64,000 nt of DNA, from the NCBI GenBank assembly GCA_018902545.1, contig JAHIQM010000020.1, positions 1-64,000 of the forward strand, in the 5' to 3' direction. The stretch is from Pseudomonadota bacterium. Its GTDB lineage: Bacteria > Desulfobacterota > Desulfovibrionia > Desulfovibrionales > Desulfomicrobiaceae. The notes beneath the pieces are model-generated. The model searched no databases. It was not told the origin of the DNA and saw only the letters and a list, made by a program, of their open reading frames with translations. The position numbers were made by a program, and so were the translations under genes. Below are positions 1 through 64,000 of the stretch, in pieces; within the stretch, counting starts at the first letter, position 1, and each line of letters opens with the position of its first letter.

Positions 1-852
1 GCGTTTTTCGATATTGGCGGCCAGGGTCTCGCCGGAGATCTTCTCCGCGCCGTCGAACTTGCCGCTGCGGAAGTTCTTGGTCGGCAGCGCGCCGGCCTCG
101 TTGATGACGTTGACCAGCACCGCCGTGCCGAATCCGGGCAGGCCCTGGCTGGTGACGGGGTGCGTGCGCAGGACATCGACCCATTCCTTGCGGGCTTCCT
201 TGAACATCTCTTCGTTTCCGTAAACGGTCTTCACGTTCGCTGCGCCGTCGAGGATGATGGCCTTGACGCCCTTGGAACCCATGACCGCGCCCATGCCGCC
301 GCGGCCGGCGGAGCGGGAAGGCAGGCCTTCAGGATCGGAGAACTGGATGGTGGCGGCGGCCAGACACTGCTCGCCGGCGGGGCCGACCAGGGCGGTCACG
401 GACTTGTCACCGTAGGCAGCCAGGAGCTTCTCCTGCGCGGCGTAGGTGCGCATGCCGGCCACGGCGGAATCCTTGAACACGACCTTGCCCTCGGTGATGA
501 AGAGCTCCTGCATGGGGCTGCCTGCCTCGGGCTTGTCTTCGAGAATGATGGCCTGCAGGCCGAGTTTGGGCAGGGTGTGGGCAAACTGTCCACCGGAGTT
601 GCTCTCCTTGATGCCACCGGTCAGGGGGGACTTGGAGCCCACGGAGACGCGGCCGGAGTTGGCGGCATTGGTCGGAGCCAGCACGCCTGCGGCAAAAATG
701 AGCTTGTTGTCGGCGGAAAGCGGGTGACAGTTGGCCGGGACTTCCTTATTGACCACTCTGGAGGTCAGGGCGCGACCGCCAAGACCCGCCAGGTTGCCGA
801 GCTCTTCGAATTTGAAGCTCTTGGTCCGGGTATTAATGCGTAGAATTTTCAT
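1..852 (-). CDS. Aldehyde:ferredoxin oxidoreductase, N-terminal part (cut by window edge)
   Basis: The minus strand is open from an ATG at 852 to base 1, giving the first 284 residues of an AOR-family tungsten/molybdopterin enzyme, which oxidises aldehydes to acids with ferredoxin as acceptor in the cytoplasm. The opening MKILRINTR, the early GGRALTSR and the Gly-rich segments NSGGQFAHTLPK and SAGRGGMGAVMGSKGVKAI are typical of the family's N-terminal domain, where the pterin phosphates are bound. The [4Fe-4S] cysteines and the rest of the roughly 600-residue protein lie beyond the window. AAGGAG lies just upstream of the ATG. Which aldehyde it uses cannot be told. Confidence 0.85.
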   Translation of the reverse strand, partial: MKILRINTRTKSFKFEELGNLAGLGGRALTSRVVNKEVPANCHPLSADNKLIFAAGVLAPTNAANSGRVSVGSKSPLTGGIKESNSGGQFAHTLPKLGLQAIILEDKPEAGSPMQELFITEGKVVFKDSAVAGMRTYAAQEKLLAAYGDKSVTALVGPAGEQCLAAATIQFSDPEGLPSRSAGRGGMGAVMGSKGVKAIILDGAANVKTVYGNEEMFKEARKEWVDVLRTHPVTSQGLPGFGTAVLVNVINEAGALPTKNFRSGKFDGAEKISGETLAANIEKR

Positions 853-908
853 GAATGCTCCTTGAAGGTTTGGGCGCGCAGGCGCGTGTTGAACTTGCTT
901 TTAAGGAC

Positions 909-939
909 ATGTTAGCAGACAGTCTTCTGGAAAAGTCAA
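909..939 (-). promoter_or_regulatory. Possible sigma-70 promoter for the AOR gene
   Basis: On the minus strand TTGACT (934-939) is followed after 19 nt by TAACAT (909-914). Both boxes are reasonable but the spacer is 2 nt long, so this is only a candidate. It lies in the 107-bp region between the AOR gene and the divergent gene starting at 960. Confidence 0.25.
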
Positions 940-959
940 GAGAAAAGGGGGTTTGTGTC

Positions 960-1568
960 ATGGTAGGCATAACTTGCGCGGCTTCGAATCAACTCGTTCT
1001 GACAATCCCGGAAAATTCCGCCAAGGTATGGCACGGCCTGTTGCGCCGCGGGGTGGGGGTTTTCATCGAGCAGGCGTTGAGTGTGCGGGATTTCATGACC
1101 GAAATCCTGGGCATGGATTTAGACTATGCGACCAACAGCGTGCCCGGACTCTTCCTCAATAACGCACCTGTGGATGATTGGCGCGAGGAGCTTGTCGGCG
1201 ACGGCGATGAACTGGGCATGAGCGGCACCATGCCTGGCCTGTGCGGCATCGCGCTGCGGCGCTCCAGCCCCATCAAAGCCTTTCGTCCCGACCTGGTCAG
1301 CCGGCATGACGAAGATGCCCGCAGAGGCGGGGTGGCCACGGTCAAGATGTTCAATTTCGTGGCCCTGGACTGTTTCAAGCCGGTGCTCAAGCGCGGAGTG
1401 GTCGTTTCCCCTTCGGCAGTGCTGGAATACGTGGACGACCAGGAGATCAGCCTGCAGGAATGCGGATGTGAATGGAACGGCTCCCCGGCAAGCCCTTCCG
1501 AGGTGCGCGAGATCCTCGCCGGTGTCTGCGAGGAAATCAAGCTGTTCGTAAGGATGAACGCCGGATGA
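960..1568 (+). CDS. Conserved-looking protein of unknown function
   Basis: The product is 202 residues, with no signal peptide or clear membrane segment. I do not recognise a family. It has a short Cys pair (ECGCEW) near the C-terminus and an acidic, mixed alpha/beta-like composition. I chose the ATG at 960 because an AAGGGGG Shine-Dalgarno lies just upstream; the frame is open further 5' to 855 but that extension lacks such a signal. Its stop overlaps the rlpA start as ATGA, so the two are probably translationally coupled. It diverges from the AOR gene. Confidence 0.6.
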   Translation: MVGITCAASNQLVLTIPENSAKVWHGLLRRGVGVFIEQALSVRDFMTEILGMDLDYATNSVPGLFLNNAPVDDWREELVGDGDELGMSGTMPGLCGIALRRSSPIKAFRPDLVSRHDEDARRGGVATVKMFNFVALDCFKPVLKRGVVVSPSAVLEYVDDQEISLQECGCEWNGSPASPSEVREILAGVCEEIKLFVRMNAG

Positions 1569-2341
1569 GCAGGGCGATATCGCAGCTGTTTGGCGGTAGG
1601 GGTTGGCTGGCCACGGTGCTGGTTCTGGCGCTCTTGTGCGCGGCCATAAGCGGATGCGGTTCCAGATACGTGCCCGGAATAAGCGTTCCGCCCGCGCCGC
1701 AGAAGAAATCACCGGCACCTGCGCCAACGGGCAAGGGCGGGACATACAAGCCCTACACCGTGTTCGGGCAGACCTACTACCCGCTGGGATCGGCGGAGGG
1801 GTATTCCGAAACCGGGCTTGCCTCCTGGTACGGGCCGAATTTTCACGGCAAGAAGACAGCCAACGGCGAGCGCTACGACATGTACCAGATGACGGCCGCG
1901 CATCGTATCCTGCCCATGCACACGCGTCTGGTGGTCAGGAACCTCGAAAACGGGCGTACGACCGAGGTGCGGATCAACGATCGCGGCCCGTTCGTGGGCA
2001 ACCGCGTCATCGACCTGTCATATGCGGCGGCGAACATACTGGGGGTTGTCGGGCCGGGCACGGCGCGGGTCAGCCTGCAGACCATCCCGGGACAGCGCAT
2101 TCAGTACGTGGGGCCTTTTTACGTGCAGTACGGGGCCTTCGTGGTCGAGGAGAACGCCAAAAGGCTCAGATCGCGTCTTGTGGCGCGGGGTTTCCCGGGT
2201 ACCAGGATCACCAGGGGTGAACTGGGCGGGACAACGTTCTGGCGGGTACAGGTCGGGGCCTTCTCCAGCCTGGGCGAAGCCGAATCCATGCGGATCCGCC
2301 TGGCCAAAGAAAGCCCTGGAAGCTTTATTATTGCGGATTGA
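1565..2341 (+). CDS. rlpA: RlpA-type septal ring lytic transglycosylase lipoprotein
   Basis: The 258-residue outer-membrane lipoprotein is predicted to cleave denuded glycan strands at the septum. The signal peptide ends in a lipobox, AISGC, with the lipidated Cys at about residue 31. A double-psi beta-barrel follows (about 83-165) with the family pattern GLASWYG...TANGERYD...INDRGPF...DLS. The C-terminal SPOR domain (about 185-258) binds peptidoglycan. The order lipobox-DPBB-SPOR and the length fit RlpA. The ATG overlaps the upstream stop (ATGA). The 3' end overlaps the convergent ihfA gene by 14 bp. Confidence 0.9.
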   Translation: MSRAISQLFGGRGWLATVLVLALLCAAISGCGSRYVPGISVPPAPQKKSPAPAPTGKGGTYKPYTVFGQTYYPLGSAEGYSETGLASWYGPNFHGKKTANGERYDMYQMTAAHRILPMHTRLVVRNLENGRTTEVRINDRGPFVGNRVIDLSYAAANILGVVGPGTARVSLQTIPGQRIQYVGPFYVQYGAFVVEENAKRLRSRLVARGFPGTRITRGELGGTTFWRVQVGAFSSLGEAESMRIRLAKESPGSFIIAD

Positions 2342-2621
2342 GTTCGGCCCGCAGTTTGCGTGAAATGCGGAAAACCACGACCTTGCGCTCGGACAGGATG
2401 ATGGATTCGCTGGTCTGGGGGTTGCGGCCCTTGCGCGCGTCTTTTTCGTAGGCTTCGAACTTGCCGAATCCGCTGATCAGCAGGGAGTGGTCTTTCTTGA
2501 CCGCTTCCTTCATGATGTCGAGCATGGTTTCGACCTGCGCCTTGACCTCGGCCCGATTGCGCTCTGATTTTTCGTAAATGTTGTCGACAATTTCTGCTTT
2601 TGTCAGGGTACTGTTGCTCAT
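2328..2621 (-). CDS. ihfA: Integration host factor alpha-type DNA-bending protein
   Basis: This 97-residue HU/IHF-family protein binds the minor groove and bends DNA. The N-terminal helices (LTKAEIVDNIYEKSERNRAEV) and the arm sequence ARKGRNPQTSESI, with the intercalating proline, are typical. The extended N-terminus and the wording of the arm resemble IHF-alpha more than HU, but subunit assignment from sequence alone is approximate. A good Shine-Dalgarno (AGGAGG) precedes the ATG. IHF would be relevant to the sigma-54 promoter at 26.7 kb, since such promoters often use IHF-bent DNA. Confidence 0.85.
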   Translation of the reverse strand: MSNSTLTKAEIVDNIYEKSERNRAEVKAQVETMLDIMKEAVKKDHSLLISGFGKFEAYEKDARKGRNPQTSESIILSERKVVVFRISRKLRAELNPQ

Positions 2622-2763
2622 CGGTCCTCCTGGTCCGGGAAAGATCCCGGCTGGCGATATGTCTATCTTTCTGAAATAAATGCGATTTATGGAAAAATGG
2701 TCGTAAGTCGCCGTTTATGATAGGTGTTCTTGAATGTGCAATATCCAACGTGAGATTTTTTTT

Positions 2764-2788
2764 CAAGCCTAACAGCTTGTTTTTTTTT
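2764..2788 (+). terminator. Terminator/attenuator-like hairpin before the radical SAM-rimO operon
   Basis: A 5-bp stem (CAAGC 2764-2768 with GCTTG 2775-2779, loop CTAACA) runs directly into nine T residues. It sits only 13 nt before the ATG at 2802, so it either ends read-through from rlpA or acts in the leader of the following operon. The stem is short. Confidence 0.4.
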
Positions 2789-2801
2789 CTTTTTGACGAA
2801 T

Positions 2802-3830
2802 ATGATGAAAAAACCGGGCCTGCATTTTTTCCATCCGGAACCCCTGCGAACCGCGCTCAGGCTGCTTCCGGTTTTTCTCCCGTTCGCCGGATGTCCGAGG
2901 CGTTGCGTGTTCTGCGACCAGCACGTGCAGACCGGGCTCGGTGAGATTGGGCTTGAAGCTGCCCTGGCTGATCTTGCCGTTCGCCTTTCAAGGGAGAAAG
3001 GGCCCTACGGGCTGGGTTTTTTCGGAGGCACGTTCACGGGACTGAGCCTTGCCTGGCAGGACCGTTTTCTGGATCTTGTCGCCCGCTTCATGGGTCCGGA
3101 GGGGCTGGTCCATTTGCGTCTGTCCACCCGGCCGGACCGTGTGGACAGGCAGACGCTTGACCGATTGCGCGCCAAGGGCGTGTCCATGGTCGAGCTCGGG
3201 GTGCAGAGCTTTTCCTCTGCCGTGCTGGCGGCCAGCGGGCGTGGCTATGACGGATCCCTGGCGGAGAAGTCCTGCGCCATGGTCCGGGACGCCGGCCTTG
3301 AACTCGGAATTCAGCTGCTTCCCGGGCTCCCCGGTCATGACTTCGGGCTGTGGCGGGAGGATGTGCTGCGGACACTGGCCCTGAACCCGGACGTGGTGCG
3401 CATCTATCCGTGCGTGGTGGTGCGGGGCACGGTCCTTTCGGACATGTTCGAGGGGGGGGAATATGTCCCTTGGCCTTTGGACGCGGCGGTGGAGGAGTGC
3501 GGACGGGCCGTGCTTGCATTCTGGAAGCGGGGGGTGCGGGTCATCCGTCTGGGTCTGGCTGGAGAGGCGGGCCTGCTTGAGCGCATCATAGCGGGTCCGT
3601 GGCACCCGGCCTTTGGCAACATGGCGCGCTCCATGGCCCTGCGGCTGTTTCTGGAAGAGAAGATCTCGGCCGGGCGGGCGAGCCGGATTTTTCTGCCCCG
3701 GCGCCTTGCCGGAGAGCTGTGGGGACATGGCCGGGCCAATGCCCCGGCTTTGGCCCGGCTCGGTATTGTCAGGGAAAACGTGAATTTCTGGTCCGAGTCG
3801 GACATCGTCGTGGAACTGGAGGATATATGA
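2802..3830 (+). CDS. Radical SAM protein (Elp3/TIGR01212-like), function unknown
   Basis: The product is 342 residues. It carries a radical SAM [4Fe-4S] site as GCPRRCVFCDQ (Cys31, 35, 38), followed by FFGGTFTGL (SAM-binding GGE-like motif) and VELGVQSFSS, a pattern shared by Elp3-type and oxygen-independent coproporphyrinogen-type proteins. It lacks a recognisable acetyltransferase domain, so it is not a full Elp3. I picked the tandem ATGs at 2802; an in-frame TTG lies 9 bp upstream. There is no convincing Shine-Dalgarno, only a U-rich leader. Its stop overlaps the rimO start (ATGA), suggesting a joint role in translation-apparatus modification, which is inferred. Confidence 0.75.
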   Translation: MMKKPGLHFFHPEPLRTALRLLPVFLPFAGCPRRCVFCDQHVQTGLGEIGLEAALADLAVRLSREKGPYGLGFFGGTFTGLSLAWQDRFLDLVARFMGPEGLVHLRLSTRPDRVDRQTLDRLRAKGVSMVELGVQSFSSAVLAASGRGYDGSLAEKSCAMVRDAGLELGIQLLPGLPGHDFGLWREDVLRTLALNPDVVRIYPCVVVRGTVLSDMFEGGEYVPWPLDAAVEECGRAVLAFWKRGVRVIRLGLAGEAGLLERIIAGPWHPAFGNMARSMALRLFLEEKISAGRASRIFLPRRLAGELWGHGRANAPALARLGIVRENVNFWSESDIVVELEDI

Positions 3831-5152
3831 TACAAGTGCGGGTGCATACCATCAGCCTGGGTTGCCCCAAGAATCAGGTGGACACGGAATGGATGCTGGG
3901 CGGGTTCGGCTCGTTTTTCGTCAACGAGGCGACGGCCGAAGGGGCGGACGTGGTGCTGATCAACACCTGCGGCTTCATTGAGCCGGCGGTCAGCGAATCT
4001 CTGCAGGTCATCCTCGACATGGCCCGGACCCTGGCCGAACTGAGCCCCAGACCCCACCTCGTGGTCACGGGCTGCCTGGTTTCACGTTACGGGCAGGAGC
4101 TTGGCGCGGAATTGCCAGAAGTGGACCTTTTTCTGGAGATCGGCCGCCAGGGAGAACTCGGGCAGCGTCTGCGGGAGCTGGCGGCACAGCGCCGTGAAGC
4201 GCGTCCGGAGCTGGTGACGGCCCTTGACGGGTATGCCCCGTCGCGGCTGCTGACCACGCCGCCAAGCTACGCCTACCTGAAGATCGCCGAGGGGTGTGAC
4301 AACCGGTGCCGTTTCTGCACCATCCCGTCCATCCGCGGCCCGCTGGTCAGCCGGGGCGAGGCCGAGATCATCGACGACGCGAGACGCTGCCTGGATCAGG
4401 GCCGCAAGGAGCTGGTGCTCATCGCCCAGGACGTCACCGCGTACGGCCGGGACCGGGGGCAGAAGGCCCTGCGGGGCCTGCTCGAGAAGCTTGCGCCCTT
4501 GAACGGCCTTGAATGGATGCGCCTCATGTATCTCTATCCTGGGGGGCTTGACCGCGACCTGCTGGGCTTTTTGTCCGAACTGGGCAAGCCCTTCATTCCC
4601 TATTTCGACATCCCGCTGCAGCACGCCCACCCGGACATCCTGGCCTCCATGGGTCGGCCCTTCCGGCGCGATCCCCGGGCCGTGGTCGAGCAGGTGCGAG
4701 AATTTTTCCCCGAGGCGGCCCTGCGCACGACTTTTATCGTCGGCTATCCCGGCGAGACCGAGGAACACTTCGCGGCCCTGGAATCCTTTGTGCGCCAGAC
4801 GCGGTTCATGCATCTGGGCGTCTTTCCCTATTATCCAGAGGACGGTTCAGAGGCTGCGGTCCTGCCGAATCAGTTGCCCGACGAGGTCAAGGAGGAGCGC
4901 CGGGATCGCATTATGGAGCTGCAGGCCGAAATCAGCGAGGAACTGCTGGCCGGTTTCGAGGGCCAGGAGCTTGACGTGCTGGTGGACCGCCCCCACGAGG
5001 AATGGCCGGGATTGTACGAAGGCCGCGCCTGGTTTCAGGCCCCGGAGGTGGACGGGATCACCTATGTCAGCGGGGAGGATGTCGGCCCTGGGCGGATGGT
5101 CCGGGCCGTGATCGAGGAGGTCAAGACCTACGACCTGGTGGCCCTGGCCTGA
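3827..5152 (+). CDS. rimO: Ribosomal protein S12 methylthiotransferase RimO
   Basis: This 441-residue radical SAM methylthiotransferase adds a methylthio group to the conserved Asp of ribosomal protein S12. The UPF0004 domain holds the auxiliary-cluster cysteines (ISLGCPKN Cys13, INTCGF, and VVTGCL). The radical SAM motif is GCDNRCRFCTIPSIRG, and a C-terminal TRAM domain follows (about 375-441). The wording ISLGCPKN and the IPSIRG ending distinguish RimO from MiaB. It is coupled to the preceding radical SAM gene by ATGA. About 155 bp of AT-richer spacer separates it from rpsA, so it targets one ribosomal protein and precedes the gene of another. Confidence 0.93.
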   Translation: MIQVRVHTISLGCPKNQVDTEWMLGGFGSFFVNEATAEGADVVLINTCGFIEPAVSESLQVILDMARTLAELSPRPHLVVTGCLVSRYGQELGAELPEVDLFLEIGRQGELGQRLRELAAQRREARPELVTALDGYAPSRLLTTPPSYAYLKIAEGCDNRCRFCTIPSIRGPLVSRGEAEIIDDARRCLDQGRKELVLIAQDVTAYGRDRGQKALRGLLEKLAPLNGLEWMRLMYLYPGGLDRDLLGFLSELGKPFIPYFDIPLQHAHPDILASMGRPFRRDPRAVVEQVREFFPEAALRTTFIVGYPGETEEHFAALESFVRQTRFMHLGVFPYYPEDGSEAAVLPNQLPDEVKEERRDRIMELQAEISEELLAGFEGQELDVLVDRPHEEWPGLYEGRAWFQAPEVDGITYVSGEDVGPGRMVRAVIEEVKTYDLVALA

Positions 5153-5248
5153 GGGTCTGCAGGGGCAGAATGTACGCGCGGGAAAAATAATTTTTGAAAA
5201 CAAAGTATTATGTGCAGGAATTGGATATTTTCCCGGAGATTATTCTGG

Positions 5249-5277
5249 TTGTCAAGGTAGATTCACTCTGCTAGGAC
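5249..5277 (+). promoter_or_regulatory. Possible rpsA promoter
   Basis: TTGTCA (5249-5254) is followed after 17 nt by TAGGAC (5272-5277), 32 bp before the rpsA ATG. The -35 is good but the -10 is weak. The whole 5153-5309 spacer is AT-rich compared with its neighbours, as expected for a strong ribosomal-protein promoter region. Confidence 0.3.
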
Positions 5278-5309
5278 TGCCCAAATTTATTTTGTTAGGG
5301 GGTAAACGT

Positions 5310-7100
<1,791 letters not shown>

Positions 7101-7130
7101 CGCAGCTTCGTGCCCGTTACCCAAGCATGA

Positions 7131-7170
7131 CGCGAGGCTGCATCCGAGAGGGTGCGGCCTCGTTTTTTTT
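7131..7170 (+). terminator. Rho-independent terminator of rpsA
   Basis: The stem CGAGGC (7133-7138) / GCCTCG (7157-7162), extended by inner GCA/TGC and CC/GG pairs, is followed by eight T residues (7163-7170). It lies 30 bp after the rpsA stop and only 15 bp before the mqnE ATG, so mqnE expression must come from read-through or from a promoter inside rpsA. Confidence 0.85.
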
Positions 7171-7185
7171 CAAGGACAAGAACTT

Positions 7186-8268
7186 ATGATTGAAAGCGCG
7201 CTCGACAGCGCCAGCAAAAAGCGGCTGGCCACCCTCAGGCCGGGGGAACGCATTGAGGCGGAGTTTGCCCTTGAGATCGCCCGCAAGGCTTCGGCGCACG
7301 AGCTGGGCGAGGCCGCCCTGAGGCAGCGCCGTGCCCGGCACGGTGATCGGGCCTATTACGTCTACAACCAGCACCTCAATTATACCAACATCTGTCGCAA
7401 CCAGTGCCGTTTTTGCGCTTATTCCAAGCGCATCGGGGAAGAGGGCGGCTACACCTATTCCCTGGAGCAGGTGCGTAAGCTGCTGACGGACCGCATGGAC
7501 CATCCCATCCGGGAGATCCACATTGTCGGCGGGCTCAATCCTGATCTGCCCTACCAATATTATCTGGATATGCTCGCGCTGTGCAAGAAGCTGCGGCCCG
7601 ACGCGGTGGTCAAGGCCTTCACCGCCGTCGAAGTGGCCTATTTCGCGGACACTTGCGAGCGGGACGAGACCACGGTGCTGCGCGAAATGCGCGAGGCGGG
7701 CCTGGATGTCCTGCCCGGCGGCGGAGCGGAAGTGTTCGCCCCGGCCATGCGGGAAAAGCTTTGCCCTGAAAAAATCAGCGCCGACCGTTGGCTGCACATT
7801 CACGGACTGGCTCACGACATGGGCATGAAGACCAACTGCACCATGCTTTTTGGACACATCGAATCCTGGGAAGACCGTATCCATCATCTTGATCGTCTGC
7901 GCGTCCTTGAAGACGACAAGCCTGGTTTTGTCTGCTTCATCCCGCTGGCCTACCAGCCGCACAACAACGCCCTGGGCGTCGATGGTCCCACGGGCGAGGA
8001 ATATCTGCGTATGATCGCCGTTTCCCGGCTTTTCCTGGACAACATCCCGCACATCAAGGCCTATTGGGCTTTTGCCGGGATCAAGGCCGCGCAGATGGCC
8101 CTGTGGGCCGGTGCCGACGACTTCGACGGCACCATCGTGGAGGAGAAGATCGGACATGCCGCAGGTGCGGATTCGCCCAAAGGGCTGACCATCGCCGAAC
8201 TCGTGGAGACCATCGCCGCCACGGGGTTCACTCCGGTGCAGCGAGATACGTTTTTTCAAGAATTGTAG
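7186..8268 (+). CDS. mqnE: Aminofutalosine synthase MqnE
   Basis: This 360-residue radical SAM enzyme of the futalosine menaquinone pathway joins 3-[(1-carboxyvinyl)oxy]benzoate to SAM to give aminofutalosine. The cluster motif is ICRNQCRFCAYSK, preceded by LNYTN, as in the MqnE/MqnC/CofH group. CRNQCRFCAYSK, EIHIVGGLNP and KTNCTMLFGHIE favour MqnE over MqnC. AAGGA precedes the ATG. The other mqn genes are not in the window, although a UbiA-family prenyltransferase lies at 38.4 kb. Desulfovibrionales use menaquinone and this pathway, so the gene fits the host. Confidence 0.88.
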   Translation: MIESALDSASKKRLATLRPGERIEAEFALEIARKASAHELGEAALRQRRARHGDRAYYVYNQHLNYTNICRNQCRFCAYSKRIGEEGGYTYSLEQVRKLLTDRMDHPIREIHIVGGLNPDLPYQYYLDMLALCKKLRPDAVVKAFTAVEVAYFADTCERDETTVLREMREAGLDVLPGGGAEVFAPAMREKLCPEKISADRWLHIHGLAHDMGMKTNCTMLFGHIESWEDRIHHLDRLRVLEDDKPGFVCFIPLAYQPHNNALGVDGPTGEEYLRMIAVSRLFLDNIPHIKAYWAFAGIKAAQMALWAGADDFDGTIVEEKIGHAAGADSPKGLTIAELVETIAATGFTPVQRDTFFQEL

Positions 8269-8318
8269 CCCGAGACGCGTTCCGCTGTCCGAAGCGGGAG
8301 GCGGCGGAGTCCTTTTTC

Positions 8319-8337
8319 CTTGACTTTTTTGGTCAAG
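8319..8337. promoter_or_regulatory. Inverted repeat upstream of the small membrane-protein gene
   Basis: CTTGAC (8319-8324) and GTCAAG (8332-8337) form a 6-bp inverted repeat with a T-rich 7-nt centre, 59 bp before the ATG at 8396. TTGACT inside it could be a -35 box, but no good -10 is found at 16-18 nt. It may be an operator; this is inference. Confidence 0.3.
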
Positions 8338-8395
8338 ATATGGTTGTGAAAAGTTCCACATATGAATTTCTGGGACACGTTACGAGGAGGGAGTC

Positions 8396-8539
8396 ATGTT
8401 GGGTGAGCTTTTTGGGAACATGATGCACAGCACGGTGGAAGGTTTCATCGGGGTCGTCGGAATTTTCACGTATCTCGCAGCCATCGTCATCGCTGCCGTT
8501 TACCGCATTAAGGAAGGAATGAAGGAAGGCCATCACTAG
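8396..8539 (+). CDS. 47-residue single-pass membrane protein, unknown function
   Basis: The reading frame starts at an ATG preceded by ACGAGGAGGGAGTC, an excellent Shine-Dalgarno, and ends at TAG. The product has one hydrophobic segment (about residues 17-38: GFIGVVGIFTYLAAIVIAAVY) with a positively charged His-ending tail (RIKEGMKEGHH), so a small inner-membrane protein with the tail probably cytoplasmic. It is followed after 24 bp by a rho-independent terminator, so it is a self-contained small transcription unit. I recognise no family; it resembles small accessory subunits of membrane complexes only in form. Confidence 0.65.
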   Translation: MLGELFGNMMHSTVEGFIGVVGIFTYLAAIVIAAVYRIKEGMKEGHH

Positions 8540-8563
8540 AAAGGCTTCCTTGCGGAATTCTTA

Positions 8564-8591
8564 AGCGCGGCATTGTCCGCGCTTTTTTTTT
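8564..8591 (+). terminator. Rho-independent terminator after the small membrane-protein gene
   Basis: The 7-bp stem AGCGCGG (8564-8570) / CCGCGCT (8577-8583) has a 6-nt loop and ends in nine T residues. It isolates the small gene from glgB. Confidence 0.85.
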
Positions 8592-8612
8592 GCTACAAGA
8601 GCCCTTCTGTCC

Positions 8613-8642
8613 TTGCCAATGTTCCTCACTCTTCCCTATCGT
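8613..8642 (+). promoter_or_regulatory. Probable glgB-malQ promoter
   Basis: TTGCCA (8613-8618) and TATCGT (8637-8642) are separated by 18 nt, directly after the upstream terminator and 25 bp before the glgB ATG. The match is moderate (5/6 and 4/6) and the position is right. Confidence 0.4.
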
Positions 8643-8666
8643 AATTTTAATTCCCGGAGGTTATTC

Positions 8667-10568
8667 ATGGACGCAAGGCACAGTCTCGGCGATCTCGACA
8701 TTTATCTCTTCAAGCAAGGGCGGCATACCCGCCTGTACGAACATTTCGGGGCCCACCCCGAAGCCCTTGGGCCCGACTCCGCAGGCACGCGTTTTGTGGT
8801 CTGGGCACCCAACGCAGCATATGTTTCGGTCGTCGGGGATTTCAACGACTGGGATCCTGCCGCCTCGCCCATGACCATGCGCGCGGACAGTTCCGGGGTA
8901 TGGGAGTGTTTCGTGCCGGGCGCGTGTCACGGTCAGCGCTACAAGTATTTTTTGAGTTGGTCCGGCGGAGAGGGCGAACGCGCCGATCCTTTTGCGCTTT
9001 TCAGTGAAGGCCCTCCTGCCACGGCATCCATCATCTGGGACCTGCATTATGACTGGGAGGATGGAGACTGGATGGCGGATCGCGCCGGACGCAACGCGCT
9101 TGAAAGCCCGTGGTCGGTGTACGAGGTGCATCTGGGATCCTGGCGTCGCGACGAGCATGGCGAGTTCATGAACTACCGCCGCATCGCCCATGAACTGGCC
9201 GATTACGCCAGGGACGCCGGATTTACCCACGTGGAGATCATGCCCGTGGCCGAGCATCCCTTTTACGGCTCCTGGGGCTACCAGAGCACCGGCTATTTTG
9301 CCCCTTCCAGCCGGTACGGGTCTCCGCAGGATTTCCGCTATTTCGTCGACTACCTGCACAGGCAAGGTCTCGGCGTCATTCTGGATTGGGTGCCCGGGCA
9401 TTTCCCCACCGACGCCCACGGGCTCGCCAATTTCGACGGCACGGCCCTGTTCGAGCACGCCGATCCGCGCCAGGGGTTTCACCCCGAATGGAAGAGCGCG
9501 ATTTTCAACTACGGCCGATACGAAGTGGCCGGATTTCTGATCTGCAATGCCATGTACTGGATACGGGAGTTCCACCTCGACGGGCTGCGCGTGGACGGTG
9601 TGGCGTCCATGCTCTACTTGGACTATTCGCGCCCGCATGACGACTGGGTGCCGAACCGTTTCGGCGGGCGCGAGAATCTGGCCGCCATCGAACTCCTGCA
9701 GGAGCTTAACAAATCCATCTACGAGGAATTCCCCGATGTGCAAACCATCGCCGAGGAATCCACCTCCTGGCCCATGGTCTCCAAGCCCGTCTATCTGGGC
9801 GGTCTGGGATTCGGCCTCAAATGGAACATGGGGTGGATGAACGATTCCCTGACATACATGGAGCTCGATCCCATCTTCCGAAAATTCCACCACAATCTGC
9901 TCACTTTTGCCCTGTGGTACGCATATGCCGAAAATTTCGTGCTGCCCCTGTCCCACGATGAGGTGGTTTACGGGAAAAAGTCCCTGATTTCAAAGATGCC
10001 GGGGGATTATTGGCAGAAAATGGCGGGTCTGAGGGTCCTTTTCGGCTACATGTTCGGTCTGCCGGGGAAGAAGCTCCTCTTCATGGGCGCGGAGTTCGGT
10101 CAATGGAGGGAGTGGAATCACGACCTTTCCCTGGACTGGGATCTGCTCAGCTTTCCCGCCCACGACGGAATCCGGGCCTGGGTCCGGGATTTGAACCGGA
10201 TTTACAGGCAGCGCCCAGCCCTGCATGAGCTTGATTTCGACCCGGCGGGGTTTGCCTGGGAAAACTGTCATGATTCCGATCAGAGTGTGCTGAGTTTCTT
10301 CCGCAGGGACAAAGCGGGCCGACGCGTTCTGATAGTCTGCAACTTTACGCCCGTGCAGCGCGAGAATTACATTATCGGCGTTGATATGGGCGGCACCTGG
10401 CGTGAATTGCTGAACTCCGACAGTCAACTCTACGGGGGCAGCGGGGTCGGAAACATGGGTCAGGTCCGGGCCGAGGCCATCCCCGCGCATAATCATCCCT
10501 ATTCCCTTAATCTGACCCTCCCGCCCCTTGGCGTGCTCTATTTCGAACCACAGGAGGGGCAGGAATGA
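8667..10568 (+). CDS. glgB: 1,4-alpha-glucan branching enzyme
   Basis: This 633-residue GH13 enzyme makes alpha-1,6 branches in glycogen-type polyglucose. The N-terminal CBM48 segment (WAPNAAYVSVVGDFNDWDP) precedes the barrel, where DGLRVDGVASMLYLDY holds the nucleophile Asp, TIAEEST the acid/base Glu, and LPLSHDEVVYGKKSL the third carboxylate. The C-terminal all-beta domain ends at about 633. The ATG at 8667 was chosen because CCGGAGG lies 7 nt upstream; an in-frame upstream extension has no such site. It overlaps malQ by ATGA. Sulfate reducers such as Desulfovibrio gigas store polyglucose, which suits this pair. Confidence 0.95.
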   Translation: MDARHSLGDLDIYLFKQGRHTRLYEHFGAHPEALGPDSAGTRFVVWAPNAAYVSVVGDFNDWDPAASPMTMRADSSGVWECFVPGACHGQRYKYFLSWSGGEGERADPFALFSEGPPATASIIWDLHYDWEDGDWMADRAGRNALESPWSVYEVHLGSWRRDEHGEFMNYRRIAHELADYARDAGFTHVEIMPVAEHPFYGSWGYQSTGYFAPSSRYGSPQDFRYFVDYLHRQGLGVILDWVPGHFPTDAHGLANFDGTALFEHADPRQGFHPEWKSAIFNYGRYEVAGFLICNAMYWIREFHLDGLRVDGVASMLYLDYSRPHDDWVPNRFGGRENLAAIELLQELNKSIYEEFPDVQTIAEESTSWPMVSKPVYLGGLGFGLKWNMGWMNDSLTYMELDPIFRKFHHNLLTFALWYAYAENFVLPLSHDEVVYGKKSLISKMPGDYWQKMAGLRVLFGYMFGLPGKKLLFMGAEFGQWREWNHDLSLDWDLLSFPAHDGIRAWVRDLNRIYRQRPALHELDFDPAGFAWENCHDSDQSVLSFFRRDKAGRRVLIVCNFTPVQRENYIIGVDMGGTWRELLNSDSQLYGGSGVGNMGQVRAEAIPAHNHPYSLNLTLPPLGVLYFEPQEGQE

Positions 10569-12070
10569 GTCGTGAGCGGCGATGCGGGGTCCTGCTGCAT
10601 GTTTCCTCCTTGCCGGGGCGGCACGGGATCGGCGATTTCGGACCATCGGCCCATGAATTCATCGATTTCCTGGCTGCCGGGGGGCAGGGGCTGTGGCAAA
10701 TGCTCCCCCTGGCGCCGATAAACGCCGGAGCGGGCAACTCCCCCTACAGCAGCTACTCGGCCTTTGCCGGGAACACCCTCTTTGTCAGCCCGGAACTCTT
10801 GGTGCGACAAGGTGTACTGCGATCCCGGGATGTGTCGCATCCACCCCCTTTTCCCGAGGAGCGGGTGGATTACGGTTCGGCTGCGGCCTGGCGGGAGAAG
10901 CTTCTGGAGCAGGCCTTCGACAATGTCTTCCCGGGATTGAGATCGGATAGCGGTTTCCATGCCTTCTGCAGTAGCCAGGCCTTCTGGCTCGACGACTACT
11001 GTCTGTTCAAGGCCCTGAAGCGCGAGCAGGGCGGGGCCTCATGGCTGAGTTGGCCGCGCGGGATTCGCCTGCGTGAGAGCGCGGCCCTGGACCTGGCCCG
11101 GGAACGTCTGGGTTACGACATCCTGCGTGAGCGTTACTGCCAGTACCTCTTCAGCCTGCATTGGGAAGGCCTGCGCGATTATGCCACCATGCGCGGGGTG
11201 GCCCTGCTTGGCGACGTGCCCATCTATGTGAGCCTGGACAGCAGCGATGTCTGGGCGCACCGGGAACTCTTCGAACTCGACGACGAAGGCTTGCCCATTT
11301 ACTGCGCCGGGGCACCGCCGGACTATTTCTCCGAGACTGGACAGATGTGGGGCAATCCGGTCTATGACTGGGCTCGTCAGGAGAAGGACGGGTACTCCTG
11401 GTGGAGGGAGCGCCTGCGGCACGAGAGCTCCCGTTTTGACATGCTCAGGCTGGATCATTTTCGCGGGTTTTGCGGTTTCTGGCAGGTACCGGCCTGTGAG
11501 CCGACGGCGGAAAACGGGGTCTGGGTTCCCGGGCCGGGAGCGAAGTTCTTCGCGGCGATGCATGAAAGCGTACCGGGACTGTCCATCCTGGCCGAGGATC
11601 TGGGGGTCATTACCGAGGATGTGGTCGCGCTCATGGACGAGTTCGGGTTTCCAGGCATGAAGATCCTGCAATTCGCCTTTTCACCGGACATGGGAAAAAA
11701 TTCCTACATTCCTCACAACATCCCGGAACACAGTGCGGTGTATACCGGGACCCACGACAACAACACTATCCGTGGCTGGTTCTCTGATGAATTGGGCGGC
11801 GACGGCAGGAAGCGGTTTTGCGCGTATGCGGGCTGGGACGTGCCGGCGCACGGTGCGGCTGACGCCATGATCCGGATGGCGCTGGGCAGCGTGGCCGGGC
11901 TGTGCGTCATCCCGATGCAGGATTACCTGAATCTTGGCGCCGAGGCGCGCATGAACATGCCGGGTATTGCCGGAGGCAATTGGGGTTGGCGCATGGGCCC
12001 GGAGATGGCCAAGGAAGATCTGGCCTCCAGGATGCGTTTTCTGGCCGAAATCTACGGGCGCATGCCCTGA
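10565..12070 (+). CDS. malQ: 4-alpha-glucanotransferase (amylomaltase)
   Basis: This 501-residue GH77 enzyme transfers alpha-1,4-glucan segments between chains and releases glucose. It starts with RRCGVLLHVSSLPGRHGIGDFG, the family N-terminal signature. DMLRLDHFRGFCGFW contains the nucleophile Asp, LAEDLGVIT the acid/base Glu, and YTGTHDNNTIRGW the third catalytic Asp. Its length matches the short bacterial amylomaltases rather than the longer E. coli MalQ. It is coupled to glgB by ATGA and ends before a strong bidirectional terminator. No glycogen synthase or phosphorylase is nearby; an amylosucrase at 40-42 kb could supply glucan. Confidence 0.93.
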   Translation: MSRERRCGVLLHVSSLPGRHGIGDFGPSAHEFIDFLAAGGQGLWQMLPLAPINAGAGNSPYSSYSAFAGNTLFVSPELLVRQGVLRSRDVSHPPPFPEERVDYGSAAAWREKLLEQAFDNVFPGLRSDSGFHAFCSSQAFWLDDYCLFKALKREQGGASWLSWPRGIRLRESAALDLARERLGYDILRERYCQYLFSLHWEGLRDYATMRGVALLGDVPIYVSLDSSDVWAHRELFELDDEGLPIYCAGAPPDYFSETGQMWGNPVYDWARQEKDGYSWWRERLRHESSRFDMLRLDHFRGFCGFWQVPACEPTAENGVWVPGPGAKFFAAMHESVPGLSILAEDLGVITEDVVALMDEFGFPGMKILQFAFSPDMGKNSYIPHNIPEHSAVYTGTHDNNTIRGWFSDELGGDGRKRFCAYAGWDVPAHGAADAMIRMALGSVAGLCVIPMQDYLNLGAEARMNMPGIAGGNWGWRMGPEMAKEDLASRMRFLAEIYGRMP

Positions 12071-12097
12071 CCGTTCAATTTGCTACGGGACTCGGGC

Positions 12098-12130
12098 AAA
12101 AAAAAACCCTGCATTGCAGGGTTTTTTTTT
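12098..12130. terminator. Bidirectional terminator between malQ and dsrC
   Basis: Nine A residues, the palindrome CCCTGCATTGCAGGG (12107-12121) and nine T residues form a symmetric rho-independent terminator serving malQ (plus) and dsrC (minus). Confidence 0.9.
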
Positions 12131-12145
12131 GGAAAAACGGCTGAA

Positions 12146-12463
12146 TTAAACGCAGCCGGTGGGCTTGGGCAGGCCGGCCATCTTGCAGGCGCCTTTGCCG
12201 GGGCCGGAGGGGAAAAGTTCGTAGATCTGCTTCAGCTTGTAGCCGGTGGACTTGGAGAGAATACGCACCATGGGGGCGATGCCGTTCTTCTTGTAGTAGT
12301 CCTGCAGGAAGTCCAGGATCTGCTGGTGAGCTTCGGTGATTTCGGAGATGCCTTCGCTTTCCTTGACATACTCGGCCCATTCCGGACCCCAGTCTTCAAA
12401 CTTCAGCAGGAAACCGTCTTCGTCGATTTCGAAATTTCTGCCCTTGAATTCGATAATTGCCAT
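12146..12463 (-). CDS. dsrC: DsrC, sulfur-carrier protein of dissimilatory sulfite reduction
   Basis: This 105-residue DsrC/TusE-family protein carries sulfur as a trisulfide between its two C-terminal cysteines during sulfite reduction by DsrAB; the trisulfide is then reduced by the membrane complex DsrMKJOP. Both cysteines are present in the C-terminal arm (GACKMAGLPKPTGCV): Cys93 and the penultimate Cys104. Having both marks true DsrC rather than TusE-like proteins that keep only the last one. The core, with EFKGRNFEIDEDGFL and EGISEITEAHQQILDFLQ, fits. TAAGGAGG precedes the ATG. As usual in this group the gene is separate from dsrAB. It is expected to be very highly expressed. Confidence 0.97.
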   Translation of the reverse strand: MAIIEFKGRNFEIDEDGFLLKFEDWGPEWAEYVKESEGISEITEAHQQILDFLQDYYKKNGIAPMVRILSKSTGYKLKQIYELFPSGPGKGACKMAGLPKPTGCV

Positions 12464-12531
12464 GCTAAATTCCTCCTTAGATGTTGTTCCTCAAAATTTT
12501 TCCTTCCGGAAAAAGAGTTTGCAAAGACTTT

Positions 12532-12581
12532 CCCCTATGGGGAAGGATTGTTTTTGTCAATCCAACGCGCCATCCTTCCCC
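12532..12581 (-). promoter_or_regulatory. dsrC promoter region with nested inverted repeats
   Basis: On the minus strand a perfect TTGACA -35 (12555-12560) lies inside two nested inverted repeats: GGGGAAGGAT (12539-12548) with ATCCTTCCCC (12572-12581), and GGATTG (12545-12550) with CAATCC (12558-12563). A third hairpin, TTCCCC (12530-12535) / GGGGAA (12539-12544), covers the expected -10 position, where the best hexamer (TAGGGG) is poor. This suggests a regulated promoter whose -10 departs from consensus. The start would be about 65-75 nt upstream of the dsrC ATG. Confidence 0.5.
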
Positions 12582-12662
12582 ACCAAGTCAACACTACCGG
12601 GCTGTCTAGCAGATAGGGGGCTACACTTCAACTGGAAAGACGGAAGTCGGTCTGGATTCCTG

Positions 12663-12833
12663 TTACTTGAAATCCCGGATAATTATCTGCTCCTTGCGCA
12701 TTCTGCACCAGGTGGGGCGTTCGTCTTCCTCGGGGATGGGACGGCGACTGGGCGGTCCGACGTTGCAGACGCGTCGTCCCTCTTCCATGCTCATCAGCGG
12801 ACAATCCGCGCATTTGGTTACGACAAAGATCAT
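12663..12833 (-). CDS. 56-residue Cys-rich protein, probable metal-binding knuckle
   Basis: The short frame runs from ATG 12833 to TAA 12665-12663. The product begins MIFVVTKCADCPLMSM and has four cysteines (8, 11, 23, 43), the first two as CxxC, with a Pro/Arg-rich centre and a C-terminal IIIRDFK. The pattern suggests a small zinc or iron site. GGA lies about 8 nt upstream of the ATG. The gene follows another small Cys-rich gene by 31 bp on the same strand and precedes dsrC, so all three may be co-transcribed in part. I recognise no family. The alternative frame in this stretch has no such ordered Cys pattern and no ribosome-binding site. Confidence 0.55.
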   Translation of the reverse strand: MIFVVTKCADCPLMSMEEGRRVCNVGPPSRRPIPEEDERPTWCRMRKEQIIIRDFK

Positions 12834-12864
12834 GTGTTTTCCGTAGTGGATGAGGGTTTAGGCC

Positions 12865-13083
12865 CTAGACGTCGGCGGGAAGGGGGATTTCCTGGCAGTA
12901 GTCGTCCCACTCCGCGCAGGCCAGGCCGATGGGTTGTTCGTAGCTGGCCTGGCAATGAGCACACAGTATTTTGATGGTTGCGTCGTTGCCGAATGCTTCT
13001 TTCATGGCCTGCTCAGAGTGGCTGGCCTCGGTACGATGGCCGCATTCGGGACAGGTGGCGGAAACGGTGAATTCCTTGGTCAC
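12865..13083 (-). CDS. 72-residue zinc-ribbon-like protein
   Basis: The product carries two CxxC knuckles, CPEC (Cys11, 14) and CAHC (Cys41, 44), about 26 residues apart, the layout of a rubredoxin-like or zinc-ribbon fold binding one metal. No membrane segment is present. It starts at GTG 13083, preceded by GAGGAGGAACTCC; there is no ATG alternative near it. A good promoter lies 40-68 bp upstream. It heads a small unit with the 56-residue Cys-rich protein and lies upstream of dsrC on the same strand. Function unknown. Confidence 0.7.
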   Translation of the reverse strand: MTKEFTVSATCPECGHRTEASHSEQAMKEAFGNDATIKILCAHCQASYEQPIGLACAEWDDYCQEIPLPADV

Positions 13084-13122
13084 GGAGTTCCTCCTCGTGC
13101 TGCTGGTCTATAATGGAAATGT

Positions 13123-13151
13123 ATACTAAGTACTCGGGGCCCGCGCGTCAA
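13123..13151 (-). promoter_or_regulatory. Promoter for the small Cys-rich gene pair
   Basis: On the minus strand TTGACG (13146-13151), a 17-nt spacer and TAGTAT (13123-13128) form a good sigma-70-type promoter, 40 bp before the GTG start at 13083. Confidence 0.5.
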
Positions 13152-13205
13152 AGTCAAATTCCGTGTCCGGAGCATGATCTGTCTGCCGGAGCTGGTCCTT
13201 TGCAG

Positions 13206-14636
13206 TTAGAGGTAAGGCGAGAAAAGCCAGAAGAACGCGTCCCGCAGCCGTGCGGGCAGGGAGCGTCCCTGCAATTCCTGCCGGGTTACCGGGCGGCTTT
13301 TGGCCATGATGGAGTTGAAATGCCGCGTCAGTTGGATGGCCAGGTGTTGGTCCAGAACTTCCAGGGTCAACTCGAAATTGAGCCGCAGGCTGCGGCTGTC
13401 CAGGTTGGCCGAGCCGAGATGGACGTAGCATCCGTCCACGAGCATGAGCTTGGTGTGGCAGAAGGGAGCGGGCTGAAAGGAAATTTTGATCCCGGCGCGC
13501 AGCAGGTCCTCAAGGATGTGTCTGGTGGCCCAGTGCACGAAGGGCAGGTTGTTGCGCCCGGGCAGGAGGATTTCGACGTTGACCCCGCGGTACCTTGCGG
13601 ACGTCAGGGCGCTCAGGAGAGTGCGCGGGGGCAGGAAATACGGGGTCATGATCTTGATGCTCGACGTGGAAGCGGAGATGATTCCGGTGAGCAGTGTCAT
13701 CAGGTAATCCTCGGCGAAATTGGGGCCGTCGACAACGGTCCGACACAGGCAGTCGCCCGTGGGTTCGGTGAAGAGCACTGGGGGCTCGAGGCGCTCCTTG
13801 GTGGCGAAGAACCAGTCATCGACAAAGGTGTCCTGAAGCAGGTTCGCCACCGGTCCGCGCACGATGAAGTGCAGGTCGGTGACCGGCCACAGCGGCCTTG
13901 CGCCGAGCACGTGCTTCTGGCTGATGTTCATGCCACCGGTGAAGCCGAGTCTGCCGTCGACGACGAGGATCTTGCGATGATTGCGCAGGTTCAGATGCAG
14001 GTTGGGCGGGAAGAGGTGGGGGGGGATGAAGAGCCTGGTGGGCACCCCCTTTTTTTTGAGCAGGCGCGAGGCGTGTGGCCATGAATACTTCTCGCCCACG
14101 CCATCGATAAGGACGCGCACTTCCACGCCGCGCTGCACCGCCCGGGCCAGGGCGTCGATGAATCTGAGTCCCTGGGTGTCGGTGTCGAGAATGTAGGTGG
14201 CCAGGTAGATGCTGTGCCTGGCCTCGTCCATGGCCCGCAGCATGGCGGGGTAGGCCTCGTCTCCGTTGAACAGGGGCTCGACGCAGTTGCCGCCGACCAG
14301 TTCCGCGCCAAGAATGTTGCGCCCCACGCGTTCAAGGCGCTGGAACGCGTGGTGCAGAACCGTGGGGTTGACGGCGGCGCTGGGGTATGAAGCGGAGGCC
14401 GGGGGGCGGTTTTCGGACAGGGCGTCCACTTCCTTGCGCATGCGCGACGCGCTGCGCCGGACCCGGTTCACACCAAAGAGAATGTAGAGAATGGGGCCAG
14501 CCAGGGGAAATGTCAGGCAGACGGCGACCCATCCCAAGGCCGAGCGGGAATCGCTTTTGCGCAGCAGGGCGTGCCCGGCCGCGCCCAGCGCCAGAACAGC
14601 CAGGAGAACCAGGCCAAGCCAGTTCAGCACGTGCAT
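13206..14636 (-). CDS. cls: Cardiolipin synthase, phospholipase D family
   Basis: This 476-residue inner-membrane enzyme condenses two phosphatidylglycerol molecules into cardiolipin. Two N-terminal membrane segments (about 3-22 and 33-55) precede the two PLD half-sites: HRKILVVDGRLGFTGG and HTKLMLVDGCYVHLGSAN, each with HxKx4D. Both catalytic His/Lys/Asp sets are intact and the length matches bacterial ClsA. AAGGTG lies upstream of the ATG. The gene stands on the same strand as the PAS-protein gene, 45 bp downstream of it, so they may be co-transcribed. Confidence 0.92.
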   Translation of the reverse strand: MHVLNWLGLVLLAVLALGAAGHALLRKSDSRSALGWVAVCLTFPLAGPILYILFGVNRVRRSASRMRKEVDALSENRPPASASYPSAAVNPTVLHHAFQRLERVGRNILGAELVGGNCVEPLFNGDEAYPAMLRAMDEARHSIYLATYILDTDTQGLRFIDALARAVQRGVEVRVLIDGVGEKYSWPHASRLLKKKGVPTRLFIPPHLFPPNLHLNLRNHRKILVVDGRLGFTGGMNISQKHVLGARPLWPVTDLHFIVRGPVANLLQDTFVDDWFFATKERLEPPVLFTEPTGDCLCRTVVDGPNFAEDYLMTLLTGIISASTSSIKIMTPYFLPPRTLLSALTSARYRGVNVEILLPGRNNLPFVHWATRHILEDLLRAGIKISFQPAPFCHTKLMLVDGCYVHLGSANLDSRSLRLNFELTLEVLDQHLAIQLTRHFNSIMAKSRPVTRQELQGRSLPARLRDAFFWLFSPYL

Positions 14637-14681
14637 GTTCTGTTCACCTTCGGCTGGAGGGGCGCGCAGCCGCGTCGGTCA

Positions 14682-16217
14682 TTATTTCTCGTCTTTTCGC
14701 CCAAGGGGGCTTGGCAGCGTTGAGCATTTCCGCGGATCTCCCAGGCAGGAGTTGAAGATGTCGAGGATGGCCTTGTCCAGATAGGATTCCTCCTTGTACG
14801 TCAAAAAGGCGGAATTAAATGCCTTGGTCACGGCGGTGATCTTGCGGTAGGCAAGATCGAGATCTTCGCAATAGGACTTTAAGGAAGAGGCTGCATTCGT
14901 CCAGGCCGCTCTGGCCTCAACGGGCAGGTCCCGAGCGACTCCGCCCAGGCTCTCGAGATCTTCCTCGATGCCGTCCTTGGCGTTCAGGATGTGCATGAGG
15001 TGCGTGTTGAGATAATGGCACATGCCTCCAGCGGCGTTTCTGAGTACGCGGTTGCGCTGGTCCTCCATGGCCTGGGTGATGTTGTGCGCGATGCCTTCGT
15101 AATAAAGCAGGTAGCCGGCGTCATCGGTCTTGGCCCGGGCGGTGATGGCCACCTCGATGGATTTTCCGTCTTTCAAACGGAAACGCACGTGCTTGTCCGT
15201 AACGTAGCCTTCCTCGTTGATCTGTGCCAGGAGGTCGGCGCGTTCGGACAGATTTTCGTAGAAGTCTTTAAGGTTGCTGGCCAGGGCCTCCTCGCGGGAC
15301 GCGAAACCGAGCATCTGGATGCCCGCCTCGTTGATATCGATGAAGGTTCCGTCCGAGGTCACGGAATAGGCCATGTCCTTGGTGCTCTGGAAAAAGTCCC
15401 GGTATTTTTCTTCGCTGCGGGTCAGGGCATCCAGTGCTTCCTTCTGATCGGTGATGTCGCGGATGACATGGTCCAGGCGACGGATGGATCTGATGGTGCA
15501 ATAGACCAGTTGGCCCTCGTCGTGGACCCACTTGATGCGGCCGTTGCTGCTGATGATGCGGTACTGCATTTCCCCGAATTCATCATCTTCCAGGGAGCGA
15601 TAGAACCTGCCTACCTCCTCCCGATCTTCGGGGTGCACGAAATGCATGAGCTGCATTTCTCCTGCGTTGAAGGCTCGCCTTGGGATGCCGTAGAGAGCTT
15701 CGGCCGCGGGGTTGATGGCCAGGATGGACTGATCCGTAGGGGACAGGGACACGACTACGTCGTTCATGGCGTGCAGGATGCTTTCCAGGCGGTCCTTGAC
15801 GCGCTGAAGCTCGATGCGCGTCTTGCGGCGCTCGGTGATGTCGGTGATGGCGGCGAGAATGGCGGGGGCGCCGCCGCAATCGACCACGGTCAGTTTCATC
15901 TCGACTATGGCGTCTTCGCCTGGCCTTGCGATGGAGAACTCGATGCGGTCCGCAAGATCGGAAGTGTAGAGCTTGTCCACACAGTGCCGCGTCACCCGAT
16001 CCCGGTCCTCGGGGATGACGAGGTCGGCGAATGGCCTGCCTCGCAGGTTGGTCATCTCCCGGCCGACGATTTCGCAGAACGCGTCGTTGGTAAAGATGAT
16101 GTTGCCTTCACGCAGGATGAAGACGCCGTCGTTGATGTGTTTGACGATGCCCTGGTAATCGATGCTTTCTTGGCAAACGTTCAGCAGGTTTGCTTCGTCG
16201 AAACAGGTTCCATTCAT
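14682..16217 (-). CDS. Triple-PAS sensory protein with kinase-like H-box but no ATPase domain
   Basis: The 511-residue soluble protein contains three PAS/PAC units (about 22-130, 140-260 and 270-385; each ends in a PAC-like segment such as AAITDITERRKTRIELQRV). The last 120 residues start with RNAAGGMCHYLNTHLMHIL, which resembles a histidine-kinase H-box with its His retained, followed by a helical region, but the HATPase N, G1 and G2 boxes are absent. It is therefore not a complete kinase; it may be a phosphotransfer/dimerisation module or a decayed kinase. CAGGAG precedes the ATG. It lies upstream of cls. Signal and output are unknown. Confidence 0.8.
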   Translation of the reverse strand: MNGTCFDEANLLNVCQESIDYQGIVKHINDGVFILREGNIIFTNDAFCEIVGREMTNLRGRPFADLVIPEDRDRVTRHCVDKLYTSDLADRIEFSIARPGEDAIVEMKLTVVDCGGAPAILAAITDITERRKTRIELQRVKDRLESILHAMNDVVVSLSPTDQSILAINPAAEALYGIPRRAFNAGEMQLMHFVHPEDREEVGRFYRSLEDDEFGEMQYRIISSNGRIKWVHDEGQLVYCTIRSIRRLDHVIRDITDQKEALDALTRSEEKYRDFFQSTKDMAYSVTSDGTFIDINEAGIQMLGFASREEALASNLKDFYENLSERADLLAQINEEGYVTDKHVRFRLKDGKSIEVAITARAKTDDAGYLLYYEGIAHNITQAMEDQRNRVLRNAAGGMCHYLNTHLMHILNAKDGIEEDLESLGGVARDLPVEARAAWTNAASSLKSYCEDLDLAYRKITAVTKAFNSAFLTYKEESYLDKAILDIFNSCLGDPRKCSTLPSPLGRKDEK

Positions 16218-16370
16218 GTACCGTGCTCCTGGTTCCCGACAGGCTCATCATATTCCGCTTCCGCGCCCGTCATTCCCGCCATGATACTCATTTTGGCCCG
16301 GCCAGGGCCAGCAATTTTTTGACTGCCGCCGGGACTACCCGGATTTCATCAAATGTTCGGGTCAGGAGGC

Positions 16371-16883
16371 TCAGTCGTGTTTGACGAATATCAGCGCGTT
16401 TGTGTCAAAGCCCCGTGCGGCGGCCCTGACCGTGAGCTCCGCTTTCAGCTCTGCGTCAATTTCCGGCGTTCGGGCGAGAATCCAGAGATAGGAAGTGTCC
16501 GGGCCGCTGACCACTGCGTATTGGTAGTTTTCGTGGTCCAGTTCGAAAATCACGTAGGAGCCGTAAAACGGCCCGAAAAAGGAAACCTTGAGATAGCCGG
16601 TCTGCGGATCCTGGACAAAGCGGGCCCTGCCTTCGGCCTTTTTCCAGCGCCCTTCCTCTGCGTTGTAGCCGTGGTTGACAACGCGGACGTCTCCGTCCTC
16701 GCGCAGGCTGTACTCTGCGCGCACGCGGGTCAGGCCCCGCTCGAAGGGGTGATCGAGTCTGGCGATTTCGTACCAGGTGCCGAGGTACCTTTCGAGCTGG
16801 AAGCCTTCAACAGGGCGCACGGTGTCGGGCATGCCCACGCAGCCGCCCAGCAGCAGGGCAAGGAGCGCGACGATTTTTTTCAT
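16371..16883 (-). CDS. blc: Bacterial lipocalin (Blc-type outer-membrane lipoprotein)
   Basis: The 170-residue lipoprotein has a lipobox (LLGGC) at about residues 13-17 and the lipocalin signature GTWYEIARLDHPFERG. Blc proteins bind lysophospholipids or fatty acids in the envelope and are linked to membrane stress. The ATG at 16883 is preceded by CCAGGAGGAAAC; an upstream in-frame ATG would bury the signal peptide. It is transcribed away from the RND efflux genes, sharing a 231-bp intergenic region with them. Confidence 0.9.
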   Translation of the reverse strand: MKKIVALLALLLGGCVGMPDTVRPVEGFQLERYLGTWYEIARLDHPFERGLTRVRAEYSLREDGDVRVVNHGYNAEEGRWKKAEGRARFVQDPQTGYLKVSFFGPFYGSYVIFELDHENYQYAVVSGPDTSYLWILARTPEIDAELKAELTVRAAARGFDTNALIFVKHD

Positions 16884-17114
16884 GTTTCCTCCTGGGAATG
16901 TAGTCCTGATGCTCATTGTCTCCTCTGCGGGAGATGCAATGTCAACTGCGGACTGCCGGGGTCATTTTCACGGTTTGGCGGAAGCAATGGCGTCCTCTTT
17001 TCGCTGGTGATGCTGCGCCATTGCCAGGGGGTTCTTTACGATGAAGCGCTTTGAATGTAAGTACCCGGATTGGCCGCACTGGCCGAACAGCATAAACCCA
17101 AGCCTTGGACCGAC

Positions 17115-18248
17115 ATGATCAGAAAAATATTCCTCGCCGTTCTTCTAGTGGCTGTCGTGGCCGGTGTCCTTGCAGGGATCAAGGCCATGCAGATCAGAGC
17201 CATGATCGAGCAGTCCGAGTCCTTTTCCATGCCTGCGGCCGTGGTCTCCACTGTGGGCGCGGTCTCCGCCTCCTGGGAAACGGTTTTTTCCGCCGTGGGG
17301 TCCGTCACTGCCGTACAGGGCGTGACCATGACCGCCGAGGCCCCGGGCAAGGTCGTGCGCATCGATTTCGACTCCGGTGACCGCGTTGAGGCCGGAACGG
17401 TGCTTGCCCAGTTGGACATCTCCGAAGAGACGGCCCGTCTGCGGGCTCTCGAAGCAGGCGAGAATCTGGCCCGGGTCAATCTGCGGCGCATCGAATCCCT
17501 GGTCGCCCAGCGCTCCACGGCCAAGGCCGAATACGATGCGGCGCTGGCCGAGCATCGCCAGATCCTGGCCCAGATGGACGCGCTCAAGGCCTTTATCGCC
17601 AAGAAGACCATCCGCGCGCCCTTCAGCGGGATCCTGGGCATCCGCCGCATCAACCTGGGGCAGAATCTCGGTGATTCGGACGTTATCGTCACCCTCACGC
17701 GTCTGGACCAGGTGCATGTCGAATTTTCGCTGCCGCAGCAGCAAGTGGCACCTGTGCTTCCCGGCGCCACGGTGCGCGTGACCACTGACGCCCTGCCCGG
17801 CCAGGCGCGGGAGGGCCGTCTTTCGGCCGTGGAGCCCCTGGCCGACAGCGCCACCCGCACGGTGCGCATGCAGGCCGAGCTGGACAATCCCGGCGAAGTG
17901 CTGCGGCCCGGCATGTTCGTCAACGTAAGCGTGGTCCTGCCGGAAAAGCGCGAGGTGACCCTCATTCCGGCGACGGCCGTGCTGTACGCTGCCTACAGCG
18001 ATTCGGTCTTTGTGGTCGAACCGGCCGAGCAGGCCGAGGCGGGCGCTGCCGAAGGACTCACGCTCAGGCAGCAGTTCGTGACCCTGGGCGAGCGTCGCGG
18101 CGATTTCGTGGCCGTGGAGCGAGGCCTTGAGCCCGGCCGGGTCGTTGTCAGCACCGGGGTCTTCAAGTACCGCAACGGTCAGTCCGTGGTCGTAGACAAC
18201 ACCCTGGCCCCGGAATTCGAGATTTCGCCCACTCCGGAAAATTCCTGA
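17115..18248 (+). CDS. RND efflux periplasmic adaptor (membrane fusion protein)
   Basis: The 377-residue HlyD/AcrA-family adaptor links an inner-membrane RND pump to an outer-membrane channel. A hydrophobic N-terminal anchor (about 3-24) has no lipobox Cys, so it is anchored by a membrane segment. The lipoyl/hairpin halves are visible (APGKVVRIDFDSGDRVEAGTVLAQLD and IRAPFSGILGIRRINLGQ). A beta-barrel and membrane-proximal domain follow. I chose ATG 17115 because it directly precedes the hydrophobic anchor; the frame is open 45 bp further. The RND permease starts 37 bp downstream. No outer-membrane factor gene is nearby. Confidence 0.9.
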   Translation: MIRKIFLAVLLVAVVAGVLAGIKAMQIRAMIEQSESFSMPAAVVSTVGAVSASWETVFSAVGSVTAVQGVTMTAEAPGKVVRIDFDSGDRVEAGTVLAQLDISEETARLRALEAGENLARVNLRRIESLVAQRSTAKAEYDAALAEHRQILAQMDALKAFIAKKTIRAPFSGILGIRRINLGQNLGDSDVIVTLTRLDQVHVEFSLPQQQVAPVLPGATVRVTTDALPGQAREGRLSAVEPLADSATRTVRMQAELDNPGEVLRPGMFVNVSVVLPEKREVTLIPATAVLYAAYSDSVFVVEPAEQAEAGAAEGLTLRQQFVTLGERRGDFVAVERGLEPGRVVVSTGVFKYRNGQSVVVDNTLAPEFEISPTPENS

Positions 18249-18285
18249 TGCGGGAGGCCGAAACGCTCCCGAGCACAAGAGTCCC

Positions 18286-21200
18286 ATGACATTCACCGAC
18301 ATTTTCATTCACCGCCCGGTCCTGGCCATCGTCGTCAGCCTGCTCATCATCATCGCCGGGCTGCAGGCGGTCTTCTCCCTCACGGTGCGGCAGTATCCAC
18401 GCAGCGACAACGCCATGGTCACGGTGAGCACGACCTATGTCGGTGCCAGCGCCGAACTGGTGCGCGGGTTCATCACCACGCCCCTGGAACGGGTCATCGC
18501 TGCGGCCGACGGTATCGATTACATCCAGTCCGAGAGTGCCCAGAATCTCTCGACCATAAACGTCCGCCTGAAGCTCAATTACGATCCCATCAAGGCCCTG
18601 TCCGAGATCAGTTCCAAGGTCGACCAGGTGCGCGGCGACCTTCCCCCCGAGGCCGAGGTGCCCGTGCTCAGCGTGGAGTCGGCGGACAGCCAGTTCGCTT
18701 CGGCCTATCTGAGTTTCACTTCCCTCGACCTGGATCAGAACAAGATCACCGACTACCTCCTGCGCGTGGTCCAGCCGCGCCTCTCGGCGCTGGACGGGGT
18801 GCAGCGAGCCGACATCCTGGGGGCGCGCACCTTTGCCATGCGCATCTGGCTCAAGCCCGACCGCATGGCTGCCCTGAACGTCAGCCCCGCTGCCGTGCGC
18901 CAGGCCCTGGCCGCGGGTAACTACCTCTCGGCCCTGGGCCGGACCAAGGGCCAGCTGATCCAGATCAACCTCACCGCAGATACGGACCTGCGCTCGGCCG
19001 ACGAGTTCCGCCGTCTGGCCATCCGCACGGAGAACGGGGCGGTGATCAGGCTGGGAGACATCGCCGACGTGGTGCTCGGGGCCGAAGACTACGGCGCTGA
19101 AGTGCGCTTCACCGGACAGACCGCCGTGTTCATCGGCGTCTGGCCCCTGCCCAACGCCAACGCCATCGACGTCTTGAAGCTGGTGCAGGCCGAGATGCAG
19201 GAGATCCAGAAATCCCTGCCCTCGGGCATGGAAGGCCGGGTCGGGTACGACGCCACGGAGTACATCAACAACGCCCTGCAGGAAGTGCGCAGCACCCTGG
19301 TCCAGACCCTGGCCATTGTCGTGGTCATCATCTTTCTTTTCCTGGGCTCGGTACGCTCCGTGCTCATTCCCATGGTCGCCATCCCCATCTCCCTGGTGGG
19401 CGGGGTGTTTCTCATGCAGATCTTCGGGTTCACCGTGAACCTCTTGACCCTGCTGGCCTTTGTTCTCTCCGTGGGCGTGCTCGTGGATGATGTCATCGTC
19501 ATCGTCGAGAACGTGTCCAGACACCTGAGCGAGGGCAAGACGCCCATGGAAGCCTCCCTTATCGGGGCGCGTGAGCTGGTGCGGCCCATCGTGGCCATGA
19601 ACGTGGTGCTCATCGCCGTGTACGCGCCCATCGGCCTGCAAGGTGGGCTGACTGGATCGCTGTTCCGGGAGTTCGCCTTCACCCTGGCCGGCACCGTGGC
19701 CATGTCCGGGGTGGTGGCCCTGACCCTTTCGCCCCTCATGGCCTCGCGCATTCTCGTCGCGGGCATAGAGGAGCGGGGCCTTGCCGGGCGCATTTCCCGA
19801 GGATTCAACAGCCTCAAGGATGTCTACGGCCGCATGCTGGCCGGGACGCTCAACTCCCGCCCCGCCGTGTATCTGGTCTGGATTCTGATCTGCGCGCTGA
19901 CCGTACCCATGTTCATGATGTCTTCCAAAGAACTTGCGCCGTCCGAGGACCAGGGCGTCATCTTTGGCATCCTCGATGCTCCGGCCGATGCCTCCCTCGA
20001 CCAGACGCGGGCCTTTGCCGCTGCGGCCAACGATGTTTTCATGAGCACGCCCGAGGCCGAATTCACCTTTCAGATCACGTTTCCCTCCAGCGGCTTCGGC
20101 GGGCTGGTGGTCAAGCCGTGGGATCAGCGCGACCGTACCGTGGCGCAGATCCTGCCGGAGGTACAGGCGGGGCTGGCCGCCATTCCGGGCATCCGGATGT
20201 TTCCGGTCACCCCGGCGGCCCTGCCCGGCGGCGGCGATTTTCCCGTGGAATTCATCATCGCCTCCACGGCGGACCCGGAGCAGATCCTGGCCTTTGCCGA
20301 GCAGATCCAGCGCAAGGCTGCGCAGAGCGGCATGTTTGCCTTCCCGCCCCTCATTGACGTGAAGATCGACCAGCCTCAGGCCGAATTGGTCATCGACCGC
20401 GACAAGGTCGCGGCCATGGGCCTGAGCCTGGCTTCCGTGGGCGGCGACGTCAGCGCCATGATGGGCGGGGGCTATGTCAACCGTTTCAATATCGATGGCC
20501 GCAGCTACAAGGTCATCCCCCAGATCCAGCGGGTGGACAGATTAAACCCCGAACAGCTCGGAAATATGTATGTGACCGGTCCGAACGGGGAGCTAGTGCC
20601 TCTGTCCTCGGTGGCCACGGTCACTAACACCACCGTCGCCCGTTCCCTGAACCGCTTCCAGCAGCTCAACGCCGTGAAGATCAGCGGCGTGGCCGTGCGC
20701 CCCCTGGACGAGGCCCTGCGCTTTCTGGAGGACGAGGCCGTGAAGATTCTGCCCCAGGGTTATGTACTCGACTACACGGGCGACTCGCGCCAGCTGCGCA
20801 CCGAGGGCAACACGTTCCTTTATTCCTTCGGCTTGGCCGTGGCGCTCATCTTCCTGACCCTGGCGGCGCAGTTCAACAGTTTCCGCGACCCATTCATCAT
20901 CCTGGCCGGGTCCGTACCCCTGGGCATGTTCGGGGCTCTCATTTTCACCTTCCTGAAGATGCCCGACCCCAACGTCGCCTTTTGGACCGAAGGCTGGACC
21001 ACGACGCTGAATATTTATTCTCAGGTCGGGTTGGTCACGCTGGTCGGACTGGTGGCCAAGAACGGCATCCTCATCGTCGAGTTCGCCAACCAGCTGCAGC
21101 TGCGCGGCCTGTCCAAGCTCGACGCCGCGCATCAGGCGGCCATGACCCGCCTGCGGCCCATCCTCATGACCGCCGGGTCGACCATTGCCGGCTTCTTCCC

Positions 21201-21399
21201 CCTGGTGCTGATCTCCGGGGCCGGGGCCGCGGCGCGCAACTCCATCGGCCTTGTGCTGGTGGGCGGCATGACCACAGGCACCCTCTTCACCCTGTTCGTG
21301 ATTCCGTCCATCTATGTTCTGGTCGCCCGCGACCATGCCGCAGACAGGAAGAATGACGCGATATCGGCGCACCTGGAAGACGGGAGCCGCGCGGGGTGA
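18286..21399 (+). CDS. RND-family efflux permease (AcrB/MexB-like, HAE1 type)
   Basis: The 1037-residue proton-driven drug efflux pump has 12 membrane helices and two large periplasmic loops. The proton-relay residues are present: the Asp pair in GVLVDDVIVIVENVSRHL (TM4) and the Lys in GLVAKNGILIVEFANQL (TM10). The N-terminus FTDIFIHRPVLAIVVS is typical. Substrates cannot be predicted. It follows the adaptor gene by 37 bp and overlaps the next gene by GTGA, an unusual partner for an efflux pump. Long open frames on the opposite strand are shadows. Confidence 0.95.
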   Translation: MTFTDIFIHRPVLAIVVSLLIIIAGLQAVFSLTVRQYPRSDNAMVTVSTTYVGASAELVRGFITTPLERVIAAADGIDYIQSESAQNLSTINVRLKLNYDPIKALSEISSKVDQVRGDLPPEAEVPVLSVESADSQFASAYLSFTSLDLDQNKITDYLLRVVQPRLSALDGVQRADILGARTFAMRIWLKPDRMAALNVSPAAVRQALAAGNYLSALGRTKGQLIQINLTADTDLRSADEFRRLAIRTENGAVIRLGDIADVVLGAEDYGAEVRFTGQTAVFIGVWPLPNANAIDVLKLVQAEMQEIQKSLPSGMEGRVGYDATEYINNALQEVRSTLVQTLAIVVVIIFLFLGSVRSVLIPMVAIPISLVGGVFLMQIFGFTVNLLTLLAFVLSVGVLVDDVIVIVENVSRHLSEGKTPMEASLIGARELVRPIVAMNVVLIAVYAPIGLQGGLTGSLFREFAFTLAGTVAMSGVVALTLSPLMASRILVAGIEERGLAGRISRGFNSLKDVYGRMLAGTLNSRPAVYLVWILICALTVPMFMMSSKELAPSEDQGVIFGILDAPADASLDQTRAFAAAANDVFMSTPEAEFTFQITFPSSGFGGLVVKPWDQRDRTVAQILPEVQAGLAAIPGIRMFPVTPAALPGGGDFPVEFIIASTADPEQILAFAEQIQRKAAQSGMFAFPPLIDVKIDQPQAELVIDRDKVAAMGLSLASVGGDVSAMMGGGYVNRFNIDGRSYKVIPQIQRVDRLNPEQLGNMYVTGPNGELVPLSSVATVTNTTVARSLNRFQQLNAVKISGVAVRPLDEALRFLEDEAVKILPQGYVLDYTGDSRQLRTEGNTFLYSFGLAVALIFLTLAAQFNSFRDPFIILAGSVPLGMFGALIFTFLKMPDPNVAFWTEGWTTTLNIYSQVGLVTLVGLVAKNGILIVEFANQLQLRGLSKLDAAHQAAMTRLRPILMTAGSTIAGFFPLVLISGAGAAARNSIGLVLVGGMTTGTLFTLFVIPSIYVLVARDHAADRKNDAISAHLEDGSRAG

Positions 21400-22013
21400 G
21401 CGGCCTTGCGCTCCTGGGCCTTGGCTGGGCCGCGTGGGGGGCCATGCACAGTCTGCTCATCAGCCCCTCCTGGATGCGGCTGATCTCGGTCCGCTTTCCC
21501 CGTCTTTGCCCCTGGTACCGGCTGGGCTACAACGGCCTGGCCGTGCTGACCATCCTCCCTCTGCTCTATTTCAAGAATGCCCTGGCCGGAGAGATGCTCC
21601 TCGGCTGGAGCGGGCCCCTCTTTATTCCGCGCTTCCTTCTTTTGGGGGTGGCGCTGTGGCTTTTCTGGGCCGGGGCCAGAGCCTACGACCTGAAGGTGGT
21701 CGGCGGTCTGGCGCAACTGCGCTCCGGGTGCACCTTTGCGGGCAGTCCCTATGCCGAGGACCTGCGTACTTCGGGCATCCTGGGCCGCGTGCGCCATCCA
21801 TGGTACGGGGGCGTGCTCATTTTGCTGTGGACCCGCACAGGGGCTTTCGATGCGGCGGAGTTGATCACCAGCCTGGTTTTGAGCCTGTACGTGCTGGTCG
21901 GCGCGCGGCTCGAGGAGCGCAAGCTTGTGCACGTCCATGGGCAGGTCTACCGCGATTATCAGCAGCGCACGCCCATGTTCTTTCCGTGGCCGCGCCGCAG
22001 GAGGACGGGGTGA
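21396..22013 (+). CDS. ICMT/NnrU-like multi-pass membrane protein, putative methyltransferase
   Basis: The 205-residue protein has about five hydrophobic helices. Its C-terminal half carries RVRHPWYGGVLILLW, then a Glu-rich turn (GARLEERKLVHVHG) and YRDYQQRTPMFFPW, the pattern of the isoprenylcysteine carboxyl methyltransferase/PEMT superfamily, where these segments bind SAM. WGAMHSLL at the N-terminus resembles NnrU/MddA-type members. The GTG start overlaps the permease stop (GTGA). Candidate roles are methylation of a lipid or small thiol; the sequence does not decide. It overlaps the following glycosyltransferase gene by 4 bp. Confidence 0.7.
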   Translation: MSGLALLGLGWAAWGAMHSLLISPSWMRLISVRFPRLCPWYRLGYNGLAVLTILPLLYFKNALAGEMLLGWSGPLFIPRFLLLGVALWLFWAGARAYDLKVVGGLAQLRSGCTFAGSPYAEDLRTSGILGRVRHPWYGGVLILLWTRTGAFDAAELITSLVLSLYVLVGARLEERKLVHVHGQVYRDYQQRTPMFFPWPRRRRTG

Positions 22014-23041
22014 TACGGCGCGTCTGGTGGCATCTTTCGGACTACATCAGCCATCGCCGGGCAGGCGCGGCCTACCGGCGGTGTCTGGCTCTGGCCGGAT
22101 TCGAGGTCGCGGACCGGCCCGAGGAGGCGGATCTGGTCGTGCTGCATGACGATCCGATGAACTGGTCTGATATTTTGGAGCGGTTTCCGGCTATGCGAAC
22201 AAAGCCCAAGGTGGGATTTGCGGTTTGGGAGGGGCTTGAATTGCCCGAGGTGTACCGAGCGGGATTTGCGCTGGTGGACGAGGTCTGGACTTCGTCGGCT
22301 TTTTCCGCCGCCGCTTTGGGTCAAGGGCACGCGAGGGTCCGAATCCTCCCGCACGTGGTCGAAGTGGCTGGTTGCGCGGCCGGTGATCTGGAATGGGCGC
22401 GCAAGCGCCTGAGCTTGAGCCCGGAAAGCCGCTATTTTTTCAGTATCGTCGACGCGATCAATCCGCGCAAGAATCTGGACGCGCTGTTGCGGGTTTTTGC
22501 ACGGGTGGCGCATGGCAACCCGACGGTTTTTCTTGTCGTGAAGCAATACCGGATGAATGTATCCTTCGGGAACGCGGCGCAGGTGTTGAGCATCGGGGAG
22601 AGTGTCACAGACAGCCGGCTTGCCGCCCTGCATGCAGGAGCGCTGGCCTACGCCAGCCCGCACCGTGGCGAGGCCTGGGGGCTCGGCCTGAGCGAGGCCA
22701 TGAGTCACGGGGTGCCGGTGCTGGCCACGGGCTGGTCCGGGAACATGGAATTCATGGACCAGCGCAACTCCATTCCCTTGCGCTTTGAATTGGAGCCGGT
22801 GGGGGAGCGCATGGCCAGGATGCTGCCGCATTTTCGGCCCGAGATGCTGTGGGCCCGGGTTGACGAGGAGCATTTGCTGCGGGAGATGCTGCGGCTGATC
22901 CGGCGCGGCCCTGATCCGGCCATGTGCGCACGGGCCCGTACAGTGGCCGAGCGGTTTTCGCCCCGGCGTGTGGCCAGAATCCTGACCGGCCTTATCCGCG
23001 AGTTGGACGCGGGCGGTTCTCTAGCCACACCCGCCACTTGA
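22010..23041 (+). CDS. GT-B glycosyltransferase (family 4-like)
   Basis: The 343-residue protein has the C-terminal half of a family 4 transferase well preserved: FFSIVDAINPRKNLDALL, then SPHRGEAWGLGLSEAMSHG with the E-x7-E nucleotide-sugar motif, then PVLATGWSGNMEFM. The N-terminal acceptor domain is short and diverged. The GTG start at 22010 overlaps the previous stop (GTGA) and has AGGAGGACGG upstream. The acceptor is unknown. Its 3' end overlaps the convergent Fe-S protein gene by 50 bp, more than usual for this region. Confidence 0.82.
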   Translation: MIRRVWWHLSDYISHRRAGAAYRRCLALAGFEVADRPEEADLVVLHDDPMNWSDILERFPAMRTKPKVGFAVWEGLELPEVYRAGFALVDEVWTSSAFSAAALGQGHARVRILPHVVEVAGCAAGDLEWARKRLSLSPESRYFFSIVDAINPRKNLDALLRVFARVAHGNPTVFLVVKQYRMNVSFGNAAQVLSIGESVTDSRLAALHAGALAYASPHRGEAWGLGLSEAMSHGVPVLATGWSGNMEFMDQRNSIPLRFELEPVGERMARMLPHFRPEMLWARVDEEHLLREMLRLIRRGPDPAMCARARTVAERFSPRRVARILTGLIRELDAGGSLATPAT

Positions 23042-24110
23042 GGCGCAGGCGATGCACGTAGGCGGCGATTCCCTTCGGTTTTGGCAGCGTGCCGTCCAGG
23101 GCCGCCTGTGGGAAAAAAATCAGGTCCAGCAGGTGGACGACTGGGGTGCGGCGTGAGATGAACTTCACGCATCCCGCGCAGACGGCGATGATCACCCGTC
23201 CTTTGGCACTTTTCTCCACATCTTTGGTCCATGCGTCGGCGTAATCCGGCCGCAGCGCGCCCACAGTCCCGCCTTCCCCGCAGCACGGGGCCAGAGTTCC
23301 GCCTTGCCGGGTCCTTTCCACTTCCAGGCCTGATTCGCAGGCTAATCTTAAAGCGATTTCCCGTTCCTCTTTTTCAAATCTGAGCGGACACGGCGTGTGC
23401 ATGATGGCCGCTCCGCGCACCGGCGTTCGCCCTTGTAGCGGAGTTTCTTCCAGGACGGCGAGTACACTGCGCACGGCGAGGCCGTCGCCATACAGGTTGA
23501 AGACCTTGAAACAGTTGGGGCAGGCGGTGATGACAGTGCGAACTCCGCGCGCCAAAAGGGTGGCGCGCAGGGTTCCGAATCGGCTTTCAAAAAAATTGCG
23601 GCGGCCCAGATCGTGGGATGGCTTGAAGCAGCAGCCCAGCACCAAACCAATGGCCGGGTCCGCTCCGCGCAGATGGCGGTAGAGAGCAAGGGCCGTGCGG
23701 GGGTGTGCGCCGGGAAAGGTGCAGCCGGGGAAAAGCACCGTGTCGCCCCCTGGGGGCAGCGCGACAAGGCGAAAGAGGGCGGAGGCCCCCACGGCTTCGT
23801 AGTTCAGCAGGGAGCGGTAGGGGGCCAGGCTGGCCACTTGGTTTTCAAGAGCAGCCCTGCGCATGGCCAGGAAAAATTCCGGCAGGGGAAAACTCATGGG
23901 GCAGGTGGCATGGCACAGCCCGCACAGGCTGCATTCAAACGCGCGGGCGATACCGGTGCTGCCACCAAGCAACTGGCCTGCCAGGTCCTTGGGCGTACCG
24001 TGTTCCCGCAGAAAAGCGCAACGCACCTGGCAGGCCCGGCACTGCGTGCAGTCCTCAAAGATGGATCGGGCCAGGGATACCAGTTGCGGTGGCAGTCCCG
24101 GAGGTTTCAT
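22992..24110 (-). CDS. Orphan HdrD/GlcF-like Fe-S protein with CCG domains
   Basis: The 372-residue protein begins with two [4Fe-4S] ferredoxin motifs (CTQCRACQVRC and CSLCGLCHATCP) and continues with two cysteine-rich CCG-type domains (GCCFKPSHD...TACPNCFK and PCCGEGG...VCAGCVKF), the layout of heterodisulfide reductase subunit D, GlcF and LldE relatives. It probably handles electrons or a disulfide/2-hydroxyacid substrate at the inner face of the membrane. Sulfate reducers carry many such orphans. No flavoprotein partner gene is adjacent. It overlaps the marC-family gene by 4 bp upstream, so both sit in one transcript. Confidence 0.82.
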   Translation of the reverse strand: MKPPGLPPQLVSLARSIFEDCTQCRACQVRCAFLREHGTPKDLAGQLLGGSTGIARAFECSLCGLCHATCPMSFPLPEFFLAMRRAALENQVASLAPYRSLLNYEAVGASALFRLVALPPGGDTVLFPGCTFPGAHPRTALALYRHLRGADPAIGLVLGCCFKPSHDLGRRNFFESRFGTLRATLLARGVRTVITACPNCFKVFNLYGDGLAVRSVLAVLEETPLQGRTPVRGAAIMHTPCPLRFEKEEREIALRLACESGLEVERTRQGGTLAPCCGEGGTVGALRPDYADAWTKDVEKSAKGRVIIAVCAGCVKFISRRTPVVHLLDLIFFPQAALDGTLPKPKGIAAYVHRLRLKWRVWLENRPRPTRG

Positions 24111-24721
24111 GAACCCTGTCCGAGAAAATTCCTGATCCCGGTGAAGACGATCTGGGCCGCCATGGCCGAAAGCACCAGCCCAGTGATCTTGGTCATGATG
24201 GACAGGCCCACGGACCCGAGGATTCTTTTCAGTGGACGAGCCGATCGCAGCAGGATGCCTACGGACAAGCAGGAACAGATCAGGGCTGCGGCGCCGATCA
24301 TGCGCTCCTTGGGCCCGCCCAGTTCCGCGCCGAGGATGAGCAGGGTGCCGATGGTGGCCGGTCCCACGGTGATGGGGATGGCCAGGGGCACCACGGCGAA
24401 ATCCACGTCCGGAGCCACCTCTTGGCTGGTTCGTTTGCCCGAGACCAGCGAGACCGCCGAGAGGAAGAGCAGGCTTCCCGCGCCGATGCGGAAACCGTCC
24501 AGGGTGATCCCAAGGGTGGAGAAGATGGGGTTGCCCGCGAAATACAGGACCAGGCTTATCACCGTCACGGACAGGGTCGTGCGGATGGCGACCCGGCGCT
24601 GTTCGGTCTTGGTCATGTGTTCGGTCATGGACAAAAACACGCTCAGCACGAAGAACGGTGTGAGCAGAAAAAAGAGCTTGATGCTCAGGCTAATGAAGAG
24701 GGTTGTCATAGTCGTGTCCAC
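24107..24721 (-). CDS. MarC/UPF0056-family inner-membrane protein
   Basis: About 204 residues with six hydrophobic helices. Family segments include ATLLILGAEL-like and VPLAIPITVGPATIGTLLILG, close to the MarC signature PLAxPxxxGPG/AT. Function of the family is unknown; an antibiotic-resistance role proposed for E. coli MarC was not supported. I give the GTG at 24721 because GGGAGG lies 10 nt upstream; the ATG at 24709 (MTTLFISLS) is the main alternative. It overlaps the downstream Fe-S gene by 4 bp. Confidence 0.85.
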   Translation of the reverse strand: MDTTMTTLFISLSIKLFFLLTPFFVLSVFLSMTEHMTKTEQRRVAIRTTLSVTVISLVLYFAGNPIFSTLGITLDGFRIGAGSLLFLSAVSLVSGKRTSQEVAPDVDFAVVPLAIPITVGPATIGTLLILGAELGGPKERMIGAAALICSCLSVGILLRSARPLKRILGSVGLSIMTKITGLVLSAMAAQIVFTGIRNFLGQGS

Positions 24722-24751
24722 GCGGGCCATACCTCCCGCCGCTTGATGTCG

Positions 24752-24772
24752 GGACCGGCCCAATGCCGGTCC
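24752..24772. other. Perfect hairpin between transporter and marC-family genes
   Basis: GGACCGGC (24752-24759) and GCCGGTCC (24765-24772) form an 8-bp perfect stem with a 5-nt loop, in the 111 bp between the two genes. No T-run follows on the minus strand, so it is not a standard terminator; it may be an RNA-processing or stability element. Confidence 0.4.
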
Positions 24773-24832
24773 GAGCCGTCCTTAGGACCGTGGCCAGGGA
24801 AAGGCAAGAACTTGCTCAATCCTTTAAATTCT

Positions 24833-25729
24833 TTATTCCCGCGTGGCCAGTAGAATGCCACCCAGAATGCAGGCCGCGCTCGCCAGGTGGATGAGGCCCA
24901 TGGGTTCGTCCAGCAGCACGAAGGCGGCGACGCCGCTGAACAGGGGGAGGCTGTAATAGATGAGCCCGGCCAGGGAAGGACCGATGGATTTCACGGCGCT
25001 GTTCCACATGGCGTAGGAGGCCAGGGACGCTCCGAGGCCGACGTAGAGGATAGCCCCGGCCGCACCGGGCGTGATTTCCGGAGGCCCGCTAGCGAGCAGT
25101 TCCCATCCCGCCCAGGGAATCAGAAAGACGATGCCCGTGCCAAAGAGCGTCAGCAGAAAGACAGACTGGCTCAACTCGCCCCTGAAGCGGCGCACCAGGA
25201 TGCTGTAGGCGGCGAAAATGACGGCGGCCAGACTCATCCAAAGATCCCCGATGGAAAAATCCATACTGGTCAGGCGCCCGGGATCCCCGCCGGAAATGAG
25301 CAGCAGCACTCCGGCCAGGGCAATGCTCAGGCCGCTCAATTTCCGGACGGTCAGCTTTTCGTTCAGAAAAAAGCGAGCCAGGAGGATGATGAACACCGGA
25401 GTCGATGTGGCAATGAGCGACAGGTTCAGCGCCGAGGAGCTGTGCGCGGCCTTGTAGAGCAGGGTATTGAAGGCCGTGACGCCGAGAATCGCCATGGGGA
25501 TGATGGCCGGCATGGCCTTGCGGATTTCGGCGCGCTGCGTCCACGCGGAGTGACAGGCGAAGGGCAGCAAACCCAGAAATGCCGTGCCCCAGCGCAAGAA
25601 GGACAGAGTGGCCGGTTCGATGCTCTGATTCAGGCCGCGCGCAACGATGAAGTTGCCGGACCAGATGACTGTCGCGCCCAAGGCGAAAAGGATTCCCTGC
25701 AGGGATTTTGAGGATGCGGAATCTTTCAT
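24833..25729 (-). CDS. EamA/DMT-family transporter
   Basis: The 298-residue inner-membrane protein has ten predicted helices in two EamA repeats. The first repeat starts GILFALGATVIWSGNFIVARG; the second ends SLAGLIYYSLPLFSGVAAFVLLDEP...ILGGILLA, the usual end of this family. Members export amino acids or other metabolites, and this one's substrate cannot be inferred. It stands alone after the terminator of the ZraP-like gene, 111 bp before the marC-family gene on the same strand. Confidence 0.9.
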   Translation of the reverse strand: MKDSASSKSLQGILFALGATVIWSGNFIVARGLNQSIEPATLSFLRWGTAFLGLLPFACHSAWTQRAEIRKAMPAIIPMAILGVTAFNTLLYKAAHSSSALNLSLIATSTPVFIILLARFFLNEKLTVRKLSGLSIALAGVLLLISGGDPGRLTSMDFSIGDLWMSLAAVIFAAYSILVRRFRGELSQSVFLLTLFGTGIVFLIPWAGWELLASGPPEITPGAAGAILYVGLGASLASYAMWNSAVKSIGPSLAGLIYYSLPLFSGVAAFVLLDEPMGLIHLASAACILGGILLATRE

Positions 25730-25751
25730 GAGTTTGGGGAAAAAGGATAGG

Positions 25752-25793
25752 CAAAAAATAATTCCCCCAAGCTTCTGCGAACTTGGGGGAATT
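25752..25793 (-). terminator. Terminator of the zraP-like/SHOCT operon
   Basis: A 12-bp perfect stem (AATTCCCCCAAG 25760-25771 with CTTGGGGGAATT 25782-25793) is followed on the minus strand by a T-rich run (ATTTTTTGCC). It lies 43 bp after the stop of the ZraP-like gene. Confidence 0.85.
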
Positions 25794-25835
25794 GTCGAGG
25801 GTTTCCGTGCGCCTGCTCACGGCGCGGCAGTACTT

Positions 25836-26339
25836 CTAGTGGCCGTCATGTGCGCCGGCGGCGGCAGGTGCCTGATCGGCGGTTTCACCGTCGGCAGGCT
25901 TGTCCTGGCCCATTTTACCCATCATGCCGTGCTTCATGCCGCCCCCGCTCATCATGGGGCAACCCATGCCGGACTTCTTGCCATGGCCAGGCTCGGGCAC
26001 GATGCCTTCCTGGGCCATTGTCCTGTTCAGTTTGACCTGCTCGGCATAGATCTTGGCGTTCAAAGCATTGATTTCAAGCACCAGCGCCTCAACGTTCTTC
26101 TCGTCGGTCTTTTCGCCATAAAACTCGGCATTCAAGGCGGATTCCTTGGCGAAGATCTGTTTCTTCAGGTCCGCAGTGGCGGAGGCGAATTCTTCGTGGG
26201 CTTTTTCCACGACTGCCAATTTTTCTGGGCTCATGGCCCCCATTTTCTTACCGTGCCCCTGGGCGGAAGCTGCTCCGGCAAAAGCGACGAACAGGGCCAA
26301 GGTAAGTATGGCGGCGATGGCGTTACGGTAGGTTTTCAT
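25836..26339 (-). CDS. ZraP-like periplasmic metal-responsive chaperone
   Basis: The 167-residue protein has a Sec signal peptide (cleavage after ASA at about residue 26). A helical, Gln/Glu-rich core (MSPEKLAVVEKAHEEFASATADLKKQIFA) matches the ZraP/Spy/CpxP metal-resistance family. The C-terminus is rich in Met, His, Gly and has one Cys (GMGCPMMSGGGMKHGMMG), suited to Cu, Zn or Ag binding. In enterobacteria ZraP is a zinc-dependent periplasmic chaperone that feeds back on ZraS. Here it lies downstream of a SHOCT gene and a sigma-54 promoter, facing away from the sensor-regulator pair, as in E. coli. Confidence 0.85.
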   Translation of the reverse strand: MKTYRNAIAAILTLALFVAFAGAASAQGHGKKMGAMSPEKLAVVEKAHEEFASATADLKKQIFAKESALNAEFYGEKTDEKNVEALVLEINALNAKIYAEQVKLNRTMAQEGIVPEPGHGKKSGMGCPMMSGGGMKHGMMGKMGQDKPADGETADQAPAAAGAHDGH

Positions 26340-26449
26340 GATAAATCTCCAGTTTGTTGGTTATGTGGTTTTGAAAAGTAAGCATTGAGTTCAAATTAGC
26401 AATGAATCGTCAGCGATTTGGTCGGTTGAGATGTCTGAATAACTGCCTG

Positions 26450-26680
26450 TTAGAGTATGGATTTTAGGTTTGTGTATTCCTCGATGGTGATCTCGCCCCT
26501 GGCAAGCCGCAATTTCAAAATTTCCAGGGAGTCGGACCTGTCGGCGGCGGAGTTCCCGTCGCGGCGATTCCTGAGACCCTTCCAGACCAGCGTGGCCAGG
26601 ATCACCAGAATCAGAAGGCCCCAGAAGGAGTGTCCCATCATCCACCCTCCGAGCCATGGGTGCGTTCCGCATATCCACAT
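26450..26680 (-). CDS. Small SHOCT-domain membrane protein
   Basis: The 76-residue protein has a Trp/Met-rich N-terminus, one membrane helix (about 17-35: FWGLLILVILATLVWKGL) and a C-terminal SHOCT motif (SLEILKLRLARGEITIEEYTNLKSIL), a short oligomerisation domain. GGAGGAAACATC precedes the ATG. Its start lies about 30 nt downstream of the predicted sigma-54 transcription start, making it the first gene of the zraP-like operon. SHOCT proteins of this size often accompany metal-resistance genes; the exact role is unknown. Confidence 0.85.
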   Translation of the reverse strand: MWICGTHPWLGGWMMGHSFWGLLILVILATLVWKGLRNRRDGNSAADRSDSLEILKLRLARGEITIEEYTNLKSIL

Positions 26681-26723
26681 GATGTTTCCTCCACATTTGT
26701 TTTGTCATCGTTCAGCTAGACTA

Positions 26724-26740
26724 AAGCAAGGGCCGTGCCA
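26724..26740 (-). promoter_or_regulatory. Sigma-54 promoter of the SHOCT-zraP-like operon
   Basis: On the minus strand TGGCAC (26735-26740), five nt and TTGCTT (26724-26729) match the sigma-54 -24/-12 consensus (TGGCAC-N5-TTGCW) at every defined position. The neighbouring gene pair encodes a sensor kinase and a sigma-54 activator, so ZraR-like activation is the natural expectation. Confidence 0.85.
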
Positions 26741-26849
26741 GAACACACTTTCTTTTTATCTTGCTGAAATACAACGTTTTTATTTAATTTCACTGAGATT
26801 GTGCGGAGTGGATGCCTTTGGTGCGGGTAAAGATGTGACAGTGTTCTGG
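26738..26849. promoter_or_regulatory. 9-bp inverted repeats flanking the zra intergenic region
   Basis: CCAGAACAC (26738-26746) and GTGTTCTGG (26841-26849) are exact inverted copies about 94 bp apart. The first overlaps the -24 box of the minus-strand sigma-54 promoter; the second occupies the equivalent place before the kinase gene, where the -12 element is not preserved. They may be activator sites or remnants of symmetric promoters. Confidence 0.45.
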
Positions 26850-26893
26850 ACAATATGGGTAAAACGGTTACAGGTTGGGCCGAGAGGTCACTT

Positions 26894-28654
26894 ATGAACA
26901 TGCATGCAGATAAAACGAAGAGGACGAGGATCAATCCGTGGCTGGTGGCGGGGCTGACAGTCATTCTTGGGCTTGCGGTGTCAGTTTTCGCGGTGCGCAA
27001 CGTCCAGCGCGAGAAAGAGCACATGGTCCAGAACTATCTGGAGCACGCCGAGGCCCTGTTCTGGGCGCTGGAGGCCGGAACCCGCATCGGCATGGGCATG
27101 CACGGCAGTGCGGGCTATTTTCAGTCTCTGGTGGAGGAAACGGCCAAGCAGCATGGCATCGTCTATCTGGCCGTGACCGATGCCAAGGGGCTCGTCTTGG
27201 CTCACAGCGACGCTGCCCGGGTCGGGTCGGTTCTTCATCCCCCGGAGGCCATGTCCGCTCGGTCTCTGAGCGAAGAGCGGCAGGGGCATTTTCAGGATAC
27301 GGAAGACAGGCGGGTTTTTGAGGTGTATAAAAAATTTGCGCCGTTGCCGGGGGTTCATCACTCCATGTGGTGCCCGCCCCGCAACGGGGGCATGGCCGTA
27401 ATGGGTATGATGCAGTCCCGGGTGCAAGGCGAGGACAACCATGATCCGTCCGTCATCTTTCTCGGTTTGGATGTGAGCCCCCTGGAGGAGGCCGTGGCCG
27501 GCGAACTGCGCACCAGCGTGTTGATCGCAGTGCTCGTGCTGCTCATGGGGCTGGGCGGTTTTGCTTCGCTTTTCTGGGCCCAGCATTACCGCCTCTCCCG
27601 GCGCCAGTTGCGGGACACCCAGGCCTTCGCCTCGGAGGTGGTGAGGTGTCTGCCCCTGGGTCTGCTCAGCACCGATCCCGATGGGCGCGTGGTCCTGTCC
27701 AACGGTGCCGCGTCGGCCCTCCTCGGGCTGGATAAGGATGCCATGCCGGGCATGCTTCTGGAGGGCCTCGGAGGCGTGGATTGGAACGGGATCATGGCCG
27801 GGCTGGCAGACAAGGGCACGGTGCTCGAACGTGAAGTGACCCTCGTCGCAGGACCGGGTAAACGGGTTCCGGTCAATCTGGGTGCGTCCCGCATCGTCAC
27901 GAGCGACGACGACTTCCTGGGCTATCTCTTTTTGCTGCGCGATCTGGGTGAAATCCGCCGCCTGCAGGAGCAGGTCCGACGCAACGAGCGCCTGACTGCC
28001 CTGGGCAACCTGGCTGCCGGGGTGGCCCATGAGATCAGAAATCCGCTTAGCTCCATCAAGGGCTTTGCCACCTACCTTGCCGGCAAGGTGCAGGGGCAGG
28101 ACAAGGACGCGGCGCGGGCCATGATCCAGGAAACGGACCGCCTGAACCGCGTGGTTTCGGAGTTGCTGGAGTTCGCCCGGCCCGGCGAGATGAACCTGCG
28201 CGACGAGGATCTGGCGCAGGTCGTTGAGCGGGCCTTGCGTCTGGTCCGCGCCGACGTGACGGCCAAGGGCGTTGCGGTGCGTTTCGAGCAGGAAGGGACC
28301 TTGCCGCGAGTCCCGCTGGACCCTGAGCGTTTAACCCAGGCGCTCCTCAACCTGTTCCTCAATGCCGTGCAGGCCATGGACCAGGGCGGGACGTTGCGGA
28401 TCACGGCGGCCCCGGAGAATGAAGCCGGGGGCGTGGTCCTGCGCATCGCGGACACGGGCCATGGCATGGCCGCGGAGCTTGTACCGGACATTTTCAACCC
28501 CTACTTCACGACCAAAAGTTCGGGCACGGGCCTGGGCCTGGCCATCGTGCACCGCATCATTGAAGCCCACGGCGGCGAGATCAAGGTGGACAGCGTTGTG
28601 GGCCAGGGCACGGTTTTCACCCTCCTGCTGCCCTCGACCGGGAGGCGGTCATGA
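26894..28654 (+). CDS. zraS: ZraS-like membrane sensor histidine kinase
   Basis: The 586-residue kinase has two membrane helices (about 15-35 and 195-217) enclosing a periplasmic sensor of about 160 residues that includes a Met/Cys/His-containing stretch (MWCPPRNGGMAVMGMMQ), a plausible metal site. A PAS domain follows, then the H-box AAGVAHEIRNPLSSIKG and an ATPase domain with N box, DTGHGMAAE and GTGLGLAIVHRI. This is the NtrB/ZraS arrangement. The ATG at 26894 has GAGAGGT upstream; an in-frame ATG at 26855 lies too close to the promoter repeat. It overlaps the regulator gene by ATGA. The metal sensed is unproven. Confidence 0.85.
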   Translation: MNMHADKTKRTRINPWLVAGLTVILGLAVSVFAVRNVQREKEHMVQNYLEHAEALFWALEAGTRIGMGMHGSAGYFQSLVEETAKQHGIVYLAVTDAKGLVLAHSDAARVGSVLHPPEAMSARSLSEERQGHFQDTEDRRVFEVYKKFAPLPGVHHSMWCPPRNGGMAVMGMMQSRVQGEDNHDPSVIFLGLDVSPLEEAVAGELRTSVLIAVLVLLMGLGGFASLFWAQHYRLSRRQLRDTQAFASEVVRCLPLGLLSTDPDGRVVLSNGAASALLGLDKDAMPGMLLEGLGGVDWNGIMAGLADKGTVLEREVTLVAGPGKRVPVNLGASRIVTSDDDFLGYLFLLRDLGEIRRLQEQVRRNERLTALGNLAAGVAHEIRNPLSSIKGFATYLAGKVQGQDKDAARAMIQETDRLNRVVSELLEFARPGEMNLRDEDLAQVVERALRLVRADVTAKGVAVRFEQEGTLPRVPLDPERLTQALLNLFLNAVQAMDQGGTLRITAAPENEAGGVVLRIADTGHGMAAELVPDIFNPYFTTKSSGTGLGLAIVHRIIEAHGGEIKVDSVVGQGTVFTLLLPSTGRRS

Positions 28655-30006
28655 AACCATCCAAGATCACCATCCTCATAGTTGACGACGATTCCGGCCA
28701 TCGGGGCATGCTGCGCACCCTGCTGGCCGATTGGGGCTACGTCCCGCATGAAATCGAGAGCGGGGAGGCTGCCGTGTCGCTGTGCCGGGAGCGAGCCTTT
28801 GACCTTATCCTCATGGATGTGCGCATGGCCGGAATTACCGGCATCGAGGCATTAAAGGAGATCAAGGCCTACAATCCCGCCATCCCCATCCTGATCATGA
28901 CCGCCTATTCCAATGTGGAAACAGCGGTGGAGGCCATCAAGGCCGGGGCCTACGACTATCTGACCAAGCCCTTGGACTTCGACGACCTGCGCCTGACCCT
29001 GGACCGGGCCCTGGATCATGCGGCCCTGCGCGACGAGAACAAGGCCCTGCGCCAGACCTTGTCCGCGTCCTTCGATCCCGGCGGGATCATCGGCCAAAGT
29101 CCGGCCATGCACCGGCTCATGGAGATGCTGGCCACCATAGCCCCATCCGAGGCCACGATCATGGTTACCGGTGAGTCAGGTACGGGCAAGGAGCTCATTG
29201 CCCGGGCCGTCCACGTTAACAGCCCGCGTCGCAAGGGGCCCTACGTTGCCGTGAACTGCGCGGCTCTGACCGAGACTCTGCTCGAATCCGAGCTCTTCGG
29301 TCATGAAAAGGGTGCCTTCACCGGAGCCGATCGGCGGCGGGAGGGGCGCTTTCTGGCTGCCGACAAGGGGACCATCTTTCTGGACGAGATAGGTGAGATG
29401 CCCCTGTCCATGCAGGTCAAGCTCTTGCGTGTCATTCAGGAACGCGAAATCCAGCGCGTGGGCGGGGACCAGACTATTAAAGTCGATGTGCGCATTGTGA
29501 CCGCTACCAACCGCGACCTTCTGGCCGAGGTGGAGGCGGGGCGCTTTCGTCAGGACCTCTACTACCGTCTGAATGTGGTCGCCCTGGCCCTGCCCTCTCT
29601 GCGCGAACGCGAGGAGGATATTCCGCTTTTGGCTTCGCATTTTCTGGGCAAGTTTGCCTCCAAGAACGGCAAGCGCATCAAGGGCTTTACCCCAGAGGCC
29701 ATGGATCGCCTGCTCAAGCACCATTGGCCAGGCAACGTGCGGGAACTCGAGAACGCAGTGGAGCGGGCCGTGGTCCTGGCGCGGGGCGACTACGTCAGCG
29801 AGCGCGAGTTGCCGCCCGCATTGTCCGGTGGGACGGGGGAGGGCAGATCGGAGGGCGGATTCGCCAATCTGACCCTGGAGGAATTGGAGCGTCTGGCCAT
29901 TCTGGACGCCCTGGACGCGGCCGGAGGGAACAAGAGCGAGGCCGCCCGCCGCCTGGGCATCACCAGAAAGACCATGCACGCCAAATTGGCCAAGTACGGA
30001 GAGTGA
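28651..30006 (+). CDS. zraR: ZraR-like sigma-54-dependent response regulator
   Basis: The 451-residue NtrC-type activator has a receiver domain (DDD at 12-14, phospho-acceptor Asp56 in LMDVRMAG, Lys in LTKPLDF), an AAA+ domain (Walker A GESGTGKE, the sigma-54 contact loop GAFTGA, Walker B IFLDEIGEM) and a Fis-type HTH (NKSEAARRLGITRKTMHAKLAK). It would drive the sigma-54 promoter at 26.7 kb. It is coupled to the kinase gene by ATGA and is followed 9 bp later by a bidirectional terminator. ZraR is the best named relative given the ZraP-like target. Confidence 0.88.
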   Translation: MKPSKITILIVDDDSGHRGMLRTLLADWGYVPHEIESGEAAVSLCRERAFDLILMDVRMAGITGIEALKEIKAYNPAIPILIMTAYSNVETAVEAIKAGAYDYLTKPLDFDDLRLTLDRALDHAALRDENKALRQTLSASFDPGGIIGQSPAMHRLMEMLATIAPSEATIMVTGESGTGKELIARAVHVNSPRRKGPYVAVNCAALTETLLESELFGHEKGAFTGADRRREGRFLAADKGTIFLDEIGEMPLSMQVKLLRVIQEREIQRVGGDQTIKVDVRIVTATNRDLLAEVEAGRFRQDLYYRLNVVALALPSLREREEDIPLLASHFLGKFASKNGKRIKGFTPEAMDRLLKHHWPGNVRELENAVERAVVLARGDYVSERELPPALSGGTGEGRSEGGFANLTLEELERLAILDALDAAGGNKSEAARRLGITRKTMHAKLAKYGE

Positions 30007-30014
30007 AAAACGCG

Positions 30015-30044
30015 AAAACCCCGGGTCCTCGGACCTGGGGTTTT
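30015..30044. terminator. Bidirectional terminator between zraR and codA
   Basis: AAAACCCC (30015-30022) pairs with GGGGTTTT (30037-30044), enclosing an inner GGTCC/GGACC stem. It can end transcripts of both convergent genes. Confidence 0.8.
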
Positions 30045-30072
30045 CACATTCGATGATTGGGCCTGGTCCTGT

Positions 30073-31341
30073 TTACGTAAAATCCACCAACTCCTCGCCC
30101 TCTCCCAGATCCACACTCGCCATAACCTCCGGGGTCTTGCTGATAACCTTGCCTCGGCGGATGACCCACAGCCGAGCCGGGCGCAGGCGCAGGGCTTCGA
30201 GTTCGCTTGCAGCCTGCAGGATGACCATGTCCGCGTTGCAGCCGGGTTCAAGTCCGTAACCTTCCAGTCCCATGGTCTTGGCGCCGTTCACGGTCACGGC
30301 CGCGAACATCTTCTTCAAGCCGTCCACGCCGGTCATGTGCAGGGCATGCGCGCCCATGTGTGCCACTTCCAGCATGTCGTGGCTGCCCATGGGATACCAG
30401 GGGTCCATGATGTCGTCGTGGCCGAAGGCCACGTTGATCCCTAAGTTCATCAGCTCCGGCACGCGCATGAGCCCTCGCCGCTTGGGATACGTGTCGTGAC
30501 GTCCCTGCAAATTCATGTTCACCAGCGGGTTGCACACGCAGTGCATTCCCGCTTCGGCCATGAGCGGCAACAGCTTCGACACATAATAATTGTCCATGGA
30601 GTGCATGCTGGTCAGGTGTGAGCCCGTGACCCGGCCCTGCAGCCCCAGCCGCTGCGTCTCAAACGCCAGGCTCTCCACATGTCGGGAAAGCGGATCATCG
30701 GACTCGTCGCAGTGCATGTCGACCATGAGTCCGCGCCTGGCTGCGATCTCGCACAGCACCCGCACCGACTCACGGCCCTGGTCCATGGTACGCTCAAAAT
30801 GCGGGATGCCGCCGACCACGTCCACGCCCTTGTCCAGGGCCCGCTCCAGCAGTTCCACCCCGCGCGGGGCGCGCAGTACCCCGTCCTGGGGAAAGGCCAC
30901 CAGCTGGATGTCCACGAAATCCTTCATCTCTTCGCGCACTTCGAGCAGCACGTCCACGGCCATGAGACTCGGGTCCGTCGTGTCCACATGCGTGCGGATG
31001 GCCAGATTGCCCTTGGCCACACTCCAGCGCAGCAACTTCAAAGCTCGATCCTTGATAGCCTGGGGCGTGAGGTTCGGTTTGAGCTCGCCCCAAATACGAA
31101 TCCCCTCCAGCAACGTGCCCGTCTCGTTCCGGCGCGGCAGCCCCGCCGACAGGGTCGCGTCCATATGAAAATGGCTGTCCACAAACGGCGGGGTCACAAG
31201 ATATCCCTTGGCGTCAATGACCTGCGCAGCCTTGGCCTTGATATTCGGCTCAACCGCAACAATCCGGCCATCCTTGCAGCCAATCTCGGTCAGCGCCTCC
31301 TCCCCAGGCAGGGCGGCGTTGATGATAAGCAGATCCAGCAT
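30073..31341 (-). CDS. codA: Cytosine deaminase (amidohydrolase family)
   Basis: The 422-residue metal-dependent hydrolase is of the CodA type, converting cytosine to uracil. The metal site is visible: HFHMD (strand 1 HxH), HCDESDD and FGHDDIMDPWYPMGSHDMLEVA, the last close to the CodA block around the catalytic Asp. ERTMDQG and AMHxD-type spacing also fit. ATG 31341 has GAGGTG upstream; an in-frame GTG 9 bp earlier is possible. It lies downstream of the nucleoside importer genes on the same strand, separated by a duplicated hairpin repeat, which suggests nucleobase salvage. Related guanine or isoguanine deaminase activity cannot be excluded. Confidence 0.85.
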   Translation of the reverse strand: MLDLLIINAALPGEEALTEIGCKDGRIVAVEPNIKAKAAQVIDAKGYLVTPPFVDSHFHMDATLSAGLPRRNETGTLLEGIRIWGELKPNLTPQAIKDRALKLLRWSVAKGNLAIRTHVDTTDPSLMAVDVLLEVREEMKDFVDIQLVAFPQDGVLRAPRGVELLERALDKGVDVVGGIPHFERTMDQGRESVRVLCEIAARRGLMVDMHCDESDDPLSRHVESLAFETQRLGLQGRVTGSHLTSMHSMDNYYVSKLLPLMAEAGMHCVCNPLVNMNLQGRHDTYPKRRGLMRVPELMNLGINVAFGHDDIMDPWYPMGSHDMLEVAHMGAHALHMTGVDGLKKMFAAVTVNGAKTMGLEGYGLEPGCNADMVILQAASELEALRLRPARLWVIRRGKVISKTPEVMASVDLGEGEELVDFT

Positions 31342-31364
31342 ATCGATCACCTCGTTTTAAGAGT

Positions 31365-31450
31365 GCCTCCGGCGGGCAGGGGGTGACCCCCTGCACCCCA
31401 TAGTCGGGTCAAGGGACGAGTCCCTTGCGGGGTGTGGGGCGGAGCCCCGC
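31365..31450. repeat. GC-rich hairpin repeat, copy 1
   Basis: This 86-bp unit starts GCCTCCGGCGGGCAGG and ends GGAGCCCCGC. It contains three hairpins: GCAGGGGG/CCCCCTGC, AAGGGA/TCCCTT and GGGGC/GCCCC. It matches copy 2 over most of its length. Confidence 0.85.
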
Positions 31451-31481
31451 TTCTTTTACCCCAGAGTACCTATTTAAGAAA

Positions 31482-31580
31482 GCCTCCGGCGGGCAGGACT
31501 CGTCCCCCGGGGATGATCCCCTGCACCCCCTAATCGGGTCAAGGGGCGCGCCCCTTGCGGGGTGCGGGGCAGCGCCCCGC
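31482..31580. repeat. GC-rich hairpin repeat, copy 2
   Basis: This 99-bp unit is a second copy of the preceding element with an extra 13 or so bases after the shared start. The middle hairpin is AAGGGG/CCCCTT where copy 1 has AAGGGA/TCCCTT, so one base pair has changed on both sides. It lies just after the permease stop at 31594. Confidence 0.85.
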
Positions 31581-31593
31581 ATTTCTTCCCTCT

Positions 31594-32535
31594 CTACCTC
31601 TCACCCTTGCGGAAGGGAACCAGCAAGGCCTTGGGGTAGGCGGCTTTGCGGGACATGGTGATGAGGGCGAGGATGGAGCAGAGGTAGGGGAGCATCAGGT
31701 AGAACTGGTATGGGATGGCGGAGATGGATTGTTGCTGTACGCGCATCTGGATGGCGTCGAAGGCGGCGAAGAGGAGCGCGCCGAGGAGCGCCTTGCCGGG
31801 TTTCCAGGAGGAGAAGACGACGAGCGCGATGCAGATCCAGCCGCGTCCGTTGACCATGCCGATGTAGAAGGCGTCGAAGGCGGCGAGCGTCAGGAAGGCG
31901 CCGCCCACGGCCATGAAGGCGGAGCCGACCATGACAGCGCCGGTGCGCAGGCCCAGGACCGAGAGGCCTTGGGCTTCGGCGGCCAGCGGGTTTTCGCCGA
32001 CCATGCGCAGGGCCAGGCCAAGGGGGGTGCGCAGCAGTACGTAGGCGGTGACGCCGACCAGGATGAAGGCCAGGAGTGTGAGCGCGGTCTGGCTGAAGAG
32101 GACCGGGCCGATGAAGGGCAGGGTGGAGAGCACGGGGATGTCGAGCGGCGCAAAGGGGACGATCTTGGGCGGGGTGGTGACCTGCGGCAGGACCATGCGG
32201 AAGACAAAAGAGCTCAGGCTTACGCCGAGCATGGTGATGCCAAGGCCAGTGACGTGCTGGGACAGGCCCAGATGGACGGTGAAGACGGCATGCAGGAGGC
32301 CGAGGGCCGCGCCGACGCAGGCGGCGAAGAGGACTCCGCCCCACAGGGTGCCGCCGAGGAAGACCCAGGTCCAGCCGGACATGCACCCTGCGGCCATGAT
32401 GCCCTCGATGCCAAGGTTCAGTACTCCGGCCCGCTCGCAGATCAGTTCGCCCATGGTGCCGAAGATGAGCGGGGTGGCCATGCGCACCATCGCCAGCCAG
32501 AATCCGGTTTCGAGAAAAAGGGAGAGGATGTCCAT
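31594..32535 (-). CDS. Nucleoside ABC importer, membrane subunit 2
   Basis: The 313-residue inner-membrane permease is of the branched-chain/ribose-like type II class that partners BMP-family binding proteins (YufQ/NupC-like). Typical blocks are ATPLIFGTMGELICERAGVLNLGIEGIMAAG at the N-terminus and the cytoplasmic coupling segment PLGLALRMVGENPLAAEAQGLSVLGLR. About eight to ten helices. It starts 1 bp after the stop of the other permease gene. It is followed by the duplicated repeat, then codA. Confidence 0.88.
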   Translation of the reverse strand: MDILSLFLETGFWLAMVRMATPLIFGTMGELICERAGVLNLGIEGIMAAGCMSGWTWVFLGGTLWGGVLFAACVGAALGLLHAVFTVHLGLSQHVTGLGITMLGVSLSSFVFRMVLPQVTTPPKIVPFAPLDIPVLSTLPFIGPVLFSQTALTLLAFILVGVTAYVLLRTPLGLALRMVGENPLAAEAQGLSVLGLRTGAVMVGSAFMAVGGAFLTLAAFDAFYIGMVNGRGWICIALVVFSSWKPGKALLGALLFAAFDAIQMRVQQQSISAIPYQFYLMLPYLCSILALITMSRKAAYPKALLVPFRKGER

Positions 32536-32536
32536 G

Positions 32537-33586
32537 TTATTTCCAGCGGATGCGGTAGCGGGTCAGAAACATGGCCAGGAGCACCATGAGCAGGCACACG
32601 GCCGTGGTCACGTCAGCGATATAGTTGGAGATATTGATGGCGCGGCTCATGGAGTCGGCTCCGATGTAGATGACGGCGATGAATATGGCCGAGAGGACCA
32701 CGCCCAAGGGGTGCAGGGCGGCCAGCATGGCCACGACGATGCCGGAATAGCCGAAGCCGGGGGACAGATCGAGGGTCAGGTAGCCCTTGACGCCGCAAAG
32801 TTCGCTGACCCCGGCCATGGCCGCGAGGCCGCCGCTCAGGAGCGCGGTGCGGATGATGGTGGCCCGCACCGGCATCCCGGCGAATGTGCTGGCTTTGAGG
32901 CTCGCGCCGACTGCGCGGATTTCAAAGCCCCAAATGGTGAAACGCATCATCCACCACATAAGGAGGGCGCAGGCCAGGGCCAGGATAAAGCCCAGGTGCA
33001 GGCTCGATTTGGGGACAAGGATGGGCAGCATGGCCTGGTCGATGACGGGCGCGGCCTGAGGCCAGCCCATGGCCATGGGATCTTTCCAGGGGCCGAAGAC
33101 CAGCCAGTTGACGACCAGCAGGACCACGAAGTTGAGCAGCAGAGTGGTGACCACCTCGTCGGCCTTGAGCTGTGTCTTGAGCCAGGTCGGAATCAGCAGA
33201 AACAGCCCTCCGGCCAATGCTCCGGTCAGAAAGAGAAAGGGGATCATGAGCCATGCGGGCAGGGTGATGAGGCCCGTGCCGAGCCAGGTGGCCATGCAGG
33301 CTCCGACGTAGAACTGGCCTTCGCCGCCGATGTTCCAGAGCTTGGCCCTGAAGGCCACGGCAACGGCCAGACCGGTGAAGATGAGCGGGGTGGCGCGGGT
33401 CAGGGTTTCGGTCAGGGCGAAGGTTGAGCCCAGGGCCCCTTTGAGGAGCAGCCCCCAGGCGGAAAGCGGCGAGGCCCCGGCCCAGAGGATGAGCCCGGAG
33501 CAGAGCGCCATGGCGATGATGACGGCGAGGAGCGGTGCGCCGACCTGCCAGCCGAGGGCCACGGATTCGCGGGGTTCGAGTCTCAT
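32537..33586 (-). CDS. Nucleoside ABC importer, membrane subunit 1
   Basis: The 349-residue permease is YufP/NupB-like, with about ten helices. The segment RATPLIFTGLAVAVAFRAKLWNIGGEGQ is the conserved N-terminal block of this subunit, and IRAVGASLKASTFAGMPVRATII is the ATPase-coupling region. It overlaps the ATPase gene by 4 bp (ATGA) and nearly abuts the second permease gene, so the three form one operon. It forms the heterodimeric channel with the following permease. Confidence 0.9.
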   Translation of the reverse strand: MRLEPRESVALGWQVGAPLLAVIIAMALCSGLILWAGASPLSAWGLLLKGALGSTFALTETLTRATPLIFTGLAVAVAFRAKLWNIGGEGQFYVGACMATWLGTGLITLPAWLMIPFLFLTGALAGGLFLLIPTWLKTQLKADEVVTTLLLNFVVLLVVNWLVFGPWKDPMAMGWPQAAPVIDQAMLPILVPKSSLHLGFILALACALLMWWMMRFTIWGFEIRAVGASLKASTFAGMPVRATIIRTALLSGGLAAMAGVSELCGVKGYLTLDLSPGFGYSGIVVAMLAALHPLGVVLSAIFIAVIYIGADSMSRAINISNYIADVTTAVCLLMVLLAMFLTRYRIRWK

Positions 33587-35109
33587 GCGGCGCCCCGGTG
33601 GTCGAAAGTCTGACCGCTCATCATGAGCCCGAGCCGGGCCCGATCCACGGAGGTGTCTTGCGGCGCGGACAGGCGGCCCTGGTACATGACCTGGATGCGG
33701 TCTGAGAGCTGAAAGAGCTCGTCCAGGTCTTCGGAGATGAGGATCACCCCGGCCCCGCGCCGGGCCGCGTCGAGGAGGTGCTGGTGCACGGCGGCGGTGG
33801 CCCCGACATCGAGGCCCCAGGTCGGCTGGTTGGCCAGGATCAGGTGCGGGCCCTGAGACAGGACGCGGCCCAGGATGAGCTTTTGCATGTTGCCGCCCGA
33901 GAGTTTGCGCACCGGCGCGTCCGGGCCTGCGCAGCGGATGTCGAAGACGTCCATGAGCTGCGCGGCACGGGACGCCAGGGCCTTGAAATTGAGCATGCCG
34001 CGTTTGGAAAAACCGGGCAGGCGATATATCTCTGTGGACAGGTTTTCCATGACCGTCATGTCCGCCACCAGCCCCGTGCCGGTGCGGTCATCGGGCACGC
34101 GGCCCACGCCTGCGCGGATCATGGCTGCCGGGGTGAGGTGGTTCACGGTCTGGCCGCGCAGGACGATGTTGCCGCCTGCAGGCGCGACGAGGCCGGACAA
34201 CAGGTCCGCCAGCAGGGCCTGGCCGTTGCCGGAGACGCCCGCGATGCCGAGGATCTCGTGGGCGCGCACCGAGAGGGTCAGTTCGTTTAGGCTTGCTCCG
34301 CGATCCGGAGCGCTGGCGTTTACGCGGTCCAGAAAGAGGACTTCTTCGCCGTGCGGGTGCGGAGTGCGCGTGGCCTGGGGGATGCTCGCGCCGACCATGG
34401 CCTTGGCCAATTCTTCGGCGGACGTCGCTTTCGTCGAAGTTTCGAGGACCACGCGGCCGTGGCGCAGGACCACGCAGCGGTCGCTGGCGGCCATGACCTC
34501 GCGCAACTTGTGGGTGATGAAGATGACGGACACGCCCTGGTTCACCAGTTCGCGCAGGGTGGCGAAGAGGTGGTCGCTCTCCTGGGGGGTGAGCACGGCT
34601 GTGGGTTCGTCGAGAATGAGGATGCGCGCGTCGCGATACAGCACCTTCAGGATCTCGACCCGTTGCCGTTCGCCCACGGACAGTCCACGTACCATAGCAA
34701 AGGGGTCCACGCGGAGCTGAAAGCGTTCCATGAGCGCGCCCAGCTTGGCTCGGGCGCGGGCCGAGTTGCGGCGGAAACCCCACAGGGGCTCGGTGCCGAG
34801 CATGATGTTTTCGAGCACGGTCATGTTCCCGGCCAGGGTGAAGTGCTGGTGGACCATGCCCACGCCAGCGGTGAGGGCGGCGCGGGGCGATCCTGGTGGC
34901 AGGGCCTCGCCCTGCACTTCCACGGTCCCGCTGTCAGCCACATAATGCCCGAAGAGGATGGACATGAGCGTGGTCTTGCCTGCGCCGTTCTCGCCCAGAA
35001 GAGCCAGCATCTCACCGGCGTTCAAGGTCAGGGAGATGTCGTCGTTGGCCGCAAGGGGGCCGAAATATTTGGTGATGCCGCAAAGTCGCAGCACGGGTGT
35101 ATTGGGCAT
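33583..35109 (-). CDS. Nucleoside ABC importer, double ATPase subunit
   Basis: The 508-residue protein has two ABC domains, like YufO/NupA and RbsA. The first has Walker A GENGAGKTT, signature LSVGERQRVEI and Walker B ILILDEPTA. The second has a degenerate Walker A (GVSGNGQALL) but a signature-like LSGGNMQKLIL, as usual in this class, where only one site is fully active. The ATG follows the binding-protein gene by 45 bp holding a terminator-like hairpin, so ATPase and permeases are probably made at lower levels than the binding protein. Confidence 0.9.
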   Translation of the reverse strand: MPNTPVLRLCGITKYFGPLAANDDISLTLNAGEMLALLGENGAGKTTLMSILFGHYVADSGTVEVQGEALPPGSPRAALTAGVGMVHQHFTLAGNMTVLENIMLGTEPLWGFRRNSARARAKLGALMERFQLRVDPFAMVRGLSVGERQRVEILKVLYRDARILILDEPTAVLTPQESDHLFATLRELVNQGVSVIFITHKLREVMAASDRCVVLRHGRVVLETSTKATSAEELAKAMVGASIPQATRTPHPHGEEVLFLDRVNASAPDRGASLNELTLSVRAHEILGIAGVSGNGQALLADLLSGLVAPAGGNIVLRGQTVNHLTPAAMIRAGVGRVPDDRTGTGLVADMTVMENLSTEIYRLPGFSKRGMLNFKALASRAAQLMDVFDIRCAGPDAPVRKLSGGNMQKLILGRVLSQGPHLILANQPTWGLDVGATAAVHQHLLDAARRGAGVILISEDLDELFQLSDRIQVMYQGRLSAPQDTSVDRARLGLMMSGQTFDHRGAA

Positions 35110-35119
35110 GGTTGACCAG

Positions 35120-35148
35120 AAAAAAGGGGCCGGAGGGTTCCGGCCCCT
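35120..35148 (-). terminator. Intra-operon attenuator between binding-protein and ATPase genes
   Basis: On the minus strand a 10-bp perfect stem (AGGGGCCGGA with TCCGGCCCCT, loop ACCC) is followed by six T residues. It lies 7 bp after the binding-protein stop. Partial termination here would favour the binding protein over the membrane parts and protect its mRNA 3' end. Confidence 0.75.
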
Positions 35149-35154
35149 AAAGGA

Positions 35155-36138
35155 TCAGAAGGTGGATTTGGGTTCGTCGTCGTTGATCTCGATGACCACG
35201 GTCCCGGCCAGGATGGCGGCCTCGGTCTCGGCAACTTTGGCTTTCACGTCGGCCGCGATCTTGTCCTCGAACTCGTAGTACGGGGCAAGGGACGCGCCGC
35301 CCTTGGCCATCATGGTCCACTCGCGATAGTCCTCGGCGGCGAAGGTTCCGGCCTTGACCCGCGCAATGGCGTGGTTCAGGGCCTCTTCCATGTGCCACAG
35401 GGCGGAGGTCACGACCACATCCTGACCGTTCTCTTCCTTGTTCATGTCGTTGACGTTGCCGAAAGCGACGATGCCCTTCTCGCGGGCCGCGTCGACCACG
35501 CCGGAGCGTTCGGCATAAAGGACATCCACGCCGGCCTCGACCTGGGCGTAGGCGAATTCCTTGGCTTTCGGCGGGTCATACCAGGAGCCGATGAAGGAGA
35601 CCTTGAACTCCACGGCCGGGTTGGTAGCCTTGGCGCCGGCCATGAAGGCGTGGAAGAGGCGGTTGACTTCGCCGATGGGGTAGCCGCCGACCATGCCGAT
35701 CTTGTTGGTCTTGGTCATGCTCCCGGCGATCATGCCCATGAGGTAGCAGGGCTCGTGGATGTAATTGTCGAACACGGAGAGGTTGCCTCCGTCGGGGCCG
35801 AAGGTGTCGCCCATGAGATAGGCGATCTGCGGATAGTCCGCAGCCACCTTGCGCACGTCACGGGAGATGCCGAAGGCTTCGCCGACGACCAGCTGCACGC
35901 CGGCTTCGGAGTATTCGCGCAGGACGCGGATGTAGTCGGTGTTGGAGACTTTTTCGCTCCACACATACTCGATCTCTCCGGCGGCCTCGGCCTTCAAAAG
36001 GGCCTTGTGCAGGGTGGCGTCCCATTTCTGCTGGATGGGCTGGGTGTAGATGCCTGCGACCTTGATTTTCTCGGCCATGGCCGTGGTGCCCAGGAAAAGG
36101 GCCAGGCCGAGCACGGCCAGGAACAGGGTACGTTTCAT
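35155..36138 (-). CDS. BMP-family periplasmic nucleoside/purine-binding protein
   Basis: The 327-residue protein has a Sec signal peptide (cleavage near TTAMA, residue 22) without a lipobox, so a soluble periplasmic binding protein. The core follows the BmpA/Med/TmpC pattern: KVAGIYTQPIQQKWD, GVQLVVGEAFGISRDVRKVAADYPQ, YLMGMIAGSMTKTNKIGMVGGYPIGEVNRLFHAFMAGA. BMP proteins bind purine nucleosides, and with this importer type guanosine, adenosine or related ligands are likely. ATG 36138 has GAGGACATC upstream. It heads the operon, with codA at its far end supporting nucleobase salvage. Confidence 0.88.
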   Translation of the reverse strand: MKRTLFLAVLGLALFLGTTAMAEKIKVAGIYTQPIQQKWDATLHKALLKAEAAGEIEYVWSEKVSNTDYIRVLREYSEAGVQLVVGEAFGISRDVRKVAADYPQIAYLMGDTFGPDGGNLSVFDNYIHEPCYLMGMIAGSMTKTNKIGMVGGYPIGEVNRLFHAFMAGAKATNPAVEFKVSFIGSWYDPPKAKEFAYAQVEAGVDVLYAERSGVVDAAREKGIVAFGNVNDMNKEENGQDVVVTSALWHMEEALNHAIARVKAGTFAAEDYREWTMMAKGGASLAPYYEFEDKIAADVKAKVAETEAAILAGTVVIEINDDEPKSTF

Positions 36139-36187
36139 GATGTCCTCATGTTTCAAAGTTGGGTGGAAATGAGCCGGACACGGTGAA

Positions 36188-36261
36188 GCACCATGCGTGC
36201 CAGTCGGTGCTGGCAGTCACGGCGCGCGGAAACTGCGACCCGCCCGGACTCAAGACCGGGC
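36188..36261 (-). promoter_or_regulatory. Structured leader of the nucleoside importer operon (riboswitch-like candidate)
   Basis: GCACC (36188-36192) pairs with GGTGC (36206-36210), while TGCCA (36198-36202) pairs with TGGCA (36211-36215): interleaved stems that could form an H-type pseudoknot. A 6-bp hairpin GCCCGG/CCGGGC (36242-36261) lies next to it. On the minus strand it is 50-125 nt before the binding-protein ATG. I do not recognise a known purine or xanthine riboswitch consensus. Confidence 0.3.
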
Positions 36262-36574
36262 TTTGTGTCATACGGCTGATGCCCAATCAGACCAATTTTG
36301 TCCATAAAAAAGGAGCAGCCACAGTGTCGGCTGGAGGCGTGACTGATCGCGCAAGTGTTACTGCGAAGCGGTTTGGGTGGAATTATGTGACAATATTGGC
36401 AAGAGATTGCACGAAAATGAAAAGCCAGCCAGACCTCTCTGCCGTGGTTCAGGTGTGAAAACGTCCGGGTCAGAAGAGGGCTCGGATCGGGCGGGAGGAT
36501 GATCCTGGCCCGGATCCTTTGCCGGTTGTCCTCTACTTGCCGGGTCTGTACTTTCCCAAGTAGTGGGAACAGCT

Positions 36575-36596
36575 GCCGGGAGGATCATCTCCCGGC
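36575..36596. other. Perfect hairpin in the nagZ leader
   Basis: GCCGGGAG (36575-36582) and CTCCCGGC (36589-36596) form an 8-bp perfect stem with loop GATCAT, ending 22 nt before the nagZ ATG and just before its GGGGAG ribosome-binding site. It could influence translation or be a protein-binding site. Confidence 0.5.
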
Positions 36597-36618
36597 TTGC
36601 AAGCAATAGGGGAGCGAT

Positions 36619-37755
36619 ATGACGCCATTTGGTTTTGGTAATTTGATTTTGTCGGGGCTGGTATTCCTTGTCCTGTTGCCGGCTCCGGTGCTCGCCGCGG
36701 ACCAAGCGCCCGTGCGCGAGATGATCGGCCAAATGCTGCTGGTCGGCTTTCGCGGGACTTCAGTCGGCAGCGATGCGCCGATCCTGCGGGACATCCGGGA
36801 GCACAATCTCGGGGGCGTGATCCTCTTTGACCGTGACGTGCAGTTGCAAAGTTCGGAGCGCAACATCCAGAGCCCGGAACAGGTCAAGGCCCTGACCGCG
36901 AGTCTGCAGGCAAACGCCCGGACCCCGCTCTTTATCGCCGTGGACCAGGAAGGCGGAAAGGTGCGGCGTTTCCGGGAGGACCGGGGCTTTGCGTTCAGTC
37001 CTTCGGCCAAAAGCATGGGCCTGGGCGCTCCGGCGCAGACTCGGCTTGAGGGCGAACGGACCGGGAAACTCCTGGCGGATCTGGGCGTGAACCTCAACTT
37101 CGCGCCTGTGGTGGATGTGGATGTGAACCCGGCCAGCCCAGCCATCGGGAAGCTGGAACGCAGCTTTTCCTCCGATCCGGATCTCGTCGCTCTTCATGCC
37201 GGGGCATTTTGCCAGGGTTTGCTCAGCCAGGGCGTGTTGCCCTGTCTCAAACATTTTCCGGGGCATGGCAGCGCGGCAGTGGATTCGCACCTCGGCCTGA
37301 CCGATGTCTCCAAAACATGGACCCCGGCGGAATTGCGCCCCTATGAAATGCTGATTCCGCTCGGGGCCAGTCCGCTGATCATGACCGGGCATCTCTTCCT
37401 GCGCCAGTTTGACGATGTTCATCCGAGCACCCTTTCCAGGGCCGTGCTGACGGGACTTTTGAGACAGCGCCTGGGGTTTGGCGGTGTGATAGTCTCCGAT
37501 GACATGCAGATGCGCGCCATCGCCGACCACTATGGTCAGGCCGAAGCGATTCTTCTGGCTGTCGAGGCCGGGGTGGATATGCTGGTTTTCGGCAACAACC
37601 TGGATTACGATCCTGATATTGTGCCCAAAGCCGTGAACATTCTGGCCAAGGCCGTGCAGGAGGGCCGACTTTCCCGCGAGCGGATCGAAGCATCCCATGA
37701 GCGCATCCTGGCCGCCAAACAGCGACTCTACACCCGCTTCGCCCTGGTTCGATAG
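36619..37755 (+). CDS. nagZ: Beta-N-acetylhexosaminidase, GH3 (NagZ-like)
   Basis: The 378-residue glycosidase removes terminal N-acetylglucosamine from peptidoglycan fragments. The GH3 pattern is clear: VDQEGGKVRRFRE, the catalytic loop KHFPGHGSAAVDSH with the Asp-His dyad, and VIVSDDMQMRAI with the nucleophile Asp. Unlike the cytosolic enterobacterial NagZ, it has an N-terminal signal peptide (about 1-26, ending VLAA), so it should act in the periplasm. AGGGGAG lies upstream of the ATG. It stands alone, 230 bp before the HIT-protein gene. Confidence 0.9.
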   Translation: MTPFGFGNLILSGLVFLVLLPAPVLAADQAPVREMIGQMLLVGFRGTSVGSDAPILRDIREHNLGGVILFDRDVQLQSSERNIQSPEQVKALTASLQANARTPLFIAVDQEGGKVRRFREDRGFAFSPSAKSMGLGAPAQTRLEGERTGKLLADLGVNLNFAPVVDVDVNPASPAIGKLERSFSSDPDLVALHAGAFCQGLLSQGVLPCLKHFPGHGSAAVDSHLGLTDVSKTWTPAELRPYEMLIPLGASPLIMTGHLFLRQFDDVHPSTLSRAVLTGLLRQRLGFGGVIVSDDMQMRAIADHYGQAEAILLAVEAGVDMLVFGNNLDYDPDIVPKAVNILAKAVQEGRLSRERIEASHERILAAKQRLYTRFALVR

Positions 37756-37985
37756 CGCTGACCCGGGGCAAGGGGCGGCGTCGGGCTGCCTCAGCCTGCC
37801 CGAGGGTCTGCGCAAGCTTGGTTATCAGGAGGAGGAGCCTTTGGGGCTGGGCGCGAGCGGGGGTGAAACGTAAGGACAGGATGGAAGTGGAGTCGCCTGC
37901 CTTTTGGCGTATCTTTGCCGGAGCCCGGCATTTGAAGGAGACAGAAATTCTTGCCGCGCCGTGCGGCCTGCCGTAGCGTTTCACC

Positions 37986-38405
37986 ATGAACACCTTCACC
38001 CTGCATCCCACCCTGGCTGCGGACTGCCATGCCCTGGGGCAATGGCGGGATGTCCGCCTTTTGCTGCACAAGGACGCCCATGTACGCTGGTTCATCGTGG
38101 TTCCTGAAACCGATTCTGCCGAATGGCACGAACTGCCTGCGTCCCTGCGCGACCAGCTCCTGACCGCATCGTCGGTCTTGGGCGTCATGCTCAAGAACGA
38201 CGACGGCTGCGACAAGGTCAACATCGCAGCCATCGGGAACCTGGTGCCACAATTCCATTTTCACGTCATTGGGCGATGGAAGAACGATCCTTACTGGCCG
38301 GGGGTGGTCTGGGGCAGGTCGGTGGCGGGATGTGAATATACGGATGAAGATGTCCGGAAGATAGCGGCGCAGGCTTTGTCGTCCTTAAGTCGCGGGAGTG
38401 CATGA
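37986..38405 (+). CDS. HIT-family nucleotide-binding protein
   Basis: The 139-residue histidine-triad protein carries the motif VPQFHFHVIGR, a form of the HIT motif in which the first His is replaced by Gln, as in many bacterial members. HIT proteins hydrolyse dinucleoside polyphosphates or AMP conjugates. HELPASLRDQLLTASSVLG resembles the helical part before the motif. The Shine-Dalgarno is weak. The stop is directly followed by the UbiA-family ATG, so the two are co-transcribed. Confidence 0.85.
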   Translation: MNTFTLHPTLAADCHALGQWRDVRLLLHKDAHVRWFIVVPETDSAEWHELPASLRDQLLTASSVLGVMLKNDDGCDKVNIAAIGNLVPQFHFHVIGRWKNDPYWPGVVWGRSVAGCEYTDEDVRKIAAQALSSLSRGSA

Positions 38406-39368
38406 ATGACAACTTCTGAACGCATGGAGCAAGCGGATAAGGGCGGCGCCGCCTGCACTGCGGGGGACCGACTACGCCCAGCCTGGCGGGCGTGGGTGCA
38501 GGCTGCTCGCCTGCCATCGCAGATGTACATCTTCTGGCCCCTGCTTTTGGGACAGGCCCTGGCCATGGGCGAGGGTTTTTCCTGGGAGATCGTCCTCGTC
38601 TGCCACTTCTACGGCCTGGCCAGCCAGCTCTATATCGTCTTCGCCAATGACGTGGCCGATATCGTCACGGACCGCAGGAATTTTAGCTTTACCCTGTTCT
38701 CGGGAGGCTCAAGAGTTCTCGTGGAAGGGCTTTTATCAAGACGGCAACTGGCCCGGGCGGCCGTTCTTTGCGCAGTTCTCTCGGCTCTGGCCGGAGTGTT
38801 CCTGGGGATCAGGCATCACAATTGGTTGCCCCTGCCGCTTATTCTTTTCGGGCTGGGGCTTTTGTGGGCCTACAGCTACCCGCCCCTGCGCCTGTCTTAT
38901 CGCGGCGGCGGGGAGTATCTGCAGATGGTGGGTGTGGGTCTCGTGCTGCCCATGATCGGCTTCAGCGCCCACGCCGGAACCCTTGCCGGGCTGCCCTTGA
39001 CGCTCATGCCGCTCATGCTCGTTCTGTCCCTGTCCTGCGCCATGGCCACGGCCCTGCCCGATGAACCGTCCGACCGGGCCGATGGCAAGCGCACCCATGC
39101 CGTGCGGTTCGGCGTTGCGGCCAGCCAGCGATTCATCCTGCGGCTGAACGCCCTGGCCCTGGTCTGGCTCGTGCTTGCGCCGCTTCCGGGCACGGCCTTT
39201 TCTTCGCGGGCCTTGCTGGCCCTGGCGTGCGCCGGGCTTTGGCTGATCTGCCTGCGCCTGGCCGGGGCTCGACCGGGGGAGCGCGGAATGCTTTATTTCG
39301 TGGCGGCCCAGGTGACCTTTTGCCTTGCGCCCATGATCGCCCTGACCGTCCTGTTGCTTTTTTCCTGA
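38406..39368 (+). CDS. UbiA-family polyprenyltransferase
   Basis: The 320-residue protein has about eight to nine membrane helices. The first Asp-rich substrate motif is FANDVADIVTDRRN (N/DxxxDxxxD type), with RLPSQMYIFWPLLLGQAL upstream as in MenA/UbiA relatives. The second motif region is LPDEPSDRADGKRTHAVRFG (DxxxD). These bind the prenyl diphosphate. In a menaquinone-using, futalosine-pathway organism it could be MqnP or another prenyltransferase, but sequence alone does not fix the acceptor. GGGAG lies before the ATG. Confidence 0.82.
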   Translation: MTTSERMEQADKGGAACTAGDRLRPAWRAWVQAARLPSQMYIFWPLLLGQALAMGEGFSWEIVLVCHFYGLASQLYIVFANDVADIVTDRRNFSFTLFSGGSRVLVEGLLSRRQLARAAVLCAVLSALAGVFLGIRHHNWLPLPLILFGLGLLWAYSYPPLRLSYRGGGEYLQMVGVGLVLPMIGFSAHAGTLAGLPLTLMPLMLVLSLSCAMATALPDEPSDRADGKRTHAVRFGVAASQRFILRLNALALVWLVLAPLPGTAFSSRALLALACAGLWLICLRLAGARPGERGMLYFVAAQVTFCLAPMIALTVLLLFS

Positions 39369-39680
39369 CCCTTCAGGGCTGTGGTTCGGCCACGGCCTCG
39401 CCTCGAATCCGTCCTTCTCGGTTTCACCGTGGGAGCATGTCTACAGCGAACCGCAGTACGTGTTGCGGGCCGGTTCCGGTCCTCCGATTATTGTTGCAAG
39501 GCCATAAAACCTCGGCTATTTCGCCTTGAAATCTTTTCTTCGGGCCATGTCCTTCAGGGATGCAGGCTGCATCTGAGTGGTTTTGACACCTCACCGAACG
39601 GATGGATCGTTTTTTCGAATACGGATTGTCAGTCCTTGAATCATCACTCGTAAACGCAGCAACACCGAAGAGTCGACGAC
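39369..39680. other. 312-bp intergenic region, little recognisable content
   Basis: No supported ORF or RNA gene is seen. A consensus TTGACA lies at 39583-39588 with only a poor -10 (ATCGTT) 17 nt later. GATGCAGGCTGCATC (39560-39574) is a short palindrome-like hairpin without a T-run. Confidence 0.5.
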
Positions 39681-40247
39681 ATGCGCGCCGTTCTTGTAAA
39701 GACCTTTTTCGCTCTCGTCGTGGTCCTTGTGCTCCTCTCCGTTCTCGGATTCGTTTTCGAACATGAGCTCGAGCTGTTCGCCCAATGGATCGCCGATCGG
39801 CTTGGTTTTACAGGGCTGTGCGCTATTTTGCTGGTTACGGACACCCTGGTCACCCCGTTTCCACCAGACGTACTGCTCATTGTCATCGCCAAAAGCGCCT
39901 TTGCGCAGGACTGGCCCTTCTACGTTGGCATTCTTGGAATCGTTTCCGCCTGGGCGGGGATGCAGGGCTGGGCCATCGGTCGCTGGCTTGGGCACCGACC
40001 CCTGTTTCGCCGTCTGTTCGGCGAGTTCAAGTGTGAACACGAAGACATGGTCAAAAAGTACGGCCCGTGGGCGGTATTGGCCGGGGCCGTGACGCCCATG
40101 CCATTCTCCGTGACATGCTGGAGCGCGGGCGTCCTCGGTCTTGGCTTCTGGCCGGTGCTTGCGGCCTGCCTGTTCCGCATCCCCCGCTTCTACCTCTATT
40201 ACGGCCTCGTCGTGACCGGCGTGTCGTTCTTCAACGGCAAGCTCTGA
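39681..40247 (+). CDS. VTT/DedA-superfamily membrane protein (YqaA-like)
   Basis: The 188-residue protein has about four to five helices. The VTT/SNARE-associated pattern is visible: DTLVTPFPPDVLLIVIAKSAFAQDW, then AGMQGWAIGRWLGHRPLF and the PMPFSVTCWSAGVLG segment with the central Pro. Members may flip or transport lipids and help maintain the membrane potential. It ends 17 bp before the convergent amylosucrase gene, with no evident terminator between them. Confidence 0.8.
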   Translation: MRAVLVKTFFALVVVLVLLSVLGFVFEHELELFAQWIADRLGFTGLCAILLVTDTLVTPFPPDVLLIVIAKSAFAQDWPFYVGILGIVSAWAGMQGWAIGRWLGHRPLFRRLFGEFKCEHEDMVKKYGPWAVLAGAVTPMPFSVTCWSAGVLGLGFWPVLAACLFRIPRFYLYYGLVVTGVSFFNGKL

Positions 40248-40264
40248 GCCTTCCCGTCCCCCAG

Positions 40265-42217
40265 TCAATCCCTGAGCCAGTAGAAGGACAGAGCCGGTAT
40301 AGAGATCTGTTCTTCTACCACCGGCACGCGTTCGCCGGTGCAAAGGTCCGTCATGCCCCCGTGGTTGAAGAACCCGTGCGGCGTGAGCGTATCGACGGGA
40401 AGCGTTTGCGCTTCGACGTTGAAGTTGTTGATGACGAGCACCCGGCTACGGCAGTTTTCCGGGTCCGTGCGGTAGAAGACCAGTAGGTTCGGGTTTTCGA
40501 CCTGCAGCAGATTGCGGTTGTCGAAGTCCGCAAAAGCCGGAAGCTCCTTGCGCAGAGCGATCAATTTTTTGAGCGCGGAGAAGATCCGTTGTTCAACGGT
40601 GCCGTTTTGGTGCCGTTTTTCGGCCTTGTCCCAATCGAAGCGTGAGCGGTGCACCCAGCGCGAGTCATGCTGTGTGGCCGGGTCGGCGAGGAATTCCAGA
40701 TTGTTGAGCGTGCCAATGGCGTCGCCGTAATACATGAGCGGCAGGCCGCCGAAGGAAAGGATGACGCTGTGGAGCAGGAGGATGCTTTGGATGGCGGCAT
40801 CGATAGCCTCCTCGTCCTGGGCTTCCAGCGCCGATTCCAAGCCGACCAGGGAAGCCAGCGATCCCGAGATGCGTGCGTCGCCGGTCTTCACATTCGTGCC
40901 AAACGGCATGCCCCTGGCCGGAGAAGCCGGAAACTGGCCCGTGAAATAATCCACCAGAAAGGCCCGGTGCAGGGTTGGTTCGTACCCGGCCAGTTCCACG
41001 TCCCGGTCATCGAAGCCGAGTCCGATGTCGTCGTGGCAGCGCACATAGTTCAGCCAGGTCGCTCGCTGCAGTTTTTCCGGCATGTTCTTCACGCCCAGAT
41101 TGAGCAGGGTCGCGTTCTTGGTAGCCACGGCGTCCCAGAGCAGGGCCATGAGCGCGGCGTTGTAGGCGATCTCGCACTCTTTGGAATCGATGGCGTCCTC
41201 CCCAAAATATTTGGCGATCTCGCTGGGCGCGACAATGGCCTCGGCGATGAACAGCACACCAGGCGCGGTGACCTGGCAGCAATCCTTCATGAGTCGCAGC
41301 AGCAGATGGGCTTCGCGTTCGTTCTGGCACGAGCTTCCGATTTTTTTCCACAGGAAGGCCACAGCGTCGAGACGCAGGATGTCCGCCCCCTTGTTGGCCC
41401 AGAAGAGGATGATGTCGAGCATCTCGATGAGCACCGCCGGATTGCGGTAGTTCAGATCCCACTGGTAATTGTTGAAGACAGTCATGACCCATTTGCCCAT
41501 GGCCTCGTCCCAGGTGAAGTTGCCGGGGGCGTTGACGGGGAAGATCTCGGGCATGCTTTCCTCGTAGGCATCGGGGATGTCCCGGTCGTCGAAAAGATAG
41601 TAATAATCCTGATATGTTTTCTCGCCACGGCGCGCCCGTGTCGCCCAGTCGTGTTCATCGGATGTGTGGTTGACGACGACGTCGAGGACCAGGAGCATCT
41701 CCCTGCTCCTGAGCGTGGTTGCGAGTTCCTCCACGTCCGGTATGGTGCCGTATCTGGAGTCGATCTTGCGAAAGTCGCGCACGGCATAGCCGCCGTCGTT
41801 GTTGTCCGGCGGGCAGTCGAGGATGGGCATGACGTGCAGCATGTTGATGCCCAATTCCTGGAGATAGGGGAGTTTTTCGCGCAGACCTTGCAGGTTGCCC
41901 GCAAAGCGGTCGCAGTACAGGGCCATGGCCACCCATTTCTGGTTTAAAAACCAATTGTAGTGGACTTCGCGCGCCAAGTCGGATTTGCGCAATACCGGGG
42001 CCCTTTCCATGTATCGCAGGGCGAGGGTTTCAACCAGACGGACCATCTGCTGCTTGAAGTCTGGCCGGTCTCCGTAGAGCAGTTTGAAGAGGGAATAGAT
42101 GGCGTAAAAGTTGGCGCCCAGGCGGGTGTAGAAATGGCGCAGTCGGTATTTGCCGATTTCCGGTTTTAAACCTGCCAGGATTTCGTTTAACAGGGCATGG
42201 GAAACTTGTTCGTACAT
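40265..42217 (-). CDS. ams: Amylosucrase (GH13 subfamily 4)
   Basis: The 650-residue enzyme uses sucrose to extend alpha-1,4-glucan, releasing fructose. Length and layout match Neisseria amylosucrase: an N-terminal helical domain, then the barrel with LDVVVNHTSDEHDW, the nucleophile in ILRLDAVAFLWKKIG, the acid/base Glu in FIAEAIVAPSE and the third carboxylate in YVRCHDDIG. NVKTGDARISGSLASLVGLE and GGLPLMYYGDAIGTLN are subfamily features. Sucrose hydrolase or isomaltulose-forming variants remain possible. It is the last gene of a sucrose operon, beginning directly after the phosphatase stop. Fructose released here can go to the operon's fructokinase. Confidence 0.88.
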   Translation of the reverse strand: MYEQVSHALLNEILAGLKPEIGKYRLRHFYTRLGANFYAIYSLFKLLYGDRPDFKQQMVRLVETLALRYMERAPVLRKSDLAREVHYNWFLNQKWVAMALYCDRFAGNLQGLREKLPYLQELGINMLHVMPILDCPPDNNDGGYAVRDFRKIDSRYGTIPDVEELATTLRSREMLLVLDVVVNHTSDEHDWATRARRGEKTYQDYYYLFDDRDIPDAYEESMPEIFPVNAPGNFTWDEAMGKWVMTVFNNYQWDLNYRNPAVLIEMLDIILFWANKGADILRLDAVAFLWKKIGSSCQNEREAHLLLRLMKDCCQVTAPGVLFIAEAIVAPSEIAKYFGEDAIDSKECEIAYNAALMALLWDAVATKNATLLNLGVKNMPEKLQRATWLNYVRCHDDIGLGFDDRDVELAGYEPTLHRAFLVDYFTGQFPASPARGMPFGTNVKTGDARISGSLASLVGLESALEAQDEEAIDAAIQSILLLHSVILSFGGLPLMYYGDAIGTLNNLEFLADPATQHDSRWVHRSRFDWDKAEKRHQNGTVEQRIFSALKKLIALRKELPAFADFDNRNLLQVENPNLLVFYRTDPENCRSRVLVINNFNVEAQTLPVDTLTPHGFFNHGGMTDLCTGERVPVVEEQISIPALSFYWLRD

Positions 42218-43063
42218 TCACTCGTCCTTATGTATTTTATATTCACGTAGCCACGCATCCGCCTCGGGCCAGAAATGCGCGACTCCTTCCAGAATTCCGG
42301 CGCTGTAGTTCCCGTTCATGCCGAGATACCCGCCCTTGGCGATGTACAGTGCTTCGGGTTTTGTTTTTGCCGTTTGCGTCTTGATTTCAGGGGCGGCGTT
42401 GGCCACCAGCACCGCCGGGATTTCGCTCAAGAGGACGTCCAGGTCGTTGCCGCTGTCACCCGCGAAGATCGTGTTTTGTAGGCAGAAGCTGTGCCGCTTC
42501 ATCAGAAATCGGATGGCGTGCAGCTTGCCGGCGCTTTGTGGCAGCACATCGAGCAGACCGATGCCTGCCAGTTCGTCGACGCTTGAGATCAGGTTGGCAC
42601 GGATGCCTTCGTACAGGAGGCGCTGGCGTATCATGGCTGTCAGCGTGTCGGAGTCCGCGTTCAGACGAACGTAAAAGCTGAGTTTGAAGGGCGCCTGTTT
42701 TTCCTTTTCCTGCAGCTGCAGTTCCGGGAGGCCGCGCAGCAGTTTCCTGAGACCCTCGGAGTTCATGCCGCGCCAGTCCGTCGCGATATGCTCTTCCCAC
42801 ATTCTCCAGGGACGCCAGCCTTGGGCGGAAACCTCATAGATGCTTGCGCCGACGTCGGCGATGGCGAAATCGGGGCAGGGCAGTTCAAATTCGGCGATGG
42901 CGTCCTCGATCAGGGCGCGATGACGGCCGGTCACGTAGGCCAGCGAGAGCTCCTCCCGCGCCGCCAATTGTCGGAAGAGGCTGGCGGCTGGAGGGCAGAG
43001 TGGGCTTGGGCCGTTGGGGATGAGGGTTCTGTCGAGGTCGGTGCAGAGCAGGTATCGGCTCAC
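42218..43063 (-). CDS. spp: Sucrose-phosphate phosphatase (HAD, class IIB type)
   Basis: The 281-residue Mg-dependent HAD phosphatase is predicted to release sucrose from sucrose-6F-phosphate. The catalytic motif I is intact (CTDLDRTL, Asp9 and Asp11), motif II is YVTGRHRAL and motif IV is FAGDSGNDLDVL. The cap segment between about 85 and 200 fits the S6PP family. The GTG start at 43063 overlaps the sucrose-phosphate synthase stop (GTGA), which explains why no ATG was chosen. The synthase's own phosphatase-like domain lacks the key Asp, so this protein is probably the working phosphatase. Confidence 0.88.
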   Translation of the reverse strand: MSRYLLCTDLDRTLIPNGPSPLCPPAASLFRQLAAREELSLAYVTGRHRALIEDAIAEFELPCPDFAIADVGASIYEVSAQGWRPWRMWEEHIATDWRGMNSEGLRKLLRGLPELQLQEKEKQAPFKLSFYVRLNADSDTLTAMIRQRLLYEGIRANLISSVDELAGIGLLDVLPQSAGKLHAIRFLMKRHSFCLQNTIFAGDSGNDLDVLLSEIPAVLVANAAPEIKTQTAKTKPEALYIAKGGYLGMNGNYSAGILEGVAHFWPEADAWLREYKIHKDE

Positions 43064-45216
43064 GAGGCCTCGTCCTCTTGGGCGAGAAACCCGTAATGGG
43101 CCATGGCGTCGAGAATGCCCGCCGCAAAAGACGCCTCGGAAAAATGGATACCCTCGATGTTCGCCAGATCGGACAATTCCGAGATGTGCCGGTTGTCCAC
43201 CACCGTGCCCAGGGTGTTGCCGCGCAGCATGTCGGCGTCGGCCCCGGTCACTCCGGCGACCAGGGTGTTCTCCAGCGGGAAGTCGAGCTGTTCCGAGCAC
43301 CAGCGCAGCGCCAGGCCCTTGGAAGCCCTGAGCGGCAGCACGTCCAGGTATTGGCCGAAGGAGACGAGTACGTTCACGGCCTGTTCGTTGTGCTGGAGCA
43401 GCTGGCGGACCTGCTGCCCGGTGATCATGGAGGCGTCGATGTAGTAGCTGATCTTGAAAGGGCTCTGGTGAATTTTGGGTTGTAGGGCCAGGCCCGGGAT
43501 TTCGCGCAAGGTCTCGCGCACGGCGCGCGGGTCCCAGAGGTGGTTGATGTGGCGTTCCCAGATGGAGTCCTGGGTCAGGCTCGGAGCGTAGTGGATCTCC
43601 GTGCCCTGGCCTGAGATCAGTACGTCTGGTTGCGGAATCCTGTGCTTGCGCAGAGTGGCCAGGGCGTTGTCCAGGCGGCGTCCGGTGGCGATGCCAAAGA
43701 GGACGGTCTTGCGGTGGGCGTGCAAGGTCTGCATGAGCGTGGCCAGGGACTGTTCTTCGCCAATGAGGCTTAAGTCCAACTCGGCGACGAGCGCCTGTTT
43801 GCGGGAGATGCCCCGACGCCGGATGGGCGCCATACGGACCAGCGGCTCGGTTTTATCGACCAGCGGGCGCACGACTGCGAGATATTTTTCCACGTGCGCT
43901 GGCCAGGAATAATGGCGACGTACACCGGCGAGTCCGTTTTTGGCCAAGGTGCGCCACTGTTTCCGGTCGGTCAGGGTCTGCAGGATCGCCTCGGCCATGG
44001 CTTCTTTGTCCAGGGGATCGACCAGGACGCCGTTGCGGCAGTTCCTGATGATGTCGATGGGCCCTCCGTCCTCCGTGGCCACAATGGGCAGCCCGCAGGC
44101 GGCGGCTTCGAGCAGGGTCAGGCCGAAGGGCTCGGTCAGGGCCGGGTTGACGAAGACGCCGCGCGAAGCGGCGGCGAGGCGGAAGAGCGTGGCCACTTCC
44201 TCGGGCTTGTGATGCTTGGGGTAAGCGACCTTGCCGTAGAGATCGTGGCGATCGACGGCCAGGAGGATGTCGCTGAGCACGTTTCTGGCGCCGTCGTCCA
44301 TGTCCTGGATGTCGTCACGGTTGCCGGCGACGATGACCAGGTTGGCGGCCTGCTGCAGTTCCGGGGATTCCCCGTAGGCGTCGATGAGGGTCACGATGTT
44401 TTTTTTCGGGTCCGGACGCGAGAGGGCCAGCACCATGGGCTTGGTGGGCCGATGCAGGAAACGCTTGAGTTCCCGCGCGATGGGGCTCCCTTTTTCACTT
44501 TCGCGGGACGGATGGAAATGGCTCAAATCCGTGCCCGGCGGAATTACGCGCATGCAGTCGGGCTGGTAGAAATCGTAGAGTCCGTATTGCTCCTCAATCT
44601 CCTGATCCGTGCTGGTGATGATGCGCTCGGCCGCGCCGAGTGTGATCTCCTCCGCTTCGATGCGCCGCGACATCCTGTAGGTGTCCTCGATCTGGCCGCG
44701 GGAGATGCCGCTGGCCAGCAGGCGCAGGCGCTTGCTGTGCCCCAGGGAATGGCCCGTGTGTATCAGTGGGATGCCGAGCTGGTGCGAGAGGCGGGCTCCG
44801 ACGTATCCGGCGTCAGCGTAATGACTGTGCAGAATGTCGGGGATGCGGTCCTGGCTTTTGAGAAACGTGAAAACATTGTCGGAAAAATTGTCCAGGCTGT
44901 CCCACAGCAGCTCCTTGCGCAGATACTTTTCTTCGCCGCACTCGATGCGCACGATGCTTGCCTTGTCCGAGAGGGGCTCGATCACCTGTGCGTAATCCGG
45001 GCTGACCGAGTCATCGATGACCCTGCGGGTCAGCAGAATCACCTTCTCGACGTCCGGCTTCACGCCCAGGGCGCGGGCCAGTTCGACTACATATTTGACC
45101 TGCCCTCCGGTGTCCGCGTCGCGGCCCAGTTCCAGGTCGTGTCCGCGCACAAGGCCGTGAATGCTCAGCAGCACGATGAACAAGGGCTTTTTTTTGGTTC
45201 GTTTGCCAGTCTTCAC
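43060..45216 (-). CDS. sps: Sucrose-phosphate synthase with degenerate phosphatase-like domain
   Basis: The 718-residue enzyme makes sucrose-6-phosphate from a nucleotide-glucose and fructose-6-phosphate. The GT-B part has the SPS start SIHGLVRGHDLELGRDADTGGQ, a Leloir motif LALSRPDPKKN and EPFGLTLLEAAACGLPIVAT (E-x7-E). From about residue 470 a HAD-like domain follows, but motif I is AELDLSLIG (Glu where the nucleophilic Asp belongs) and motif IV is VTGADADML, so it is probably inactive, as in Synechocystis SPS. The GTG start at 45216 overlaps the fructokinase stop (GTGA) with GGAG upstream; the longer open frame is the fructokinase in another frame. Confidence 0.9.
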   Translation of the reverse strand: MKTGKRTKKKPLFIVLLSIHGLVRGHDLELGRDADTGGQVKYVVELARALGVKPDVEKVILLTRRVIDDSVSPDYAQVIEPLSDKASIVRIECGEEKYLRKELLWDSLDNFSDNVFTFLKSQDRIPDILHSHYADAGYVGARLSHQLGIPLIHTGHSLGHSKRLRLLASGISRGQIEDTYRMSRRIEAEEITLGAAERIITSTDQEIEEQYGLYDFYQPDCMRVIPPGTDLSHFHPSRESEKGSPIARELKRFLHRPTKPMVLALSRPDPKKNIVTLIDAYGESPELQQAANLVIVAGNRDDIQDMDDGARNVLSDILLAVDRHDLYGKVAYPKHHKPEEVATLFRLAAASRGVFVNPALTEPFGLTLLEAAACGLPIVATEDGGPIDIIRNCRNGVLVDPLDKEAMAEAILQTLTDRKQWRTLAKNGLAGVRRHYSWPAHVEKYLAVVRPLVDKTEPLVRMAPIRRRGISRKQALVAELDLSLIGEEQSLATLMQTLHAHRKTVLFGIATGRRLDNALATLRKHRIPQPDVLISGQGTEIHYAPSLTQDSIWERHINHLWDPRAVRETLREIPGLALQPKIHQSPFKISYYIDASMITGQQVRQLLQHNEQAVNVLVSFGQYLDVLPLRASKGLALRWCSEQLDFPLENTLVAGVTGADADMLRGNTLGTVVDNRHISELSDLANIEGIHFSEASFAAGILDAMAHYGFLAQEDEAS

Positions 45217-46166
45217 AGTCTCCACTCCTTGAAAAAAGGCTGGTAGAAATCCCGGTTCTCCGGGACAGCTCCGCGAATTTCGCAAATGGCAGCGGCAAAG
45301 GCGCTTGCTCGTTCCAGGGCGATGTCCACGGACCAGGACAAGGCCATCCCGAGAATGCACGCGGCGGCAAAGGCGTCGCCCGCGCCCACCGTGTCCAGAA
45401 TATGCAAGGCCCGGCTTTCAGGCGCTGCGCTCGAGAAGTCGCCGCCCTGGTCGAGCTGCCAGGAGCCTTCGCCCCCGCAGGTGACGATCAGGCGCTTGAT
45501 CTCGAACCTGTCCTTCAGGGCTGCGGCCTGCCCTTGCGGGGAAGACTCGTGCACTGCGAACATGGTGCCCAGGGCCCGCAACTCATCGTCATTCAGCTTC
45601 ACGATGTCGGCCTGTTCCAGGGAAAAGCGCACCGCGTGCTCATCATACCAGGGTTCGCGCAGGTTGATGTCCAGAAAGCGCGGGGCCGGGGTCTTGCGAA
45701 GTATTTCCGCCAGCGCCTGCCGGGAGTCAGGATGGCGCTGGCTCAAGGTGCCGAAATAGACCAGCCTTGGCGTTGCAGCCGAAGCCGCGGCGGCCGCGCG
45801 GGCCGGGTCAATGAAGTCGTAGGCCTGATGTGGCAGGATTTCGAAGCGGTGCCCCGTGTCTTCAATATGCACCAGCACGCGTCCGGTTGGATGCTTTTTA
45901 TCGATCTGTACGGCTGCGGTGTCCATGCCCCACGCGTTCATGCCCTCAAGCATCCGGGCCCCAAGTGCATCATCGCCGAGCCGGGAGGCAAGAAGCGGAT
46001 TTTGCCCGAAAGCTGACAGGTGCCTGGCGACGTTGAACGGCGCGCCGCCGGGCACGGCGCGGTCCGGGAAGACATCGGCCAGCATTTCCCCGAAGAGGAG
46101 CGTGGCAGGCGTGGCTGCCTCTGGCTGTTCCGTACGCCCTGGAGTGGTTTGTTCTGAGTTTATCAT
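45213..46166 (-). CDS. Fructokinase, PfkB/ribokinase family
   Basis: The 317-residue sugar kinase is predicted to phosphorylate fructose at C6. The family motifs are ALLFGEMLADVFPD-type start, PGGAPFNVARHLSAFG (GG substrate motif) and DTVGAGDAFAAACILG, with the catalytic Asp and anion hole. It is the first gene of the four-gene sucrose operon, overlapping the synthase gene by GTGA. Its job is either to recycle fructose from amylosucrase or to make fructose-6-phosphate for sucrose synthesis. The ATG has only a weak AAGATAG upstream. An AT-rich leader of about 205 nt precedes it. Confidence 0.88.
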   Translation of the reverse strand: MINSEQTTPGRTEQPEAATPATLLFGEMLADVFPDRAVPGGAPFNVARHLSAFGQNPLLASRLGDDALGARMLEGMNAWGMDTAAVQIDKKHPTGRVLVHIEDTGHRFEILPHQAYDFIDPARAAAAASAATPRLVYFGTLSQRHPDSRQALAEILRKTPAPRFLDINLREPWYDEHAVRFSLEQADIVKLNDDELRALGTMFAVHESSPQGQAAALKDRFEIKRLIVTCGGEGSWQLDQGGDFSSAAPESRALHILDTVGAGDAFAAACILGMALSWSVDIALERASAFAAAICEIRGAVPENRDFYQPFFKEWRL

Positions 46167-46208
46167 GTGTCTATCTTGTGATAATATTTAAGTATGTGAA
46201 TATTTTAA

Positions 46209-46228
46209 ATGAATATTTCCTTATTCAT
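46209..46228. promoter_or_regulatory. Inverted repeat in the sucrose operon leader
   Basis: ATGAATA (46209-46215) and TATTCAT (46222-46228) form a perfect 7-bp inverted repeat with a 6-nt centre, 43 bp upstream of the fructokinase ATG. It could be an operator or a weak leader hairpin. Confidence 0.35.
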
Positions 46229-46380
46229 GAACCATTTCATGTCGGATATGTGTCGAGCCAAATAAATTTATTTCTCGCTATGAACCACCCGTTTTCATTT
46301 TATCTTTACGATGATTGTACAATGATTTTGTCGAGATGTGTGACAAGCGGATCAATAAAAAAACTGATGCAATTCTATTT

Positions 46381-46408
46381 GTTATATTATTTAACTAATT
46401 GATGTCAA
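46381..46408 (-). promoter_or_regulatory. Probable promoter of the sucrose operon
   Basis: On the minus strand TTGACA (46403-46408), a 16-nt spacer and TATAAC (46381-46386) form one of the best sigma-70-type promoters in the window. Transcription would begin near 46374, leaving a leader of about 205 nt before the fructokinase ATG. Confidence 0.55.
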
Positions 46409-46565
46409 TAAATTGGAAAATATGAAATTTCCGTTCAAGAAGAGATAATAATCATCGGAATGGTTGATTGCCGTTGAGACAGGACAGATCAAGACGACGA
46501 GGGCGTTCGCCCAGGTATGCGTAGCCCCGGGTGGATCCTTTCCAGATCAGAGACTAATGACACGC

Positions 46566-46591
46566 AAAAAGGAGGCCGAGGCCTCCTTTTT
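46566..46591. terminator. Bidirectional terminator downstream of rpe
   Basis: AAAAAGGAGGCC (46566-46577) pairs with GGCCTCCTTTTT (46580-46591). On the minus strand it ends the ahb-hemB-rpe transcript 105 bp after rpe. On the plus strand it could end a short RNA made from the AT-rich region. Confidence 0.8.
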
Positions 46592-46695
46592 GTAATCTTG
46601 ATCGTATTCAGTTCACCCGATGACTCCGGGGCATTCCGTCGCGCTCACTTACACGGGGAGCAGCGTTCCATCATGGGGCGTGGAAGCCGGCGTTT

Positions 46696-47361
46696 CTACT
46701 TCGTGTGCACGGCTTCCTGAAAGGCCATGTGACGCTCGGCGTATGGGGGGAACCCAAAAAAGGCCGAACCCGAGACCAACACGTCGGCACCGAGGTTGAA
46801 AAGTTCACCGGCATTGTCCAGTGTCACGCCGCCATCGACCTGGATGAGGGTGGAAAGACCGCGTGAGCGGATCATGCCCGACAGGGCCGCGATCTTGTCT
46901 TTGCAGAAGGGGATGAAGGACTGCCCGCCGAAGCCGGGGTTGACGCTCATGATCAGCACCATGTCCAGCTGGGGCAGCAGGTATTCGACGATGTTCAGTG
47001 GTGTGGCCGGATTCAACGACAACCCGGTCTTCATGCCTGCCTCGCGGATGGCGCTGATCGTGCGCTCCAGGTGCAATGTGCTCTCGGCGTGGATGCACAG
47101 CAGGTCCGCGCCCGCGTCGGCGAATTCCCGGATGTAGCGCTCCGGGCGCTCGATCATCAGGTGCACGTCGAAGAAGAGCTTGGACGTCTTGCGCAGACGC
47201 CCGATGATCGGCGGGCCGAAGGTGATGTTGGGCACGAAATTGCCGTCCATGACATCCCAGTGCACCCATTTGAGACCCGCCTCTTCAAGCGCCGTAAGTT
47301 CGGCTCGCAGGGCTCCGAAATCCGAGGACAGCAGGGAGGGGGAGAGTATGAATTCGCGCAT
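46696..47361 (-). CDS. rpe: Ribulose-phosphate 3-epimerase
   Basis: The 221-residue TIM-barrel enzyme interconverts ribulose-5-phosphate and xylulose-5-phosphate. Family signatures are ILSPSLLSSDFGALRAEL, VHWDVMDGNFVPNITFGP (metal-binding His/Asp), DVHLMIERP and LIMSVNPGFGGQSFI, then VDGGVTLDNAGEL. The ATG at 47361 shares its first base with the stop of the Ahb subunit gene (TGATG) and has GGGAGG upstream. Why a pentose-phosphate gene closes a heme operon is not obvious; it may simply be co-transcribed. Confidence 0.95.
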   Translation of the reverse strand: MREFILSPSLLSSDFGALRAELTALEEAGLKWVHWDVMDGNFVPNITFGPPIIGRLRKTSKLFFDVHLMIERPERYIREFADAGADLLCIHAESTLHLERTISAIREAGMKTGLSLNPATPLNIVEYLLPQLDMVLIMSVNPGFGGQSFIPFCKDKIAALSGMIRSRGLSTLIQVDGGVTLDNAGELFNLGADVLVSGSAFFGFPPYAERHMAFQEAVHTK

Positions 47362-47819
47362 CAGTCCTCCCGTTCGCCCATCTTGAAGTCGACCTGGATC
47401 TTGTACATCTTGGTGGCTGGCAGGTTCAGGATGGAGATGCCGGTCTTGCGCGTGATCCCCGCCAGGGTCTCCTGCACGTCTTCCCAGGAAGGGCCGATGA
47501 AGGTGAACCAGATGTTCTGACGGTGCTGACGCAGGTAGTTGTGGGTCACGCCGGGCAGCTTGTTTACCTCGGCGACGAACTCGGCGAGCTTGTCCTCGGG
47601 CACGGCGGCGGAGCACAGGGTGGAATGCCAGCCCAGTTTCTTGGACTGGAAATTGGCTCCGATGCGTCGGATCACGCCTTTTTCGGTCAGCGCCCGCACC
47701 CGGGCCAGGGCCTCGGCCTCGGTCAGGCCGACCTGACGGCCGATCTCTTCGTAGGGCCGGGGTTCGAGCGGGAATCCGGTCTGGATCATGTCCAGGATCT
47801 TCTTGTCAAAATCGTCCAT
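47361..47819 (-). CDS. Siroheme decarboxylase subunit (AhbA/AhbB, Lrp/AsnC-like)
   Basis: The 152-residue Lrp/AsnC-type protein has an N-terminal winged-helix part (EIGRQVGLTEAEALARVRALTEKGVIRRIGA) and a C-terminal RAM-like ligand domain (HNYLRQHRQNIWFTFIGPS). In sulfate reducers and methanogens such proteins form the AhbAB complex that removes two carboxyl groups from siroheme to give 12,18-didecarboxysiroheme. The position next to ahbD, hemB and ahbC supports that role over transcriptional regulation. Only one subunit is encoded here, and I cannot decide A from B; the partner must lie elsewhere. Confidence 0.82.
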   Translation of the reverse strand: MDDFDKKILDMIQTGFPLEPRPYEEIGRQVGLTEAEALARVRALTEKGVIRRIGANFQSKKLGWHSTLCSAAVPEDKLAEFVAEVNKLPGVTHNYLRQHRQNIWFTFIGPSWEDVQETLAGITRKTGISILNLPATKMYKIQVDFKMGERED

Positions 47820-47831
47820 GTGTCCCCCGCA

Positions 47832-49010
47832 TCAGGCTTTACGTCGGTCGGCGAGTTTGGGCGTATACGTGCACAGCGGTTCTTCGCCCATATAGTTGTT
47901 GTCCATAGATTGGGCCCGGGCCCGGCACCCGCCGCAGACCTTGTGGTATTCGCAGATTCCGCACTTGCCTTCGTATTCTTCCTGAGTCCGAAACTGCTTG
48001 AACTGCTTTGAAGAGCGCCAGATCTCCGGGAACGGGGTGGTGCGGATGTTGCCGCAATCCAGTTCCAGGTAGCCGCAGGGCTGAACCTGTCCCACGTGCG
48101 AGATGAAACAGAAGCCCGTTCCGCCCAGGCAGCCACGAGTCATGGCGTCGAGTCCGAAGTTTTCCGGAGTGACCGGCACTCCCTCGGCCTTGGCCCGTTG
48201 GCGCATGATGCGGTAATAGTGGGGCGCGCAGGTGGCTTTCAAGTGCATCTTCGTGGTCTTGCGGAAATCGTAGAACCAGTTGAGCACTTCTTCGTAATCC
48301 TGACCCGTGATGACCTCGGCCCCGAGCTGGGCGGCCCGGCCCGTGGGCACGAGCAGGAAGATGTGCCAGGCCACGGCGCCGATGCGTTCGCACAGGTCAA
48401 AAATCTTCTTGAAACTGCCAAGGTTCGCCCGGGTCACGGTGGTGTTGACCTGAAATTCTATTCCCGCGCCTTTCAGGTACTCGATGCCGCGCAGGGATGC
48501 GTCGAACGCGCCCTGCACGCCGCGAAACTCGTCGTGGCTTGCCGCATCGGGACCGTCGATGGAGATGGAGCAGCGCTGAACCCCGGCCTCGCGCATCTGC
48601 TGCGCGGTCTCGGGGGTGATGAGGGTCCCGTTGGGAGACATGACGCAGCGCAGGCCCTTGTCCGTGGCGTAGCGGATCAGTTCGTACACGTCGGCGCGCA
48701 TCATGGGATCGCCGCCGGTGAAGATGATGATGGGGTTGCCGACCTGGTGGAAGGTGTCGATGAGGGCCTTGGCCTCGCTCGTGTCCAGTTCTCCCTCGTA
48801 GGGCTCCAGGTGCGCCTCGGCCCGGCAGTGCTTGCAGGCCAGGTTGCAGGAGCGCGTCACTTCCCAGGCGATGAGCTTGCAGGCCGGAGTGCCGTCGGGG
48901 AGCGTCATGACCATGCCGCCGGGATGTCCGCCGGGGTGCCCGCCCGGATGTCCGGCCGGAGGGCCGTCGAGGTTGCCGTGTCCTGCGCCGTGATGAGGAT
49001 GTTTATGCAT
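47832..49010 (-). CDS. ahbD: AhbD, heme synthase of the siroheme-dependent pathway
   Basis: The 392-residue radical SAM/SPASM enzyme converts two propionates of Fe-coproporphyrin III to vinyls, giving heme b. The SAM cluster is CNLACKHC (Cys55, 59, 62). Additional cysteines for auxiliary clusters lie in RGCLGGTGFC...PCGYLELDC and CGICEYHKVCGGC. The N-terminus is unusual: His/Gly-rich with three HPGG repeats within the first 33 residues, a likely metal-binding tail. The ATG shares a base with the hemB stop (TAATG), so translation is coupled. Confidence 0.9.
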   Translation of the reverse strand: MHKHPHHGAGHGNLDGPPAGHPGGHPGGHPGGMVMTLPDGTPACKLIAWEVTRSCNLACKHCRAEAHLEPYEGELDTSEAKALIDTFHQVGNPIIIFTGGDPMMRADVYELIRYATDKGLRCVMSPNGTLITPETAQQMREAGVQRCSISIDGPDAASHDEFRGVQGAFDASLRGIEYLKGAGIEFQVNTTVTRANLGSFKKIFDLCERIGAVAWHIFLLVPTGRAAQLGAEVITGQDYEEVLNWFYDFRKTTKMHLKATCAPHYYRIMRQRAKAEGVPVTPENFGLDAMTRGCLGGTGFCFISHVGQVQPCGYLELDCGNIRTTPFPEIWRSSKQFKQFRTQEEYEGKCGICEYHKVCGGCRARAQSMDNNYMGEEPLCTYTPKLADRRKA

Positions 49011-49987
49011 TAGACGTGTCCCGCCTTGAGCAGGTCTTGGGTAAAGTAGGAGAGGATCAGGTCCGCGCCCGCGCGTTTGAAGGCGACGAGGCTTTCGAGC
49101 GCCACGGCGGTTTCATCGATCCAGCCGAGCTGTCCGGCGGCCTTGATCTGGCTGTATTCGCCGCTGACCTGGTAGGCGGCCACGGGCAGGTCGAAGTTGT
49201 CACGCACCAGGCGGATGACGTCGAGGTAGGGCAGGCCCGGCTTGACCATGAGGATGTCCGCGCCCTCCTCCACATCGGCGGCCGCTTCGCGCAAGGCTTC
49301 GCGCCAGTTGGCCGGGTCCATCTGATAGGACTTGCGGTCCCCGAATTTTGGCGCGCTCTCGGCCGCGTCGCGGAAGGGGCCGTAAAAGGCCGAGGAGTAC
49401 TTGACTGCGTAGGACATGATGGGCGTGCTGAGGAACCCCTCTTTGTCCAGGGCCTGGCGGATGGCGGCCACGCGGCCGTCCATCATGTCCGAGGGGGCGA
49501 CGATGTCCGCACCGGCCTTGGCCTGGGCCACGGCCGCGCGGGCCAATAGCGTCAGGGTCGGGTCATTCTGGACCAGCCCTTCCGGCGTGACCAGACCGCA
49601 GTGCCCGTGCGAGGTGTACTCGCACAGGCAGGTGTCCGCGACCACGATAAGCTCCGGCCAGCGGTTTTTGATGCGGCGAATGGCCTGCTGCACGATGCCA
49701 GTCTCGGCGTAGGCCTGGGAGCCGGCCGGGTCTTTGTCCACGGGAATGCCGAACAGGATCAGACTTTTCAGGCCCGCGTCCACTGCCCCCGCGACCTCGT
49801 CCATGAGTTGGTTCAGTCCCAGCTGGAACTGTCCCGGCATGGAGGAGATGGGTTTGCGGAAGTCCGGGTCGGACTCGACCACGAAGTAAGGCTGGATCAG
49901 GTCGTCCCGGGAAAGCCTGCTTTCGCGGACCAAGTCCCGCATGGCACGGGAAGAGCGCAGCCGGCGGCCGCGATGAAACGTGTTCAT
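49010..49987 (-). CDS. hemB: Porphobilinogen synthase (delta-aminolevulinate dehydratase)
   Basis: The 325-residue TIM-barrel enzyme condenses two 5-aminolevulinates to porphobilinogen. The zinc site is [12 protein letters not shown] (three Cys), and the Schiff-base lysines are in [18 protein letters not shown] and [22 protein letters not shown] is also invariant. The ATG at 49987 follows GGGAGGGG; the frame is open 54 bp further, into ahbC. It lies between ahbC and ahbD, as in other Desulfovibrionales heme clusters. Confidence 0.96.
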
Positions 49988-49998
49988 GATGCCCCTCC

Positions 49999-51192
49999 CT
50001 AGACCTTCTCGCCGCTGATTTCCTCGTCGGTCAGATAACATGCCGGGTCATGAGCCCAGAAGTCATCATAAAATGCCTCGGCGCGTGCCCGGAAGTTTCC
50101 GCCGCAGATGTTCAGGAAGCGGCAGGTCGCGCAACGGCCCTTCACGTGGGGGCGCTTGTCTTTGAGTTTGTGCAGGAGCTCGATCTTCTCGTCCACCCAT
50201 ATCTCGGAGAACGGGCGTTCAAGAACATTGCCGAAGGTGTGGTGGCGCATGAATTGATCCGCGTGCACGGAACCGTCCCAGGATATACAGCCGATGCCGC
50301 GTCCCGTGGAATTGCCTTCGTTCATTTTGAGCAGCTCCATCACTTCGGCCGCACGCTTGGGGTCTTCCTTGAGCATGCGAAAATAGACGTAGGGGCCGTC
50401 GGCGTGGTTGTCCACGGTCAGCACTTCCTTGGGCATCCCGCGATCGTGCAGATCCCGGGTGCGGTCCATGATCAGGTCGACCACGGCACGCGTCTCGGCG
50501 TGGTCCAGGTCTTCCTTTATGAGTTCAGAGCCGCGGCCGGAATAGACCAGGTGGTAAAAACAGATGCGCGGCACTTCCAGGGCCTCGATGAGGTCGAAGA
50601 GGTGCGGGATTTCCGAGGCATTGCGCTTGTTGATGGTGAATCTGAGGCCGACTTTCAGGCCCTCGGCCTGACAGTTCTCGACGCCCTTGAGCGCCTGCTT
50701 GTAGGAGCCGGTCACCCCTCGGAACTTGTCGTGCACGGCCTCGGCGCCGTCCAGGGAGATGCCGACGTAAGACAGACCCACTTCTTTGAGTTCCCGGGCC
50801 TTGGCCTTGGTGATCAGCGTTCCGTTGGTGGAGATGACCGCGCGCATGCCCGTGGAGGTGGCGTACTTGGCCAGGTCCACCAAATCCTCGCGTACCAGGG
50901 GCTCGCCGCCGGAGAACAGGATGACCGGCGCGCCGAACTTGGCCAGATCGTCGATCATGGCCTTGGCCTGATCCGTGGAGATGGGGTCCTTGTGGGCGCT
51001 GGGTTCCACGGCGTGGGCGTAACAGTGCACGCATTTGAGGTTGCAACGCTGGGTCATGTTCCAGACCACAACGGGTTTTTTGTCCTTTGCGAACTGCAGC
51101 AGGTGAGAGGGGAGTTGGGCGGAATCGCGTCCGTAGCGCAGTGCGTCGGAAGGTTCTACGGTGCCGCAGTATAATTTTGAAATACCGATCAT
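49999..51192 (-). CDS. ahbC: AhbC, 12,18-didecarboxysiroheme deacetylase
   Basis: The 397-residue radical SAM/SPASM protein removes the acetate side chains of 12,18-didecarboxysiroheme to give Fe-coproporphyrin III. The SAM motif is [12 protein letters not shown]; the SPASM region ends with [13 protein letters not shown]. The N-terminus [22 protein letters not shown] is characteristic of AhbC in sulfate reducers. It heads the ahbC-hemB-ahbD operon. Upstream lies a 5-bp-stem terminator for the preceding gene and a palindromic CCTTG/CAAGG site. Confidence 0.9.
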
Positions 51193-51267
51193 TGTTGCCT
51201 CATGTGAACGCAGGGGTTCGTCGGGGTGATGCGGACTTTGTCGCTTTGTTTGGCGGCAAGGTCCGTT

Positions 51268-51290
51268 AAAAATGCAAAAGCCGAAGGCTT
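51268..51290 (-). terminator. Weak terminator after the Yip1-coupled small ORF
   Basis: On the minus strand AAGCC (51286-51290) and GGCTT (51278-51282), with loop TTC, are followed by a T-rich stretch (TTTTGCATTTTT). It lies between the small ORF and ahbC. The stem is only 5 bp. Confidence 0.35.
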
Positions 51291-51304
51291 GTCCTAATAG
51301 CTGC

Positions 51305-51320
51305 CCTTGTCAAGTCAAGG
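51305..51320. promoter_or_regulatory. Palindromic site upstream of ahbC
   Basis: CCTTG (51305-51309) and CAAGG (51316-51320) are inverted around TCAAGT, about 113 bp before the ahbC ATG. On the minus strand it reads as tandem TTGAC, and TTGACA (51309-51314) could be a -35. The regulator is unknown. Confidence 0.3.
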
Positions 51321-51330
51321 CCGAAAACGT

Positions 51331-51504
51331 CTATTGCAGGGTGCGGGTGGGCGGTTCCAGGCTCAATAGCGCGGCCGTTTTGTCGTTGCGGTCCCTGGCG
51401 GGAAGCTCTTGTCCCGCTGATGAGGTATTGTCGTCAGCGCGGGAGGCGGGGCGGTCTTCGCGCCGGTTGATGGCCAGTCGCCACAGTGCCTTGAAGCTGC
51501 GCAT
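51331..51504 (-). CDS. 57-residue protein coupled to the Yip1 gene
   Basis: The ATG at 51504 shares its first base with the upstream stop (TGATG) and lies just behind a GGAGGGG Shine-Dalgarno, so it is set up for coupled translation. The product begins MRSFKALWRLAINRREDRPAS, a basic amphipathic start, and continues as a polar, low-complexity tail ending PPTRTLQ. No membrane segment or known motif is seen. The spacing evidence is strong, the composition neutral, so I rate it as probably translated but of unknown function. Confidence 0.5.
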   Translation of the reverse strand: MRSFKALWRLAINRREDRPASRADDNTSSAGQELPARDRNDKTAALLSLEPPTRTLQ

Positions 51505-52451
51505 CAGACCCCTCCAACCACGAGGGTCAGGATGATGGCGACGGTCATGGCCAGGAGCATGGGCAGAACGAGGACGGCCAGCACCTGCTTGGTCGTGGCT
51601 CCATGCACATGGCGCAGGCCCAGGAATTTGTACACGACCACGCCGATCATGGCCAGGGGCAGGCCGATATAGGGGATGACCATGAGCAGCATGGGTGCTG
51701 AGCTATAGACCACGGCCCGGAAGGTGCCTTCGAAGCCCTTGGTGTCCGCCTTGAAGAGACGCAGGAAGAAATGGTTGATGGCGGTGTCGAGGAACAGGAA
51801 GAGGCAGACCTCCAGGGGGTACAGCACAAGCACCAACGCCACCTGCAGCGTGCGGTCCAGGTTTTCCGTGAACACGCTCGGCGGGATGATTCCAAGGAGC
51901 TGCCAGACGGATTGGGACAGCGCTACGGCCTGAATGATGATCAGGAAAAAGAACAGCGGCCTCAGCATTCCATGACCTACGGGCATGGCCGAGAAAAAGG
52001 CCTTCGGGGTGGCAACCACCTCCAGAAAGGTATGGACAAAGGCGCGGGGGTAGTCCGAGCGGACCTGCTCCCAGATGGGCAGGGACGGTTCGGGGCGAGC
52101 CTCGGTACCGGGCTCGTCGTCATCCTCTTCTTTCAGCGCGGCCAGTTCGTTCCACAGGTCTTCATCTTGTGGCGGCGCGGGGGGAGTTGTCGGCGGTGCG
52201 GCGGATGATTCGGCCTCCGGACCGGGCGCGGCTGCCTGGACGGGTGCGGGCGGAGCATCTGGTGTGACTGCGGGCGCGACCGGAGGGGCCTGAGCCGTGG
52301 AATCGGTTTCGGGTTCAATATGTTCAGCCGGCATTTCCCGGAACTTGAAGCGATGCTCACATTTCGGGCAGGTGGCCATGACCGCTTTGGGAGGCAGTTT
52401 TGCTGCGTTGACAGTGCGGCCAAAGCCGCACTTGGGACAGGTGATGTTCAT
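51504..52451 (-). CDS. Zinc-ribbon plus Yip1-domain membrane protein
   Basis: The 315-residue protein begins with an MJ0042-type zinc ribbon (CPKCGFGRTV...CPKCEHRF), continues with a Pro/Ala-rich linker (about 45-105) and ends with a Yip1-like domain of five hydrophobic helices (about 140-315; LFFFLIIIQAVALSQSVWQLLG onward). Such fusions are common in delta-proteobacteria; their role is unknown, possibly membrane organisation or trafficking. The stop overlaps the following small ORF. Direct function cannot be assigned. Confidence 0.78.
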   Translation of the reverse strand: MNITCPKCGFGRTVNAAKLPPKAVMATCPKCEHRFKFREMPAEHIEPETDSTAQAPPVAPAVTPDAPPAPVQAAAPGPEAESSAAPPTTPPAPPQDEDLWNELAALKEEDDDEPGTEARPEPSLPIWEQVRSDYPRAFVHTFLEVVATPKAFFSAMPVGHGMLRPLFFFLIIIQAVALSQSVWQLLGIIPPSVFTENLDRTLQVALVLVLYPLEVCLFLFLDTAINHFFLRLFKADTKGFEGTFRAVVYSSAPMLLMVIPYIGLPLAMIGVVVYKFLGLRHVHGATTKQVLAVLVLPMLLAMTVAIILTLVVGGV

Positions 52452-52502
52452 GGTAAATGCGTACTCCTCTTGCGAGAAGGCAGATACCCGCTCTCGGCCC
52501 GA

Positions 52503-54386
52503 TTAGCAACCGCGAGTGGTTTTGCCGTTCAGGAAGAGGTCATCGAAAATATGCACAAAGAGGGCGACAATGATCACGCCGCTGTAGTCCATGGGGCTGT
52601 CCGCATCGGACTCGCGCAGCATGTGGTCGATGAATTCGGGTCTGAAATACCCCTTGTCGCGTACGGCGGTGGCGGAAAGTGCATCGCCGATCAGATCCCT
52701 GAACATGCGCACGAACCATTTGCTCGGTGGGGCCAGCGGCTGCTTGCGGCGCTGGCAGATGGCCGGAGGCAGAAAGGTGCGGAAGCTTTTCTTGAGCAGG
52801 AATTTTTCATTGAGGCCGCGCATTTTGTAACGACAGGGCAGCGAGAACACGTATTCCACCAGTCGGTGGTCCATAAAGGGGGATCTGAGCTCAACGGAGT
52901 TGGCCATGCTCATGGTGTCGGCCAGGGCCAGGGTCAGGTTGGGCAGGCGCATCTTGCTTTCCAGGTACAGGGCCTGGTCCATCAGGGGCCTGTTCCCCGG
53001 CACAACGGGCAACTCATGGTCCCGCTCCCCGATGATGGGGAGAAGGCGGTCGACGAAGGCGTCGCTCATGAGCTGCCCTTTGAACTGAAAGGCCTGGAAG
53101 CGGTAGGGCAGAGCCGGGTGCGTGACGGGATAGGTCTTCAGGGCGGCATACTGCATCCACGCCTGTTGCGGCGAGGTGATGCCGGGAAAGACCCGGCGCA
53201 GCAGGTTGGCGCGTCCGATGGTTTCATTTCTGCCGATGAAATCCATGAGTTTCAGGAGCTTGAAATAGTCGTACCCGCCCAGGATTTCGTCGGCCCCGTC
53301 TCCGGAGAGGACCACTTTGAATCCCATCTCTCTGATTTGTTTCGACAAAAGGTACAGCGGGAGGTTTAAAAGGGTGACCAGGGGGCTTTCAAGATGCCAG
53401 ACCAGCTTTTCGATTTCCTCCGCCGCGATGGAGCACAGAAATTCGTGATGGTTGGTGCCGAAGGAGTCTGACACCAGCCGCGCGAAATGGCGTTCGTCGT
53501 AGCCCGCATCCTCAAAAGCGATGGACAGGGTGTGCACGGGGGCACCTGAGAGATGCGCATACAGGCCGGTCACGCTGCTGGAGTCGATGCCGCCGCTTAA
53601 ATAAGAGGCCACGGGCACGTCGGCCACCAGCCGGTCGCGCACGGCCTCCGCCAGATGGTGGCGCAGGCCTTCGGCTGCTTCGTCTGCGGATAAATTCGAG
53701 ACAGGAACGTCCATGGGGATGTCCCAGTAAGGGGCGGTGCGCTCACCGTTTTCGTCCGCGCGCAGGGTGTGCGCGGGCAATACCTGGTGGATTCCTTGCA
53801 GAAAGGTGTCCGGGGCCAGGTTGAAGCCGTAGTCCAGCAACCGGTCCATGGCCAGGAGGTTCATGCGGCGCGGCACGCCGGGGTACTGCAGGATGGCCTT
53901 GATTTCCGAAGCGAAGATCAGGGTTTTGTCGGGCAGGCGCGTGTAAAAAAGAGGCTTCTTGCCCATGCGGTCCCGGGCCAGGAACAGGGATCGCCGCCTA
54001 GGCTCCCAGACCGCAAAGGCGAACATGCCGACCAGGCGGCGCAGGCATTTTTCCCCCCACTGCAGGTAGGCGGCAAGCAGGACCTCGGAGTCGGAATGGG
54101 TGCGAAAAACGTGGCCGAGGCTTGCGAGTTCGGCCCGAAGCAAGCGGTAATTGTAAATCTCGCCATTGAAGACCATGACCGCGCCGGAAGGTTCATGGCG
54201 CACAGGCTGATTGCCCCCCGCCAAATCAATGACGGACAGGCGCCTGGAGGCCAGGGCGCAGCAATGGTCCTGGTACAGGCCCTGATGGTCCGGCCCGCGA
54301 TGGGCCAGGGCCTGGGCCATGGCTGTCAGGACGTTGGCGTGAGGTGAGATTCCGCTGGGGTTGAAAAATCCGGCTATGCCGCACAT
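52503..54386 (-). CDS. asnB: Asparagine synthase, glutamine-hydrolysing
   Basis: The 627-residue enzyme has an N-terminal class II glutamine amidotransferase domain with the catalytic Cys2 exposed after Met removal (MCGIAGFFNPSG) and LSHRGPDHQG-like and YNGEIYNY blocks. The C-terminal synthetase domain has the PP-loop SYLSGGIDSSS and later SGDGADEILGGYDYF. It makes asparagine from aspartate, glutamine and ATP; relatives also modify surface polysaccharides. AGGGAAAG lies upstream of the ATG. It is alone between the Yip1 gene and the flagellar genes. Confidence 0.93.
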   Translation of the reverse strand: MCGIAGFFNPSGISPHANVLTAMAQALAHRGPDHQGLYQDHCCALASRRLSVIDLAGGNQPVRHEPSGAVMVFNGEIYNYRLLRAELASLGHVFRTHSDSEVLLAAYLQWGEKCLRRLVGMFAFAVWEPRRRSLFLARDRMGKKPLFYTRLPDKTLIFASEIKAILQYPGVPRRMNLLAMDRLLDYGFNLAPDTFLQGIHQVLPAHTLRADENGERTAPYWDIPMDVPVSNLSADEAAEGLRHHLAEAVRDRLVADVPVASYLSGGIDSSSVTGLYAHLSGAPVHTLSIAFEDAGYDERHFARLVSDSFGTNHHEFLCSIAAEEIEKLVWHLESPLVTLLNLPLYLLSKQIREMGFKVVLSGDGADEILGGYDYFKLLKLMDFIGRNETIGRANLLRRVFPGITSPQQAWMQYAALKTYPVTHPALPYRFQAFQFKGQLMSDAFVDRLLPIIGERDHELPVVPGNRPLMDQALYLESKMRLPNLTLALADTMSMANSVELRSPFMDHRLVEYVFSLPCRYKMRGLNEKFLLKKSFRTFLPPAICQRRKQPLAPPSKWFVRMFRDLIGDALSATAVRDKGYFRPEFIDHMLRESDADSPMDYSGVIIVALFVHIFDDLFLNGKTTRGC

Positions 54387-54482
54387 GTGCGCTTTCCCTG
54401 TTGAAGTGTGGTCTGGGAAAGCGTTTGCAGAATGCGTGCCCTTAAGTCCTGCGCAAAAGAGGGAAGATTCGGAAAGGCTCCC

Positions 54483-54890
54483 TTATCGAGCGTAATAGGC
54501 GGCTGCCTTGGGCGCAGAGGGATGAGGCTGCTTTGATATTTCGGAAAAGGCGGACCTGAAGGAGGACAGTATCCCGATCACCTCGTCCACCAGTCCGGTG
54601 TCCATCTTGAGATTGGCCTGCAGCAGGCGCGTGTTGCAGTACATGTAGAGCTTGTGCAGGTTCCTGGCGATCTCGCCGCCTTTTTCCGTATTCAGGGACC
54701 CGTCAAGTTCCGCGATGATGTCGAGGGCCTGGGAGATGAGAATTCCTTTCTTGGCGTAATTCTTGGCCTGGATTTCCTCTTTGGCCTGCTCCAGAAAGGT
54801 GATGGCCCCGTCGTAGAGCATGACCACCAGGTGTCCGGGGGTCGTGGTGGTGACCTGGGTCTGCATGTAGGCGTTGGCGGCTTTGTGCAC
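54483..54890 (-). CDS. fliS: Flagellin-specific chaperone FliS
   Basis: The 135-residue four-helix protein binds flagellin's C-terminal segment in the cytoplasm and keeps it from polymerising. The N-terminus AANAYMQTQVTTTTPGHLVVMLYDGAITFL is the family signature (usually YxxxQVxTxxP...LLxMLYDGA). The GTG at 54890 has AAGGAG 9 nt upstream and a start 13 bp after the fliD stop; the frame is open further 5' only because it overlaps fliD. It is the second gene of a fliD-fliS unit. Confidence 0.92.
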   Translation of the reverse strand: MHKAANAYMQTQVTTTTPGHLVVMLYDGAITFLEQAKEEIQAKNYAKKGILISQALDIIAELDGSLNTEKGGEIARNLHKLYMYCNTRLLQANLKMDTGLVDEVIGILSSFRSAFSEISKQPHPSAPKAAAYYAR

Positions 54891-54903
54891 GGTTGCGAAC
54901 TCC

Positions 54904-56964
54904 TTACTTTGAAGAGCCGGACAGGCTCTGTATTTGTGAGCTGAGTTGGTTGGCGATGTTGTCGTAAGTGCCGAGAACCGCTTCCAGATTGGCGAAGCGC
55001 AGGCGAAGGTTTCGTTCAAGCAGCTCTAAGCGTCGTTTTTCGTAGGCGATCTTGTCGTCGATGGAATCCATGATGTCCTGATAGTTGTCCTTCAGGATCT
55101 CCAGGGTGCCGGTTTGGCGGGCGGTCAATATTGTGAGCTCCTGGATCAGTTCCTCGGTTTTGCCGGCTTTGATCTGGGCCGCTCCGGTATAGGTTCCCTC
55201 CGTGAAGTTGATGACTTCAAGGGCGAGACCGCGCGCGGGGTTTCCGTCCCCGGTGGCGATGATCTTGGTGCCGTCGATGCTGGCCGGGTATCCGTTGATG
55301 CTGGCTGAGGTGATGTTTCCGCCCGCGCCTACCGTGTACTTGACAGCGTATTCCCCTGATCCGGTGATGCCCTTGATGGCGGAGTCGAACTTGAAGTTCG
55401 AGGACTCCACCGCGACTCCATCCACGATTTCCTTGGTCGAGGGAAAGTAGTCGGCGCTGAACAGGCGCGCCACGGCGTCTGGGTCGGTGTTCAGGGCCGC
55501 AGAAAACGCTCTCTTGTCGAAAACCAGCAGGCCGAAGGTCGGCGAGCCCTGGCTCGAGTCCGTGGTGATGCCTACGCTGCCCAGAGACACAATGGGGTCC
55601 AGATCGTAGTCGAAACCGACACCCTTTGATGCCAGGATATTTTTGAGTTTCTGCTGAATCATCTGCAGGCCGTAGTTGCCGGTCAGCAGGGATCCGGAAA
55701 CGCTGGATCCGACGGTGGTGACCTGGGTCTGATTCTTTATTTCCTGCAGCACGGAGTTCACCGCATCGACAAAGGTCTGCACCTTGTCCGTGACCGCCTG
55801 CGGGTCCAGGCTGGTGGTGATGGTGGTGCTGCCGATGCTGGCCAGGTTCATGGTCACACCGGGAATGATGTCGGAAATGGAGTTGGTTTTGCGCTCGAAA
55901 TAGCCGTCGGTGGCCCCTTGCAGTTGCGTGAACCGGCCTGGCTGCAGGGCCGTGACCGTGGTTCCGGGGGAGTGGATGACGGAAATCTGTTTGTGGGATC
56001 CCGTGCCCCCCGTCAGGGTCAATTCCATGTTTCCGGACACCTCTGCCGCCGAGGCGGTGATGACTCCGAGGGCATTGATCTTGCCAGCCAGGTCTTCCCA
56101 CGTGTCCGTCGGCGCTATGGCAACGGAATACAGGCTGCCATCGTAGGCGAATTTGAAGGTGCCGTCGACGGTGGAGACTGTGTCCGTTATTGTCTTGCCG
56201 CTTATGGTCGCCTTGAGGATATTCTCGGTCGCGACGGGGGGATCAAGGGGAAATCCATCGACCCGCAGCTGCGCATTGCCGGCGTTCTGGGTCTCGATAA
56301 ACTGGGCTTTCCCAAAATTGGGCAGCAGGTTGGCCGAGGTTGCGCTGTCGTCAACGATGAAATCATTGCCCGCCCCGAGATCCATGCCCCGGATCTGCAG
56401 GCGGTAGCCGCTGCCGTCGTTGACCACGCTGGCGCGGACGTAGTTGCGGTTGTCCGCGTCGGAGTTGATCAGGCTCGCGAACTGCGACAGGGTCGTGGTG
56501 CTGGTGACGCTGACGGAGACTTGGCGTTCTCCGATGGAAAAGGCGAAAGTCCCAGCCGTGCCACCGCTTATGACATCGTCCTGGGAGGAAAATATTACCG
56601 CCCCCATGTGCATGTCGTTGGTCGCCAGGGCGAGCACATCGACCTTGTGGGTACTTTCTTCCGCGCTGCTGCCTGCTTTGCTGGTCAATGCGGTAGGGTT
56701 GGACGAGATCGAATTCTTGACCAGAAATTCGTCCGTGGTGTTCATTGTGTCCAGGGTGCCTTTGAGGGACAGCATGGACGCGGTGAGCGTGTCGAAGGCC
56801 TCGCTCTTTGCCTCCCAGCTTGAACGCCAGATCTGCAAGCGCTTGGTCCGGATCTGTTCCACTTCGACAAGCTTGGAGATCATGGAGTCGAAGTCCGTGC
56901 CGGAGCCGAGGCCCGTGAAACGGATGGAGCCGGAAACAAGCGAACTGGTCAGTTCATCAGCCAT
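54904..56964 (-). CDS. fliD: Flagellar filament capping protein FliD
   Basis: The 686-residue cap protein sits at the filament tip and promotes flagellin folding. The N-terminal signature FTGLGSGTDFDSMISKLVEVE and conserved C-terminal helical region (YEKRRLELLERNLRLRFANLEAVLGTY) are present. Between them lie repeated Ala/Thr/Gly-rich beta domains, larger than in E. coli FliD (about 470), which is common in this group. CAGAGGA precedes the ATG. It lies between flagellin and fliS, all on the minus strand. Confidence 0.95.
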   Translation of the reverse strand: MADELTSSLVSGSIRFTGLGSGTDFDSMISKLVEVEQIRTKRLQIWRSSWEAKSEAFDTLTASMLSLKGTLDTMNTTDEFLVKNSISSNPTALTSKAGSSAEESTHKVDVLALATNDMHMGAVIFSSQDDVISGGTAGTFAFSIGERQVSVSVTSTTTLSQFASLINSDADNRNYVRASVVNDGSGYRLQIRGMDLGAGNDFIVDDSATSANLLPNFGKAQFIETQNAGNAQLRVDGFPLDPPVATENILKATISGKTITDTVSTVDGTFKFAYDGSLYSVAIAPTDTWEDLAGKINALGVITASAAEVSGNMELTLTGGTGSHKQISVIHSPGTTVTALQPGRFTQLQGATDGYFERKTNSISDIIPGVTMNLASIGSTTITTSLDPQAVTDKVQTFVDAVNSVLQEIKNQTQVTTVGSSVSGSLLTGNYGLQMIQQKLKNILASKGVGFDYDLDPIVSLGSVGITTDSSQGSPTFGLLVFDKRAFSAALNTDPDAVARLFSADYFPSTKEIVDGVAVESSNFKFDSAIKGITGSGEYAVKYTVGAGGNITSASINGYPASIDGTKIIATGDGNPARGLALEVINFTEGTYTGAAQIKAGKTEELIQELTILTARQTGTLEILKDNYQDIMDSIDDKIAYEKRRLELLERNLRLRFANLEAVLGTYDNIANQLSSQIQSLSGSSK

Positions 56965-57045
56965 GGTATTCCTCTGGAGCTTTGGATTGTACGAATCTCT
57001 TCATGCTTCGAGCAAGCCTGGTGCCAGAATCAATATTCTCCGGTC

Positions 57046-57075
57046 AAAAAAGCCGGGCCGCTTCCGCGACCCGGC
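57046..57075 (-). terminator. Terminator of the flagellin gene
   Basis: On the minus strand GCCGGGTCGC pairs with GCGGCCCGGC (one mismatch, loop GGAA) and is followed by six T residues. It lies 28 bp after the flagellin stop. Confidence 0.8.
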
Positions 57076-57102
57076 CGGGAGAAAGGTTTTAGTTGGTGAT
57101 CA

Positions 57103-58050
57103 CTATCCCTGCATGAGCTGCAATGCCATCTGCGGCAGGGTGTTGGCCTGGGACAGCATGGCCACAGCAGACTGGGTCAGAATCTGGTTGCGCACGAACT
57201 TGGTCATTTCAATGGCGATGTCCGCATCGGAGATCCGGGATTCAGCGGCCTGCAGGTTTTCAGCCTGGATCTGCAGGTTGGTGATGGTGTTCTCGAGCCT
57301 GTTCTGCAAGGCACCGAGGCTGGCCCGGATGTTGTCCTTGGAGGTGATGGCTGCATTGAGGGCCGCCAGAGCTTCCTGGGCGCCCTGCTGGGTGGAGATG
57401 CTGTAACCGCCGGATTTCACGCCGTGCGTGCCGTTCGCCACGGTCCGGTCGGACTGGTTGCCGACACCCAGGGCCGATGCCGTGGAGTTGCCGATGGCGA
57501 TGTAGTAGTAGTCTTCCGCGGAATCGTTGCCCGTTCCGAAGTGGATCTTGAGCGGGCCCGTCGAGGCCAAGCCGCTGCCACTGTGACTACTCGCCCAAGT
57601 GGATACGCCGGTGGACGACGAAGACAGGTTGCCATTCAACAGGTAAATGCCGTTGAAGTCCGTGGCATTGGCGATTCGGGTGATTTCCGAGGCCATCTGC
57701 TGGTACTCCGAGTCGATGATCAGGCGCTGATCGGAAGCATAGGTGCCGGTGGCTGCCTGGGTGGCCAGTTCCTTCATGCGGATCAGCTTTTCGTCGATGA
57801 CGCCCAGCGCTCCGTCTGCGGTCTGGATCATGGAGATGGCGTCATTGGCGTTTCTGACGCCCTGGTTCAGGGATGCGATGTCCGCACGCATGAGCTCGCG
57901 AATGGCCAGACCCGCTGCGTCGTCGGCAGCGGTGGTGATGCGCAGGCCCGAAGACAGGCGGTTTACGGACGTGGCCAGGTTGCCATACGCGTTTGAAAGG
58001 TTGCGGGTCGCGGTCATGGCCATGAGGTTGTTGTTGATAACGAGAGACAT
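57103..58050 (-). CDS. fliC: Flagellin
   Basis: The 315-residue flagellin has conserved D0/D1 ends: MSLVINNNLMAMTATRNLS...LSSGLRITTAADDAAGLAIRE at the N-terminus and IQAENLQAAESRISDADIAIEM...NTLPQMALQLMQG at the C-terminus. The central variable part is short (about 100 residues, including a Ser-rich stretch near 150), so outer D2/D3 domains are small. AAGGAGGAA precedes the ATG. A sigma-28 promoter lies 82-108 bp upstream, and a terminator separates it from fliD, so it is expressed separately as a late class gene. Confidence 0.96.
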   Translation of the reverse strand: MSLVINNNLMAMTATRNLSNAYGNLATSVNRLSSGLRITTAADDAAGLAIRELMRADIASLNQGVRNANDAISMIQTADGALGVIDEKLIRMKELATQAATGTYASDQRLIIDSEYQQMASEITRIANATDFNGIYLLNGNLSSSSTGVSTWASSHSGSGLASTGPLKIHFGTGNDSAEDYYYIAIGNSTASALGVGNQSDRTVANGTHGVKSGGYSISTQQGAQEALAALNAAITSKDNIRASLGALQNRLENTITNLQIQAENLQAAESRISDADIAIEMTKFVRNQILTQSAVAMLSQANTLPQMALQLMQG

Positions 58051-58131
58051 AAAAATTCCTCCTTGAAAGATTGGCGGCTTCCTTGCCTTTGGACTGAACA
58101 GGGTGCGCCCTGCTCATTGTTCTTGATGAGT

Positions 58132-58158
58132 GAATCGGCAGGAAGAGGATTTTCTTTA
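58132..58158 (-). promoter_or_regulatory. Sigma-28 (FliA) promoter of the flagellin gene
   Basis: On the minus strand TAAA (58155-58158), exactly 15 nt, and GCCGATTC (58132-58139) match the sigma-28 consensus TAAA-N15-GCCGATAA, with two changes at the last three bases. Transcription would start about 75 nt before the flagellin ATG. Confidence 0.85.
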
Positions 58159-58193
58159 GGAGAATTTTGTCCGACGTGAAATGTCAGACGGGA

Positions 58194-58940
58194 TTATTCA
58201 AAGTCGGGAATGTGTCTGCGCGCTTCGTTGGCATCGATGCCGCGCGAGGTGGCGATGGCCTCAAGGTTGTCTTCGGCGTCGGACTTGCGCAGATAAAGGG
58301 GCTGGGGCGGAAGGCCCGAGTATGCGGCCGCGCATGCGGCGGCGAGCAGGGCGGCGGGCGTGGGGGTGTCGAGAGTCTGCGGCAGAGCAGTGCTGCCCGG
58401 CAGGGTAAGCAGATCCGGGTTTTTGTGCAGCCCGCTGCCCAGCACGAAGATGCCGGCGGGCCTGTTCTCGAGCACGGCCCGCGCTGCGGCCACGGGCAGC
58501 GGGCGCACGGGGCCAAGGGCGGCGCCAGCCGCGAAACCCTGGATGTAGACCTGGCCTTTGCGGGCGTAGGTCAGAGCCCAGAGCTCCCTGTCCTGCACGA
58601 AAGGCGTTGCCTGCGCCGCGAGTATTTCCAGGTACTCCAGTCCGGCCATGGGGATGGCGTGGGGGCGCGACAGGCCGTGCATGGCCGCGTGGGCGATGCG
58701 CAGGCCCGTGAACGATCCTGGTCCGCGCACGCAGGCGATGCCCGCCAGGTCCTTAACGTCCAGGGCCCGTACGCGCAGGGCGCGGTCAATGGCCGTGGGC
58801 AGATGACGGATGGACTGGCCCGGACAGAGAATCTCCTCGCTGAACATGACTTGCCCGGAGGCGCCGAGCACGACCTGGATGCGCTCCTCGGCGCAGTTCA
58901 GCGCGAGGTAGGGGCTACTTGAAGTGGCGGAGGATGTCAT
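58194..58940 (-). CDS. tsaB: TsaB, tRNA t6A biosynthesis subunit
   Basis: The 248-residue ASKHA-fold protein is the scaffold partner of TsaD in making N6-threonylcarbamoyladenosine at tRNA position 37. Family features are the short SSPYLALNCAEERIQVVLG start, HLPTAIDRAL, and ACVRGPGSFTGLRIAHAAMHGL. Its start lies inside rseP, with a 26-bp overlap, so it closes the pyrH-to-rseP gene run. The overlap is larger than typical for this operon; the N-terminal residues before SPYLALN may be a mis-set start. Confidence 0.88.
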   Translation of the reverse strand: MTSSATSSSPYLALNCAEERIQVVLGASGQVMFSEEILCPGQSIRHLPTAIDRALRVRALDVKDLAGIACVRGPGSFTGLRIAHAAMHGLSRPHAIPMAGLEYLEILAAQATPFVQDRELWALTYARKGQVYIQGFAAGAALGPVRPLPVAAARAVLENRPAGIFVLGSGLHKNPDLLTLPGSTALPQTLDTPTPAALLAAACAAAYSGLPPQPLYLRKSDAEDNLEAIATSRGIDANEARRHIPDFE

Positions 58941-59982
58941 TGAATGTGGCCACGATCATGAGCATGAGCAGGAGCAGCATGCCGATCTTCAGGGCCGCCT
59001 GCTGCACTTGCTGGCTCAAGGGGCGGCCGGTGACGGTTTCCAGAAAGTAGAAGAGGATGTGCCCGCCGTCCAGGACCGGAATGGGCAAGAGGTTCAAAAT
59101 GCCCAGGTTGATGCTGATCAGCGCGGTCAAGGCCAGCAGGTTGACGATGCCGTTCTGCGCCTCCTTGTGGATCAACTCGGTGATGAGGATGACCCCGCCC
59201 ATGTCCGTCCAGGGGATGACCCGTTCGATGAGCTTGACGATACCCATAACCATGAGCCCGCTGATTTCCCAGATCTGGTGGCCACCCTGGACCGCTGCGG
59301 CGAAAAAGCCGAGTTCGCGGCTCAGGAGCTCGCCCTTGGGCGCGATACCGAGCATGGGCATGGTCTTGACTTCGCCGAACAGGTTGCGTTTTTCCTGCAG
59401 CCGCGGGGTGACCGAAAGGGAAAAGAGCTCCGAACCACGCTGCACGGTCAGAAACATGGGGCTGCCCTGATTGGTCTCGATGCGATTGACCAGGTCATCC
59501 CAGACCGCGATCTGCACGCCGTCGATTTCGATGATCCGGTCTCCAGTCTGGATGCCAGCTTCCTCGGCGGCGCTGGAGTTGGTCACCTGGCCGATGACCG
59601 GCAGCAGATCCTGTGCGCCCTGAGTGTAGGCCAGGCCCCAGAAGATGAGCCAGGCCAGCAGGAAGTTGAACACCGGACCGGCCAGCACGACGAGCATGCG
59701 CTGCCAGGGCGGCCGCCGGGAGAAGGATTCCTCCGGGGTGAAGCCTTCTGGCATCTCGGCGTCAGGGGATTCGCCGACGAGTTGCACGTATCCGCCCAGG
59801 GGGAAGGCGCAGACGCGGTAATCGGTTTTGCCCCGCTTGAAGCCGAAGAGCCTGGTCCCGAACCCCAGGGAAAAGACGCTCACGCCCATACCCATTCCGC
59901 GCGCGACCACGAAGTGACCCAGCTCATGAAAAAAGATCAGCCCACCCAGGACTACAACCACCGCCACAATACTGGTCAGCAT
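58915..59982 (-). CDS. rseP: RseP-type site-2 intramembrane metalloprotease
   Basis: The 355-residue inner-membrane zinc protease releases anti-sigma factors or other membrane regulators. The active site is HELGH (His19, Glu20, His23), with the second motif NLLPIPVLDGGH near residue 300. One PDZ domain (about 110-190, GIQTGDRIIEIDGV) is present, where E. coli RseP has two. Its end overlaps tsaB by 26 bp and its start overlaps dxr by 7 bp. The clustering with dxr, cdsA and uppS is the common bacterial arrangement. Confidence 0.94.
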   Translation of the reverse strand: MLTSIVAVVVVLGGLIFFHELGHFVVARGMGMGVSVFSLGFGTRLFGFKRGKTDYRVCAFPLGGYVQLVGESPDAEMPEGFTPEESFSRRPPWQRMLVVLAGPVFNFLLAWLIFWGLAYTQGAQDLLPVIGQVTNSSAAEEAGIQTGDRIIEIDGVQIAVWDDLVNRIETNQGSPMFLTVQRGSELFSLSVTPRLQEKRNLFGEVKTMPMLGIAPKGELLSRELGFFAAAVQGGHQIWEISGLMVMGIVKLIERVIPWTDMGGVILITELIHKEAQNGIVNLLALTALISINLGILNLLPIPVLDGGHILFYFLETVTGRPLSQQVQQAALKIGMLLLLMLMIVATFNDILRHFK

Positions 59983-61187
59983 TCGCCTCTTCCTATGGCC
60001 TCTTGGGACCGGGTTCGTGTTTGCCTGTCGAGTTCCAGTATGTCCCCCAGATCGTGCATGGAGGTCAAGGAATGTTTGGCGAGCATCCCTTCTATGAGCC
60101 GTGCGATGCCTGGAAAGTTGATGCGATCGTCAAGAAAGGCCTGCACTGCGACCTCGTTGGCGGCGTTGAGCACCACCGGATGGCTGGGGCTTGCGGCCAG
60201 AGCCTGCCTTGCCAGATCCAGGCAGGGAAAGCGAACGGGGTCCGGATTCTCGAAGGTCAGAGTGCCGATTTTGGCCAGATCCAGGCGTTCAAGGTCGATG
60301 CGCAACCGCTTGGGGTAGCCCAGGCAGTAGCCGATGGGGATCTCCATGTCCGGCATGCCCAGGTGGGCCAGCTGCGAGCCGTCCGTGTATTCGACCAGAG
60401 AGTGGACGATGGACTGGGGGTGAACCACCACGTCCACCTCGTTCAGCGACGCGCCATAGAGGTGCACGGCCTCGATGATTTCGAGACCCTTGTTCATCAT
60501 GGTCGCGGAGTCGATGGAAATTTTCGCGCCCATGGACCAGTTGGGATGCTTCAAGGCCTGGGCCGGGGTGACGGTCTCTATTTCGCGCAGGCTTTTGGTG
60601 CGAAACGGCCCGCCCGAGGCGGTCAGAATCAGGCGGCAGGCCTGCCTGCCATCGTGACCGGCAAAGGCCTGGAACAGGGCGTTGTGCTCCGAGTCCACGG
60701 GCAGGATGACGGCGCCGCTCTCGCGGCACGCCTGGCGGAAAAGGTCTCCGGCCAGGACGAGGGCTTCCTTGTTGGCCAGACAGAGCACCTTGCCGGCGCG
60801 TGCTGCGGCCAGGGCCGGGACCAGCCCGGCCGCGCCGACCTGGGCGGCCAGAATGAGGTCCGCCTCGGGCAGGGTGGCCATGGCCGTGTATCCTTCCTGA
60901 CCGACCAGGATCCGTGGGGAATATCCCGGCGGCAACAGGCCGCGCAGTTCACGGGCCCTTTCCTCGTCCAGGACTCCCAGATAGGCCGGTCGCAATTGTT
61001 CGGCCTGCCTGGCCAGAAGTGTCATGTTCCTGGCTCCGGCCAGGGCCACGACCTCAAGGTCTCCCCTGTTCTTGGCCACCACCTTGAGGGCGCTCACGCC
61101 GATGGAGCCGGTGCTGCCCAGGATGGCGAGGGAGCGTGGGCCGGGGCGGTCGAAAACCGGGGATGAGAGTCCTGAGATGTATTTCAT
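59976..61187 (-). CDS. dxr: 1-deoxy-D-xylulose 5-phosphate reductoisomerase
   Basis: The 403-residue enzyme of the MEP isoprenoid pathway makes 2-C-methylerythritol 4-phosphate using NADPH. The nucleotide loop is AILGSTGSIGVSALKV; the metal site lies in PVDSEHNALFQ (Asp, Glu) and the flexible loop in ASGGPFRTKS. MGAKISIDSATMMNKGLEIIEA is invariant. It overlaps rseP by 7 bp. Together with uppS it supplies lipid carriers for the cell wall. Confidence 0.97.
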   Translation of the reverse strand: MKYISGLSSPVFDRPGPRSLAILGSTGSIGVSALKVVAKNRGDLEVVALAGARNMTLLARQAEQLRPAYLGVLDEERARELRGLLPPGYSPRILVGQEGYTAMATLPEADLILAAQVGAAGLVPALAAARAGKVLCLANKEALVLAGDLFRQACRESGAVILPVDSEHNALFQAFAGHDGRQACRLILTASGGPFRTKSLREIETVTPAQALKHPNWSMGAKISIDSATMMNKGLEIIEAVHLYGASLNEVDVVVHPQSIVHSLVEYTDGSQLAHLGMPDMEIPIGYCLGYPKRLRIDLERLDLAKIGTLTFENPDPVRFPCLDLARQALAASPSHPVVLNAANEVAVQAFLDDRINFPGIARLIEGMLAKHSLTSMHDLGDILELDRQTRTRSQEAIGRGEC

Positions 61188-61196
61188 TGCTGGGTC

Positions 61197-61991
61197 TTAG
61201 ACGAAAAAGGAGAACAGGGCCGCGAGCCCGCAGTAAAGGGGAAGGGTGAAAAGCAGGCTGTCGATGCGGTCCAGAATGCCTCCATGTCCGGGAAGAATCT
61301 TGCCCGAATCCTTGACTCCGCGCCAGCGTTTCAGGGCGGATTCAAAAAAATCCCCGAACTGCGCGGCGATGTTCAGGCCCGCTCCGAGCAGAGCGAAGCT
61401 TGTCCAGTGCGCGGCGCCAAAAGCAACGCCTATGGCGGTGCAGACAATGACACTCAGGCACAGGCCGCCCAGGCTGCCGGCCCATGTTTTCTTGGGGCTC
61501 ACCGACGGCCATATCTTGGGGCCGCCGATATGGCTTCCCGCGTAATAGGCCCCGGTGTCGGCAGCGAAGGTGGTCAAGAGGACGAGCCCGATCTCCGGTG
61601 CGGACATGGTTCGGAACAGGCGCAGGATGAAGGGCAGGTAGAGCAGGCCGAAGAGAAGGATCTGGCAGTCCTTGAACGCATCGGGGGATTTGCCTCGGTC
61701 ATGGGCGATGAGAAAGGCAAGGGCCGCAACCAGCATGGCCAGACAGACAAGGGCCGTTCCAGACCAGCTGAGCGGTGCCCAGATCATGCCCAGGGCCAGG
61801 AGCAGACCCATGGTTTTCCATACGGGCTTGTCGCGGCCGGGCCAGAACATGGCGTAGAATTCCATGAGCCCCAGGCCCGCCACGGCCGTGATGGCCAAAC
61901 TCAGGACCGGGTCGCCGCTGTAGATGGCCCAGCCCAGCAAGGGCAGGAGCAGCAGGGAGGTCAGGACGCGCTGAACATGGGGGCTCATCAT
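61197..61991 (-). CDS. cdsA: Phosphatidate cytidylyltransferase
   Basis: The 264-residue integral membrane enzyme makes CDP-diacylglycerol from phosphatidate and CTP, with about eight helices. The C-terminal family signature is SALKRWRGVKDSGKILPGHGGILDRIDSL, and SPKKTWAGSLGG is the conserved inner loop. It overlaps uppS by ATGA and is 9 bp from dxr. Its product feeds phosphatidylglycerol and, through Cls at 13-14 kb, cardiolipin. Confidence 0.96.
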   Translation of the reverse strand: MMSPHVQRVLTSLLLLPLLGWAIYSGDPVLSLAITAVAGLGLMEFYAMFWPGRDKPVWKTMGLLLALGMIWAPLSWSGTALVCLAMLVAALAFLIAHDRGKSPDAFKDCQILLFGLLYLPFILRLFRTMSAPEIGLVLLTTFAADTGAYYAGSHIGGPKIWPSVSPKKTWAGSLGGLCLSVIVCTAIGVAFGAAHWTSFALLGAGLNIAAQFGDFFESALKRWRGVKDSGKILPGHGGILDRIDSLLFTLPLYCGLAALFSFFV

Positions 61992-62689
61992 GCGGGCTTC
62001 TCTCCGGTGGTCCCGAAGCGGCGCTGGCGGGACGCATAGTCTTCAAGGGCCGCGTGCAGCTCGGGAACATGAAAGTCCGGCCAGGCCACATCGGTGAAAT
62101 AGAACTCGCTGTAGGCGCTCTGGAAGAGCAGGTAATTGCTCAGCCTGAGCTCGCCGCTGGTACGCAGAATCAGGTCCGGATCGGGCATGCCCGCAGTGTA
62201 GAGCTGGTCCGCGAACATCTCTTCGGTCAGGCTTTCCGGTTTGACCTGCTTGCGCAGCAGGGCCTGGCAGGCGCGCAGGATCTCATGCCTGCCCGAGTAG
62301 TTGAGGGCCAGGTTCAGGTTCATGGCCGAGCAGCCGGAGGTCTTGTCCATGGCGTGACGCAGCACCTGCCGGGTGGCCAGGGGCAGCTCGCCGATATCCC
62401 CGAGCACGTTCAGACGGATGGACTGCTCCAGCAGCGAGGGTAGCTCCTGTCCCAGGAAATCCTTGAGCAGGGTGAACAGAAAGCCGACCTCCTGCTTGGG
62501 ACGTGACCAGTTTTCCTTGGAGAAGGTGTAGAAAGTCAGATAGGGAATGCCGATCTTTCGGCACTCCCTGACAATTTCGCGGGCGGTTTCGGTGCCGGCC
62601 CTGTGTCCGGCGCTGCGGTCAAGGCCCCGGGCGCGGGCCCAGCGACCATTGCCGTCCATGATGATGGCGAGGTGTTTGAGTGGTGGCAT
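61988..62689 (-). CDS. uppS: Undecaprenyl diphosphate synthase (cis-prenyltransferase)
   Basis: The 233-residue enzyme extends farnesyl diphosphate with isopentenyl units to C55 for peptidoglycan and polysaccharide carriers. The catalytic start is LAIIMDGNGRWARARGLDRSAGHRAG (Asp in MDGNGRWA). Later blocks TFYTFSKENWSRP and DLILRTSGELRLSNYLLFQSAYSEF are invariant. It overlaps cdsA by 4 bp and begins 9 bp after frr ends. Confidence 0.97.
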   Translation of the reverse strand: MPPLKHLAIIMDGNGRWARARGLDRSAGHRAGTETAREIVRECRKIGIPYLTFYTFSKENWSRPKQEVGFLFTLLKDFLGQELPSLLEQSIRLNVLGDIGELPLATRQVLRHAMDKTSGCSAMNLNLALNYSGRHEILRACQALLRKQVKPESLTEEMFADQLYTAGMPDPDLILRTSGELRLSNYLLFQSAYSEFYFTDVAWPDFHVPELHAALEDYASRQRRFGTTGEKPA

Positions 62690-62698
62690 GGATTGAAT

Positions 62699-63253
62699 CT
62701 AGATCTCCATGATTTCCTTTTCTTTCTCGACCAGGGCGGCGTCGGCCTTTTTCACGAACAGGTCGGTGGTCTTCTGCACCTCGTCCTGGGATTTGTGCAG
62801 ATCGTCCTCGCTGATCTCCTTGGCGGTGTGCATCTTCTTCAGGACGTCGTTGACGTCCCGGCGCACGTTGCGGATGGCGACCTTGGCCTCTTCAGTGTAT
62901 TTTTTGGCCATTTTGACCAAGTCTTTGCGGCGCTCTTCGGTCAGGACCGGAATGTTGATGCGGATGGCGCGACCGTCGTTGATGGGGGTCAGGCCCAGGT
63001 CCGACTTCATGATGGCTTTTTCAATGCTGTTGAAAGCGTTGCGATCCCACGGAGCGATGGAGATGGTGCGGCTGTCGGGGATGGAAACGGACGCGACCTG
63101 ATTGAGCGGGGTCGGGGTGCCGTAGTACTCGACCCGGATGCTGTCCACCAGGGCTGTGGAGGCCCGTCCGGTGCGCAGCTTAGAGAAATCCTTTTCCAGA
63201 CTGTCGATGCTTTTCTGCATCCTGTTCGTGCAATCCTGAGTTTGCTTTTCCAT
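62699..63253 (-). CDS. frr: Ribosome recycling factor
   Basis: The 184-residue protein splits post-termination ribosomes with EF-G. It has the two-domain, helix-bundle layout, with [30 protein letters not shown] and [26 protein letters not shown]. The ATG at 63253 (MEKQTQDC) has AAGGAGAATG upstream; the longer open frame continues only as pyrH overlap. It follows pyrH by 1 bp. Confidence 0.97.
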
Positions 63254-63254
63254 G

Positions 63255-63974
63255 TCATTCTCCTTGAACGATTGTTCCGATTTCCTCGCCCCTGACCATC
63301 CGCTGGATGTTGCCGGGCACAAAGAGATTGAAGACCCCGATGGGGAGTTTGTTGTCCATGCACAGGGATATGGCCGCCGAGTCCATGACCCGCAGGCGCC
63401 GCTGCAGCACGTCCAGATAGGTCAACTTGGTGAACATGACCGCGTCGGGGTGCTTTTCGGGATCCTTGTCGTAGACGCCGTTGACCCTGGTAGCCTTGAG
63501 GATGGCCTCGCACTTGAGTTCCATGGCCCGCAGCGCCGCCGCCGTGTCCGTGGTGAAATAGGGGATGCCCGTGCCGGCGGCGCAGATGACTACGCGGCCC
63601 TTTTCCAGGTGCCGGATGGCGCGGCGGCGGATGTAGGGTTCGGCGACTTCCTTCATGTCGATGGCGGTCATGACGCGGGTCGTGATGCCAAGTTTCTCCA
63701 GGGCGTCCTGCACGGCCAGGGCGTTCATGACCGTGGCAAGCATGCCCATGTAGTCGGCCGAGGCGCGGTCCATGCCTTTGGAAGAGACGGAAATGCCGCG
63801 AAAAATGTTGCCGCCGCCGATGACCATGCTGAGCTGCACGCCCATGGAAGCCGCTTCGGCCAGTTCGCGACAGATGGACTGGATGGTCTGGGGCTCGATG
63901 CCGAAGCCCTGCTCTCCGGCCAGGGCCTCTCCGCTCAGCTTGAGCATCACTCTGCCGTATCGGAGTTTTTCCAT
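63255..63974 (-). CDS. pyrH: UMP kinase
   Basis: The 239-residue amino-acid-kinase-family enzyme phosphorylates UMP to [24 protein letters not shown] and [14 protein letters not shown] with later [19 protein letters not shown] are the family blocks. This completes the usual tsf-pyrH-frr-uppS-cdsA-dxr-rseP order; tsf and rpsB would be expected just beyond the right edge. The last 26 bases of the window are its leader. Confidence 0.96.
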
Positions 63975-64000
63975 TGGGTACCTCTGGGTAAGCGGTGAAC

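Follow-up and report, generated by a model that had tools for sequence, protein, structure and literature searches.

Two uncharacterised, putatively zinc-binding microproteins encoded in a probable bicistron beside dsrC in Desulfomicrobium

DsrC is a trisulfide carrier between DsrAB and DsrMKJOP (PMC10504309; PMC6470260). A literature search returned nothing on dsrC-associated zinc ribbons or small proteins in the organisms considered here, and a dsrC synteny study (PMC10504309), when its text was searched, did not mention the term 'small protein'. Other described systems comparable to the proteins at the locus are the generic zinc ribbons, including the Pfam Zn_ribbon_4/MJ0042 type, CpXC, YnfU and NCBIfam NF038384, and the small zinc-binding proteins. 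Two proteins of 72 and 56 residues (p72 and p56) are encoded beside dsrC in the window, the whole 64,000-nucleotide stretch of DNA analysed here: p72 shares with the generic ribbons the CPxC(G)...CxxC knuckles and the strand pattern, although its scores against those families all lie under the curated cut-offs and it adds an invariant C-terminal helix of CxEWDxxC type; p56 has a Cys4 spacing like that of small zinc-binding proteins, but matches no known family.

The source contig of the window belongs to a Desulfomicrobium species, with Desulfomicrobium records as the nearest named relatives at the locus and the top whole-genome matches falling in one genus. The minus strand carries, in order, the cardiolipin synthase gene cls (13206..14636), an upstream neighbour outside the unit; p72 (12865..13083, GTG start at 13083); p56 (12663..12833, ATG start at 12833); and dsrC (12146..12463), encoding a DsrC/TusE family protein with two C-terminal cysteines. 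Past dsrC, malQ and glgB lie on the plus strand. Both reading frames picked out in a preliminary description of the locus, one of 72 residues with two knuckles (CPEC, CAHC) in the direction of dsrC and one of 56 residues with cysteines at positions 8, 11, 23 and 43, are present on the minus strand; their placement directly upstream of dsrC holds for gene order, although 199 bp (139–204 nt in relatives), containing a separate conserved promoter-like element, intervene between p56 and dsrC. The 31-nt gap between p72 and p56 (12834..12864, minus strand) varies from 4 to 39 nt in relatives, a spacing consistent with co-transcription.

Codon comparisons with up to 14 congeners gave a median dN/dS of 0.163 for p72 and 0.144 for p56, with 0.041 for dsrC as a comparison, such that the dN/dS check proposed earlier for the 56-codon frame indicates purifying selection. 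Third codon positions are the most variable in both genes (29/22/59 variable sites per codon position for p72; 31/22/53 for p56). p72 and p56 are genuine conserved genes, as follows from this purifying selection together with invariant cysteines and a promoter kept in most relatives.

The knuckles of p72, CPEC (C11, C14) and CAHC (C41, C44), are invariant in 16 relatives and are flanked in the predicted model (mean pLDDT 75, pTM 0.50) by beta strands at residues 4–10, 17–23, 36–40 and 47–51; by its predicted fold, p72 is a zinc ribbon. The profile searches suggested in the preliminary description yielded weak zinc-ribbon matches for p72 and no known family for p56: all nine p72 members tested weakly match the Zn_ribbon_4 model, while p72 scores 23.8 of 36 bits against YnfU (E 2.4e-05) and 23.7 of 31.2 bits against DUF7351, both under the curated cut-off, and neither p72 nor its relatives receive a Pfam or NCBIfam name above such a cut-off. 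Structural matches to the model are likewise weak (best Foldseek E 0.07). The p72 profile also weakly matches a TFIIS-like RNA polymerase zinc ribbon (1qyp, E 0.0025), raising the alternative that p72 and p56 are regulators, small zinc-ribbon binders of nucleic acids or polymerase that may act on a conserved block between p56 and dsrC. The basic character of p56 (pI 7.7–9.2, computed for relatives) would suit such a role, but p72 is acidic (pI 4.1–5.5, likewise computed for relatives) and its weak matches are to generic zinc ribbons; we regard this alternative as unlikely.

While the two-knuckle description captured the four knuckle cysteines, it overlooked a second invariant pair, C56 and C63, located in the C-terminal CAEWDDYC (CAxWDxYC in the alignment). 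All six cysteines, together with the WD pair, are invariant across 16 diverse aligned relatives. In the model the C-terminal residues 56–64 form a helix and, being seven residues apart within it, C56 and C63 should lie on one face. DsrC/TusE and p72 are products of neighbouring genes, both small and both with two cysteines near the C-terminus; they are unrelated in sequence, however, and the p72 pair sits in a predicted helix, whereas the C-terminal cysteines of DsrC are carried on a flexible arm. Two invariant cysteines beyond the zinc site lend some weight to a different proposal, in which p72, p56 or both act on dissimilatory sulfur metabolism, either by supplying or withdrawing a metal or sulfane sulfur or by reducing a DsrC cysteine, with C56/C63 as the active dithiol, a role that we consider doubtful.

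Relatives of p72 bear on this proposal in both directions. p72 carries the CPxCG, CxxC and CxxWDxxC motifs in order and is a clear member of an unnamed six-cysteine family (CPxCG, CxxC, CxEWDxxC) spread through the Desulfobacterota (L140–L154), yet the tail ExPLPxxV (PLAADV in one variant) is particular to p72 proper; weaker relatives apparently lack the C-terminal tail. Profile matches to p72 were found in 48 of 341 genomes of the phylum, and 45 of these 48 also have a dsrA match, compared with 179 of the 341 overall, counts that take no account of kinship. At the family level, dsrA occurs in 18 of 19 families with p72 versus 54 of approximately 103 (Fisher p ~2e-5), in a tally transcribed by hand from the output in which the figure of 103 is itself estimated and related families are not independent, such that phylogeny confounds the association; dsrA is present in all nine genomes of the sample that encode a full-length six-cysteine protein. 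This near-confinement to dsrA genomes is suggestive, being the sole independent hint of a sulfur role and a modest one, confounded by phylogeny. Against it, dsrC is absent within 6 kb of p72 relatives outside Desulfomicrobium and its sister genus. A common neighbour for the p72 relatives was sought and rejected, a fumarase-like gene recurring at two loci and nothing otherwise. A more specific version of the sulfur proposal, which we rate as quite improbable, would make the p72-like six-cysteine ribbons an overlooked accessory of dissimilatory sulfite reduction, whose C56/C63 dithiol services DsrC or the Dsr complex, with p56 as a lineage-specific partner recruited beside dsrC in the Desulfomicrobiaceae.

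The signature of p56 is C8-x2-C11-P ... C23 ... P-x-W/F-C43 ... E-Q-x-I-x-R53, with C8, C11, C23 and C43 invariant in two alignments, one of 22 sequences and one of 20, spanning three families of Desulfovibrionales, the Desulfomicrobiaceae and two more. The four-cysteine pattern is intact in 43 of the 44 copies collected; the remaining copy, from a draft genome, has a broken frame. There, the frame appears to be interrupted past the second cysteine, near a CCTTTTT run (L082, ~8043; L122, ~7998; one draft genome), probably through a sequencing or assembly error. A moderately confident model (mean pLDDT 82, pTM 0.62) predicts a beta-hairpin between C11 and C23 and a short helix past C43. No family in Pfam, NCBIfam or PHROGs and no PDB sequence matched p56, and a fold search with the model returned no PDB structure of similar shape at a meaningful score. 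In view of these absences, it is the cysteine spacing that underlies a putative assignment to zinc, the C-x2-C...C...C pattern pointing to a structural metal site over a persulfide relay. The C-x2-C-P motif, the C-P-L motif of many members, the four invariant cysteines and the anaerobic hosts might also suggest a small electron-transfer protein with an Fe-S cluster or other metal; ferredoxin and rubredoxin families, however, gave no match to p56 at the sequence or fold level, and we judge this highly improbable.

Proteins composed of two p56 units were observed in two settings: a 115-aa form in four Desulfomicrobium genomes (L067, L068, L069, L071) and a 117-aa form in a genus of another family (g20 of f5; L092, L096, L098). 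Since the lineages bearing these fusions are separate, the duplication probably arose at least twice. Each half retains all four cysteines in both lineages, fitting an autonomous metal-binding unit.

At the locus itself, all 17 relatives examined, drawn from Desulfomicrobium and one further genus of the same family (g3), carry p56 immediately upstream of dsrC, and p72 is also in place at 15 of these 17 loci. Two of the loci (L073, L074) have lost cls, malQ, glgB and mqnE from the vicinity but retain p72-p56-dsrC. The stability of this order through the loss of other neighbours hints that the neighbourhood matters, and is, with the linkage in two genera, a further point in favour of a sulfur-related role. 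Elsewhere the linkage disappears: genera g2 and g4 of the family, like the tested members of families f2 and f5, have p56 and dsrC on separate contigs or at least tens of kb apart, and the two are unlinked in every other genome, and hence every other genus, in which both genes were located. Of 21 genomes checked for dsrC, 20 carry it, and the one without is a draft of 77% completeness. The preliminary description had looked to dsrC synteny across sulfate reducers; this was found at the 17 Desulfomicrobium and sister-genus loci, and in no other Desulfovibrionales genome in which both genes were located. Linkage to dsr genes across sulfate reducers, as expected of a sulfur-relay (Tus/Dsr) protein, is not seen, since p56 is linked to dsrC in Desulfomicrobium and its sister genus alone and p72 relatives elsewhere have no dsrC within 6 kb. 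The association of p56 with dsrC therefore characterises only a portion of a single family.

In f2 p56 follows a lolA-like gene and in f5 it follows priA; these names, together with the dus and lysO-like neighbours of single genomes, were assigned by eye from translations. A shared operon theme was considered for p56 outside Desulfomicrobium and its sister genus and rejected, as the lolA-like, priA and dus/lysO-like contexts have no pathway in common. The presence of p56 in these other operons indicates that it needs no nearby dsrC.

Across the Desulfovibrionales, p56 matches were obtained in 47 of 150 genomes, leaving 103 without, a further point against a general sulfur function. The protein is essentially limited to this one order: one peptide pattern, run against 84,980 species genomes, found none outside it, and 345 genomes of the phylum gave one partial weak match beyond it. 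Weak matches in genus g12 (G016, G111) were rejected on reading, the four-cysteine pattern being absent. An origin from phage or plasmid was also rejected, since searches of viral contigs, phages and plasmids turned up no relative. The preliminary description would have fallen had there been no homologues with conserved cysteines or no relative with dsrC synteny; cysteine-conserved homologues exist for p56 (in three families) and for p72 (across the Desulfobacterota), and synteny exists in relatives.

The 'good promoter' earlier attributed to the unit is a sigma-70-like element, TTGACG-N17-TAGTAT (13123..13151, minus strand), comprising TTGACG at 13151–13146 and TAGTAT at 13128–13123, with 9 of 12 positions matching and conservation in most relatives. 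Most relatives carry the form TTGAC[A/G]-N17-TA ahead of p72, which places the element beyond chance; the sister genus has the variant TTGACA-N17-CTAGGA, and two D. orale-like loci are without it. Upstream of dsrC, a second promoter-like element (12532..12560, minus strand), TTGACA (12560–12555)-N17-TAGGGG, retains TTGACA-N17-TAG in the window and in all 17 relatives. Given the p72-p56 spacing and these conserved promoter-like elements, p72 and p56 probably form a bicistron and dsrC is probably driven by its own promoter, and the separate element at dsrC weighs against a joint sulfur function. No terminator-like site was seen on the minus strand between p56 and dsrC, such that read-through into dsrC is possible.

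Within Desulfomicrobium the dsrC leader (window positions 12464–12560, minus strand) is nearly invariant; it holds a 7-bp hairpin (TTTTTCC/GGAAAAA, 12497–12514), has no match in Rfam, and in the window folds no better than shuffled sequences. Between p56 and the dsrC promoter-like element lies a conserved non-coding block of 34 nt, CTTTCCNGTTGAAGTGTAGNCCCCTATCTGCTAG (12606..12639, minus strand), present in most Desulfomicrobium and as a single copy in the genome. This block offers a possible target for p72 and p56 as regulators; it is missing, however, at the two D. orale-like loci (L073, L074), though both proteins are kept there.

Our favoured interpretation, held with moderate confidence, is that p72 and p56 are small cytoplasmic metal-binding proteins, probably adaptors or regulators, the metal most likely being zinc. 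In Desulfomicrobium and its sister genus, both would be produced beside dsrC from a short bicistron that has a promoter of its own. C11, C14, C41 and C44 of p72 would hold a metal in a zinc-ribbon fold, with C56 and C63 exposed along one side of the C-terminal helix, where they would form a dithiol, free or redox-active, or else a partner-binding surface; C8, C11, C23 and C43 of p56 would hold one metal ion that stabilises a mini-domain, its conserved end W/F-C-x-L/M-R/K-R/K-E-Q-x-I-x-R serving to bind a partner. Zinc, the details of the folds and partner binding we infer; participation in DsrC chemistry would not be obligatory for what are probably small adaptors or regulators. Of the metal- or persulfide-related role raised at the outset, the metal-site cysteine pattern favours the first part, and the co-occurrence of p72 with dsrA, confounded by phylogeny, leaves a hint of a sulfur role; a general link to dsrC is not supported, and a persulfide relay is disfavoured. 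A sulfur or persulfide role is possible and not favoured, because dsrC adjacency does not extend beyond some members of one family and the cysteines of p56 are arranged as in a structural metal site.

The best reading is of two uncharacterised zinc-type microproteins, of putative function, encoded in a probable bicistron beside dsrC. Two unnamed small protein families, p72 and p56, are now defined by testable cysteine signatures. Should the co-occurrence of p72 with dsrA prove functional, a missing small component would be added to a well-studied anaerobic energy pathway; should it not, p72 and p56 would still be targets for annotation, as proteins of 56–72 residues that are unnamed in current family libraries.
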